Source: a virus. From it: a stretch of 43,703 bases of DNA. The DNA lies in the IMG/VR virus record IMGVR_UViG_3300006793_003853, positions 1 to 43,703 of that record; one strand, given 5' to 3'. This document shows positions 1 to 43,703 of this stretch, piece after piece. Positions within the stretch are counted from its first letter, which is position 1; each line of letters begins with the position of its first letter. A program made the position numbers and the translations under genes. The notes below the pieces were generated by a model. It saw only the letters and a program-made list of their open reading frames with translations. It did no database searches and had not been told where the DNA came from.

Positions 1-317
1 CAATGAATCTTTACAGGCGGGAGTGATAGTTCTTGAGCAATTTCTGTATTGCGGATTTCTCTTGCTTCGTCAAGGGACTTTCCTCTAACCCATTCTGTGA
101 GTAATGATGAAGAAGCAATTGCACTGCCGCATCCGTAAGTTTTGAATTTAGCGTCTTCAATAATTCCGTCATCCGATACTCGGATTTGCAACCGCATAAC
201 GTCTCCACACGCCGGAGCTCCAACCATGCCAGTTCCGACATCTTCATCATTTTCGTCAAGCTTGCCGACATTTCGGGGATTTTCATAATGGTCTAGTACC
301 TTGTCTGAATATGCCAC
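1..317 (-). CDS. iscU: IscU-like Fe-S cluster scaffold protein (partial, 3' end outside window)
   Basis: I translated this by hand; it runs off the left edge after 105 complete codons. IscU is the scaffold on which [2Fe-2S] clusters are built with sulfur from IscS before transfer to apoproteins. The start is GTG at 317, preceded by AAGGA at suitable spacing, with an in-frame TGA five codons upstream. The protein begins MAYSDKVLDHYENPRNVG, as proteobacterial IscU does. All landmarks fall at E. coli numbering: Cys37 and Asp39 in APACGD, Cys63 in YGCGSA, the HscA-binding motif LPPVK at 99-103, and His105, with the first two bases of a Cys106 codon (TG) at the edge. It follows a 47-residue membrane-protein gene with a 2-base gap, so the two are probably co-transcribed. 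All visible ligand positions are intact, so a working protein is expected. Confidence 0.93.
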   Translation of the reverse strand, partial: MAYSDKVLDHYENPRNVGKLDENDEDVGTGMVGAPACGDVMRLQIRVSDDGIIEDAKFKTYGCGSAIASSSLLTEWVRGKSLDEAREIRNTEIAQELSLPPVKIH

Positions 318-319
318 AT

Positions 320-463
320 CTATTCCTTGTCACACAATAATTGTGACGCCCTTTCTTTCCAGATATTAGGAAATATACCATGAACAACGAGAACAAAAGC
401 AACACACCAAGCAAATTTTAAGTGTTGAAAGTAACTTATGTTATTGTCTCGTAAATGGGACAT
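320..463 (-). CDS. Small single-span membrane protein, DUF6356-like (47 aa)
   Basis: A 47-residue ORF starts at ATG 463 and stops at TAG 320-322, two bases before iscU. It starts 9 bases after the stop of the upstream exported-protein gene. The sequence has a short polar N-terminus (MSHLRDNNISYFQHLKFA), one hydrophobic segment at about residues 17-32 containing VAFVLVVHGIFP, and a charged C-terminus (NIWKERASQLLCDKE). The pattern of His and Phe before the helix and a His-Gly/Ala-x-Phe-Pro end is like small DUF6356-type membrane proteins of bacteria and phages; I infer that from memory of the family. A TATAAATA late-promoter octamer lies 24 bases upstream. Function is unknown. Confidence 0.72.
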   Translation of the reverse strand: MSHLRDNNISYFQHLKFAWCVAFVLVVHGIFPNIWKERASQLLCDKE

Positions 464-472
464 CTATTCTAC

Positions 473-778
473 TCATTTGAATAGACTATTTATATTGAAT
501 TGTTTCTCGACAATGAATTCTGTTCTGGGATTATCACCAGCTAGTTCATCTCCTTGTATCATATGACCAACATTAAATTGAAAGTTCATATCCCAAGACT
601 TTTTGTGATACTTAATTCCAATGTAAGGCATATCATAAGCTACCTCGTCTCGGTTGTCAATTGGCGTAGCTGTTGTCGGTGAGGATAGATGTTTAAATCC
701 ACCCACAAGGTACACATCATCTTCTGCATTTACAGTGTACGGTACAACTAGAAACATAATGACTAGTAGTTTATACAT
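473..778 (-). CDS. Exported protein of unknown function
   Basis: This is a 101-residue protein with a clear signal peptide: MYK, a hydrophobic stretch (LLVIMFLVVPYTV), then a likely signal peptidase I site after VNA (residue 18). The mature part is about 83 residues, begins EDDVYLVGGFKH, and alternates polar and aromatic residues (YIGIKYHKK, MNFQFNVGH), suggesting a few beta strands. This could be a small periplasmic or outer-membrane-associated protein, or a short relic of an outer-membrane barrel. It overlaps the 3' end of the deformylase gene by 8 bases, so it is probably translated in coupling with it. Its last codons contain a TATAAATA octamer that may drive the next two genes. I do not recognise the family. 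Confidence 0.7.
   Translation of the reverse strand: MYKLLVIMFLVVPYTVNAEDDVYLVGGFKHLSSPTTATPIDNRDEVAYDMPYIGIKYHKKSWDMNFQFNVGHMIQGDELAGDNPRTEFIVEKQFNINSLFK
487..494 (-). promoter_or_regulatory. Putative T4-type late promoter (TATAAATA)
   Basis: The minus strand reads TATAAATA, the octamer recognised in T4 by RNA polymerase carrying gp55. It lies inside the last codons of the exported-protein gene and 24 bases upstream of the 47-residue membrane-protein start, a spacing similar to other octamers in this window. If active, it would put the membrane protein and iscU under late control. Confidence 0.5.
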
Positions 779-1286
779 TTTTTTCCCTTCTTTGAATCAT
801 TTTTTTAGTTTGTTTCTTGATCTTTTTTACTGCTCGTTCTAACTGAACAGGTCCAACTCTCTGCAAGAAACTCTGCCCGAGCATGTGATCGTATTCATGC
901 AACGCAATCCTTGCCCAGATGCCCTCAAATTCTTCGATGACATCTTCATTTTCTGCATTTTTATATGTGAGAGTACACCTCTCCGGTCTCTTGACTTTGA
1001 GCATCAGGCCGGGAGCACTCAGACATCCCTCTTCCATCGTCACAACCTCTTCGCTGTTGGATATTAATTTGGGGTTGATAATATCCCACCTATGCACACC
1101 ATGTCCCATAGTGAACACACTTGCATCTAATCCAACTTGGTTGGCAGACAGACCAACACCACCAATTGAATTTTGGTAGTTCCATAATCTGTCAACAAAC
1201 TCCTGTACATTATCCCAATCCTCAAACTGTTCGGGCACCTTCTTCATCAGAGGGTCGTTGAGTGGTAGTAGTTTCATATCTTTCAT
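771..1286 (-). CDS. def: Peptide deformylase
   Basis: The 171-residue protein carries all three deformylase motifs: motif 1 GVGLSANQ (residues 43-50), motif 2 EGCLS with the metal-binding cysteine (C88), and motif 3 HEYDH (130-134) with the two histidine ligands and the catalytic glutamate. The enzyme removes the formyl group from the N-terminal methionine of new proteins. Phage-encoded deformylases are known in marine T4-like phages and are thought to support synthesis of phage or organelle-type proteins. Its ATG overlaps the gp46 stop (ATGA). The lysine- and arginine-rich C-terminus (KKIKKQTKKMIQRREK) is longer than the minimal catalytic core. Confidence 0.95.
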   Translation of the reverse strand: MKDMKLLPLNDPLMKKVPEQFEDWDNVQEFVDRLWNYQNSIGGVGLSANQVGLDASVFTMGHGVHRWDIINPKLISNSEEVVTMEEGCLSAPGLMLKVKRPERCTLTYKNAENEDVIEEFEGIWARIALHEYDHMLGQSFLQRVGPVQLERAVKKIKKQTKKMIQRREKNV

Positions 1287-2953
1287 GACATCACCGAATA
1301 ATTTTGTTTCTTCTCAAACTTAATTTGACTTCTAAATTTATCAAACAACTGGTCACCCTTGTGAGAAATGACAAAGACGTTTGCCTGATCGCCAATAGTA
1401 TTTAGTAGTTGCATAACATAGTCGGTTCCGTTGTTGTCCAGTGAAGAATCAAACACTTCATCTAGAATTAACAGGTTCGTACTGGCGCTGTTCTTCATCT
1501 TAGCAATAGTTCTCCATGTGAACAACAGTGCCAAGTCTATGCGTTGTTTCTCACCCTCAGAAAAAGAAGCGTAACTAAACCTATCTCTATGTCGAGACTT
1601 AATTATTTCGTTAAACTTCTCATCCAACTCAAAATGTACAAAGAAATCCATTGACTGCAAATACTTATTGACCAGTTTATTTATTGCAGGCAAGTACTGT
1701 TTGATGATTCTAGTTTTGATACCACTGTCTTTTAAGAGGTGTGATACTGCCGTATTATAATGTTGTTGTTCACTCTTATGTGATTTAATATCATTCTTTG
1801 CAACCACATCTTTTGCCATCTCTTTTAGTTTTAATTTCTCATCACTAATGTCCGTGACATTATTTTCTGCTTCAACCAACATGTCTTTGAGTTTTGACTT
1901 ATATCTTTCTTGGCCAATTATATCAGACTGTGTTGTTGATACGATATCAGAAAGTTCCTGCCAAGTTTCAAGTGTTTTAGAGACTTCTTCATATTCTTTT
2001 TCCAGACCCTTGAGAGACTTTTCTAAAACCAACCTCTCATCATGTTTACTGGAAGTCATATCATGTTTGAAGTCTTCACAAATTTCTTGTTTACATACTG
2101 GACAGTCACTATTCTCTTCGTAGAATTTTAATTCTTTTTCTGTTTTTTTGATTCCAGCGAAAAACTTTTCTCTAAAGGAATCAAGTTGTCGTTTTCTCGT
2201 TTCTGGTTCACCAAGTACTGACTTCTTTGCCGAGAGTTCCGCAAGTTGTTTCTCATTGTCCTCAATTGCGAGTGTCGTCTCATTGATGTTCTCCTTGATG
2301 TTGTCGATTTTAGTGGCTTTATCCTTCTCCAAGGTATCAATATAACCTTTTTGAACGGTGGTCTTGTGTTTGGCAAGTTGCACTTCACCCTCAATGACAC
2401 GAATATCTTCTTTCAAGACGTTCATCTTTTCTTTGAGCAAAATATTCATGGTGGTGAATATTTGTATGTCGAGAATGTCTTCTATTATTTCTCGGCGAGA
2501 CGCGGAAGGCAACTGCATAAAGGGAGTGAAAGAGGCGCTACCCAAGATCACAATTTGTGTAAAAGATTTGTAGTTTAGTTTGAGTATGCTTTCTTCAAGA
2601 TACTTCTGGGTATCTCTGAGTGCGGCATCTTGATCTAGAAACTCATCATTGCAGTATATCTCAAAGACATTGGGTTTTATTCCGCGAATGACCTTATACT
2701 GTTTTTTGCCAACCAGAAACTCAACCTCCACCATCATCTTCTTGCCGTTGATAGAGTTGACAAGCTGTGGTTTGTTAATGTTGCGGAAAGGTTTGTTGAA
2801 CAAACCGAAACACAGAGCATCTAGAACGGTGGACTTACCACTGCCGTTCTCACCCACGATCAGTGTCGTGGGGTTGCGAGTAAAATCTATTTCAGTAAAA
2901 GTGTTGCCTGTGGATAGGAAGTTCTTCCATCGCAACTTTTGAAACATTATCAT
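1283..2953 (-). CDS. 46: Recombination endonuclease ATPase subunit gp46 (Rad50/SbcC-like)
   Basis: The 556-residue SMC-type ATPase has Walker A GENGSGKST (34-42), a long coiled-coil middle, a Rad50 zinc-hook CPVC at residues 284-287, an ABC signature SEGEKQRIDLAL near 463-474 and Walker B LLILDEVFD near 493-501. With gp47 it forms the T4 Mre11/Rad50-type complex that resects DNA ends to start recombination-dependent replication and degrades host DNA. It lies six bases downstream of gene 47 and its stop overlaps the deformylase start, so it is part of one tightly packed operon. The length is close to T4 gp46. There are two in-frame ATGs at the start (MIM); either could be used. Confidence 0.96.
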   Translation of the reverse strand: MIMFQKLRWKNFLSTGNTFTEIDFTRNPTTLIVGENGSGKSTVLDALCFGLFNKPFRNINKPQLVNSINGKKMMVEVEFLVGKKQYKVIRGIKPNVFEIYCNDEFLDQDAALRDTQKYLEESILKLNYKSFTQIVILGSASFTPFMQLPSASRREIIEDILDIQIFTTMNILLKEKMNVLKEDIRVIEGEVQLAKHKTTVQKGYIDTLEKDKATKIDNIKENINETTLAIEDNEKQLAELSAKKSVLGEPETRKRQLDSFREKFFAGIKKTEKELKFYEENSDCPVCKQEICEDFKHDMTSSKHDERLVLEKSLKGLEKEYEEVSKTLETWQELSDIVSTTQSDIIGQERYKSKLKDMLVEAENNVTDISDEKLKLKEMAKDVVAKNDIKSHKSEQQHYNTAVSHLLKDSGIKTRIIKQYLPAINKLVNKYLQSMDFFVHFELDEKFNEIIKSRHRDRFSYASFSEGEKQRIDLALLFTWRTIAKMKNSASTNLLILDEVFDSSLDNNGTDYVMQLLNTIGDQANVFVISHKGDQLFDKFRSQIKFEKKQNYSVMS

Positions 2954-2959
2954 ACATTA

Positions 2960-4012
2960 TTATTCCATGTGTTGTGCTTCGACATAGAGGGTTTGCACAA
3001 CCGATGTCAATTTGTTTTTATCAAGGTCGGTGACCGTATTTCCGATATAGTCTCGGAGCAGAGTCATCGTATCATCTACGGCAAGTTCTACATCATCGCC
3101 AACCGCATCATCTTCAAACTCTGAGAAGTCTTCTACGATTTTTAATTCTACGCAGTTACAAGTATACAGGGAATCTACCAGTTTGTCAAACTTTAAGAAG
3201 TTCTCTTTCTTTACCACAATGAGTTTAACGCAAGAACCGACAAGATTAGAAAGGTCAAAAGAGCTGATTCCGTCCATATCGTTATAGAATAGTTTGTGAA
3301 ACATCTTGTACGGATTTTTGAAGAAATCCAATTCATTGGTTTCCGTATCGTAGAGATGGAACCCCCTGTCATCGTTATAATCAGACCATGTAATTTCGTA
3401 AGGGTTGCCAAGATAAGTAATGTTGTCCCTACTACTGCGATGATGGAAGTGGCCACTGCATACCAAATCAAAATGGTCAAAGGCATCAGTATCCATTCCG
3501 TGAGGATTTGGAACACCTTTGTACATTTGGAACCCAGTAAACTCAAAGTGTCCGAAACATACTTTGGCATCTGTCTCACTAACAACATCCATAGTAGTGC
3601 TATAATTGTCGTTGCATATCCAAGGGACGAATAAAATTTTTCTTTCATCTAACGTTATCTCCGTGACTTCGGGATAGACATGGATGTTGTCATATTCCTT
3701 CAGTAACAATTCTAATGAGTTTACGTCATTGGTATTTTTATAATATGTATCATGATTGCCTGGAATCATGTGCAATGTCATACCAAGGCGTTCTGCCTGC
3801 CCAAAAAAGTATTCCTTACAAGATTTGAGTGTGTTGAAGTTTACAAACTTTCTTCTATCAAATGCATCACCCAAGTGTACAATAGTATCTATGTTATTTT
3901 CTTGCAAGAATGGAAAGAAATACTCATCATAAAATTTCTTAAAATACGCATCAAACGCAAGACTGTCCGACCTTGCACCAAAGTGCGTGTCAGTTACCAG
4001 TGCAACCTTCAT
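2960..4012 (-). CDS. 47: Recombination endonuclease subunit gp47 (Mre11/SbcD-like)
   Basis: The 350-residue calcineurin-like phosphoesterase has the metal-binding motifs in order: DTHFG (D8, H10), HLGDAFD (D49), the catalytic GNHD near residue 87, a GHFEF segment, and GHFHHR near residue 188. It is the nuclease partner of the adjacent gp46 ATPase, for end processing in recombination and replication. The start overlaps the stop of the upstream gene (ATGA). The C-terminal part, after about residue 240, is acidic and less conserved in appearance and would be the part contacting gp46. Confidence 0.95.
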   Translation of the reverse strand: MKVALVTDTHFGARSDSLAFDAYFKKFYDEYFFPFLQENNIDTIVHLGDAFDRRKFVNFNTLKSCKEYFFGQAERLGMTLHMIPGNHDTYYKNTNDVNSLELLLKEYDNIHVYPEVTEITLDERKILFVPWICNDNYSTTMDVVSETDAKVCFGHFEFTGFQMYKGVPNPHGMDTDAFDHFDLVCSGHFHHRSSRDNITYLGNPYEITWSDYNDDRGFHLYDTETNELDFFKNPYKMFHKLFYNDMDGISSFDLSNLVGSCVKLIVVKKENFLKFDKLVDSLYTCNCVELKIVEDFSEFEDDAVGDDVELAVDDTMTLLRDYIGNTVTDLDKNKLTSVVQTLYVEAQHME

Positions 4013-5001
4013 GAAATAGCCCTATTCATTTTGTATGAAAATTTCTCATAGTATTCATTCTTGGACAACAACACCTCTTCGTAATTCTTTCTATACTGCT
4101 TAAGCAAAAAATCCATTGCCGTGGGGTCTTTCAATATATTTATCTTAGCCTGAAAGTCCTCAAAGTCATCAACTCTTTGCCAGTCATCGATATTGTATGT
4201 ATTGTTCTCATCATAGTTCTTGTAGACAAATGGAATCATGCCAATCGCAAGTGCCTCCACATATCTTGAAGTTGTTGCAGCAGGGTCTTTCCAGTTGAAA
4301 CACAATGTCGCACGGCAAGATTCTAGTCTGGGATACAACAAATTCCAATCCTTGATCCACGCAGACTGTCTCTTGATACCAGAGGGAAACCCACCAATGA
4401 GAACGGTGGAGATGTCGGGGTCTCTGTAAATCTTTCTCAATACTTTGCCGCGATCACACCCATCTTTCATTCTACCCCAATATCCAAAGTCATGATTGTA
4501 TGTCCTACCAAACATTTGAGATATGGCATTGTCAAACCTTTCTCTAATGAAATGATACTTCATACCATGAATGTTGCCAGAGAAATCTATCTCATCAATC
4601 TCGGTGTAAGACTTGATTGTCTCACCTTTCAATGTGTGTTTGCGGTAGAGTTCTTCGGTGTCACCCCTATCTGATCTCAATACGATTACATGTTTACCCT
4701 TGAAGTGAGGGATGATCTTATCCATGTGAGACTGAGACTTGGCAAGGTCTTTTGGATTCATCTGCAACTCACCGTGATATCGAAACTCGCTGTCACTAGG
4801 GATCACAATTACATCTGCCCACTCAATCACTTCTGGGTCACGCGATGGTTTGCCGCCAAACGAAATGTTGTACTCTCTATATTCGTGTTGGGGATTGTCT
4901 TCCATCCAACGAACATAGTTCTCCAAGAAACTGTCCAACACAGTTTGTAATGGGCCCTCGTATCTCACATTGGATCGCAATCTGGCACATGCAATTTTCA
5001 T
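4009..5001 (-). CDS. Putative GT-B-fold glycosyltransferase-like protein
   Basis: This 330-residue protein has no motif that fixes its activity. The C-terminal third reads like the second domain of a GT-B glycosyltransferase: LIGGFPSG, then ATLCFNWKDPAATTSRYVE, then EALAIGMIPFVYKNYD, similar to the donor-binding region that ends with an E-A-L/x-G-x-x-P stretch. The N-terminal half contains WADVIVIPSD and HVIVLRSDRGD, which look like Rossmann strands. Start and stop overlap both neighbours by four bases (ATGA), and the upstream neighbour is a cytidylyltransferase-like enzyme, so the pair may activate and transfer a nucleotide-linked group. It could instead be a conserved phage protein with another Rossmann-like role. 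Confidence 0.5.
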   Translation of the reverse strand: MKIACARLRSNVRYEGPLQTVLDSFLENYVRWMEDNPQHEYREYNISFGGKPSRDPEVIEWADVIVIPSDSEFRYHGELQMNPKDLAKSQSHMDKIIPHFKGKHVIVLRSDRGDTEELYRKHTLKGETIKSYTEIDEIDFSGNIHGMKYHFIRERFDNAISQMFGRTYNHDFGYWGRMKDGCDRGKVLRKIYRDPDISTVLIGGFPSGIKRQSAWIKDWNLLYPRLESCRATLCFNWKDPAATTSRYVEALAIGMIPFVYKNYDENNTYNIDDWQRVDDFEDFQAKINILKDPTAMDFLLKQYRKNYEEVLLSKNEYYEKFSYKMNRAIS

Positions 5002-5393
5002 GATAACTTCACTCGGTCTCGCAAACTAGTAGAAGAAAAGGAATGTTTCCTATTGGTATATGCAACAGGTATATTCAATTCATCACCAGTAAAACGTTTG
5101 TCTCTATAGTCCTCGCCAACAAATCTCACATCAATTTTTTTGGTGAGAAGAATATCCATCAAGCAAGTCTCGGTTGAGTATGGAATAATTTCATCTACAT
5201 ACTTCAACCCGTCAAGCTGGATAAACCTTTCGTATACGGACTGCACTGGTGAATTCTTATTCTGTCTATCCACACTCGGATCAATGTGCAACCCAACAAT
5301 CAACCAATCACATCGACTGGCCGCTTCTTCCAACATTACTACATGTCCAGCATGTAACAAATCAAATGCACCACAAGTAAATCCAACTTTCAT
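4998..5393 (-). CDS. Cytidylyltransferase-like nucleotidyltransferase
   Basis: The 131-residue protein belongs to the HxGH nucleotidyltransferase superfamily: it begins KVGFTCGAFDLLHAGH with HAGH at 14-17, and has RFVGEDYRDKRFTG in the middle and a C-terminal SSTSLRDRV that matches the (S/T)STxxR nucleotide-binding motif. Length and motifs fit glycerol-3-phosphate cytidylyltransferase (TagD) and the nucleotidyltransferase domain of HldE/RfaE, which make CDP-glycerol and ADP-heptose. The acceptor cannot be told from sequence. It overlaps the DruA-like gene upstream and the glycosyltransferase-like gene downstream by four bases each, so the three are translationally coupled. Confidence 0.8.
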   Translation of the reverse strand: MKVGFTCGAFDLLHAGHVVMLEEAASRCDWLIVGLHIDPSVDRQNKNSPVQSVYERFIQLDGLKYVDEIIPYSTETCLMDILLTKKIDVRFVGEDYRDKRFTGDELNIPVAYTNRKHSFSSTSLRDRVKLS

Positions 5394-6502
5394 CGTATAA
5401 TATCTATCTTATCAATTGTATTTTGGTTCCACACTTCCAACTCTTTTCTAATCCTACCATCGGACATAAGATTGTTGTGTCGTTTGGTTGCAAGTTTCTT
5501 CCACCACTTGATGACCTCTGGCAATTCAAACCTGTCAAAGTTCTCGGCTTTCTGCAATGTGTCGGTCTTACCTAGAAGAACATCCTTTGTATTGGAGTAT
5601 CCATATTCCGACATATAAAATCTTTTGTTTGTTGTTACATCAGTAGATGACTTGATCGTGTCAGTAAATCTTTTGTACTCATCAGCATCATGTTCTTTCA
5701 AGGATGCCTTGACAATACCAACCATCTTGGTTTGCATTTTTAGTTTGCGACTAGACGCACCCTTGTGTATCAGTTCTTCTCCATCGTTCTTTTCAGTAAA
5801 CCAATCACGCAGATGAAAGTATATGTCCTCACCCATAGTCAACAAAAACTGTGACTGCGTGTCACCCTTATATCTAAGAAAGGGTCTCATGCCATCATAC
5901 ATGGATGCGCCTTTGATGTTACCGTACAGAGAGGTGGTCTCAAACAAACAGAATTCTGTTTTATATTTTTTGTCCAACATGCGGCGAACCTCATGGGAAC
6001 AACAGATTGCGGCCATAAGTTTACCACCAAGATAGTTGAACCCGAATGGTTGTACGGGGACAATGTTGAACCCCATGATGTCACGTTGATTAAAGATTCC
6101 AAGATCGGGAACGCCACCCAGATAATCATTTCTGGGTTTTGAGTTGATGAGGGGAGAACCCATCTTGATGAACCCAACGGCTTTGTTTGTGTTCTTCTCT
6201 TTTACCACCAGTTTTAGAGATTTGCCTGGCGCTTCATCGGGGGAGAAAGAAGCGGTCATCTCTAACATCTGGTCAAAGATTTCGTTGTTCATTTGAACAA
6301 CTTCAAAGTCCATATCATCGGGTGGCGTTTCCCAATCTTGAAACATGTCGTCTTCAACAGACATACCAAAAAGGGGTGGAGGTAATGCCTTCACCCTTTC
6401 AATTTTTCTTGCACGAAAATAATCATCAATTCTTTCAAAGTTTGAGAAGTAATCAATAATTAGTTTGCTCGCGTACAGCGAGTCTTCTTTACATAGAATC
6501 AT
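5390..6502 (-). CDS. DruA-like (DUF4338) protein
   Basis: I place the start at ATG 6502, where it overlaps the upstream stop as ATGA; a GTG at 6541 would give 13 more residues but a 43-base overlap. The 370-residue product contains a segment resembling DUF4338, the domain of the Druantia defence protein DruA: AVGFIKMGSPLINSKPRNDY, then IVPVQPFGFNYLGGKLMA in place of the family's N-LgskvL stretch, then a Tyr-rich region with FCLFETTSLYGNIKGASMY, matching the family pattern of an ET-x4-y-x-G-x-x-Y motif. This is recognition by pattern, not by search. Biochemical function of DUF4338 is not established. In a phage it might be a decoy or inhibitor of Druantia, an inter-phage exclusion factor, or an unrelated nucleic-acid enzyme. 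It sits in the early operon beside host-interaction genes. Confidence 0.55.
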   Translation of the reverse strand: MILCKEDSLYASKLIIDYFSNFERIDDYFRARKIERVKALPPPLFGMSVEDDMFQDWETPPDDMDFEVVQMNNEIFDQMLEMTASFSPDEAPGKSLKLVVKEKNTNKAVGFIKMGSPLINSKPRNDYLGGVPDLGIFNQRDIMGFNIVPVQPFGFNYLGGKLMAAICCSHEVRRMLDKKYKTEFCLFETTSLYGNIKGASMYDGMRPFLRYKGDTQSQFLLTMGEDIYFHLRDWFTEKNDGEELIHKGASSRKLKMQTKMVGIVKASLKEHDADEYKRFTDTIKSSTDVTTNKRFYMSEYGYSNTKDVLLGKTDTLQKAENFDRFELPEVIKWWKKLATKRHNNLMSDGRIRKELEVWNQNTIDKIDIIR

Positions 6503-7041
6503 ACAGCAGTCATGAATCGTGGAACAGGTCGTTTTGTCCACTTAGAAAAATGAGCTTTGTATTTACGATAATACAATTGATATGCCTCAACAAAGTCATC
6601 ACGTTTGACATCATCTGGCATTGCTTGCGGCAAAATTGTGATACCACCCGGCCGAATATTCTCCGGTGGTTTTTCTAGAACTTTGTGGAGTTTGACCCAA
6701 GAGGCATGATGTTTGCCATAACGATAGGTATACTCTTTGGCAAGTTCTGACCATAGAGTGTACATCCACATGTAATTTTCATGAGTGGCACGAACCCAGA
6801 TATTAGTCGGATGATTGATATGAGATGCCTTGTATAGAGTTTGTTCTACAACATCATCATCCATACGCCATCGTTTGATGTTCCTACCATTGGCAGTCTT
6901 ATCAAGGTATTGAGTACCATCAAGCACACGGTGAGCCGTGGACATCATTTGCGGATATTCAATATTCATTTTGACAACGTGTTTGTCATTGTGCAAACGT
7001 GCAGCAACGATAGGATTCTTGTCAAGTCCAAATGCGTTCAT
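6499..7041 (-). CDS. Conserved T4-like phage protein of unknown function
   Basis: This 180-residue protein starts at ATG 7041 as the first gene behind the consensus sigma70 promoter. Conserved-looking parts are the N-terminal DKHVVKMNIEYPQMMSTAHR, NGRNIKRWRMDD, and the HPTNIWVRATHENYMWMYTL stretch. His/Asp/Lys near the N-terminus followed by HP-x3-W-x4-E is reminiscent of pyrimidine-dimer glycosylase-like phage proteins (Pyr_excise, the DenV type), but that is a weak resemblance and I do not assign the activity. Its stop overlaps the DruA-like start, so translation is coupled. Confidence 0.6.
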   Translation of the reverse strand: MNAFGLDKNPIVAARLHNDKHVVKMNIEYPQMMSTAHRVLDGTQYLDKTANGRNIKRWRMDDDVVEQTLYKASHINHPTNIWVRATHENYMWMYTLWSELAKEYTYRYGKHHASWVKLHKVLEKPPENIRPGGITILPQAMPDDVKRDDFVEAYQLYYRKYKAHFSKWTKRPVPRFMTAV

Positions 7042-7068
7042 AATATATACCCCCTAGTATTTGTTACC

Positions 7069-7097
7069 ATTATACTTGGTTGTAGGTCAGATGTCAA
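7069..7097 (-). promoter_or_regulatory. Perfect-consensus sigma70 promoter
   Basis: Reading the minus strand, TTGACA (7097-7092), a spacer of exactly 17 bases and TATAAT (7074-7069) are present with no mismatch. The -10 ends 28 bases before the ATG of the 180-residue gene. The -35 overlaps the last codons of gp55. This would make host RNA polymerase transcribe the operon from 7041 leftwards, that is, as immediate-early genes. Confidence 0.85.
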
Positions 7098-7684
7098 GAC
7101 TCTTTTAGTGCTTCAATTTTCTCTTTGGCTAAGTCCATTGCTTCCTTGTCATTGAAGTACTTTGGTCTACGTTTTGGTTGACTCTTTGCGGTCTCCGCAA
7201 ACTTCTCATTTGCTTTATCAGACTCTTCAATCTGTCTCTTCATGTACTCAAGAAATTCATTGGAACCACTATCTCCGCCAAGTTCATCCATCATGGCGTG
7301 AAGATCAAGACTCTGAATATACTTGTTCTTCGTATCGATCTGTTTCTTTTCTTTCTGAATCCTACGCAAGAAAGCATAGTAGGTAATCTGAGTGAAGTAT
7401 GCAAAGGGATTCTTGGATTTAGCGGGATCAAAGTTATTGATATAGGTAATACAGTTTTCGATGCCGTCGAGAATCATTTCCTCTCGGAAAGTATAGTTTA
7501 CAAAATTAGACTTGTACGCCAAGTGATTGGCGATCTTAACAAAACACTCACCAATATAATTCGACACCCTCGGTTTGGGTTCGCCAGCTTCTTCCGCAGC
7601 CAATCGTTCTTCACGATACTCCGTCATCGCTGCCAGAAATTCTTTGTTGTTGACGTAGTGTCTGTTTTCTTTTTTGTTTGCCAT
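7094..7684 (-). CDS. 55: RNA polymerase sigma factor for late transcription, gp55
   Basis: The 196-residue protein matches the T4 gp55 family, a minimal sigma factor that directs host core polymerase to TATAAATA late promoters with help of the sliding clamp and gp33. The recognisable core is FVNYTFREEMILDGIENC followed by ITYINNFDPAKSKNPFAYF and TQITYYAFLRRIQKEKKQ, corresponding to sigma region 2. The C-terminus is charged and lysine-rich. It starts at ATG 7684 with AGGA eight bases upstream and has its own near-consensus sigma70 promoter. Several TATAAATA octamers in this window agree with an active gp55. Confidence 0.93.
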   Translation of the reverse strand: MANKKENRHYVNNKEFLAAMTEYREERLAAEEAGEPKPRVSNYIGECFVKIANHLAYKSNFVNYTFREEMILDGIENCITYINNFDPAKSKNPFAYFTQITYYAFLRRIQKEKKQIDTKNKYIQSLDLHAMMDELGGDSGSNEFLEYMKRQIEESDKANEKFAETAKSQPKRRPKYFNDKEAMDLAKEKIEALKES

Positions 7685-7710
7685 AATTAAATTCCTAACA
7701 TTAAAAAACT

Positions 7711-7739
7711 AGTATAGTACATTTTATACTAAATGTCAA
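7711..7739 (-). promoter_or_regulatory. Sigma70 promoter upstream of gp55
   Basis: On the minus strand TTGACA (7739-7734), a 17-base spacer and TATACT (7716-7711) are seen, one mismatch from consensus overall. The -10 ends 26 bases before the gp55 ATG. It indicates that the late sigma factor is itself made by the host polymerase early. Confidence 0.8.
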
Positions 7740-7756
7740 TGGTCAAATAATTTACC

Positions 7757-7785
7757 TTGACAACTGGTGTCAAAACAATTATAAT
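7757..7785 (+). promoter_or_regulatory. Perfect-consensus sigma70 promoter on the plus strand
   Basis: TTGACA (7757-7762), a 17-base spacer and TATAAT (7780-7785) occur on the plus strand, facing away from gp55 and into the 3' end of the LSm-like gene, which is on the minus strand. No plausible plus-strand protein gene follows. The transcript would be antisense RNA. The -35 is also one arm of an inverted repeat, TTGACA-ACTGG-TGTCAA (7757-7773), which could be an operator. Confidence 0.6.
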
Positions 7786-7791
7786 CAACTT

Positions 7792-7850
7792 GTGGTTCAA
7801 AGGATAATTAAGCTTTAATGAAGCTGATCCTTGGGTTTACCCATCCGAGT
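7792..7850 (+). ncRNA. Candidate antisense RNA with stem-loops
   Basis: RNA started from the plus-strand promoter would soon contain a two-part stem: AAGGAT pairing with ATCCTT around an inner AGCTT-TAATG-AAGCT hairpin (about 7800-7833), followed by GGG-TTTA-CCC. There is no obvious T-run terminator. The pairing would also exist in the minus-strand mRNA at the end of the LSm-like gene, so it may belong to that transcript instead. No expression evidence exists here; the end coordinate is arbitrary. Confidence 0.3.
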
Positions 7851-8225
7851 AATTTTATCCATGATTTCATCTAACGTGGCGTCTTCATCAATTTGCGGAT
7901 CGTAATCGTCCATGGCATCCATGAAATCTAAACCCTCTTTTCTATCTTCCATGTACCCCTCGGTCATCTTGTAGAATCCTTCGGTGTACTGTTCATCCAA
8001 AGAGCAGACAGTAATGATCTTACTTTGTTTAATCATGTAAGATTCTTGATCCGTGAAAGATATCCACGGCCTTAATGACAAGGCCTCATGAGTGTCAGAG
8101 ATTTTGATTCTTGTTATTTCCAGAGGAATCGTGGTTTCAATATTGGTTTCGTCTTCTGATATGATACCAACAATTAGTTGCATACCATTTTCTAAACAAA
8201 TAATACTAGGTTTGCATTTTACCAT
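7815..8225 (-). CDS. LSm-like conserved phage protein
   Basis: The 136-residue protein begins KPSIICLENGMQLIVGIISEDE, followed by IETTIPLEITRIKI, which looks like the first strands of an LSm/SH3-type small barrel seen in many marine T4-like phages. Then comes LRPWISFTDQESYMIKQSKIITV, and the C-terminal 50 residues are acidic (MDAMDDYDPQIDEDATLDE). RNA binding or regulation has been proposed for such proteins by fold only. It overlaps the end of uvsW by 20 bases. Function is unknown. Confidence 0.65.
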   Translation of the reverse strand: MVKCKPSIICLENGMQLIVGIISEDETNIETTIPLEITRIKISDTHEALSLRPWISFTDQESYMIKQSKIITVCSLDEQYTEGFYKMTEGYMEDRKEGLDFMDAMDDYDPQIDEDATLDEIMDKITRMGKPKDQLH

Positions 8226-9693
8226 TAGAGTCTATCCTTATTACTTTGTATTCAAAGTTCTCTTCATTATATAATTTAATTCTCTCAAGCACATGATTCA
8301 AAGTATAGTTCTTTTTGTTCTTCCATGATAAATCATCACCAATATCAAATAAATTACAACTAGATTTGTCTTCGCCTTTCCTCAGACCCCTACCAATAGA
8401 CTGTAGATTTCTTATTCGACTCTTACTTGGCGAGGCGAACACTACATTGTGTAGGTTACGAATATTTATACCAGTGGAGAACGTACCATAAGAGGCTACA
8501 ATTATAGTGTCTTTTGATTGTTCTGTCAACTCGCGAATCTTTTCTCTCTGTTCGGTCTCGGTGCCACCGAAAACAAAGTACACTGGTTTGTCGGTGATAG
8601 CCTTTATCATCTTATACAGGACATCGCCGTGTTTCTCTACAAACTGGTACAATACCAGCGTATTACCCTTCTGAGAGGTCGCCAGTTTCGCCAGAATGTC
8701 ATTGCGTTCTGGGTTAGACACTAGGAAGTCCATCTCTTCTTGATAAGTCATTTTAGATACAAGTTTTCTTTGTTCGTCCGTGTATCCGATTATCATACAG
8801 ATAATTTTAAGTTCTGCAAGTTCTTTTTTGTCCATCAATTTTTTGGTTGTGGTCACCTTAAATACTGGGCCAAACACGCCTTCCAAGACAAGTTTGTGTG
8901 TCTTTGTACCGTCTAGTGTACCAGTAGTACCAATTCTGAAACGTGCATTAGTGCATTTGTCCATGAGTGTCATCAGTGACTTCGCCTTGAACAAGTGAGC
9001 CTCGTCACCATAGACTACATCAAACTGACTGAACCATTCTTTCGGAAACTTGTAGATAGATTGCCATGTGGAGATAACAACATCAGCGTTGTTTGATTTC
9101 TCTTTCCCACCATAAATTCTGTGACAGTGTTTTGCCACTTTGAACCCGTTGTTGGTTGAGTAGTCTCGGAAGTCACCGTACATTTGTTCTACCAGTGAGG
9201 TGGTGGGTACTACTATCAATTGTTTGCGACCTAGAGCTTGATGGTATCTAATCAGTGAGTAAATGATAAGTGACTTACCAGATGCAGTCGGTGACAACAG
9301 CAGAGTCCTACCAGAACTTATCGCCTCATGAATTGCGGCCTGTTGATAGTCTCTTGCTTCAATTTTTTTCTTTTGACTGCGGAGATTCAAGACACCACAA
9401 AACTCTGATACCTCTTCTTTAGAAATCTTTTCACCGAATGGTTCAAGATCAATCTGAATCTCATACTCTAGTTGTTTGGCAAACTTAATAAGATAGGGAA
9501 TCAATCCAATATACAGTTCACACTTTTGCATATTATACAGACGAATTTTTCCGTCCCAATGTCGGTTGCGATACGAGGGCATAAACTTAGCCCCAGGCAC
9601 TTCAAAGGTAAAGAAATCTGATATCTCTCTCCTTATGCCGTCATCTGCCTCCACATAAGCATGAACGTTATCTTTTTGTTTTACCCAAATCAT
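8206..9693 (-). CDS. uvsW: Recombination helicase UvsW (superfamily 2)
   Basis: I choose ATG 9693, which overlaps the uvsY stop as ATGA and gives an N-terminus (MIWVKQKDNVHAYVEADDG) in register with T4 UvsW; an upstream start at 9720 would add nine residues. The 495-residue protein has a Walker A-like SPTASGKS, a DEAH box in VVYGDEAHLF, SAT-like IGTTGTLDG, a motif around VASYGTFSTGINI and motif VI QSIGRGLRKG. T4 UvsW unwinds R-loops and branched DNA and shifts replication from origin to recombination mode. The N-terminal FMPSYRNRHWDGKIRLY is the typical substrate-binding segment. Confidence 0.95.
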   Translation of the reverse strand: MIWVKQKDNVHAYVEADDGIRREISDFFTFEVPGAKFMPSYRNRHWDGKIRLYNMQKCELYIGLIPYLIKFAKQLEYEIQIDLEPFGEKISKEEVSEFCGVLNLRSQKKKIEARDYQQAAIHEAISSGRTLLLSPTASGKSLIIYSLIRYHQALGRKQLIVVPTTSLVEQMYGDFRDYSTNNGFKVAKHCHRIYGGKEKSNNADVVISTWQSIYKFPKEWFSQFDVVYGDEAHLFKAKSLMTLMDKCTNARFRIGTTGTLDGTKTHKLVLEGVFGPVFKVTTTKKLMDKKELAELKIICMIIGYTDEQRKLVSKMTYQEEMDFLVSNPERNDILAKLATSQKGNTLVLYQFVEKHGDVLYKMIKAITDKPVYFVFGGTETEQREKIRELTEQSKDTIIVASYGTFSTGINIRNLHNVVFASPSKSRIRNLQSIGRGLRKGEDKSSCNLFDIGDDLSWKNKKNYTLNHVLERIKLYNEENFEYKVIRIDSNGKMQT

Positions 9694-10133
9694 ATAAGCC
9701 CAGATTGCATTTTGGCCCACTCAACAGCAGTTTTGATGTCCCATCCTCGGCCATTCAAACTGCGGAGTACTCGGTCTAAAAAGTCTACGGTAGTTTCTAA
9801 GTAATATACTTTATCCTGTTGGCGAATCACATCTGCATCGCTGTCCAGTTGATCTCTCATGTCTGTTCGCAACACAGCATTTTTTCTCCAAGGTTCCCAC
9901 CCTAGATTATCAAGTTCTTCCTTTGAGAGTTCCCCGCGATAGTAATCCGACTTAACTCTTTCAAGTCTTTTCAGATCAGCAATTGATTTGCGGAGTTGAA
10001 GTTTATTATTGGAGAGTAATGTTACATACTTTGAGTGTAATACGGGAGTTCTTGTTGACTCCCCACCCAAATCCAATTCATCAAGTTTACAATCTTCAGC
10101 CCATTCAGCCTGAAGTTCATTTAATGTTGCCAT
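9690..10133 (-). CDS. uvsY: Recombination mediator UvsY
   Basis: The 147-residue protein starts at ATG 10133, ten bases after the upstream gene. It has the UvsY layout: MATLNELQAEWAEDCKLDE, a central LHSKYVTLLSNNKLQLRKS and SDYYRGELSKEEL, and a C-terminal helix pair with VDFLDRVLRSLNGRGWDIK. UvsY loads the UvsX recombinase onto gp32-covered single-stranded DNA. Its position directly before uvsW, downstream of gene 23, is as in T4-like cyanophages. Confidence 0.9.
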   Translation of the reverse strand: MATLNELQAEWAEDCKLDELDLGGESTRTPVLHSKYVTLLSNNKLQLRKSIADLKRLERVKSDYYRGELSKEELDNLGWEPWRKNAVLRTDMRDQLDSDADVIRQQDKVYYLETTVDFLDRVLRSLNGRGWDIKTAVEWAKMQSGLI

Positions 10134-10143
10134 AATGTACCTA

Positions 10144-10734
10144 TCAAGTCACAGTTTTAATATTATATATCCTATATTTAAATGACGCCGACCCAGTGAA
10201 GTATGGTGAATCACCAGCAGACTGATCGAATTCTAGTCCAGACAGCGCAGTTGGGAATGCATCTCTAAAAACAATTTCTACGTTTGGATTGTCGTTTGAG
10301 TCAAGAACAAATAGACTCGCATCACTTACCTGAGCGAGAGCCTCTCTCTTGTCCGTTCTATTTGACAGACCCGTCCTCCACTCCTGACTTGCAACATAGT
10401 CTTTATACTGTTGAGTCTTCTCTGGGGAACCAAGTCCGATCAACCAATCGTAAAGTTCTTTATAGTTTGCCATATCTTCTTGAATCAGAAATCTAATATT
10501 CAGATCACCAAATGTCAACTTGTCGCCTGGGTATGCAATGTCCTGTAGCGGGGTGGCCTGAACAGGGAACCCCATGCTAATGTCTGGAATGTTTGCACCC
10601 TGACAGAAAAATGCAACGTGGGGAATATTATGTATCTGAAACTTAAAACCAGTAGGTCTCAGATAATCTAGATCACCGTTAGCATGTGCATTGTACAACC
10701 CTGTATTGGGTGACAGTGTGGGAGTGTAAGCCAT
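10144..10734 (-). CDS. Tail-tube-fold virion structural protein
   Basis: The 196-residue protein resembles a family common in marine T4-like phages: DYLRPTGFKFQIHNIPHVAF, then FCQGANIPDISMGFPVQATP, then AYPGDKLTFGDLNIRFLIQED and YKELYDWLIGLGSPEK, closing with YFTGSASFKYRIYNIK. The pattern of strands fits the tail-tube fold used by gp19, gp54 and tail terminators, but which tail position it takes (tube, baseplate initiator or gp3-like completion) cannot be decided here. It has its own TATAAATA promoter and lies directly after the gp23 terminator. Confidence 0.75.
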   Translation of the reverse strand: MAYTPTLSPNTGLYNAHANGDLDYLRPTGFKFQIHNIPHVAFFCQGANIPDISMGFPVQATPLQDIAYPGDKLTFGDLNIRFLIQEDMANYKELYDWLIGLGSPEKTQQYKDYVASQEWRTGLSNRTDKREALAQVSDASLFVLDSNDNPNVEIVFRDAFPTALSGLEFDQSAGDSPYFTGSASFKYRIYNIKTVT

Positions 10735-10756
10735 TATAGTCTCCTATGTATGACAC

Positions 10757-10764
10757 TATTTATA
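10757..10764 (-). promoter_or_regulatory. Late promoter (TATAAATA) for the tube-like gene
   Basis: TATAAATA on the minus strand, 23 bases upstream of the ATG at 10734 and about 13 bases beyond the T-run of the gp23 terminator. The arrangement resets late transcription between gp23 and the following genes. Confidence 0.8.
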
Positions 10765-10776
10765 AGGATTCTAAGC

Positions 10777-10805
10777 CAAAAAAAAGGGACTCCGTAGAGT
10801 CCCTT
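10777..10805 (-). terminator. Rho-independent terminator after gene 23
   Basis: Minus-strand sequence AAGGGACTC-TACG-GAGTCCCTT forms a nine-pair perfect stem closed by a C(UACG)G tetraloop and followed by a run of T. A second weak hairpin (TCCC-TAAA-GGGA, 10813-10824) lies between it and the gp23 stop. Confidence 0.92.
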
Positions 10806-10833
10806 AAAATCGTCCCTTTAGGGATTCTTTTTA

Positions 10834-12105
10834 TTACATCAAGTTTGAAACCTTAACAGCGCGGTAGTACTGGTTACGATCAGCAGTGAAAGTATCACCG
10901 TCAGTGTTACCAGAACCATCAACAACGTAAGGGTTAGCAATCATACCGTAACGAGTCTTGAAACCAATTTTTGGTTGGAAGGTGTCAGGGTCAATTGCGC
11001 GTACCATTTGCAGAGGTACATATGGGCAGTAGAACAGACCTGCGTCATAAGGTGAAGTACCCTTGTAACCTGCAACGTAAAACTGACTAGCAGCACCAGT
11101 GTTTGCAGAATAAGGATCAACGTAAACCTTGTAACGACCATTAAGTACACCAGCGAAAGTATTACCAGTGTCATCAACGTTTAGGTTAGTAGAAAGAGCA
11201 GGAGTGTAATCAAGTACACCAGCCATTGACAGGGCAGAAGCAACATCTGAAGAACAGATGAGGAAGTTACCCTTACCGCGACGAGTGTCTTGTGCGATTA
11301 CGTTCGCATCTCTTTCGATGTTGAACAACAGACCCTTGAATCTTTCAACAGACCAGCGACCATTTGAATCTACGTCAAGGTCAAAAGTACCAGGCGTTGC
11401 AGTAGAAGCAGCACCCGTCTTAGCGACTTTGTAGATTGTACGGATCACTTCGCGGTTGATTTCAGCGAGGATTTCTTGAGACAGAATGTTTGACAACTCT
11501 GACTCAGCGTCAAGACCGTGGACTGCCTTGAGGTCTTGCGCCAATTCGACAGTGTACTCTGCCTTCAGTGCGCGTGACTTAGCAGTTACAGTGGTCTTCT
11601 CAATTGAGAACGCCATCTGGTTCAGAGTAGTACCACCGGAATCACCGAATCTCTCAGCGTCATCACGCGACACACCAGTACCCGTAGTGTAGGAACCGTC
11701 AACTGGGTTTGAACCAGCGTGAGTACCAGCACCAGAGAAGTCTGTATCAGCTTCGTTGAACAGAGCTTCATCACCTGTCTGTGAAGAGTAATGCGACTTC
11801 ATCGCAAAGATAAGACCAGTAGGACCAGTCATCGGTTGAACACCAGCAACGTCATACGCCATCAAGTTAGGGAGTGCGCGACGAACCAGAGAGATCAGGA
11901 TGGGATCATATGTATCAATCTCACCTGACATGTTGTTAGCGTGTACCGCTTCAGAGAAAACATTCTTCTCTTCACGGAGAGCCTTTTCTTGGTTCTCAAG
12001 AACTACGGAAGTTACTGCCTTACGATAAGGGTCAGCAATCTCTTGCAGATCGGGATGATCCAGAACAGGACTCCACTTTTTTTGGATTTCTTCAGAAAGA
12101 TACAT
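10834..12105 (-). CDS. 23: Major capsid protein gp23
   Basis: The 423-residue protein is the HK97-fold major head protein. Recognisable stretches are RRALPNLMAYDVAGVQPMTG, GLIFAMKSHY, AEYTVELAQDLKAVHGLDAE, and the C-terminal QPKIGFKTRYGMIANP. The N-terminal about 50 residues are charged and helical and should be cut off by the gp21 protease; FSE/AVH at residue 52 is a plausible cleavage site by the family's L/I/F-x-E rule. It is shorter than T4 gp23 (521), as usual for marine relatives lacking the insertion domain. It is flanked by a late promoter upstream and a strong terminator downstream. Confidence 0.97.
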   Translation of the reverse strand: MYLSEEIQKKWSPVLDHPDLQEIADPYRKAVTSVVLENQEKALREEKNVFSEAVHANNMSGEIDTYDPILISLVRRALPNLMAYDVAGVQPMTGPTGLIFAMKSHYSSQTGDEALFNEADTDFSGAGTHAGSNPVDGSYTTGTGVSRDDAERFGDSGGTTLNQMAFSIEKTTVTAKSRALKAEYTVELAQDLKAVHGLDAESELSNILSQEILAEINREVIRTIYKVAKTGAASTATPGTFDLDVDSNGRWSVERFKGLLFNIERDANVIAQDTRRGKGNFLICSSDVASALSMAGVLDYTPALSTNLNVDDTGNTFAGVLNGRYKVYVDPYSANTGAASQFYVAGYKGTSPYDAGLFYCPYVPLQMVRAIDPDTFQPKIGFKTRYGMIANPYVVDGSGNTDGDTFTADRNQYYRAVKVSNLM

Positions 12106-12144
12106 TGTAATCTCCTTTAGGGGTTTTTTTAATTGTACTAGGTT

Positions 12145-12152
12145 TATTTATA
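12145..12152 (-). promoter_or_regulatory. Late promoter (TATAAATA) for gene 23
   Basis: TATAAATA on the minus strand, 39 bases upstream of the gp23 ATG, in the short gap after the gp22 gene. A good AAGGAG ribosome binding site follows before the ATG. Confidence 0.88.
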
Positions 12153-12158
12153 AAAATT

Positions 12159-13379
12159 TTACTTTTTAATCTGTTTTGAAATTGCCTGAGCGTACTTACT
12201 GATTGAGGATGATTCGGTCAGACCTTCGCCTTCGACGGTATCTGACATCACTTCAGCAGTATCTACACCCTGTTTGGGGAAATAGTTTTCCTTAACAACA
12301 GAAACTTTCTCAGCAAACAGTTCCGAGTCACCAAAATCTACATCAGCAAGAAGTGATGACAGTTTTTCTGATTCTGTCATTGTCAAGTCTTCAGATGCCT
12401 CACCGATAATCTTATCGCGCAACATGTCTTCTCTTTCCTTAGTCAGAGATACCTGTGTTTCGATAGACTCGTTGAGTTTTCCTTTGAGTTCTTCGATTTG
12501 TGCTTGCATTTCACCAAGTACATCGTACTTTTCTTCAGGCACTTCAATATAGTGTTCGGTGAAAACGGTTTTCAGAGACTTGATAAAGTCTTCTGTAATT
12601 TCAGTACGAATACCGCGTTCAATAGCGAGTTCGTTCTCTTTCATCCAGTTCTCAGAAACATAGTTGAGGTATGCGTCAATCTTCTCAACCATATCGTCTT
12701 GGAATTTTGCTTGAGCGGCATCAGCCTCTTCTGCAAGTTCGGCCTGGATACCTTCGATTTCGTTAGCAAGACGAGCAGTAACTACTGTCTCAAAAAGTTC
12801 AGCGGCCTTAACCTTAAAGTCTTCTGAAAGATGTTCTTCGTCTGCGAACAGACCAGCGATGTCACCTTCAAAGAGACTTTCGCCTTCGACTTCTTCTTCA
12901 GCGTCTTCAATAGACTCTTCTTCAGAAACAACTTCAACTTCTTCAGACTCTTCTACAGCTTCGTCTTCAGCGATAACTTCTTCTTCCGACTCTTCTACTT
13001 CTTCTTGATTGACGTTGCCCTTTGAAGATGACTGATTGACAACCTTGCGGGGGTCTTCGTCAGTTTCATAGTTGGGCGCATCGCCAGCACCAGAGTTAGT
13101 AAGTTCACCAGACTGACTCATTTTGTCAGCGGCAGCCTTACCAATAGAGGATGTCAACCCGCCGTGCTTGTCACCTGTACCAGACAGGTCTTGCATTTCG
13201 GGTGATGGGTTAGAAGAACCCTGAGTAGGATTTGTGGAATCGCCGGGTGTTGCATTGGGCTTAAGGTTTTCCGCAGCAGCCTTCTCTTCCAGTTCATTGA
13301 CTTCTTCAGCGAGCTGCAGAGATTCTTCGATCTCCTTACCCTTCTTCAGAAAGTCTCTGATTTTACTTTCTACGCTCAT
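12159..13379 (-). CDS. 22: Prohead core scaffolding protein gp22
   Basis: The 406-residue scaffold protein sits between the protease and capsid genes, the gp22 place. The N-terminal part is helical, followed by a Ser/Pro/Gly-rich linker and a very acidic stretch (about residues 120-170, mostly Glu with Val, Ala and Ser). The C-terminal 230 residues are long helices (for example LKTVFTEHYIEVPEEKYDVL) ending with ISKYAQAISKQIKK. Such helix-rich acidic proteins assemble the prohead core around which gp23 polymerises and are then degraded by gp21. The acidic linker makes it longer than T4 gp22 (269). Confidence 0.9.
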   Translation of the reverse strand: MSVESKIRDFLKKGKEIEESLQLAEEVNELEEKAAAENLKPNATPGDSTNPTQGSSNPSPEMQDLSGTGDKHGGLTSSIGKAAADKMSQSGELTNSGAGDAPNYETDEDPRKVVNQSSSKGNVNQEEVEESEEEVIAEDEAVEESEEVEVVSEEESIEDAEEEVEGESLFEGDIAGLFADEEHLSEDFKVKAAELFETVVTARLANEIEGIQAELAEEADAAQAKFQDDMVEKIDAYLNYVSENWMKENELAIERGIRTEITEDFIKSLKTVFTEHYIEVPEEKYDVLGEMQAQIEELKGKLNESIETQVSLTKEREDMLRDKIIGEASEDLTMTESEKLSSLLADVDFGDSELFAEKVSVVKENYFPKQGVDTAEVMSDTVEGEGLTESSSISKYAQAISKQIKK

Positions 13380-13416
13380 GATTGTCTCCTTTGAGAATTT
13401 TTGCGTTACTGATAAT

Positions 13417-13424
13417 TATTTATA
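13417..13424 (-). promoter_or_regulatory. Late promoter (TATAAATA) for gene 22
   Basis: TATAAATA on the minus strand in the 50-base gap between genes 21 and 22, 37 bases upstream of the gp22 ATG. Confidence 0.85.
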
Positions 13425-13429
13425 AAAAA

Positions 13430-14083
13430 TTATATCTTTGATAAACGATCTAGGAATGAACTGAACACTTGGAGTTTTTGCTCCTCCAGTTCACGGGAAC
13501 TAGATTCTCTAATAATCGTTTGAGCAATGTCCATTTCTCTTTCGGTCCATACACCGTTTATCATCATCCATTCTTTGTTTTCCATGATACCTCTAACAAA
13601 GGCATCAGGAGCAGAAGGATCTGCCACAATATCAGCAGCAGTTGCGAGAACAAAATCATCTTGTACTTCATTGATGCCGTTCTTCTCTTTCAGTGAACCA
13701 AGGCCTCTTGATGACACACCAAGTTGTGCGCCTTCGTCCATCAAATTCTTAACAATGTTACCCATAGGAGTGTCTAGGATTTTAGCTTTACCTACCCAGT
13801 TATCACCACTTTCTTTAAGTCCGGTAATCATATGAGATACCCGATCCAGATTGAGAGTCGGTCCTTCTGGGTGACCTAATTCGCCCATCGCTCTCTTCTT
13901 GTCTATCTGTTCAGTCCGATATCTATCTACCTCTGCTCGCATAATCTCCTTGGGATAAGAACGATTATTGCGATTGGTGATATTGGATTGCAAGAAAACA
14001 CCTTCGATATAAAGGTGTCTTTTTCCGTTTTTCTCTTCTGAGATATATTGAATATCTTCAGTAACTTCGGTTATTAGTTTCAT
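13430..14083 (-). CDS. 21: Prohead core protease gp21
   Basis: The 217-residue protein is a U9/S77-type serine protease with a herpesvirus-protease fold. The catalytic histidine is in AMGELGHPEGP (near residue 70), the serine in LGVSSRGLGS (near residue 125), and the N-terminus has YIEGVFLQSNITNRNNRSYP as in other gp21 proteins. It removes the core and trims gp23 during head maturation. Its ATG overlaps the stop of the upstream 130-residue gene by one base. Confidence 0.94.
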   Translation of the reverse strand: MKLITEVTEDIQYISEEKNGKRHLYIEGVFLQSNITNRNNRSYPKEIMRAEVDRYRTEQIDKKRAMGELGHPEGPTLNLDRVSHMITGLKESGDNWVGKAKILDTPMGNIVKNLMDEGAQLGVSSRGLGSLKEKNGINEVQDDFVLATAADIVADPSAPDAFVRGIMENKEWMMINGVWTEREMDIAQTIIRESSSRELEEQKLQVFSSFLDRLSKI

Positions 14084-14475
14084 TAATTACCTCCTAAAGT
14101 TCCCTGATCTTGGTGTTGTTGTGAACCAAATCCAGTAACCTTGGATAGTTCTAACCAGACAACTGCATCACCGTTTGAAATGTCAATGTCAATGTCTTGA
14201 TCGTTTTCAGTGTTTTCTACCCATCCGTACCAATCGGTAAAACCAGTACCGTGGACATGCATAATATCAACACTGTTGCGAGTGATAGTTATAGCGGCGT
14301 TTTTGTCACAGTTCCAGTGTACTCTTGTTATGTTTACTGTCGGACTAGAGGCAGTCTCTCCCGACTTGACTATATCGGTGTCGATATCGATGGTTCCGCT
14401 GTCACCACCAGTGCCCGTACACCTAACAACTGCCTGCACTTGAGTCAGTTTTAAGTTAGATTTTGCGAATGCCAT
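14083..14475 (-). CDS. Probable virion protein of unknown function
   Basis: The 130-residue protein sits between core and protease genes. It appears all-beta: alternating hydrophobics, DSGTIDIDTDI, VNITRVHWNCDKNAAITITR, VDIMHVHGTGFTDWYGWVE, DIDIDISNGDAVVWLELSK. The Asp- and Gly-rich strands with a compact length suggest a head decoration or head-associated beta-sandwich, but I do not recognise the family. Co-transcription with head genes supports a virion role. Confidence 0.55.
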   Translation of the reverse strand: MAFAKSNLKLTQVQAVVRCTGTGGDSGTIDIDTDIVKSGETASSPTVNITRVHWNCDKNAAITITRNSVDIMHVHGTGFTDWYGWVENTENDQDIDIDISNGDAVVWLELSKVTGFGSQQHQDQGTLGGN

Positions 14476-14488
14476 CTACCTATCTCCG

Positions 14489-14836
14489 TTAGTATTTCTT
14501 TTTGTGGTTGCCGTGAGACGCCATTTCTTGAATATCCAAGGCGTATGTCTCACACATTTCAATGCCATGTTCAAACATAACTTTATACCACCACACATCC
14601 CCGTTTGCATCAGGTTCTGCGTGTTCTCCCATGATTGGCTTACCTTCACCAAACTTAGGATGCACCACTTTTGTAGCACAAGCGTGAGTGAGTTTGGGTT
14701 CTTCAGAGCTACCCTGTTTCGGGGGAGTCTTGTCTCCCTCAGTACCAGTTTCAGTAGGATGATTCGCAGTAGGCTCTTCTTTTGAAACCTTCTCTACTGG
14801 TTTGGCCTCTTCACGAAAATCTTTAAACGTCTTCAT
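14489..14836 (-). CDS. Small prohead-region protein with SH3-like C-terminus
   Basis: The 115-residue protein has a disordered, charged first half (MKTFKDFREEAKPVEKVSKE and a Pro/Thr/Glu-rich linker) and a folded second half, THACATKVVHPKFGEGKPIM followed by DVWWYKVMFEHGIEMCET. The latter resembles a small barrel with the phrase V-x-H-P-x-F-G-x-G found in CarD-like or Tudor/SH3-like domains. The N-terminal FKDFREEA peptide is common among T4-like head and tail proteins. It overlaps the start of the preceding gene's end by 14 bases. Exact role is unknown. Confidence 0.55.
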   Translation of the reverse strand: MKTFKDFREEAKPVEKVSKEEPTANHPTETGTEGDKTPPKQGSSEEPKLTHACATKVVHPKFGEGKPIMGEHAEPDANGDVWWYKVMFEHGIEMCETYALDIQEMASHGNHKKKY

Positions 14837-15095
14837 CTGACTCTTCCTCTGATTCTTCTGGGGTTGCTTCTAAACCCATCTTTTGCATTTCTGGATCGTT
14901 GAAGATGCCTGGTACGATCTCGGACTTTCTGACCGCGAGCATATCATCGGCACGTTTGTTCATCATCGAAAAGAATTCGTCGTTTGCACCAGCAAGGTCA
15001 CCATCGGCCCACTTATCCATCATTTGTCTGATAGCATCTTGGGAACCAACTTCGTCCTGTACTTCCAATTCAACGTTTTCAACTTCTTCACTCAT
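14823..15095 (-). CDS. Putative prohead core protein (gp67/gp68-like)
   Basis: The 90-residue, highly acidic, helical protein is next to the portal gene, where T4-like phages keep gp67 and gp68. The middle AIRQMMDKWADGDLAGANDE and FFSMMNKRADDMLAVRKSEI resembles the small core proteins of marine T4-like phages; both ends are rich in Glu. It overlaps gene 20 by eight bases. The assignment rests mainly on position and composition. Confidence 0.6.
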   Translation of the reverse strand: MSEEVENVELEVQDEVGSQDAIRQMMDKWADGDLAGANDEFFSMMNKRADDMLAVRKSEIVPGIFNDPEMQKMGLEATPEESEEESDEDV

Positions 15096-16596
15096 TATTA
15101 TCTCCTACTACATTATCTTCTGGTTGACCTGACCCTATTTGTTGATCTATTAAGGCAATTTCTTTGTCACTAAATCTTAAAATATTTTTCTGGACATATT
15201 CTTTGCTGAATAGTTGTCCAACATAAGGTGCAACCTGATTAAGAATTTCAACTCTACTTCTTAATACTTCTTGTTCTTTCGACTCAGTATAATAAGCATC
15301 AGATGCAAATCTATACTGAATGTCTTCTTTGATTGCAGGCCACTCTGTCTCGTTAATAACTCCTTTGAGAATTAACTGAGTCTTTAACAAATCATCAAAG
15401 ACACCGGAGAACCTTCTCCTCAGTTTAGAAATGAACTTAGTAAACTTTAATTCATCTCTTGTAATCTCGGCCGACCTACCAAAATTAAGTCCAGCCTGTT
15501 GTTCTAATCTAGAGACAGGAACATTGAGTGATTGATATAGTTTCTTTTGAAAGTAAACTACGTCTTCAATCTCACCCAAGTTCTGACCACCAGGCAATGT
15601 TTGAATCTCTGTTCCTCTGCCACCCTCTTTTCGTGGTAACCAGAAGTCTTCAAGCATTGACATAAACTTTTTGTCATCTCGGATTTCTCCGGTCTCAGAA
15701 TCGTACACCAACTTGTTACGATATCTGTTCATGACATCTTTAAGATATTGTTCTGCCTTTGCAGTCGGCAAGTTACCAACATCTATGTAAAATATTCTTC
15801 TTTCTGGGGAACGTGTGATACGATAAATCACCACTGAGTTCTCCATCATTCTCAGTTGGTTAGCAGGTCGAATAGCCTTGTGAAGGAAGGACAGTGGTAT
15901 ATTTTTATCTTGGTCAACTAGACCAGATGTACAATACGCAACCGCATCCTTACTAACCTTAATTGCTTTGTCATTAGCAACATCTGTCTTGTACAATTGA
16001 TTGCTAGTGAGAGCAATACCCTTTTCATCAAAAACAAAATACTCATTTACTTCTTTGACCAGAGAAACTTGCGACTTTGCATCTTTCTCTTTTTTGATCT
16101 CTCTGACCTTGCGAATCTTTCTTGGATCAACGTAACGAATATCTTTCAAACCCTCTTTGGGTTTTTCTGTATCAATCACCTTGTGGAAGTAAATTCTTCC
16201 GTCAATATACCATCTTCTAAAATAATCTTGCGCCTTCGTATTGAAGTCCAAGATAGTCATGATGTTGTTAAACTCTTCTGCAATAGTTTTCTTTACACTT
16301 GCAGAAGCGTTTATATTATCAAGATCAAGTACTACTGGTTTTTCATCGTCAAGATTTGATATAGAGTCGTTGACCACATCTTCAATAGCTGCGTCAACAT
16401 CTCCCATCATAGAGATGTCCCTGTATCTTTTAATTAGCTGGCTTTCATTATTAGCAGTACCTTCGATATCAAAGTATGTACCGTAGTATCCACCAGCTCT
16501 AATAGCTTCGAGCGACCCATCATCAGAAGGAGGTACAAAAGATTTCTCCCCCTTAGATGGTTTGGATCGCTCTATGCTATACCCAAATAATTCCAT
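15088..16596 (-). CDS. 20: Portal vertex protein gp20
   Basis: The 502-residue protein forms the dodecameric portal at the head-tail vertex. Typical gp20 stretches are DVDAAIEDVVNDSI near residue 70, YFRRWYIDGRIYFHKVID near 125, NSVVIYRITRSPERRIFYID near 250, and PVSRLEQQAGLNFGRSAEIT and RDELKFTKFISKLRRRFS near 360-400. Length fits the family (T4: 524). It lies 27 bases after gene 19 and starts the head gene series. Confidence 0.97.
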   Translation of the reverse strand: MELFGYSIERSKPSKGEKSFVPPSDDGSLEAIRAGGYYGTYFDIEGTANNESQLIKRYRDISMMGDVDAAIEDVVNDSISNLDDEKPVVLDLDNINASASVKKTIAEEFNNIMTILDFNTKAQDYFRRWYIDGRIYFHKVIDTEKPKEGLKDIRYVDPRKIRKVREIKKEKDAKSQVSLVKEVNEYFVFDEKGIALTSNQLYKTDVANDKAIKVSKDAVAYCTSGLVDQDKNIPLSFLHKAIRPANQLRMMENSVVIYRITRSPERRIFYIDVGNLPTAKAEQYLKDVMNRYRNKLVYDSETGEIRDDKKFMSMLEDFWLPRKEGGRGTEIQTLPGGQNLGEIEDVVYFQKKLYQSLNVPVSRLEQQAGLNFGRSAEITRDELKFTKFISKLRRRFSGVFDDLLKTQLILKGVINETEWPAIKEDIQYRFASDAYYTESKEQEVLRSRVEILNQVAPYVGQLFSKEYVQKNILRFSDKEIALIDQQIGSGQPEDNVVGDNNE

Positions 16597-16623
16597 AATT
16601 TATCCTAGATTAACGGTTAAAAC

Positions 16624-17139
16624 TTAATCAATATCGTAGTGTGAATACTGCCAAGTCACCGTAAATTCTTCAAAAATATCATTCTGTGCATAGTTCAATG
16701 CGATTTCTGACATCTGGATAGGGAAGGCATTGCGTAGTGTATAAGCACCACCAGGCAATACTGCATCGTTTCTATCCAAATGTTCAACAACGATGTCGGT
16801 CTGATAATCACGCGGTGTAAGAACACCAGTGTTTTCAGCACGATCATTCAGACCATTCATCCACTGTTCAAAGGGACTTCTGAGACTGAATTCAGAATCA
16901 TTTACAACCGTAATTGTCCACGGATCAAAGATTCTTTCTCCCGCCAACTTCACCTCGCGACCCCTATACTGGATGATCGCGGGGTTTACGTTAGAAGCAG
17001 GAAGTGCGGCACCAGTTACGAGCAGACTATAAGAAGTGTCAACACCAACCACATAAGATGGAAACGCGAGTTTCACCCTAAACTGATTGGGGCGAGCACC
17101 CCCGGCGCCAAGTCTTGCCTTAAACTCTTCAATATTCAT
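16624..17139 (-). CDS. 19: Tail tube protein gp19
   Basis: The 171-residue protein is the inner tail tube subunit. It begins MNIEEFKARLGAGGARPNQF, as in marine T4-like gp19, with FRVKLAFPSYV, a central YRGREVKLAGERIFDPWTIT, PFEQWMNGLND, and the C-terminal FEEFTVTWQYSHYDI. It is directly downstream of the sheath gene with a degenerate late promoter between. Confidence 0.95.
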   Translation of the reverse strand: MNIEEFKARLGAGGARPNQFRVKLAFPSYVVGVDTSYSLLVTGAALPASNVNPAIIQYRGREVKLAGERIFDPWTITVVNDSEFSLRSPFEQWMNGLNDRAENTGVLTPRDYQTDIVVEHLDRNDAVLPGGAYTLRNAFPIQMSEIALNYAQNDIFEEFTVTWQYSHYDID

Positions 17140-17165
17140 CTAACTTTTCTCCTAAGTTTGTCTGT

Positions 17166-17173
17166 TATTTATT
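17166..17173 (-). promoter_or_regulatory. Possible late promoter (AATAAATA) for gene 19
   Basis: The minus strand reads AATAAATA, one base from TATAAATA, in the 41-base gap between genes 18 and 19, 27 bases before the ATG. First-position variation is tolerated in some T4-like phages, so this may be a weaker late promoter. Confidence 0.5.
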
Positions 17174-17180
17174 CGTACTA

Positions 17181-19130
17181 TTAAGCGCCAAGTTCTTCAA
17201 ACGAGATGCCAGTTCTAGTAGCAATAAACGTCAGAGTGATGAAGTTGATTGACTTAGCAGGTTTAATGTAAATATCTGCCCTAAACTCATTAGAGTCGAT
17301 AACCTGTGGCGTGTTGTTTGTTTCATTACAAACCACACGGAAGTCGTAAATACCTCTGCGTCCCTGTACGTCACGCAAGAATGGTTCTACTAGTGCAACA
17401 AACTGTGCTCTTGTAAACGCATCGTTGAATTCAAACAACTGGAATTTTGCAGCAGTTGCGATTGCCTTCTCAAGAACGATAAACAATCTGCGAACGTTAA
17501 TTCTATTGAAAGCAGAAGGTTTGGCAAGCATTGTCTTATCACCAAACAGAACGATACCCGTTCCAGGCGTGTTGATAACAGGGTTTACACTCTTCTGATA
17601 CAGAGTATCCCTGTCAGCCTTTCTGGGAGACCAAGCAAGTTTGATAGCATTCTTAATGATGCCGCGGTTCAAACCAGCAGGAGAGAACCAAGGATCATCA
17701 CCGAGGTCAGTAATTACACAACACCCAGCAACGTCACCGTTTAGGGGTACATATGTGTATCTATCGTTGTACTTATCGTACATGTACTTCCAACCACTGT
17801 CCATGACAGCGTAAGAAGAACGAGTGTAAGAACCGTGATCTGGTTGAGAAAGAATGTCAGCAACCTCATCACCTTCGTTGTTTACAACGTTTCCTCTCTG
17901 CGGAGAAATGAATGCGAGACAGTCTTTGCGAACCTCTGCAACGTTATCAATAACGTAATCACCAACTGAAACTGGGTGTGCAGACAGTAGAATCAAAGAA
18001 ACGTCAACTAATTCGTCGTTTGCAAAGAGATCGTAACCCTGTTGAAGTTGGCCAATTGATGGTGCATCATCAATACCACCCGTGAGAGAGATATTTTGAT
18101 CCGCATCATCCACACCCATGCAGGCAAATGATGTTCCACCTTCTGAAGATGCGCCCCAGTTTGTTCCACTGGCTGGATTGTCCATCCACCAAACCCACTT
18201 AGAACGATCATTGATTACGTTCTTATAGTAGTTGGTAGAGTTGACATCATCTTTTGCGTCTTTTGCCTTTGATAGACCGGCAAACTTCTCAAGTATAGTA
18301 CCAGCAACACCACTAATGGCACCATCTTCGTCAATAACGAGAATGTTTAATTCGTCGTTTTCTGCACCGTTGTTTAAAGCCCAAGTAGTAGTATTGGGGA
18401 TACTGTCAAACTCGTCCTTGTATTCCCACTCAACTGCCATAACAGCAGTAGCAGCAACAGCACCAGTACCATCAGCGGTCACCGTGACCGTGGGGGGAGT
18501 TGAGTTAGAGTAACCAAAGCCTGGGTTTGTAACAGTGATTGAAGTAACGTTACCACCAGAGACAGTTGCGGTTGCAGTAGCTTGAATACCACCACTACCA
18601 ACTGCAAACAAATCAGGTGCGGCAATTGCCACTGTTGCAGTAGTTCTGTCACCAGCAGTGTCAGAAGCATCTAGTGTAATAGTTGCGACACTTAAATTAG
18701 AAGTTGAAGTGGCATCAGCCATAACAACTTTGAGACTGTTACCAAGACCACCGGCATACTTTGATGCCCAAGGACCAACACTGTTGGTGCCCTGTGAAAA
18801 TTGGTCTTGATAGTGATCTTCATTCTTAATAAGAACAGCGGTTCCTTCTGAAACGCTGTTCACGGATAGAGCACCGACTTCTCTTACTGTTAAACAATTA
18901 GACCCATATGCCAAAAATGATGCGGTGGTCATGAAATCGTAGAAAGTCGTAGTACTTGGTCTCCCAAATCTTTCTACCAAATTGTTCTCCGAATCTACGG
19001 ACGTAATTTCGTGAACGGGCCCCCAAATGTAATTTCCAACAATCCCGCCGATTGTAGTAGCTACTGCTGGGACAACGTTGGTGAGGTCTCTCTCTTTGAT
19101 TAGGACGCCAGGTGATAACTGGAAAGCCAT
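17181..19130 (-). CDS. 18: Tail sheath protein gp18
   Basis: The 649-residue contractile sheath subunit starts MAFQLSPGVLIKERDLTNVV and has the family signatures GGIVGNYIWGPVHEIT, the central DVSLILLSAHPV, PWFSPAGLNRGIIKNAIKLA, NVRRLFIVLEKAIATAAKF and the C-terminal DIYIKPAKSINFITLTF. Residues about 160-230 carry an inserted outer domain with a G-x-G-Y module (SGGNVTSITVTNPGFGYSN) that recurs in gp15 here. Length is as in T4 gp18 (659). A late promoter precedes it. Confidence 0.97.
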   Translation of the reverse strand: MAFQLSPGVLIKERDLTNVVPAVATTIGGIVGNYIWGPVHEITSVDSENNLVERFGRPSTTTFYDFMTTASFLAYGSNCLTVREVGALSVNSVSEGTAVLIKNEDHYQDQFSQGTNSVGPWASKYAGGLGNSLKVVMADATSTSNLSVATITLDASDTAGDRTTATVAIAAPDLFAVGSGGIQATATATVSGGNVTSITVTNPGFGYSNSTPPTVTVTADGTGAVAATAVMAVEWEYKDEFDSIPNTTTWALNNGAENDELNILVIDEDGAISGVAGTILEKFAGLSKAKDAKDDVNSTNYYKNVINDRSKWVWWMDNPASGTNWGASSEGGTSFACMGVDDADQNISLTGGIDDAPSIGQLQQGYDLFANDELVDVSLILLSAHPVSVGDYVIDNVAEVRKDCLAFISPQRGNVVNNEGDEVADILSQPDHGSYTRSSYAVMDSGWKYMYDKYNDRYTYVPLNGDVAGCCVITDLGDDPWFSPAGLNRGIIKNAIKLAWSPRKADRDTLYQKSVNPVINTPGTGIVLFGDKTMLAKPSAFNRINVRRLFIVLEKAIATAAKFQLFEFNDAFTRAQFVALVEPFLRDVQGRRGIYDFRVVCNETNNTPQVIDSNEFRADIYIKPAKSINFITLTFIATRTGISFEELGA

Positions 19131-19182
19131 GTTGTTCTCCTTCGTGTTTTTATTTTACTAAATAAATAGTGTTCCTGAGAAT

Positions 19183-19190
19183 TATTTATA
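19183..19190 (-). promoter_or_regulatory. Late promoter (TATAAATA) for gene 18
   Basis: TATAAATA on the minus strand at the very end of gene 17 and 52 bases upstream of the gp18 ATG. An AAGGAG ribosome binding site lies just before that ATG. Confidence 0.85.
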
Positions 19191-20814
19191 ATAAATCTGT
19201 TTTCTCATTTGACCACATCCAATAGTCGCCATCAATTACTTCTGCCTCTACTCCATGCCCTGTTTCTACAAACCCGAACGGAGTCAAGTCTCTTTCGATG
19301 TACCTTATCTGTGAGTCATACAACCCTTCGCGAATATCCACATCAGTCAAGTCTTTAAAAAATTGTTGTGTAGACAACCAAGCAAACAAGACCATACACA
19401 TGGCCAGATCATCATGATATCCTTCATCAGCGGAAAAAGAACCAGCCTTTTCCACAAAGGTTGACAACTCATTGATACAGTCGGCATCCCAAACTAAAAA
19501 CTTAGTTTCTTCTACCAAACTTTTTAGTGCCAAACACCCCTGTCTTTTGACAGCCTTTGATGTTCTAACACCCAGAGTAGTTTGTTTTCCAAAACCAGGC
19601 GATACATATTGTTTGTTTTTTTCTTGCACTGTACTAAAGATATTCTCGTACTCTAGTTCTTGGTGCAGTATGTCAACTACCTGTTGACCAATATCATTAT
19701 TTTCTATTAATACATACGCATTGTTAAAATCTTTTGCCACTCTTGCAATAAAGTCTGGATACAAGAGCGGCGAAACCTTGTTGTCTCTAAACTTTCCGAC
19801 AACCTTGAAAGGCATCTCTGTAATATCAATGATAACAAAAGCAGAATAATCTCCACCGATTCCTCTCGCTGTGTCAGTTGTTATTACATAGTATTTATTT
19901 TCTTGAGGTTCTTCATAAATGTCTAACCCATCTTTCTTGTAAAGAATTTCTTTTGATGACATTACTGCCAGTGCTTTTCCACTAATAAGAGTGTTTGTTG
20001 ATCCCAAGAATTCACATAAAACTTCCTGATTATACTTTACTTCACCGAGAAGTTTAAATTGTTCTTCTGCCCACTTCTCATCACGGCCAGGAATCTCCGT
20101 GTAGTGGATGAACATATTCTCAAACCCATTAGTACCCTTCTCCGATTCATTCCAGAATTTCCAGAAGTGGTTGTATCCCAATGGTGTTGATGTCAAAAGA
20201 ATCTTTGTTGTCTCACCAGCAGAAATGGTTGGATATACAGAAGCAAAGAACTCATCCGCAATGTTGTTTGGGATGATCGCAGCCTCATCAATGTACAACC
20301 AGTTTACCGACTTACCACGAATACCAGATGTTGTGGTTGCAGATGTGAAAACTCTTGATCCATTTTCTAAATCAACGTCACCCTTGTTCCAAGTCTTTAC
20401 ACCCTGTTGCATCCAAATAGGCAGGTTCTCATACATGATTTGATAACGAGACAACACCTCTCTGGCAGCTGCGGTCTTGTTCGCCATGATCGCAACGTTC
20501 TTATTATCTTGAAAAATAGTATAGTGCAGAATACATGCGGCCGAGGTGATTGTTTTTCCTTGTTGTCTGCCCTCCATCAAGATTGTTTTACGATTGTTCA
20601 TAATAAAATCTACTTTCACTTTCTGACAATCATATAGTTTAAATGGTTGCAAACCTTTATCAAGAGTTACAATCTTACAATAATTTTCAATGAAGTAAAT
20701 GGGGTCTTCAGAACACCGGACAAATTCTTCCAGTTGTTCTTTGGTGAAATCGTGTTGGTATCCAACTGCTTTTAGATTTGGATTGCCGTGGTATGAGGTT
20801 TCAATCTGGTTCAT
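19186..20814 (-). CDS. 17: Terminase large subunit gp17
   Basis: The 542-residue packaging motor has an N-terminal ATPase with Walker A in MEGRQQGKTITSA (near residue 85), Walker B WLYIDEAAII (near 175) and the coupling stretch ILLTSTPLGYNHFWKFW. The C-terminal RNase H-fold nuclease begins ITTDTARGIGGDYSAFVIID near 315 with the first catalytic aspartate; VLIENNDIGQQVVDIL and YHDDLAMCMVLFAW carry the later acidic residues. It cuts concatemers and pumps DNA through the gp20 portal. It overlaps the small subunit gene by 14 bases. Confidence 0.97.
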   Translation of the reverse strand: MNQIETSYHGNPNLKAVGYQHDFTKEQLEEFVRCSEDPIYFIENYCKIVTLDKGLQPFKLYDCQKVKVDFIMNNRKTILMEGRQQGKTITSAACILHYTIFQDNKNVAIMANKTAAAREVLSRYQIMYENLPIWMQQGVKTWNKGDVDLENGSRVFTSATTTSGIRGKSVNWLYIDEAAIIPNNIADEFFASVYPTISAGETTKILLTSTPLGYNHFWKFWNESEKGTNGFENMFIHYTEIPGRDEKWAEEQFKLLGEVKYNQEVLCEFLGSTNTLISGKALAVMSSKEILYKKDGLDIYEEPQENKYYVITTDTARGIGGDYSAFVIIDITEMPFKVVGKFRDNKVSPLLYPDFIARVAKDFNNAYVLIENNDIGQQVVDILHQELEYENIFSTVQEKNKQYVSPGFGKQTTLGVRTSKAVKRQGCLALKSLVEETKFLVWDADCINELSTFVEKAGSFSADEGYHDDLAMCMVLFAWLSTQQFFKDLTDVDIREGLYDSQIRYIERDLTPFGFVETGHGVEAEVIDGDYWMWSNEKTDLL

Positions 20815-21241
20815 GGTCTATGACGGTCCCATCTTTTTCATCACGAATAGCTTTAAGAATATCACTTGTAGTACCGGCAAAAACGATATTGTTCTGTGTT
20901 TCAATTTTTGGTTTATTATCGACACCAGACTTAACATCAATCCTATGTTTCTTTTCTTGGACATCCATCATGTCTTTTGCCTGTTCGCCCATCGTCTTGA
21001 TTATCTGACCGGCGACCTCGTAGGCTCGGGGGTTGTCGCTATTCATTGCAACATTCAAAATACCTTCTGCGGCTTGTTCACTGTAAGACATGGCCTTTTC
21101 CATAGCCTGTCTTGCCTTTTGAAAGTCTGCATCAACATCGTTATTATCTGTCACGGCTGGGGAGTTCACCTTAGTCGTTTCAGTTGATACGGTTTGAAAT
21201 GTTTTATCAAGAGCATCGAATACTTTGTTTCTGCTCATCAC
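20801..21241 (-). CDS. 16: Terminase small subunit gp16
   Basis: The 146-residue protein directly before gene 17 has the gp16 layout: a variable N-terminus, a central helical hairpin ARQAMEKAMSYSEQAAEGIL and MNSDNPRAYEVAGQIIKTMG, then AKDMMDVQEKKHRID and a C-terminal NNIVFAGTTSDILKAIRD. It oligomerises and regulates gp17 at packaging initiation. Start may be the first or second of two adjacent methionines. Confidence 0.9.
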   Translation of the reverse strand: MMSRNKVFDALDKTFQTVSTETTKVNSPAVTDNNDVDADFQKARQAMEKAMSYSEQAAEGILNVAMNSDNPRAYEVAGQIIKTMGEQAKDMMDVQEKKHRIDVKSGVDNKPKIETQNNIVFAGTTSDILKAIRDEKDGTVIDHEPD

Positions 21242-21246
21242 ATCAC

Positions 21247-22248
21247 CTATTCATATACTTGTTCAAATTCATCAATAAACCTATAAGGTTCATGCTTGTA
21301 AGGGTTGTCATTGTACTCCGGTGGTTCTTCAAAGGTGACTGTTGGAGCAGTCACATAACCAGAACCTACATCATCGATTACGATTTTTGTAACAACGCCA
21401 TTGGTAATTTCTGCATGAGCCCTAGCGTTGCCATCTACAGTTATATTGGGTGGGTTACTAGAATATCCCTCTCCACCATATGTGAGAGTAATAGAATCGA
21501 CAGAACCTCCGCTTATCGTTGCAGTTGCGGTTGGAATAGTGGTTGCAATCTCAAGTTGTCTCTTAATATGGGGTCCATCCATTGACTCATTCTCAAAAAC
21601 TTTTGCAATAGCTTTCTTAATAAATCCTTGATTATCGACAACGCCATAGTAATTTAACTTCATTGTGAAATTCAATGACCAAATGATACTTTGTCTCGCG
21701 GCAAAATCACCCTCATACTCATCTTCAAATCCGATGCTGTCCAATGTTATTTTGATGTCGCGTTTGATACCCATAGATGGAAGATCATTTACCGTGACAT
21801 TAAAATCGGGATTGAAGTATGGTAAAATCTGTTCTACGATCTGCAAACCGTCTTCTTGATTCTTTGCAAAGATATAAAGACCAACTTGCATATCGTATGG
21901 AGTTGATACAAAAGTTTTTCTGAATGTATTGGCGTCATCTCCAGTACCGACAGAAATGTTTTTCTGAATCGGTGATAATTTTCTGAGAGGGTCAAAGTTA
22001 AAACCAAGAATCTCAAACCCCATTCTAGGCAATGTAATTGCAACCTCGCCTCTAGTAGTGGTGTCTGGGACTTGCGCTATACGAGATAAAAACTTTTGTT
22101 TTGGGGAGTATGCTAGTGGTACACGAACACTCTGGGCTACTTCTCCGGCAGAATTCACTCTATTGATCTGAATGTTATTGAAGATTGTACCAAAAGCTAC
22201 GATTGCTTTTTTTGTATGTTGATTATAAAATTGTTGATTCTTAAACAT
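21247..22248 (-). CDS. 15: Tail sheath stabiliser gp15 with C-terminal beta module
   Basis: The 333-residue protein caps the tail tube and sheath before head joining. The first about 260 residues match gp15: NQQFYNQHTKKAIVAFGTIF, VPLAYSPKQKFLSRI, ITLPRMGFEILGFNFDP, STPYDMQVGLYIFAKNQEDG, and QILPYFNPDFNVTV. The last about 75 residues contain two copies of a G-x-G-Y beta motif (SVDSITLTYGGEGYSSNPPN and VVTKIVIDDVGSGYVTAPT), an extension not present in T4 gp15 that also occurs in gp18 here. The start and the gp14 stop overlap (TGATG). Confidence 0.93.
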   Translation of the reverse strand: MFKNQQFYNQHTKKAIVAFGTIFNNIQINRVNSAGEVAQSVRVPLAYSPKQKFLSRIAQVPDTTTRGEVAITLPRMGFEILGFNFDPLRKLSPIQKNISVGTGDDANTFRKTFVSTPYDMQVGLYIFAKNQEDGLQIVEQILPYFNPDFNVTVNDLPSMGIKRDIKITLDSIGFEDEYEGDFAARQSIIWSLNFTMKLNYYGVVDNQGFIKKAIAKVFENESMDGPHIKRQLEIATTIPTATATISGGSVDSITLTYGGEGYSSNPPNITVDGNARAHAEITNGVVTKIVIDDVGSGYVTAPTVTFEEPPEYNDNPYKHEPYRFIDEFEQVYE

Positions 22249-22991
22249 CAGATTTCCCCAAAGGGATTGACTTCACTAAAGTCAAGTATTCCCTCTTGTT
22301 CTTGGAACACATCCAGATCGTCATTGTCACTGTTGATGAGACCTCTTTGTGCAGTGAAGTCCTCCAAGATAAGACATCCATCGTCCTCTTGCAACAATAG
22401 ATCGCCACTCTCTGTCTGAAATTGGAATCTCAATGCATCAAGACTGAAGTCAGAAACAACACCGTCAAGATCATCAAGACCAGTATCGAAACTTTCTGAA
22501 GAGTACTCAAAGAGTTCGCATTGCAATTTAAAGACGTAAATCTTTCCTAGTTGATAGAAGGGGTTTTGAAACTCTACAAACTTTATTTCAAAGATAGAAC
22601 CCGTCTTTTCAAAATACAACAGATCACCTTCGGCCGGTCGAGCATCCAACTGAAACTGGCCACCAGTACTATCAACCATCTGTTCCCATCTTCTCTTTGA
22701 TAGGATGAAGTTTGCCGAGTCTCTTATCTCAATACCAAATTTGGAAAAAAGATCACCCTCTCCCTCAAAACCATCAACGTTTTCCAAATACATTTCTAGG
22801 GGATACGCTTGAGTAAACTGAGACAAAGAATCTTCGTCAAATATCGTGTCTCTGTTCACTACTGTTCTTGGGAGATAGTAAACATCATGTCCATATATTC
22901 TCAGGCTCTCAATAACCAAGTCCTCGACCAACCTTTGTTCGTTGGTCGTACCCATTGTGTTACCGGACTGAAAATAAAAGTTAGTGGGCAT
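22248..22991 (-). CDS. 14: Neck protein gp14
   Basis: The 247-residue head-completion (neck) protein is recognised by LVEDLVIESLRIYGHDVYYL, YPLEMYLENVDGFEGEGDLF and FGIEIRDSANFILSKRRWEQ, typical of gp14. With gp13 it closes the filled head and binds the tail. It lies three bases after gene 13. Length fits T4 gp14 (256). Confidence 0.94.
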   Translation of the reverse strand: MPTNFYFQSGNTMGTTNEQRLVEDLVIESLRIYGHDVYYLPRTVVNRDTIFDEDSLSQFTQAYPLEMYLENVDGFEGEGDLFSKFGIEIRDSANFILSKRRWEQMVDSTGGQFQLDARPAEGDLLYFEKTGSIFEIKFVEFQNPFYQLGKIYVFKLQCELFEYSSESFDTGLDDLDGVVSDFSLDALRFQFQTESGDLLLQEDDGCLILEDFTAQRGLINSDNDDLDVFQEQEGILDFSEVNPFGEI

Positions 22992-22994
22992 TAG

Positions 22995-23957
22995 TTACCC
23001 CACCATAAGTGTCGGGGGAAGTTCGTACTTGAGTTGCATTTCTTCTTCTATCTGTGCAATCTCCTGTATGGCTTCTTGGTATATCGTTTCTCCGTTGAGA
23101 GTTACGCCACCAGGCATTTGAATGCCTTGAAACTTTTTCATGTTCTCCCCCCACTGTCTTTTGATAAGAGCAGTGGAGTACCTCTTGAGAAACATATCAT
23201 CATAAACTTCCGTAAATTGCGCTGGGTCTAGCACAGCGTATCCTTCTGCAACAATAAAGTCGCCGATATCATATGTCTCTGACAAATCAGCGTCAATGTG
23301 CAATCTATTTGTTTTTCTGTTCCATCTTATTTGTCTTTCGTTTCGGAACAGTTGTTCAAGAGTTGACAGATGAGTTTTTGTCATGGCGTAATATGTGACA
23401 TCCGCCGACATCAGGTTGTACATATCGTTTAATGCAAACTGATAGTCTATATCAAATAATCCATCAGACTTAGTGCCTCCCAACAACTTTCCAAACTTAA
23501 ACAACTTTGTGATGTTCAAGATGTTATTTCCTACTTCGACATAACCATTTTCAATGTCGCCCTTTGTGTAAGGTGTAGTAGAAAGTGTTGCAGTGTAACC
23601 AGAATTTCCACCAGTGATACTTTCGCTGGCTTCCCAAGTTCCCTTGGACTTCTCTACGGAGATGTTATTACCGTCCAATTCTTTTACTATAGCTGTTGTT
23701 CCAGAAGTATTCCCAGTGATGGTTTCACCGATATGAAAGTTGCTTGCCAGCGAGGCTTGAAGGTTTACTGTAGAACCTGTTAGCGCCTTCTTAAAGTAAG
23801 TTCTTTCCGAACCATCAAAGTGATAGTCTGTCCAAAATTGAAACGCATCGTCTATTCTATCGGATACTTGGTCTTCATCGACGTTGATTTCAATTACAGG
23901 AAACCCAAGTCGCCTGAGACAGTAATCAATCAGTTCTTGTCTGCTAGACAATGCCAT
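22995..23957 (-). CDS. 13: Neck protein gp13 with inserted domain
   Basis: The 320-residue head-completion protein begins MALSSRQELIDYCLRRLGFP and VIEINVDEDQVSDRIDDAFQ, as in T4-like gp13, and continues with FQFWTDYHFDGSE, SADVTYYAMTKTHLSTLEQL and RKTNRLHIDADLSETY. Between residues about 57 and 130 there is an insertion of beta-type sequence (IGETITGNTSGTTAIVKELD, then WEASESITGGNSGYTATLS), a G-T-T-A module seen in many phage structural proteins. The core is otherwise canonical. Confidence 0.94.
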   Translation of the reverse strand: MALSSRQELIDYCLRRLGFPVIEINVDEDQVSDRIDDAFQFWTDYHFDGSERTYFKKALTGSTVNLQASLASNFHIGETITGNTSGTTAIVKELDGNNISVEKSKGTWEASESITGGNSGYTATLSTTPYTKGDIENGYVEVGNNILNITKLFKFGKLLGGTKSDGLFDIDYQFALNDMYNLMSADVTYYAMTKTHLSTLEQLFRNERQIRWNRKTNRLHIDADLSETYDIGDFIVAEGYAVLDPAQFTEVYDDMFLKRYSTALIKRQWGENMKKFQGIQMPGGVTLNGETIYQEAIQEIAQIEEEMQLKYELPPTLMVG

Positions 23958-23969
23958 TAGTGTCTCCTA

Positions 23970-24401
23970 TTAAGATTGTTCGTATGCGTACAACAGTGCC
24001 TTCAACGCAGTAATTTCTTGTTGAACAAATGCGGTAGTTGCAATCTGTGTTGTATCGGTTCCCGTAGACGCGGTAGGAGCAGTCGGCGTACCAGTTAAAG
24101 CGGCAGAGGCAAAGATGGTTGCAGTATCTACCGCAATATCATCTGCGTTGACTGTGATGCCTGTTCCTGCACCAACAGCAAGAGTAACGGTTGTACTTCC
24201 AGACTCAGTAAGACCAGCACCACCAACAACGTCTTCAAGAGTTACTTCTGAATGTTTTGCTAGACGAATACCACCCGCCGTACTACCATCGTGTACTCTG
24301 ATGGTATCAAGGGTGGTATCAAATGTTACTTCCCCAGCAGCTCCAGTAAAACTGTTGTGTTCAGTAGTGGTGCCCCGTCTAAGTTGTAGTTTAGTAGGCA
24401 T
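23970..24401 (-). CDS. Short tail-fibre/adaptor-like virion protein
   Basis: The 143-residue protein opens with MPTKLQLRRGTTTEHNSFTG and EVTFDTTLDTIRVHDGSTAG, the N-terminal module found on many phage fibres and on the major tropism determinant, which docks to the tail. It continues as a beta-rich Thr/Ala/Gly repeat and ends with a helical AFVQQEITALKALLYAYEQ that could trimerise. It is much shorter than a full fibre, so it may be an adaptor or a fibre lacking a receptor domain. Its own late promoter precedes it. Confidence 0.7.
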   Translation of the reverse strand: MPTKLQLRRGTTTEHNSFTGAAGEVTFDTTLDTIRVHDGSTAGGIRLAKHSEVTLEDVVGGAGLTESGSTTVTLAVGAGTGITVNADDIAVDTATIFASAALTGTPTAPTASTGTDTTQIATTAFVQQEITALKALLYAYEQS

Positions 24402-24435
24402 ATTCTATCTCTTTATAAAGATTCAATTTACTACC

Positions 24436-24443
24436 TATTTATA
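24436..24443 (-). promoter_or_regulatory. Late promoter (TATAAATA) upstream of the adaptor and neck genes
   Basis: TATAAATA on the minus strand, 35 bases upstream of the ATG at 24401, in the gap between the chaperone-like gene and the adaptor gene. It could supply transcripts for genes 13 to 17. Confidence 0.82.
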
Positions 24444-24444
24444 A

Positions 24445-24906
24445 TTATGCGGGTTTGGTGGGCCAAGTGACCGACATTGGAAACCCAGACTGTTCTGGAA
24501 TGTCTCGTAATGCTTGGCGGTAATCTAACCAGGCCTGAGAAGGAGAGTCTGTATCAGAAAACATCATCCAATCAGTTTCTCTCAATAGATAGTTTCTTTC
24601 CTGTCTAACCATCTCTTCTTGTGTAGGGTCATCAAACCCAGGCGGAGGAGGGGGAGTCCAAGCGGTCGCACTTGATGTGCCGATATCACCCACAGACAGG
24701 GGACTAGTTTCAGTAGCAGTTTCTTGATAGTCCCAGTGTGCAACGACAAACTGAGCGTGATCTTCAATTAAACCAGTAATCGCTTCTGCTTCCCAATTTT
24801 CTGGATTGAAGTTTTTGAAAAAATCATCCTTTCCTTCAGCGAAATATCTAACACTGAGGAACTTGTGTTTGGGTTCTGCTTTTAAGATTTCGTAAGAATA
24901 ATTCAT
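24445..24906 (-). CDS. Tail-fibre assembly chaperone-like protein (Phage_tail_APC type)
   Basis: I use ATG 24906 (MNYSYEILKAEPKHKFLSVR), which has AGGT upstream and follows the preceding stop; an alternative start at 24924 overlaps that gene. The 153-residue protein ends with RNYLLRETDWMMFSDTDSP, then SQAWLDYRQALRDIPEQSGF, then VTWPTKP, the hallmark of the phage tail assembly chaperone family (R-x-x-L-L-x-x-(T/S)-D-W ... Y-R-Q-A-L-R-D). Such proteins assist fibre folding or attachment. Its place among fibre genes agrees. Confidence 0.8.
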   Translation of the reverse strand: MNYSYEILKAEPKHKFLSVRYFAEGKDDFFKNFNPENWEAEAITGLIEDHAQFVVAHWDYQETATETSPLSVGDIGTSSATAWTPPPPPGFDDPTQEEMVRQERNYLLRETDWMMFSDTDSPSQAWLDYRQALRDIPEQSGFPMSVTWPTKPA

Positions 24907-24914
24907 TTTTTTAC

Positions 24915-25439
24915 CTATGACCAATATACTGTATGTGTCAAATCGTCTCCATAACTAGAAACACTGTAGTCTTTAGTATATCTTAAACGTAAGTACGACC
25001 CTGCTCCAATCGATAAACTGCTGTTGTTGTAACTATAACCACTACCAGACTGACGCCACAACTGTGATCCTCCGTTATAAACATATCCAAAGTCATAGTT
25101 TCGTTCACTACTTATTACAGCGTTCACATTAAACGTAGCAGTGCCTCCAGAAACATTAAAATAAATATTTGCCTGAGAATTGTGTGATTTGTTCTGTGAG
25201 TATCCTGTCCACTTACTACTGCTTGTTCCTGATCCAGTGTTATACCAACTTGATCTAGACACACTTACAGAAACAGCAGATGCACCATAGAAGTTGCTAA
25301 ACGAGGATGCCGCACCCGACGATTTTCCTATAAGTCCACGAATATCTGAGTCGTTGATGCTACAAAGTGTACCTGATGATCCCCCAGCTTCAATGTGTAT
25401 ATCGTTGAGACTGATTGTTCCACTACTCTGAAGAGCCAC
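24915..25439 (-). CDS. Short tail-fibre-like virion protein
   Basis: The 174-residue protein starts MALQSSGTISLNDIHIEAGG, then SINDSDIRGLIGKSSGAASS and FSNFYGAS, an N-terminal module shared by many marine phage tail proteins. The rest is Ser/Tyr/Gly-rich beta sequence with aromatic repeats (GSQLWRQSGSGYSYNNSSL, RLRYTKDYSV). It could be the receptor-binding tip or a cap attached to the S74 fibre encoded just upstream, whose gene it overlaps by 17 bases. Confidence 0.65.
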   Translation of the reverse strand: MALQSSGTISLNDIHIEAGGSSGTLCSINDSDIRGLIGKSSGAASSFSNFYGASAVSVSVSRSSWYNTGSGTSSSKWTGYSQNKSHNSQANIYFNVSGGTATFNVNAVISSERNYDFGYVYNGGSQLWRQSGSGYSYNNSSLSIGAGSYLRLRYTKDYSVSSYGDDLTHTVYWS

Positions 25440-26994
25440 CGATCATCTCCTTCAATTCTTCAATTTGTTCTTGTTGCTCTTTGATTGCTTCAATTAATAG
25501 TCCTACCATGTTTCCATACCTCACGACTTTAAATGCTTCGTCGGTATCTAGGTCTTTACTCTCATAAACAAGCTCCGGCAGCACCGCTTCAACTTCTTGT
25601 GCAATAACACCACTAGACTTACCCCCATCCTTCTTGTATGTAAATTGCACTCCGTTTAGAGACTTTACTTTATCAAGAGAGTTGGGGATATTAGTTATAT
25701 TTTCTTTTAGTTTAATATCTGATGGGTCAGAGTAGGCTGTAATATTTCCTTGACATCTTAGGCTGCCGTCATTGGCGAACGCGGCAACATCATCACCGCT
25801 CCGTCTTAATCTCAAAACTTCAGTGGAATTAGACCCAGATGCAATATAAAAACGATTTGAATGATACTCAATTTTTCCTTGATTTGATCCAGGATTCCCA
25901 CTCCAACTCTCATTGCTTTCCTCAAGAAAATATAAACTAGGTGAATATCCATCGTCTGCTCGTATTCTTAATTGCCACTGTCCTGCGTGATTTAAAAATC
26001 CTTGGTAATCATTATCAGCATAAAACCAACCCTGCACTGAACCCTCGTATTCAGCACACAGTTTTAACCAGTTAGCGCCCGTACCACCAGCAATCGTCCA
26101 TCCATCGTCGTTATCAGAATAAAAATGCTGAGTAGTTGCCTGATTGTATAGACCTTTTCCACTATTATAATTGCGGAACCAGCCGTCAGAATAAGATTCG
26201 GATGCCCTTACATTTTTACCAGAAGTGTCCCATGTATATCCGTCTAAGTTGTCAGCATTACCTCCATCAGCAGAAGTAATGTATCCAGCACCATTCGTCA
26301 ATTGATTATTGTTCGTTGGGATAGTAGGTTTGCCAGTTAGATCAGCATAAGCACCAGAGAATAATGTAGGTTTACCTGTTAGGTCGGCATACGCGCCACT
26401 GAATGTAGAATACGATCCCAAGTCACTGATCTGTGACTCAGTAATTGAGAGCGCGGCTTGATGACCAGTGACATCAGATTCGGTTACAGTGTACCCTGTG
26501 ATGTATGATGCACCGTTAGTCAATTCGTTGTTGTTCGTTGGGATAGTAGGTGTACCAGTGAGGTCACTGTATGCACCACTTGATGCAACAGTAGCAAGAC
26601 CCAGATTGGTCACTGCATTTGTCTTTTGCGCTGAGGTTAAGGACTGATCGTCTACATCAATGCGTAATCGATTACCAAGAGATGTTGCAGTTGTCGTAGA
26701 AAAACTAGCATCGTCTCCGAGCGCCGCGGCAAGTTCATTGAGCGTGTTTAAAGTTGAAGGCGCAGAGTCTACTAGATCGCTTGTCCGTGTGCCGATTCTA
26801 TCATCAATCGCCGCCGCAGTCATAAACTTCGTGTTTACGTCTGAAAAAGAATCTGTACTATGAATAACTGCGGTGTTGGCAAATCCACTTACTTTGAGTC
26901 CTTCATCGGCAGAATCTTTGACACCTTTGTTTGTATTTTTTAAGAGTTTTCCTCTGACGTTATCAAAGAAAAACTTTCTGTTTCTACGAGCCAT
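25423..26994 (-). CDS. Tail fibre with C-terminal S74 intramolecular chaperone
   Basis: The start is ATG 26994, overlapping the upstream stop (TAATG); a longer start at 27033 lies inside the previous gene. The 523-residue fibre has an N-terminal helical/beta shaft, repeated segments of the type DLTGxPTIPTNNN-x-LTNGA (seen twice, and partly a third time), a mid part rich in W/Y/G that may bind receptor, and a C-terminal peptidase S74 domain: SDPSDIKLKENI with the Ser-Lys pair for self-cleavage, GVIAQEVEAVLPELV and a final coiled coil EAIKEQQEQIEELKEMI. S74 domains fold the trimer and then cut themselves off. Confidence 0.88.
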   Translation of the reverse strand: MARRNRKFFFDNVRGKLLKNTNKGVKDSADEGLKVSGFANTAVIHSTDSFSDVNTKFMTAAAIDDRIGTRTSDLVDSAPSTLNTLNELAAALGDDASFSTTTATSLGNRLRIDVDDQSLTSAQKTNAVTNLGLATVASSGAYSDLTGTPTIPTNNNELTNGASYITGYTVTESDVTGHQAALSITESQISDLGSYSTFSGAYADLTGKPTLFSGAYADLTGKPTIPTNNNQLTNGAGYITSADGGNADNLDGYTWDTSGKNVRASESYSDGWFRNYNSGKGLYNQATTQHFYSDNDDGWTIAGGTGANWLKLCAEYEGSVQGWFYADNDYQGFLNHAGQWQLRIRADDGYSPSLYFLEESNESWSGNPGSNQGKIEYHSNRFYIASGSNSTEVLRLRRSGDDVAAFANDGSLRCQGNITAYSDPSDIKLKENITNIPNSLDKVKSLNGVQFTYKKDGGKSSGVIAQEVEAVLPELVYESKDLDTDEAFKVVRYGNMVGLLIEAIKEQQEQIEELKEMIGGSSE

Positions 26995-27947
26995 TATTGT
27001 GCAACCTCTATCGTCTTGACAATTGCAGTCCATCGAATCGTCTTACTAGCGACACCAGTTACAAACACATTGATTGCATCGTTTGTGTCATCTGCCCTAA
27101 CATCGACGGACATGTTTACATCATCCTGAGCGACAGCAATTTCGTAAACATCACCTACGTCAGCGACAGTACCAGAGAAGTTGTCTGCACAACCCTTCAA
27201 GTGCCACGCACCAGACTCTCCTGTTGCGTCTGTCCTTCTAGAAACAATATTTACTTCATAAAACATTGTTGTGTTTGAGGGTACAGAAATTCTAGTTGAA
27301 CCTCCTATCAATACTTCTGTCTCAGTGGCATCTGTTGTTGTGCCGTACAGAACATATTGTTTGGTGTAGAAGTCAGTCGCGCCCTGTGTTGTAGTGCCAG
27401 TGAGACCAGTGTTTCCCGTAATGTCAATATTACCCGTTCCAGTAATATCGTTTGAGTTTAAATCTAGATCGCCCCCAAGTTGCGGAGTAGTATCACTCAC
27501 CAAATCTGTTGAGACAGTGGCAAAAGAAAGCGTACCACTGCCATCCGTCTTTAAAAACTGGCCAGCAGAACCGTCTGAAGTGGGATACGTCAATCCCATT
27601 GCAGTAAGGGAAATATTGACTGTGAGACTTCTAAAGATTTCGTCGTAATGCAACAGACCCAAATCTGTTGGGGTGAGTCCATTGTTTTCTGTTTCTGCAA
27701 TGGACCCCAGATCGCCAGTATGACTAAAAGTAGTTAAATCACCAAAATCCTGAGTATCGTTTGCAGAAGCAAATGTAATACTCCCAGCTGAGGAAGAAGA
27801 TGAACCAAGAGAGACAACCGTACCATCAACCTTTTTAGAATGGATAGTACCATCCGCTAGGTTTATGGCAAGTTCCCCAACAGCTAAATCACTGGCAGTA
27901 GGAGCTCCACTTGATTCACTTCTTTTTGGCTTGATGATATTCGTCAT
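26994..27947 (-). CDS. Tail-fibre-type structural protein
   Basis: The 317-residue protein begins MTNIIKPKRSESSGAPTASD and LAVGELAINLADGTIHSKK, the docking module that also opens the fibre at 28175. The middle is a beta-solenoid-like shaft (PQLGGDLDLNSNDITGTGNI) and the last 110 residues form a more compact beta domain (STRISVPSNTTMFYEVNIVS, WHLKGCADNF, DVRADDTNDAINVFVTGVA) that could bind receptor or partner. Start is one base from the previous stop. Confidence 0.75.
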   Translation of the reverse strand: MTNIIKPKRSESSGAPTASDLAVGELAINLADGTIHSKKVDGTVVSLGSSSSSAGSITFASANDTQDFGDLTTFSHTGDLGSIAETENNGLTPTDLGLLHYDEIFRSLTVNISLTAMGLTYPTSDGSAGQFLKTDGSGTLSFATVSTDLVSDTTPQLGGDLDLNSNDITGTGNIDITGNTGLTGTTTQGATDFYTKQYVLYGTTTDATETEVLIGGSTRISVPSNTTMFYEVNIVSRRTDATGESGAWHLKGCADNFSGTVADVGDVYEIAVAQDDVNMSVDVRADDTNDAINVFVTGVASKTIRWTAIVKTIEVAQ

Positions 27948-28124
27948 TTACTTCTTTTCTTTTTTCTCTTCCGGCTCGGACAACCCAGGCATTTCTGTAG
28001 CTGAATCTTGTAGTTTTGCGTTTGCATTCTCCAAGTGAGCTTTGAGAAGTAAATTCTCTTGGGTCAATTCGTTAATTTTGCTGGTCAACTTATTCACATA
28101 AAGTTGCAAAAATTCTTCGTCCAT
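27948..28124 (-). CDS. Small coiled-coil protein among fibre genes
   Basis: I prefer ATG 28124, with GGAG correctly spaced, over the track-type start at 28136. The 58-residue product (MDEEFLQLYVNKLTSKINEL ... ENLLLKAHLENANAKLQD) is one amphipathic helix with heptad leucines, ending in a Glu/Lys tail. It may be a trimeric or dimeric linker or assembly helper for the fibres. It follows a strong terminator, so its expression may depend on read-through. Confidence 0.6.
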   Translation of the reverse strand: MDEEFLQLYVNKLTSKINELTQENLLLKAHLENANAKLQDSATEMPGLSEPEEKKEKK

Positions 28125-28139
28125 AATATTCTCCATATT

Positions 28140-28165
28140 AAAACGGGGGGACGTATCCCCCCTCA
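28140..28165 (-). terminator. Rho-independent terminator after the long fibre gene
   Basis: The minus strand has GGGGGGA-TACG-TCCCCCC, a seven-pair G/C-rich stem with the same TACG loop as the gp23 terminator, followed by GTTTTAATAT. It lies 13 bases past the stop of the 515-residue fibre gene. Confidence 0.82.
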
Positions 28166-28174
28166 GTAAACTAT

Positions 28175-29722
28175 TTAGTAAGTACCACCATCGATGGTAG
28201 CATTAGCAATAGTTTTTGAAGTACCACCAGCCAAGAAAGTACCGACTCTTGTATCTGTGTAGTACAGGTTAGTTGATCCTTCACTGAGATCATCCGTGTC
28301 AAAGTTAGAAATACTAGAAACAGTACCAGTTACGTTACCTGTTACATTACCTTCAAGGTTTGCAACAAGAGTACCCACTGTGTATCCAGTTCCACCCGTA
28401 TTGACGGTAGTGGTCGGAGCTGATTGTAGGTCTTTAAACAACTTCCACTTACCACTGTCAGATGCATCACGGAATAGACCAGAGTACAGGTCTAGCGAAC
28501 CAGATGTGTCATACAGACCATAGAAACCAAGGTCAACAGAGTCAGAAGCACCGTTACCAGAACCAATTGAGAACAATGGGTCGGTCACTTCCAAGTTTGT
28601 TGTGGCAACAGTAGTTGTTGTTCCGTTTACAGTAAGGTTACCAGCGATTGTTACATCATCTGGCAGACCGATAGTGATCTGGTTATTAGAAACCGCAGTT
28701 TCGATCTCATTTGTTGTACCAGCGAATGTAAGCGTTTCACCACCAGCAACCGTGTCAGTACTTCCACTGTCAGCGGCAACATCAAAAGAAGTTGCAATAG
28801 ACTGTGTTGAAACAGCAGTTACAAGACCCTTAGCGTTGACTGTAATAACGGGAACAGCCGTTGTAGAACCGAAAGAACCTACGTTACTGTTTACTGTTGC
28901 GAGAGTAGAGGTTCCACTTACTGCTGCTGAACCATCAAAGGCAGCAGAAGTCCATGAGACATCTCCTGTCATACCAACTGTGCGAGCAGTTGCGAGAGCA
29001 GTAGCAGTATCAGCATTACCTGTTACGTCACCAGTAATATCACCAGTAACGTCACCTGTTACGTTGCCCGTAAGTGGACCAGTAATACCCGCAAAGGTGA
29101 CACTAGCGTTCGTAGCAACGTCCTGACCAATACTAATCGCATCAGCGGCAACTGTAACACCAGTACCAGCACCAACATTCAGAGTGACATCACCAGATGT
29201 TCCACCACCAGTTAGACCGGAACCAGCGACAACAGACTCAATGTCACCGGCATCGTTTGTAAATGAAATTACACCAGTAGTAGAGTTGTATGAAATATCA
29301 CCACTAGCAGATATAGCAGCTCTTGCTCTAGCAGTAGTGTGGTAAAGGTTGGTTGAACCTTCAGAGATGTCATCTGTATCGTGGTTACTAACATCACTAA
29401 CTGTACCAGTGACATTACCAGTTACGTTGCCTGTGAGTGCAGCAGTAATTGTACCAGCAGAGAAGTTACCAGAACCATCTCTCTTTACAATTTTAGATGC
29501 GGTGTTAGCATTAGTGGCGCCATCTACCTCATCGGTGTAGTACTTACCACCGATGGTGTGAATAACTGCGTTAGAACCACTATCAACCGACTCCATATAT
29601 AATTTTGCAGAAGCACCATCATTAGAGGTATCTTGTGCATAAGCCATTTCACCGTTGAGCAAGTCGCTGGTAGCTGGAGCGGCGCTGCCCGTTGACCTTT
29701 TAATCTGAATTGTTGTTGACAT
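28175..29722 (-). CDS. Repeat-rich tail fibre protein
   Basis: The 515-residue protein starts with the docking module MSTTIQIKRSTGSAAPATSD, LLNGEMAYAQD. The shaft has several TGNVTGNVTG-type repeats (for example GNVTGDVTGDITGDVTGNAD), GSGLTGGGTSGDVTLNVGAG and two copies of (D/N)-x-DTDD(I/L)SEGSTNLY(H/Y)T. It ends with KTIANATIDGGTY, almost the same C-terminal peptide as the neighbouring 87-residue protein. This composition is typical of marine phage long fibres. No enzymatic domain is seen. Confidence 0.85.
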   Translation of the reverse strand: MSTTIQIKRSTGSAAPATSDLLNGEMAYAQDTSNDGASAKLYMESVDSGSNAVIHTIGGKYYTDEVDGATNANTASKIVKRDGSGNFSAGTITAALTGNVTGNVTGTVSDVSNHDTDDISEGSTNLYHTTARARAAISASGDISYNSTTGVISFTNDAGDIESVVAGSGLTGGGTSGDVTLNVGAGTGVTVAADAISIGQDVATNASVTFAGITGPLTGNVTGDVTGDITGDVTGNADTATALATARTVGMTGDVSWTSAAFDGSAAVSGTSTLATVNSNVGSFGSTTAVPVITVNAKGLVTAVSTQSIATSFDVAADSGSTDTVAGGETLTFAGTTNEIETAVSNNQITIGLPDDVTIAGNLTVNGTTTTVATTNLEVTDPLFSIGSGNGASDSVDLGFYGLYDTSGSLDLYSGLFRDASDSGKWKLFKDLQSAPTTTVNTGGTGYTVGTLVANLEGNVTGNVTGTVSSISNFDTDDLSEGSTNLYYTDTRVGTFLAGGTSKTIANATIDGGTY

Positions 29723-29760
29723 TTAACTTTCTCCCTAGAGTTTTTATGTTTTTATTTTTT

Positions 29761-30024
29761 TTAAAATGTTCCACCATCTATAGAATTGACACTTACATTA
29801 GCTGAAGACAGGGGAGCGGATTCCCAATTGCCCGAGTCTGAGTCATATACTAACGTATCGCCGTCTGCCAAGTTTTGTAAGTCTACCCCCTGTAGACCAT
29901 CGATACTTGTAGAGGTCTGTGTCTTTGATGTGTTGGTTACTGCTGTTTTTAATCTAGCAGTAGTACTTGGAGACTGCGTTACTATTCTAGTCCCAGACGA
30001 ACCCAGTGTTACGTTGACAGCCAT
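29761..30024 (-). CDS. Small virion protein with IDGGTF terminus
   Basis: The 87-residue protein contains NLADGDTLVYDSDSGNWESA and ends NSIDGGTF. The D-G-D-x-L-x-Y-D-x-x-x-x-x-W motif is widespread in marine phage fibre-region proteins and marks a small beta module. Its short length suggests an adaptor or connector between baseplate and fibres. Its ATG overlaps the previous stop (ATGG/TAATG-type coupling at 30024). Confidence 0.65.
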   Translation of the reverse strand: MAVNVTLGSSGTRIVTQSPSTTARLKTAVTNTSKTQTSTSIDGLQGVDLQNLADGDTLVYDSDSGNWESAPLSSANVSVNSIDGGTF

Positions 30025-30350
30025 TACTTAGTCACCTCCGGTGTTACGGTTACTATACCCTCCAAGATTCTCAGAGTTTCGACCGAACTAGCAATCTCAA
30101 TGTCATAGACATATCTTCCAGATTTTATATCACTGGTCTGAGCGGCAGTCAATGAAATTGTTATCTCTCCTGTGCCGTCTACTTTTGCTGTTGTAAAATC
30201 TGTATAAGTATTAGTATAATAACTTTTTCGCAGTTGTGCGGACACGGTATAATCTGTCAAGACTTTTGCCGTCCCGTCATCGTTGGTCAGAGTTATTGTC
30301 AAGGAAAACGTTGTACCCTGATCTATTGTGATATTCTGTACAGTGGCCAT
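30024..30350 (-). CDS. Immunoglobulin-like virion protein
   Basis: The 108-residue protein reads as one beta sandwich: NITIDQGTTFSLTITLTND, VLTDYTVSAQLRKSYY, TGEITISLTAAQTSDIKSGR, YVYDIEIASS and RILEGIVTVTPEVTK. The Q-G-x-T-F-x-L-x-x-x-x-x-(D/N)-x-x-G-x-x-x-x-L-x-x-Y pattern is that of small Ig-like or BppU-N-type phage baseplate/fibre proteins. It is the first gene of the fibre block after the late promoter at 30373. Confidence 0.7.
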   Translation of the reverse strand: MATVQNITIDQGTTFSLTITLTNDDGTAKVLTDYTVSAQLRKSYYTNTYTDFTTAKVDGTGEITISLTAAQTSDIKSGRYVYDIEIASSVETLRILEGIVTVTPEVTK

Positions 30351-30372
30351 TTTCTATCCTTTTTGTTCTTAT

Positions 30373-30380
30373 TATTTATA
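30373..30380 (-). promoter_or_regulatory. Late promoter (TATAAATA) for the fibre block
   Basis: TATAAATA on the minus strand, 23 bases upstream of the ATG at 30350. It lies in the 44-base divergent gap to the plus-strand glycosyltransferase gene starting at 30395, so this small space serves both directions; no clear plus-strand promoter is visible in it. Confidence 0.82.
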
Positions 30381-30394
30381 AGAAAGAGAATATT

Positions 30395-31129
30395 ATGAAA
30401 ACAGTTGTGACGGTTCTTTATGGTGAAAAGTATAGTGCGGATGACGTACACTATATTTATGATAAAACCAAACAGTACAATCATATATGCATCGTAGATG
30501 ACGAGAACAGCAAACACCTTAACAAAAATATAAAACAAATCCGAATAGAAGAACCAGAGGGACACTGGGAGAAGATAAAAATATTCAAAAATAATTGGCA
30601 AGGGGATTGCCTTTACCTAGACTTAGATGTTATAATACAGGGTAGTCTAGACAAATTGTTCGACCACTGTTCAAAACCAACAATTTGTTATTGTTACTGG
30701 AAGGCTCCGTGGGATACCAGTGAGAATAAAATCTACAACAAACCAAAAAAGTATCATTTTGACGATGGTTCTGATGATCTACCTTGGACATATAAGTGGT
30801 TGGGATTGTGGAATTCCAGCGTGATGGCATGGAACGGGAATGACGCGAGATATATCTACGACTACTTTGAAGATAACGATCAATATTTTATGACTAAATA
30901 CTGTGGAGACGATAGATTTTTATACCACGAAAAACTCTTCGACAACACATTTCCCAAGGGATTGATGTACTCGTTTCAAGCCGGAGTAGATTACGACACA
31001 GACGTATCCCCAAGAGGATATAAAATAAAACCAGAATATCCAATCGTGATTATGAATGGTCTAACTGCAAAAGATGAGTTGAGAAAAAAATATTATGATG
31101 CACTTTCTCTGCATGAAATGGGGAAATAA
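30395..31129 (+). CDS. Glycosyltransferase (paralog 1 of the tandem array)
   Basis: The 244-residue GT-A-type protein has a D-x-D motif in LYLDLDVIIQGSLDKLF (near residue 75), which binds a metal and the nucleotide-sugar. The N-terminal VLYGEKYSADDVHYIYDKT matches the K/G-x-KY-x-x-x-x-V-x-x-(L/I) opening of the next three genes. Later WLGLWNSSVMAWNG and GDDRFLYHEKLF correspond to acceptor and donor contacts. It starts at ATG 30395 after AAGAAAGAG. Substrates are unknown; it overlaps the next gene by 35 bases. Confidence 0.75.
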   Translation: MKTVVTVLYGEKYSADDVHYIYDKTKQYNHICIVDDENSKHLNKNIKQIRIEEPEGHWEKIKIFKNNWQGDCLYLDLDVIIQGSLDKLFDHCSKPTICYCYWKAPWDTSENKIYNKPKKYHFDDGSDDLPWTYKWLGLWNSSVMAWNGNDARYIYDYFEDNDQYFMTKYCGDDRFLYHEKLFDNTFPKGLMYSFQAGVDYDTDVSPRGYKIKPEYPIVIMNGLTAKDELRKKYYDALSLHEMGK

Positions 31130-33602
31130 GTACTCGGCAGAATATGTAAACAATTTACGCAACATGGTTCAACAGAACTATACCAAGCGGCACAAGTTTA
31201 TATGTTACACCGATGATCCAGATGGTATTGACAAAGGCATAACCATTCGATCAATACCCAGAGTTGACCCACTGCATCCCGACTACTGGTTCGGCAAAGA
31301 GAACTACTGTTGGGACAGATCAAAATTTCTAGTACTAAATTCTCACCATTGGTTGCGTACCAAGGGCCCGTTCTGTTATATTGATTTAGATGTTGTCATT
31401 CAAAACAACATCGATGACATATTTGAACTCTCTGCAACACCACACATGTTGTATTCAAACTGGGAAAATCCCTCAGTGTTGCATGATAGACGTTTCAAAG
31501 ACATAAGAGGCACTCTGCATAACTCCAGCGTAATGTTGTGGTGTAACGATGCAGGGGAAAAAATTTACAATGATGTCCTAAAACACAAGGACACGATATT
31601 CAAAACCTTCTGGAAGGGAACCGACAATTACTATCCTTGGAGAGAACACCAAGTGGTAGGGGATGGGTACTGGTCTTTCCTTCCCTCGGAGTGGGCGTAT
31701 TCTTATAATCGCGGCCAACAATACCCAGATGATGTTACTCCGCATCTATACAGGGAAGAACCAAAGTTTTGTATCTTTGAAGCACCAGTTGTACCCAAGA
31801 GAACAAAGTTTTTTAAACCGCATGATGTGAAGGACTATAACCTTCTGATACACTGGCACGGCAAGACAGAGTTTGAAAGACTTTGGTTGCCCAAATTTCC
31901 TAGTACATTTTTTACCAAAAACAAACACACCGATAAAATATCAGAACTTTTGAAGAACAAAGACTACGATACATTGCAGTCAAAGTTTGAGAAAGACCTG
32001 CCCCAATTGAAAGATGATTGGGAAAAGTATTCGAGTAAGTTTGAAACTCTGCGTGAGTGGTTGGGATTTGATTCCGTATCAGATGACTCACTAGAAAAAA
32101 ACTACATGAATCAAGATGTGGTATCGTCAATCAAAAGTCTGGTTGACCAAAATGATTTACAATCTTTGTCTGAGAAACTAATCAAAGACTTTCCAGAACT
32201 AAAAGAATACTTTGCCAAACCCGTGGAAGAAGTCAAAAAACTTGTTCCAGAACTAGAACGTGAAGTCTCAGACATGAAGTTTATCAGGATGATCGAACCT
32301 CACCACAAAGGAGTCATCAAGGATTTATTTGAATCTGGTGACATGATATCAATGCACTTGAAATTTTGTGCAGACTTCCCAGAAGACAGACTACTCCAAG
32401 AAGGTGACCAATCTCTATATTGGAATAAAGATGCAGATGATATCTATGATTTTTACAAACAAAGATATATCAACAAGATGCAACGAGTAGTATATAAAGA
32501 GGCAAAAGATTGTGGGCCAGTGAGATACTTTTGGAACGTCAGCAATCTACAATGTTTTGCTCTTTACAAAAGACTTTGGAAGAATAATACACTTCCTAAA
32601 ATCAAACACGATGTTATGGAAAACATCAAACAACATGGGTTACAAAGAATATTTTGGGATTCATCGGAGTCGGACATACAGGCATTGTATAAAAAATATT
32701 ATGTTAATACTCTAAAGGAACTATTCTATAAACAAGACTATGAAAAAGTATTTGAACGTCTGTATAATATCATGCCGAAACAAGAGTTGTTGTCGATTCT
32801 AAATCAAGACAATGTATCGGACAACGACACTCTGATAAAATACTTTCAAATGCATGGGGAACAATTCAGTGACCTATATCACGGACTGTATGATGACGGT
32901 GCTCCAGATGGAGCTCTGATTCAATTGAGTACAACGCAGAACGACACCGGAGATGAATTCAATGACCTATTTGTAAACGGCAAAGAACACAGCCCGGCAT
33001 CGATCAAGAATATATTTGACAAATTCAAAGTCAACTGGGTCACGTTTATGTGCGAAACTTCTGACCCCACAAAGTCGCAACACCTAGAGGACATCTGTAA
33101 GTACTTCAAAGAAAAAAATGTTACCATCACCGTACAGACATATAACAAAAATTTTATCAAACCAATCTACATTGACAACTTACAATATGTGCCGCAGCCA
33201 CAGAAAGCAGAATCAGAAAACGGGGTAACAGAGATAATAGCAAGTGACATCCCCGTGAACCTAGAGACTTTGAAAATGTTCAAGAAGTCAGATGAGATAA
33301 GACCGATCAAAAGAAAAATGAAAGAGAGAGACCCCGTGTGGTGTGACTCAAGAAAGTCTGGCTACTTCTATGTCAACTCAGCTGGAAATGCGTTTCCCTG
33401 CGCCTTTATTTCTAGAGACGTAGAAGAAAATAAACTATTGCCGCACCATCCCCTTGACTATACCTACAATAGACGGTATAATGATCTAAGTAAGTTCTCT
33501 GTTGGTGAAGTAATATTCAATCACGACTTTGAAAATATAAGTCAACACCTAAAACGAAAACCGTTAAACATATGCACCAAAAGATGTGGGGGGTGTAAGT
33601 GA
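31095..33602 (+). CDS. Glycosyltransferase fused to helical repeats and a degenerate radical-SAM/SPASM-like domain
   Basis: This 835-residue protein has three parts. Residues about 1-270 are a GT-A glycosyltransferase with the array signature (FLCMKWGNKYSAEYVNNLRN) and D-x-D in CYIDLDVVIQNNIDDIF. Residues about 275-600 are lysine/glutamate-rich helices that look repetitive: ISELLKNKDYDTLQSKFEKD, IKSLVDQNDLQSLSEKLIKD, KDLFESGDMISMHLKF and LKELFYKQDYEKVFERLYN. Residues about 610-835 look like a radical-SAM/SPASM protein: an (S/T)-P-x-x-I-x-x-I-F segment, WVTFMCETSDPTKSQHLEDI, CKYFKEKNVTITVQTYN, then CDSRKSGYFYVNSAGNAFPC and a terminal C-x3-C-x2-C. The usual CxxxCxxC near the start of that domain is absent (STTQNDTGDEFNDL in its place). 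The catalytic cluster is therefore probably lost, while SPASM-like cysteines remain. Function is unknown. Confidence 0.65.
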   Translation: MMHFLCMKWGNKYSAEYVNNLRNMVQQNYTKRHKFICYTDDPDGIDKGITIRSIPRVDPLHPDYWFGKENYCWDRSKFLVLNSHHWLRTKGPFCYIDLDVVIQNNIDDIFELSATPHMLYSNWENPSVLHDRRFKDIRGTLHNSSVMLWCNDAGEKIYNDVLKHKDTIFKTFWKGTDNYYPWREHQVVGDGYWSFLPSEWAYSYNRGQQYPDDVTPHLYREEPKFCIFEAPVVPKRTKFFKPHDVKDYNLLIHWHGKTEFERLWLPKFPSTFFTKNKHTDKISELLKNKDYDTLQSKFEKDLPQLKDDWEKYSSKFETLREWLGFDSVSDDSLEKNYMNQDVVSSIKSLVDQNDLQSLSEKLIKDFPELKEYFAKPVEEVKKLVPELEREVSDMKFIRMIEPHHKGVIKDLFESGDMISMHLKFCADFPEDRLLQEGDQSLYWNKDADDIYDFYKQRYINKMQRVVYKEAKDCGPVRYFWNVSNLQCFALYKRLWKNNTLPKIKHDVMENIKQHGLQRIFWDSSESDIQALYKKYYVNTLKELFYKQDYEKVFERLYNIMPKQELLSILNQDNVSDNDTLIKYFQMHGEQFSDLYHGLYDDGAPDGALIQLSTTQNDTGDEFNDLFVNGKEHSPASIKNIFDKFKVNWVTFMCETSDPTKSQHLEDICKYFKEKNVTITVQTYNKNFIKPIYIDNLQYVPQPQKAESENGVTEIIASDIPVNLETLKMFKKSDEIRPIKRKMKERDPVWCDSRKSGYFYVNSAGNAFPCAFISRDVEENKLLPHHPLDYTYNRRYNDLSKFSVGEVIFNHDFENISQHLKRKPLNICTKRCGGCK

Positions 33603-34411
33603 GAGTAAATTATGTATGTTGTAAGTGGGGAACCAAATACGGTCCACACTTCGTCAACAGATTGAAAGAGATGGCAAAAAGAAATACTCCAGACAAGTTT
33701 GAGTTTCACTTTTATTGCTACACCGATAACTCTGAAGGATTTGATGATGATGTTAATGTTATCCCTTTTCCTGACATTCCTGATATTCATCCTAAGTATT
33801 GGTTTGGCAGTGAAAATTTTAAGTATGGTATGGCCCGCTGTTGGGATCGTCCTAAAACTTTTGTTTTTAATACCCATAATTTTGCTCCTGATAAGCCTAC
33901 TGGACGTTTTGTTTTTTTTGACTTGGATGTTATCATTCAACGCGATCTTACACCTGTTATAACATATAACATGGAAAGACCCACCAAGATGAAGTCTTGG
34001 TGGCAAGACCCCAGACCAATGGAGACTAGACAATTTAAGTTGGCTCATGGTGCATATACAAACGGATCGTGTCAAGTGTGGTCAGACGATCAGTGTGAGT
34101 GTATCTGGGAAGATGTGCTAAAAAATCAAAAGAAGATTTGGTTCACATACACTGACGGAACCGATAACTATCATTCATGGAAGTGGGGTAGATACGGTGA
34201 AGACTTGTGGGATCACTTTCCTTCTTGGATGGCATACTCATACAACCGTGGTCGGTCATGGGATGAAGACGATTTGAACGTTGGTATCTACAGACCAAAC
34301 TGCATCATCTGCGTGTTCAACGTTGATCTGTTGCCCTTTGAGGATAAGAGTAGAGGTCACACGAAACAAGATGAACTTGCTGATCCTAAATTACTGGAGC
34401 ATTGGCGATGA
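33599..34411 (+). CDS. Glycosyltransferase (paralog 3 of the tandem array)
   Basis: The 270-residue protein begins with GTG 33599, overlapping the previous stop (GTGA). It has the array opening YVCCKWGTKYGPHFVNRLKE, IHPKYWFGSENF matching paralog 2 (LHPDYWFGKENY), D-x-D in FVFFDLDVIIQRDLTPV, then FTYTDGTDNYHSWKWGR and PSWMAYSYNRGRSW, also close to paralog 2 (EWAYSYNRGQQY). So it descends from the same ancestor. The stretch 33720-33968 uses T-ending codons and CGN arginines, unlike the rest of the gene, which uses AGA and C/A-ending codons, pointing to recombination. Confidence 0.78.
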   Translation: MRVNYVCCKWGTKYGPHFVNRLKEMAKRNTPDKFEFHFYCYTDNSEGFDDDVNVIPFPDIPDIHPKYWFGSENFKYGMARCWDRPKTFVFNTHNFAPDKPTGRFVFFDLDVIIQRDLTPVITYNMERPTKMKSWWQDPRPMETRQFKLAHGAYTNGSCQVWSDDQCECIWEDVLKNQKKIWFTYTDGTDNYHSWKWGRYGEDLWDHFPSWMAYSYNRGRSWDEDDLNVGIYRPNCIICVFNVDLLPFEDKSRGHTKQDELADPKLLEHWR

Positions 34412-35082
34412 ACATCTATACCGTAAAGTGGGGTGACAAATATAATCACCAACATGTCAACAGTATCTATGAACAGTGTTTGAAATATCTAACATGTGAC
34501 TTTGATTTTTTCTGTCTAACAGAAGACCCCAAAGGATTGGACCCATCGATTAAGCCTTTGACTCTGCCGGGCGGCAACAAACTACAAAAGTGGTGGAACA
34601 AGATGTACCTGTTCGACGACAGCATCGTGACTCAAAAAGGCGAGAAGATGTTTTTTGACATTGACACCATCATCCAAAAAAATGTTGATGTGATAGCTGA
34701 GTATGACCCAGAAGATTGTTTGTGTATGGTAAAGACTTGGTGGCACGATCTTGAAACACAATACAAAGACACTAGACACATTCCTCACAAGTTTACGGAT
34801 TTAAACTCATCCGTGTTGCGTTGGAATGACAGTCTAAATACTAGAGAACTAACCGAATACTTCAACAAGTATAAAGAACAAATACTGTGGTATTATCGTG
34901 GTCTTGATAACTTCTTCTACAACAGAAGAGTAATCAAAACAAAACTGTTCCCCCTTGGATGGGTGTATAGTTTCAACCAAGGATTTGTTTTTCCCCACGA
35001 CATAGAAAAACATACCTACCGAGAACTACCATACATTTGTATATTTGACTCAATGGGAAAAAGTGAAGATGTTAAATTTTAA
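34408..35082 (+). CDS. Glycosyltransferase (paralog 4 of the tandem array)
   Basis: The start is ATG 34408, overlapping the previous stop (ATGA), with GGAG upstream; an in-frame TTG at 34402 is less likely. The 224-residue protein opens MNIYTVKWGDKYNHQHVNSI, has D-x-D in MFFDIDTIIQKNVDVIA, LNSSVLRWND (like NSSVMAWNG of paralog 1), YYRGLDNFFYN and LGWVYSFNQGF. It is the most diverged and shortest member. It lacks the W-F-G-x-E-N segment of paralogs 2 and 3 and carries a different N-L-Q-K-W-W-N-K region. Substrate is unknown. Confidence 0.75.
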   Translation: MNIYTVKWGDKYNHQHVNSIYEQCLKYLTCDFDFFCLTEDPKGLDPSIKPLTLPGGNKLQKWWNKMYLFDDSIVTQKGEKMFFDIDTIIQKNVDVIAEYDPEDCLCMVKTWWHDLETQYKDTRHIPHKFTDLNSSVLRWNDSLNTRELTEYFNKYKEQILWYYRGLDNFFYNRRVIKTKLFPLGWVYSFNQGFVFPHDIEKHTYRELPYICIFDSMGKSEDVKF

Positions 35083-35752
35083 TTTCTTAAATAATTTCAA
35101 ACACTGGGGCGAGGCCCTAAGTATCATAGAACATAAGATGCCACACAAACTGGCAGACTTCAGACAGTCTTTGTCAGAGAACAACGTGGAATCAAGTGTT
35201 TGGTTGGTCGAGGAACTACAAAAGTATCTTGATGAATACTATGCAAAGCCTGGGAGTCTCAGAGTACTGATCCTAAATTCTTGGTTAGGAATGCCTATGG
35301 TCCCGTTGATCTGTGAGAACCTAGACGTAGCACAGATTCACATGGTTGACTTGGATGAAGAGTCGATTGAGTTGTCAAAGATTTTTCACAAACACTACGC
35401 TCAAGAAAAGTTTGTCAACATTCGACACTGGAATTTGGATATCCCATTTGAGTTTGAAAACCTCAACAAGATTGAAGTAGATGTTGTGATCTGTATTCAC
35501 ACAGAACAAATGTATCCCCTAGAAGAACTAGTTACAAAGAATCCCAATGCAGTATTCGCCATGCAAAACTCTAACGTGGTTGAAGAGATGTATGGTATAA
35601 ACTGTGTGGGTTCTATTGAAGAGTTAAAAGATCAGATCGGATTGCCTGATGCAGAATTTGAGGGCACCATCAAACAAACTTATCACTCTTGGGACGGAAA
35701 AAAAGAATACGATAGGTTTATGATTATCGGCCAGAAGGAAGGATTCTTTTGA
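35069..35752 (+). CDS. SAM-dependent methyltransferase-like protein
   Basis: I choose ATG 35069; a TTG at 35045 would extend it into the previous gene. The 227-residue protein has a Rossmann core: LRVLILNSWLGMPMVPLICE in the place of motif I, IHMVDLDEESIELSKIFHK as the acidic post-I strand, VNIRHWNLDIPFEFEN, and VDVVICIHTEQMYPLEELV as motif IV. This order fits class I methyltransferases, although motif I lacks the usual G-x-G-x-G (N-S-W-L-G). It is the last gene of the plus operon and overlaps the opposing SGNH-like gene by 29 bases at the 3' ends. Target could be a sugar, protein or small molecule. Confidence 0.6.
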   Translation: MLNFNFLNNFKHWGEALSIIEHKMPHKLADFRQSLSENNVESSVWLVEELQKYLDEYYAKPGSLRVLILNSWLGMPMVPLICENLDVAQIHMVDLDEESIELSKIFHKHYAQEKFVNIRHWNLDIPFEFENLNKIEVDVVICIHTEQMYPLEELVTKNPNAVFAMQNSNVVEEMYGINCVGSIEELKDQIGLPDAEFEGTIKQTYHSWDGKKEYDRFMIIGQKEGFF

Positions 35753-36482
35753 TTAAACTGTCTGCAATTGATTGGTGAGTATCAATTCCGTAGTGGAATC
35801 CTTCTCTGCCAACGTCAACGGAATTTACTTCAAAGTCCTTGTTGAAATCAAATTGATAGACTTGATGCATATTAGAAATATTTTTTAATGCCATCTCATG
35901 CAGCAATCTGCGAGATTTATTATATCCAATGTCATTGCAAGACAGAAAAAATTCCGACAGTCCACGCAGATCAAACACCTCTTCATATTTTTGTACATGG
36001 GTTGAAATAAGAGGGAGAACCATATCATCCATATGCGGAAGAATTATATAATTTCTTGAATCGAATAACCACTCCCACAATATAAATCTGGGAGAGTATG
36101 TGGATAGATACCATAATAGATTTGAAATGTTTATGTCATGCGGCACACCAGGCAAAGACATGTTGTAATAGTCCATACCCAAACCTTTTGCAATAATTGA
36201 TGGGTAGCACTTATCTTCTGGAACTCCAATACCAAAGGTCTGAGAACCACCTACAACTAAGAAGTGATTTGTTTTATCAAAAGTTTTTGGTGTTCTGTGT
36301 CCAGCAAAATTGAAGTCATATGATATTCGGTGACCATAGTGTTCATTGTAGCTAGAAAAATTTGGATTGTCGGATAACAAATATTCGGTGATGCTGTTAG
36401 ATTCATAACCAACAACCCGTCCATCGTCAACGGTTTTAACTTTTGGCCAGAGTTGATCGCCTTCTTTGTGCATCAAACTCAT
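35724..36482 (-). CDS. SGNH/GDSL hydrolase-like protein
   Basis: The 252-residue protein has HFLVVGGSQTFGIGVPEDKC, a GDS-like block with serine as potential nucleophile in G-G-S-Q-T-F-G, then YNMSLPGVPHDINISNLLW as the block II glycine region. Near the C-terminus YGIDTHQSIADSLIKRI gives a D-x-x-H-like Asp-Thr-His. The family cleaves esters, often acetyl groups on glycans. It stands last in the minus operon behind a glycosyltransferase and an oxygenase-like gene, consistent with glycan modification. The block III Asn is not obvious, so activity is inferred. Confidence 0.6.
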   Translation of the reverse strand: MSLMHKEGDQLWPKVKTVDDGRVVGYESNSITEYLLSDNPNFSSYNEHYGHRISYDFNFAGHRTPKTFDKTNHFLVVGGSQTFGIGVPEDKCYPSIIAKGLGMDYYNMSLPGVPHDINISNLLWYLSTYSPRFILWEWLFDSRNYIILPHMDDMVLPLISTHVQKYEEVFDLRGLSEFFLSCNDIGYNKSRRLLHEMALKNISNMHQVYQFDFNKDFEVNSVDVGREGFHYGIDTHQSIADSLIKRILPSGR

Positions 36483-37087
36483 TCTGCACTAATATCCTCT
36501 ACCATCATCTCCCACATATTTTTATCTGGAACAACAAATCCAATAGTTTGTCTAGGACTAGTTGACCCCGCGCAGTGCCAATATGGTGTCTCATCTTTAC
36601 TACCATAATATCCCACCTTAACAGACCATCCAGCTGGGTCTTGGGTGTTTTTGATCTCACCATCTTCTAGGTATCTGAAGAATCCACCACCGTCACTATG
36701 AGATAATAGAATATTGTAGCCGGGACAATCCCAATTACAGTGCCACGACATGAATCCGTTTGGTGGATAGTATACATGTACCGCAGTATACTTTGCTCCC
36801 AGATAAGAAGATAGGGAAGAACAAAACTCCAGTGACTTTAATCTAGCATCTTCTGGTACATTTGTATTTCTTTGCAAACTGCATGTAATACCAAACTCTG
36901 GCGGACCTCTGTGATCTTTGCCTTTTTCTATTACGGTGTCTAGATATTCCTTGGAACAATAGTAATCCATCCCCAAACCGTCCTTGTGGTTTTCTTCGGT
37001 TGGGAGTTTAAAATCTTTCTTATTGAACCAAGAAATATAATCGTCAAGAAACTTGTGCAGCTCTTGATTTATTGGTATGCTTCTCAT
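36479..37087 (-). CDS. 2OG-Fe(II) oxygenase-like protein
   Basis: The 202-residue protein shows the double-stranded beta-helix signature of 2-oxoglutarate/Fe(II) oxygenases in its second half: SWHCNWDCPGYNILLSHSDG with a possible iron-binding H and D, GGFFRYLEDGEI, a W-x-V-K-x-G-Y-Y-G strand, then YWHCAGSTSPRQTIGFVV with the distal H and the arginine that would bind 2-oxoglutarate. Marine T4-like phages often carry such enzymes, usually of unknown target. It overlaps the upstream glycosyltransferase by 44 bases and the downstream SGNH-like gene by four. A later start within the overlap is possible. Confidence 0.6.
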   Translation of the reverse strand: MRSIPINQELHKFLDDYISWFNKKDFKLPTEENHKDGLGMDYYCSKEYLDTVIEKGKDHRGPPEFGITCSLQRNTNVPEDARLKSLEFCSSLSSYLGAKYTAVHVYYPPNGFMSWHCNWDCPGYNILLSHSDGGGFFRYLEDGEIKNTQDPAGWSVKVGYYGSKDETPYWHCAGSTSPRQTIGFVVPDKNMWEMMVEDISAE

Positions 37088-37772
37088 TTAGTGTGACATT
37101 TCCTAAGCTGTAGTGAGTGATGATTACATCTTGACCTTCTAACTCTTCTGGCCTTTGCCCCATACAAAAATTCCACCTTGCATCTGGTGATGGAAAATCT
37201 CCTATCTTTATGGTATCTTTATGTTTGGTTTTATTTAGTAAGTACCACATGGTAAACGTATCCCAAGGTCTGGCCTTTTCTGGGTACGGACTCATATCGT
37301 GATCTCTGTTGATCTGTTTGCAATAGTATTCATACCAATCGTCCATCAACTCAACTATCTGCATATTCTTCCTGTACAGAAAAATGCCACAATGGTAGAT
37401 CATCTCTTCTTCTTCATTTAGTTGAGTGATCTTTGAATTGTAGGGTCGATTGCGAGTGAAGATTATATCATTGTCTTCAATATAATTAAATATAGTTTGG
37501 ATGTCTTCACTCTGAACCCATGTGTCGCAGTCTACATAGAGTGTCAGATCATATGGTGTTCTTGATAGAGCCCATAGTTTTGTTCTAGTGTGATTGGGTA
37601 TGTCCGTGACAATGCGATCAAATATTTCATGATCTTCTTCTTCTACCCATTCTGGTAGAGTAAATAAACAAATATTAGCTTCTGGGTGAAAATCTAGAAG
37701 GGACAGGGCAGACTCTTTCGCAGCCAGATAATATTCATATCTGACTGTCGCTACATATAGATATCCGTTCAT
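37044..37772 (-). CDS. Glycosyltransferase, GT-A type
   Basis: The 242-residue protein starts MNGYLYVATVRYEYYLAAKE and has the D-x-D motif in LTLYVDCDTWVQ (near residue 78), preceded by TRTKLWALSRTPYD, a layout of GT-A nucleotide-sugar transferases. MIYHCGIFLYRKNM and RPWDTFTMWYLLNK are acceptor-side elements. It does not share the K-W-G opening of the plus-strand array and belongs to another subgroup. Its start overlaps the stop of the coiled-coil gene (ATGA). Confidence 0.75.
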   Translation of the reverse strand: MNGYLYVATVRYEYYLAAKESALSLLDFHPEANICLFTLPEWVEEEDHEIFDRIVTDIPNHTRTKLWALSRTPYDLTLYVDCDTWVQSEDIQTIFNYIEDNDIIFTRNRPYNSKITQLNEEEEMIYHCGIFLYRKNMQIVELMDDWYEYYCKQINRDHDMSPYPEKARPWDTFTMWYLLNKTKHKDTIKIGDFPSPDARWNFCMGQRPEELEGQDVIITHYSLGNVTLNEKHTNKSRAAQVS

Positions 37773-38206
37773 TCTGACTTATTGAGTTCTTCTTGAATAA
37801 GAATAGTCGCGATTGCTTGTACTTCGATGAGTGACTTTGATTTTCTAAGAAGTTTTTTGAATTCTTTGTTGTCAGAGTTTTTGATGTACTCGGACTCAAA
37901 TGCTTGCAGTTTCATTTCAAACAGAGTTTCTTGTTTCACCCTGTTTACATGAACCTCCTGCATCTCTTCTCTTTTCTTATGTTCTTCGTCAACACCTTCT
38001 TTGTGAAGTTTGGTGTTCTCATTCAACACCTCTTCTCCAAACTCTTCCATGATCGCATCAAAGTCTTTGTTGACTAGTCCTTCTTCTGGATTTCCAACGT
38101 TGATGTTACAGGGGCGGTAAACGTCACCAATAAGAATCTCACAGAAAACTCTGCGGTTCTCTTTGTTGATCCAGCGGGGGTTGCGATATTTTGGTTGGGG
38201 TTCCAT
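37769..38206 (-). CDS. Coiled-coil protein of unknown function
   Basis: I choose ATG 38206 with GAGGA upstream; an ATG at 38218 adds four residues. The 145-residue protein has a folded-looking N-terminus (PKYRNPRWINKENRRVFCEI, LIGDVYRPCNINVGNPEEG) and then long charged helices (ENTKLHKEGVDEEHKKREEM, LQAFESEYIKN). The first 40 residues recall tail-fibre assembly or tail chaperone proteins, but I cannot assign a family. It is the first gene behind the sigma70 promoter at 38242-38271. Confidence 0.6.
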   Translation of the reverse strand: MEPQPKYRNPRWINKENRRVFCEILIGDVYRPCNINVGNPEEGLVNKDFDAIMEEFGEEVLNENTKLHKEGVDEEHKKREEMQEVHVNRVKQETLFEMKLQAFESEYIKNSDNKEFKKLLRKSKSLIEVQAIATILIQEELNKSE

Positions 38207-38221
38207 GATATTCCTCATACT

Positions 38222-38261
38222 ATAAAAAATACTATGAGTGCATTATAACACTCATCTAGTA
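38222..38261 (-). terminator. Terminator hairpin after the 324-residue structural gene
   Basis: The minus strand forms ACTAGATGAGTG-TTATAATG-CACTCATAGT, at least seven perfect pairs plus an outer ACT/AGT extension, followed by ATTTTTTAT. It lies 15 bases after the stop at 38276. Its loop holds the -10 box of the promoter described separately. Confidence 0.65.
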
Positions 38262-38271
38262 TATATGTCAA
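38242..38271 (-). promoter_or_regulatory. Sigma70 promoter overlapping a terminator
   Basis: On the minus strand TTGACA (38271-38266), an 18-base spacer and TATAAT (38247-38242) are perfect hexamers. The -10 lies in the terminator loop. Transcription would start near 38235, before the coiled-coil gene at 38206, and drive the glycosyltransferase/oxygenase/hydrolase operon. Confidence 0.72.
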
Positions 38272-38275
38272 ATGG

Positions 38276-39250
38276 TTAAGCAGTTCTTATAAAGAGTTGT
38301 TTCGTTTCCTGAGTAGAACTAGAAGTTTGAATAGTGTTACCGGCATACTCACCGTAGTAAGTTCCTGAGTATGTACCAGCATAGGCACCTTCCAAGAATC
38401 CGTTGAATATTCTGTCATAGTATCCAACATAGGAACCAGCGTATTCACCAGAATAATTTTCTGAAACAATGTCTTTAACTTGGTCGGTCATGGTTCCACC
38501 CATCTGAGCCCAAGTCCCAGTAGCAGTCGGAGAACCAGTTTGTAGTAAATATGTACCAACACCAGAAGCAATGATTCTGTTTCTGAAAGCAGGAACTAGA
38601 GTTTCTACATCAGCGTCTGCCATCTCATCAATGTTACCATCTACATCAGTTTGGAGAAGCATATTGGTATCAGAACCTGCATCCGTTGTCGGCGCAGTTT
38701 TTTGCCAAAGATAATAGTTTATGGTAGTGCCATCGGTTTGCGTATCTGGGATAGTATACCGAGCGGTCCACGTTCCACCAGAAGGGGTAGAAGTATCGAT
38801 TTTATACTGTCCTACTGTGTTAGCAGATTCCGTTGCCATTGCCTGGATAACTTCGTCTAAAATATCGGAATCAATTTCTCCGTCCGTCATTTCATCTACG
38901 GATGTGTTTGTCCATCGCAATGGTCTGATTTGACCGGACTCACTCACACTCGCAACGGGTTGATTGAAACGAAATGTAGTTGTAGTGAGAGTGCCAGCTG
39001 CGGGGTGAGTTCCCACGGATTCCGTTCTTGCTCTGTCTGAGAAAGTACCAATCTCATCAGAACCAGCAGAACCTCCAGTGACAACATTCAGTTCAGCAGT
39101 ACCAGACCCATCCGTATCAGTAGCAAACTTTTGGGTAATAACACCAGCGATCTGTTCCCTAATTTGAAGTGCTGTCAGTTCACGAAATCCCTGTAACCCA
39201 TCAGCGGCTACTGGATAGCTTCCAGCTTCAAGTGTTATTGGACCAGCCAT
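38276..39250 (-). CDS. Fibre-like structural protein with YxGxY repeats
   Basis: The 324-residue protein begins MAGPITLEAGSYPVAADGLQ and GFRELTALQIREQIAGVIT. The middle is beta-rich with two related blocks (RWTNTSVDEMTDGEIDSDIL and DGNIDEMADADVETLVPAFR). The C-terminal region has short repeats built on Y-x-G-x-Y (YSGEYAGSYVGYYDR, AYAGTYSGTYYGEYAG), a pattern seen in marine T4-like tail proteins where longer versions are common. It is probably a trimeric fibre or baseplate attachment protein. A terminator follows. Confidence 0.7.
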   Translation of the reverse strand: MAGPITLEAGSYPVAADGLQGFRELTALQIREQIAGVITQKFATDTDGSGTAELNVVTGGSAGSDEIGTFSDRARTESVGTHPAAGTLTTTTFRFNQPVASVSESGQIRPLRWTNTSVDEMTDGEIDSDILDEVIQAMATESANTVGQYKIDTSTPSGGTWTARYTIPDTQTDGTTINYYLWQKTAPTTDAGSDTNMLLQTDVDGNIDEMADADVETLVPAFRNRIIASGVGTYLLQTGSPTATGTWAQMGGTMTDQVKDIVSENYSGEYAGSYVGYYDRIFNGFLEGAYAGTYSGTYYGEYAGNTIQTSSSTQETKQLFIRTA

Positions 39251-39260
39251 TTCTAACTCC

Positions 39261-40100
39261 TTAGTTAATCAAAGTGCCACTAGAATTATATACAGCAATA
39301 CTTCTGTGTTTAATCCAATCAGTAGCATCTTTACATGTCAAAGTAAATGTGGTTTTTGCGGGAAGAGTAACAGCAATGTTTGCAGTACCACCCTCAATAG
39401 AATCTGAAGTATTCGGATACAATTCGCAATCGGTCGTTGTGGTATTCGTCACAATGATTGACAACCCCGCCGCGGCGGTAGGCAATTTAACACCCTGCGT
39501 AGAACCACCAACAGTAGTAATTATGTTGAAAGTTTCTGTGAGTTCAGTTGCATCAGATTGATTCGTTCCAGCAGAAGATACGTTAGCAGTTACGCCAATT
39601 TTCAAGTCGCCCAGAAGTTCAGCAGTACCGTTGATTGTGAAATCTTCTACGTTACTACCACCGGAACCAACCTGACTCCAAGTACCAGTACCCGTAGCAA
39701 TTAATTCGTAACCATTAGCAGTTACCAGATCGACGGCCGTTGATCCGTCAATAGTCTCTGTTCCTGCGTTACCGTAAACCTTAACAGTGTTACCACTAGT
39801 GTTAAAGACGTTTACAAGCAATCCAGCAGTAGCAGCAGGAAGTACAACACCCTGACCAGAAGAAGCAGTCGAGATGATGTTGTAAGTTTTTGTGAGTGCA
39901 GTAGCGGTAGCTGCATCAGCACCAGCGGCAGAAACTGCCGCGGCAACACCAAGGGTTAAATTACCCGATGCCGTCAGTGTTCCGAAAGATGCATTATCAC
40001 CACTCTCATATTTTGCATTATTGAGGTTCGTAAAGTTGGTGTCCACCTCGGTGTTAGTGAGCGGAGACCCCTTCGATGCCCTTAAAGTTATCGTAGCCAT
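39261..40100 (-). CDS. Structural protein with tandemly duplicated domain
   Basis: The 279-residue protein begins MATITLRASKGSPLTNTEVD and FTNLNNAKY, a typical marine phage fibre-region opening. Two copies of a domain of about 95 residues follow: LTLGVAAAVSAAGADAATAT ... TYNIISTASSGQGVVLPAA and LKIGVTANVSSAGTNQSDAT ... TFNIITTVGGSTQGVKLPTA, each then running V-x-N-T-x-x-x-x-x-x-x-Y-x-N. The repeat probably forms stacked beta domains. It starts eight bases after the 79-residue coiled-coil gene. Confidence 0.7.
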   Translation of the reverse strand: MATITLRASKGSPLTNTEVDTNFTNLNNAKYESGDNASFGTLTASGNLTLGVAAAVSAAGADAATATALTKTYNIISTASSGQGVVLPAATAGLLVNVFNTSGNTVKVYGNAGTETIDGSTAVDLVTANGYELIATGTGTWSQVGSGGSNVEDFTINGTAELLGDLKIGVTANVSSAGTNQSDATELTETFNIITTVGGSTQGVKLPTAAAGLSIIVTNTTTTDCELYPNTSDSIEGGTANIAVTLPAKTTFTLTCKDATDWIKHRSIAVYNSSGTLIN

Positions 40101-40108
40101 TTTAGTCC

Positions 40109-40348
40109 CTATCTATCATTTTGTTTTAAAGAATTAGTAACTTGTATCAAGAGGTCTTTCATTTCTTGAAATTCTTCTTTCAGACTATTTATATCATCTG
40201 ACATTTTGGAAATATTTCTTTTCGATATCTGTTGTTTTGCAATACGTTGTTTGTATGCAGCAAGGGCATCATTGTCAACAGACAACAATGCGCCAGAACC
40301 TTCATCTCTAGAAAAGTGTTTCCTTGATACTTTATTGTCCATGTCCAT
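40109..40348 (-). CDS. Small coiled-coil virion-region protein
   Basis: The 79-residue protein has GALLSVDNDALAAYKQRIAK in its N-terminal half, a motif (A-L-L-x-x-D-N-x-A-L-x-x-Y-K) that I recognise from short proteins next to structural genes in marine T4-like phages. Then SDDINSLKEEFQEMKDLLIQ forms an amphipathic helix. It may begin at the first or second methionine (MDMDNK). Function is unknown; it may help fibre assembly. Confidence 0.6.
   Translation of the reverse strand: MDMDNKVSRKHFSRDEGSGALLSVDNDALAAYKQRIAKQQISKRNISKMSDDINSLKEEFQEMKDLLIQVTNSLKQNDR
40186..40193 (-). promoter_or_regulatory. Possible late promoter (TATAAATA)
   Basis: TATAAATA occurs on the minus strand within the 79-residue gene, 86 bases before the next start at 40100. 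It encodes ordinary residues there, and the distance is longer than for the others, so it may be chance. Confidence 0.35.
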
Positions 40349-40353
40349 TTTAT

Positions 40354-43300
40354 TTATGCACTATCCTGTACACCAGCTTGCAAGGCAATCATTCTCAGTT
40401 GTTTTAGTCTTGGTATCACAGAAGTGTTCGATGCAAGTAATACAATCTTACACTGGAAATATTTAAATCCGGTGTGTGTTACAGTTTCTAGTTGAATACT
40501 ACTGGGGGTGAATGTTGCCCTATCACCAATATACTGCCAAACGCAAGTCCCGTCTGATGCGGTGTCATTGAGAGCAGAACCATCAAGTGCGTGGCCAGGG
40601 TTTGTGTTCTCAGACAATGCATTGGTTGTACCAGGCGTTATACATCTGTAGATTCTTTCTACCCCAGCAGTAGTATCGGTATCAGCAACAACAGTATTTA
40701 CTGGATATGTTTCACTACCCTGATGATCCAATCCAATCTTGATAGTCGGCGCGACCCCATTAAAGTTGGCGCCTGGGTTCAATACATCAAAATCTCCCTG
40801 TAGGACTCCACTATTTATGGTTCTGAACACAATATCAGTACTTGTGCCTCCATCAACAAAGACGGTAGCCTCGTCCAAAGAACTATACCCGCTACCCCCA
40901 TTCAAAACTAGAGCGGTTGGGTTGAGTCTACTGGTGTCATAAAAATACTTACCACCGGACAGTGAAGTCTGAGGTAGTTTATATTCCATATCTACGAATG
41001 AGTTGTTGTTTAGAGAACCATTTCGGTTATTTGAACCAAAGACCATCTCAACCCAATTCTTCTCTCTCCTAATATCAATATCGTCGTGAGCGGTTACTCC
41101 CCTAAAATATACCTTAACTTCTGATCCAGGCGGAGTAAATTGTCCAACAGACAAATGAATATCTTCTGCTTCTTGTCCGTCTGCCAGTCTAACAATCTTA
41201 CTAATGAATCTAGCCCTAGCATTACCACCAGCAGCATTCTCTTCATTTGCATAATCGTTGTTCACCAAGTACTCTCTAACTTCAGCAGAAGTTCTAGATG
41301 GATTTAATATTGGTGATACTGTCGATACAGCATTACTGAGTTGAACCCTGTGTCGGTAACTCTTTTTCTCCATGATGTTTCCACCTACGGCGAATCCCAA
41401 TTCTCCACTGAGAGAATATACAGCACATTCTTGATTAGTGGGCATCAACATTGTCGGAATCATCGGCGTGAATGTACTACCTGCTTGGTTGACACCGGAC
41501 GAATTTGTAACCGCTCGGAAAACTTGAGTATCAGTAGAGTCATAATCCCTGAGCGTCATATTTGTTCTAGTGACATTAATAATCTTTTTGAGACCAGCCT
41601 CTTTGATATAGAATGATTTTATCCCAATCTTTCTTTGGAACCACAAATCATCAACTTGAGGTAACAGTGAAGTATCTCCGTTTAGGATTGCAGTGACATC
41701 AACTTCTCTTTCAAAGGGTGCGTCTGGGAGAATGAAGTCGTATCTATCCAACACGTTATCCACTTTTTTCATTAACATCTTCTTGGGACGCATATTGACA
41801 GTAAATCCAACACCACTACCAGTGGTAGATCCTTGTGCAAAAACAACGTCTGATTGACAAGGCACAGGAAGCAGGGTGCTGAGATCGCCGTTGATAAACT
41901 CGAAATTGCCTTGGCCAATACTGTCTACACCGCAAGTGTAAGGCCAATTTCTGTAACTGGCGTTAGAACCATCAGAATATTGGAGTGCTTTAATCGTCAG
42001 AACTTCGCCACCGCCACCTACAGTTAGTACCTCAAACTTAATTCCACTCGGTACATTAGTTTTCGTGGAAGAGTCTATATTGATTACATCACCGACACTG
42101 TATCCAGTTCCTGCGTTGCCAATCGAGTTCTTGAAACTATACCAAGTTCCTGGCTCGTTCTTGTCAGGTTTGCCACCAATAAAGTCTTTTGCACTTACAA
42201 ATTCTGCGTGTTCGTTGACGAATTCAACCTCACCAGTTCCAGTGGGGAATGTCCATGCATACATAACAAACTTCAAATCTTCCTGTTGATGTGGAGTCCA
42301 CGTTCTGTTATTAGCAGATGTGAATAGAATTCCAGAGAAAGCTTCTTCTGCGGTAACTCTATCTGCTGCAGTACCAATTTTAGTCTCACCCAACTTAGAA
42401 CACCAGATGTCATAATTCGGATCATTATTCTCTGGAATTATAATAAAAGCATATTCTTTGGTTGGATCAAGAACAACTGGTTTTTGGAGACTTTCTTGTG
42501 AAAGACCAATTCTAAAGTCAGCAACATTCCCAGTTCTGAACGAGCTTAAATCTGGACCCTTACCAAAGTCAAAGTTCGTAGAAAACTCATCTCTGAAGTC
42601 AAAGTTTGTAGCGTTTCCACCAGACAGGTCGGGTGTAGTTTTGATCGCGTTGTAAGGCAGTGTTGATCTGCCAATCACAACATTTGTTGGATAACCAGCT
42701 GAATTACACTGTCTGATTTCCATCGTTAGTTTTCTACCAGTACCAGTGTTGATTGGGCTGGTATCAAGATTGGAAATTCCGTCCTTTTCGCCTGGTCTTG
42801 ATCTGAACCAAACCTTAACTCTAGATAAGAATACTTCTGTCGGTGACTGATCTACCGCGAACGACTGTGCAATAGGATCGCCAAACCTAATTGGCGGGTG
42901 GAATACATATACTGGGTTGGTTACATCAATCGTGGTCTCTACGTCTGTGATATCGACACTTATTGTAGCTGCACTATTTTCAACACCAGTTACTGTAGTA
43001 CCAACAACAGCACTACTCGTACCACCCGTAGTACTACCATACTCTAGTTGATATAACTCGGCAGTCAAACTTACTTCCTGCGTTGTTTGGTGCATACCAA
43101 ATGCGGAATATTGGTTCTCTGCCATCGTAGTAATAAAGTTGTTTCTATTCGTAGGGTCATCTACAACAAAGATTCTTCTAGTACCAACAGGGAATCTATC
43201 GCCTGGCAGATTAAGAGTAAATGCACAATCACCCGCGTCATCGGTCTTAATTACATCGGGGAAATGGACAACACCATCAATCGTTTCTCCCGAATTGAAA

Positions 43301-43703
43301 GTGCATCCGCTAGAAAGAACTTCTCTAATACTTGTCTGTCTACTAGTGGGCCAAGCCAGACCAATAGAATCATCAAATCCAGGCCCGGCAGAGGTTGATC
43401 TGACACGCATTGACTCACAGAATTCTGTTACGTTTACGTCATCAAAGAAACAATACAGTTTAGTTTTGGGTTTCAATCCAGAACATCTGACTCCAATTGC
43501 TTTGGCTCGCATGAACGGCAAGAGAGAAACATCTCTTACTACATCACCTATATTAAACTCCAAAGAACCAGCTGATTTAGCAGAAGCAGTTAATAGGTAT
43601 TCTGTTGTTGACTGCACGATACTTGAAGTTGTGGTTGTAGTATCAAAGGAACCACTAACATCGATGTTACCAGTTGTTGTTGTTGTTTTTTTGCCGTCTT
43701 CAA
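40354..43703 (-). CDS. Very large baseplate/tail virion structural protein (5' end outside window)
   Basis: The frame stays open to the right edge (43618-43703 reads EDGKKTTTTTG ... SSIVQ), so GTG 43617 is not a trustworthy start and the gene is partial. At least 1115 residues are visible. Characteristic segments are LPFMRAKAIGVRCSGLKP, KTKLYCFFDDVNVTEFCE, LPGDRFPVGTRRIFVVDDPT, then FGDPIAQSFAVDQSPTEVFL and SRVKVWFRSRPG, YAFIIIPENNDPNYDIWCSK and MRPKKMLMKKVDNVLDRYD, which I recall from giant structural proteins of marine T4-like phages. Two segments (LVLNGGSGYSSLDEA, LNPGANFNGVAPTIKIG) resemble the G-x-G-Y modules of gp15 and gp18. It is probably part of the baseplate or a fibre connector. 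Confidence 0.75.
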   Translation of the reverse strand, partial: EDGKKTTTTTGNIDVSGSFDTTTTTSSIVQSTTEYLLTASAKSAGSLEFNIGDVVRDVSLLPFMRAKAIGVRCSGLKPKTKLYCFFDDVNVTEFCESMRVRSTSAGPGFDDSIGLAWPTSRQTSIREVLSSGCTFNSGETIDGVVHFPDVIKTDDAGDCAFTLNLPGDRFPVGTRRIFVVDDPTNRNNFITTMAENQYSAFGMHQTTQEVSLTAELYQLEYGSTTGGTSSAVVGTTVTGVENSAATISVDITDVETTIDVTNPVYVFHPPIRFGDPIAQSFAVDQSPTEVFLSRVKVWFRSRPGEKDGISNLDTSPINTGTGRKLTMEIRQCNSAGYPTNVVIGRSTLPYNAIKTTPDLSGGNATNFDFRDEFSTNFDFGKGPDLSSFRTGNVADFRIGLSQESLQKPVVLDPTKEYAFIIIPENNDPNYDIWCSKLGETKIGTAADRVTAEEAFSGILFTSANNRTWTPHQQEDLKFVMYAWTFPTGTGEVEFVNEHAEFVSAKDFIGGKPDKNEPGTWYSFKNSIGNAGTGYSVGDVINIDSSTKTNVPSGIKFEVLTVGGGGEVLTIKALQYSDGSNASYRNWPYTCGVDSIGQGNFEFINGDLSTLLPVPCQSDVVFAQGSTTGSGVGFTVNMRPKKMLMKKVDNVLDRYDFILPDAPFEREVDVTAILNGDTSLLPQVDDLWFQRKIGIKSFYIKEAGLKKIINVTRTNMTLRDYDSTDTQVFRAVTNSSGVNQAGSTFTPMIPTMLMPTNQECAVYSLSGELGFAVGGNIMEKKSYRHRVQLSNAVSTVSPILNPSRTSAEVREYLVNNDYANEENAAGGNARARFISKIVRLADGQEAEDIHLSVGQFTPPGSEVKVYFRGVTAHDDIDIRREKNWVEMVFGSNNRNGSLNNNSFVDMEYKLPQTSLSGGKYFYDTSRLNPTALVLNGGSGYSSLDEATVFVDGGTSTDIVFRTINSGVLQGDFDVLNPGANFNGVAPTIKIGLDHQGSETYPVNTVVADTDTTAGVERIYRCITPGTTNALSENTNPGHALDGSALNDTASDGTCVWQYIGDRATFTPSSIQLETVTHTGFKYFQCKIVLLASNTSVIPRLKQLRMIALQAGVQDSA

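Follow-up and report, generated by a model that had tools for sequence, protein, structure and literature searches.

A conserved sigma70-type promoter opposite the uvsW operon of T4-like phages, predicted to produce a non-coding antisense RNA

The best reading of the sequences compared here is that a conserved promoter of the host sigma70 type, which faces the uvsY-uvsW-(LSm)/gp55 gene row of T4-like phages from the other strand, makes a non-coding RNA. We regard interference with the opposing operon as a tentative account of the promoter's main role (probability roughly 0.4), and it is plausible that the antisense RNA would hold back late expression of uvsW-LSm. The element was analyzed in a 43.7-kb linear IMG/VR virus record (IMGVR_UViG_3300006793_003853; 43,703 nucleotides, hereafter the window), which derives from a T4-like marine phage. 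Among named phages, Pelagibacter phage HTVC008M and cyanophages come closest to it in DNA sequence, at ~67%.

The minus strand of the window carries, in order, uvsY (9690-10133), the uvsW helicase gene (8206-9720), a gene for an LSm/Sm-like protein (7815-8225; phrog_471, “methylamine utilization”), a gap of 130 nt, and the gene for a gp55-type late sigma factor (7094-7684; phrog_234, 1.1e-60). The LSm-like identity was confirmed by a match of the family profile to PDB 3by7 at 3.8e-11. A late-promoter-like ATAAATA on the minus strand (10757-10763) precedes the gene leading into uvsY-uvsW-LSm, ATAAATA matches number 18 in the window against 8.6 expected, and transcription of the operon thus appears to begin at a late promoter. 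The initial annotation placed every gene of this region on the minus strand, which holds around the promoter but not further off, where the open reading frames at 30395-35752 lie on the plus strand.

Within the LSm-gp55 gap, and pointing into LSm and uvsW as first described, the plus strand carries a mismatch-free sigma70-type promoter (TTGACA-17-TATAAT, 7757-7785, 12/12), with its −35 hexamer at 7757-7762 and its −10 hexamer at 7780-7785. The hexamers thus stand within the 16-18 nt spacing of sigma70-type promoters, and the promoter faces a gene from the opposite strand, as that of a cis-antisense RNA does. Four perfect sites with 16-18 spacing occur in the window, compared to 0.03 on average across 200 dinucleotide-shuffled versions; three of them are intergenic, and the one at 7757 is the only one on the plus strand. 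A second perfect TTGACA-17-TATAAT lies within uvsW, on its coding strand (8501-8529, minus). Promoters of cyanophage Ma-LMM01 have a reported start spacing of 6-8 nt (PMC5780444), from which we infer a transcription start near G7792, within the start-site region CAACTTGTGGTTCAA (7786-7800, plus). The first part of the predicted RNA (7792-7900, plus, the 3′ limit being arbitrary) overlaps the LSm stop codon (7815-7817) and would cover the 3′ end of the LSm gene. The gp55 gene has a divergent sigma70 promoter of its own on the minus strand (7711-7739; TTGACA 7739-7734, TATACT 7716-7711), and 17 bp separate the two −35 hexamers.

The first description had named absence of the hexamers from closely related phages as an observation that would count against the promoter, and they are kept both there and in all 66 non-redundant gaps compared. 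In loci with LSm proteins 79% and 66% identical to that of the window, TTGACA and TAYAAT (TACAAT or TATAAT) are retained even though the spacer and a large part of the gap differ, which is the pattern expected of selection on the promoter. For the wider comparison, gp55 was used as bait to collect 80 IMG/VR loci plus isolates, and all gaps of at least 60 nt were retained, leaving 66 after near-duplicate removal. The antisense promoter scores at least 9/12 in 66/66 of these gaps, at least 11/12 in 48 (0.35 expected from dinucleotide shuffles), and 12/12 in 17 (0.00 expected), counts that are inflated by relatedness, given that the set was thinned by sequence identity and not on a full tree. A further 17 cyanophage gaps all contain it, each at 10/12 or better. 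Among isolates, it was found in HTVC008M, in P-HM1 and seven other cyanophages, in Syn9 (LSm-gp55 gap at 123674-123768 of NC_008296.2), P-SSM2 (126792-126902 of GU071092), P-SSM4, S-B43, S-P4, S-CAM3, and S-RSM4, and in Sinorhizobium phage phiM7; in P-HM1, uvsW is annotated as two overlapping open reading frames (locus L096, 514-1993), a hint of either a frameshift or an error in the sequencing. The L238-L249 loci examined carry it at 12/12. The weakest case is S-CREM2 (9/12), and in Melnitz and the Melnitz-type loci L031 and L036 the scan takes a poor register (9/12), so that the true −10 is uncertain. Loci with only ~10 nt between the genes have no space for either promoter.

The signal is also rare within genomes: on the strand opposite gp55, TTGACA-16/18-TANAAT occurs 0-3 times per genome in nine isolates of 144-218 kb, and in S-H9-2, S-RIM8, S-RIM2, and S-CAM4 the antisense site is the only one on that strand. 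A tblastn search with the window's LSm protein returned no match among isolates, because the LSm family diverges to less than 25% identity; the isolates were reached instead via gp55 and an LSm from S-CAM4, the LSm family alignment being too diverse to seed a locus search. Upkeep of the promoter across very distant phages indicates that it probably has a real job, and we consider it very likely, on this conservation, that the element is a functional promoter. The reading of the hexamers as chance or AT-rich promoter-like noise, for which one may cite the weak matches that AT-rich gaps raise, is contradicted by these shuffles and by both sets of gaps, and its probability is close to nil.

The distance from the antisense −10 to the LSm stop codon is nearly fixed (median 27 nt, interquartile range 26-29), although most gaps range from 87 to 185 nt. 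In phage B23, gp55 (a phrog_234 match) is placed at the opposite flank of LSm, and the LSm 3′ end still carries a 10/12 relative with a similar start region, so that the element does not simply track gp55. B23 gp55 is inverted relative to LSm (locus L145, 1-804), with a phrog_234 match confined to its first part (residues 9-71 of the stretch read); its 504-aa open reading frame is annotated as gp55-like and may contain an insertion, for example an intein. In a clade of T4-like contigs (L241-L249), uvsW is followed by gp55 with no LSm gene found between them, and the antisense promoter stands at 12/12 in those examined; the element therefore does not need LSm either. Common to all these arrangements is its place where the uvsW operon ends (3′).

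Past the promoter, conservation soon ends, with information content at background ~14 nt beyond the start motif. An unconserved RNA body, near-fixed placement at the uvsW/LSm end, and a sigma70 signal together favor convergent transcription over a trans-acting RNA. According to this proposal, the antisense promoter would be active early and in the middle phase, while the host sigma70 polymerase works, and would share that polymerase with the gp55 promoter. Its non-coding transcript would meet the uvsY-uvsW-LSm operon head-on at the operon's 3′ end, and opposing late uvsW-LSm transcription would be restrained or ended by collision or by antisense pairing. Once gp55 takes over, the antisense promoter would presumably fall silent. 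T4 UvsW is expressed from a late promoter and then unwinds origin R-loops (PMC3016281).

That function of UvsW bears on an alternative in which the promoter is that of an R-loop replication origin, like T4 ori(uvsY), with the transcript as primer. Sequence arms flanking the start would let the displaced strand fold, so that the 5′ end of the RNA stays hybridized. Such arms are indeed found. In many cyanophages the −10 is followed by AACTC-TGTCA-GGGTTCAAGAG, and in most lineages the sequences on either side of the predicted start can pair as two arms, which covary between lineages (AACCG/CGGTT, AACAG/CTGTT, AGCGG/CCGCT, AGGC/GCCT, CAGGA/TCCTG, and TGTAG/CTACA), those of the window itself being weak (AACT/GGTT). 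Pairing exceeds dinucleotide shuffles as well as an arm-swap control: with 17 lineages thinned by gp55 identity, 0/2000 swaps were as good, and with only six lineages p was 0.06 with wobble pairs and 0.02 without. TG served as the alignment anchor in the arm tests, and its invariance is therefore not evidence. Since transcription usually starts downstream of the 5′ arm, the arms would be part of the RNA only if transcription starts unusually near the −10; otherwise, they would act as DNA. A hairpin in the gp55-sense RNA was considered and rejected, given that G.U pairs help in 0 instances there and in 21 on the antisense side (66 sequences; 12 and 56, respectively, in a looser test with 81 sequences). 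G.T/G.U wobble therefore favors the plus (antisense) strand for the arms, though it is suggestive only, because many of the sequences are related and arm composition already leans that way.

Besides the wobble direction of the arms, the origin reading draws on a promoter that is non-coding, is nearly single-copy in the genomes checked, and keeps its position beside uvsW, the gene for the R-loop helicase. T4 oriF likewise consists of a promoter and an unwinding element, and its persistent R-loops are removed by UvsW (PMC3016281); the uvsY unit is directed toward uvsW in RB14 and in a Vibrio T4-like phage, too. The middle promoter of ori(uvsY)/oriF resembles the antisense promoter in having a sigma70-type −10 and in lying beyond the uvsW 3′ end and pointing toward uvsW, but it has a MotA box (PMC3016281) and drives uvsY, and in RB14 this promoter region is without such start-site arms. 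Moreover, GC skew in four genomes shows no turn at the locus, which is weak evidence in these phages, and no clear A+T-rich unwinding element follows the promoter (A+T of 0.71 at +20 to +40, compared to a locus mean of 0.65). The same start region also stands before a few protein-coding genes, such as cp12-cpeT in ACG-2014a and cpeT in S-RIM2. Among phage genes, cp12 and other metabolic ones are of the middle class (PMC5082946). The start region thus belongs to a promoter class, probably a middle one, and is not specific to antisense control. Altogether, we consider an origin at this site unlikely, and slightly less likely still the more specific form of the proposal, in which an R-loop initiation promoter common to marine and rhizobial T4-like phages is stabilized by its arms until UvsW removes the R-loop late. 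To our knowledge, no origin has previously been located in these very abundant phages; if the reading were true, this would be the first.

An explanation that we hold to be just as improbable as an origin is that RNA polymerase bound at the antisense site obstructs the gp55 promoter and thereby sets the timing of late expression, with the RNA as a by-product. The two promoters are close in many loci: of 57 compared, 24 have a shared element, CTTGACAAG, that serves as the −35 of the gp55 promoter, and in five more the −35 boxes interlock (29/57 altogether). The antisense promoter generally matches the consensus more closely than the gp55 promoter does (17 perfect sites versus 4). However, in loci with neither arrangement the −35 boxes lie 1-58 bp apart, with 44-58 bp in HTVC008M and others, and the 57 bp of HTVC008M imply that competition between the promoters cannot be universal. 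In addition, the position is fixed with respect to LSm and not to gp55, and B23 retains the element without an adjoining gp55, albeit as a single case with a weaker match.

Less likely again is a small trans-acting or LSm-bound RNA of ~40-60 nt, a possibility close to the earlier suggestion that the RNA could be the target of the LSm-like protein itself. LSm-fold proteins as a class bind RNA, and loci L017 and L018 show a stem and a T run ~40 nt from the start. Nevertheless, terminators were not clearly enriched downstream (22 versus 14 in shuffles) and no conserved one was found there; the RNA had no match to an Rfam family, and no conserved fold was detected past the start site. A structured small RNA was rejected on these results. 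Nor was evidence seen for the suggested LSm target: the RNA body is not conserved, and a distant clade (L241-L249) retains the promoter although its uvsW-gp55 interval yielded no LSm gene. The nested stem-loops that had been described at the start of the window's RNA received little support, as it folds no better than shuffled sequence (7786-7850, plus, −14.8 kcal/mol, z −1.27, 24/200 shuffles as good; z −0.65 for 7792-7850, from the likely start). The inverted repeat TTGACA-ACTGG-TGTCAA that includes the −35 is perfect, as had been stated, and unique in the window, but it is not a conserved feature: the 79%-identical relatives have a shorter version at a shifted position (TTGAC-AACAG-GTCAA), and the 66% relatives lack it. 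An operator role for the repeat was rejected, as it is not kept among relatives.

A far weaker candidate is that the promoter serves a gene for a small protein, which some phages retain and others have lost by decay. Directly behind the antisense promoter, phiM7 has a 50-aa open reading frame (locus L151, 4306-4458, minus; phrog_28687), as does phiM12, and among isolates this family was found only in phiM12, phiM7, and phiM19. Outside the phiM7/phiM12 group, no protein product was predicted, in keeping with a cis-antisense RNA: no open reading frame is shared downstream, and one of at least 20 aa preceded by a Shine-Dalgarno sequence occurs in 1/66 loci. A peptide from the window's open reading frame at 7818-7874 was likewise discarded, the candidate ATG being directly followed by TAG in the 79% relatives.

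An antisense promoter beside the uvsW operon has partial counterparts in known systems. CfrI of cyanophage S-PM2 is likewise a non-coding antisense RNA of a marine T4-like phage (PMC2984593, PMC5931967), detected as RNA, whereas the transcript proposed here is predicted from sequence; CfrI maps to psbA and a gene for a homing endonuclease, whereas the antisense promoter occupies the uvsW-LSm/gp55 border across Kyanoviridae and beyond. The host-like sigma70 promoters of T4-like cyanophages at cp12-cpeT and cpeT have the same hexamers and start region, but they precede protein genes, and the antisense promoter precedes none. As in overlapping divergent bacterial promoters, −35 boxes are shared or interlocked in about half of the loci, although overlap is not universal among antisense/gp55 pairs. 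No earlier description of the antisense promoter was found in the literature searched, which did not include the Syn9 transcriptome (10.1038/ismej.2015.210). That phages of cyanobacteria, SAR11, and rhizobia all retain a strong promoter at this one position with no gene behind it implies that they share a step of control where the late uvsW operon meets the gene for the late sigma factor.
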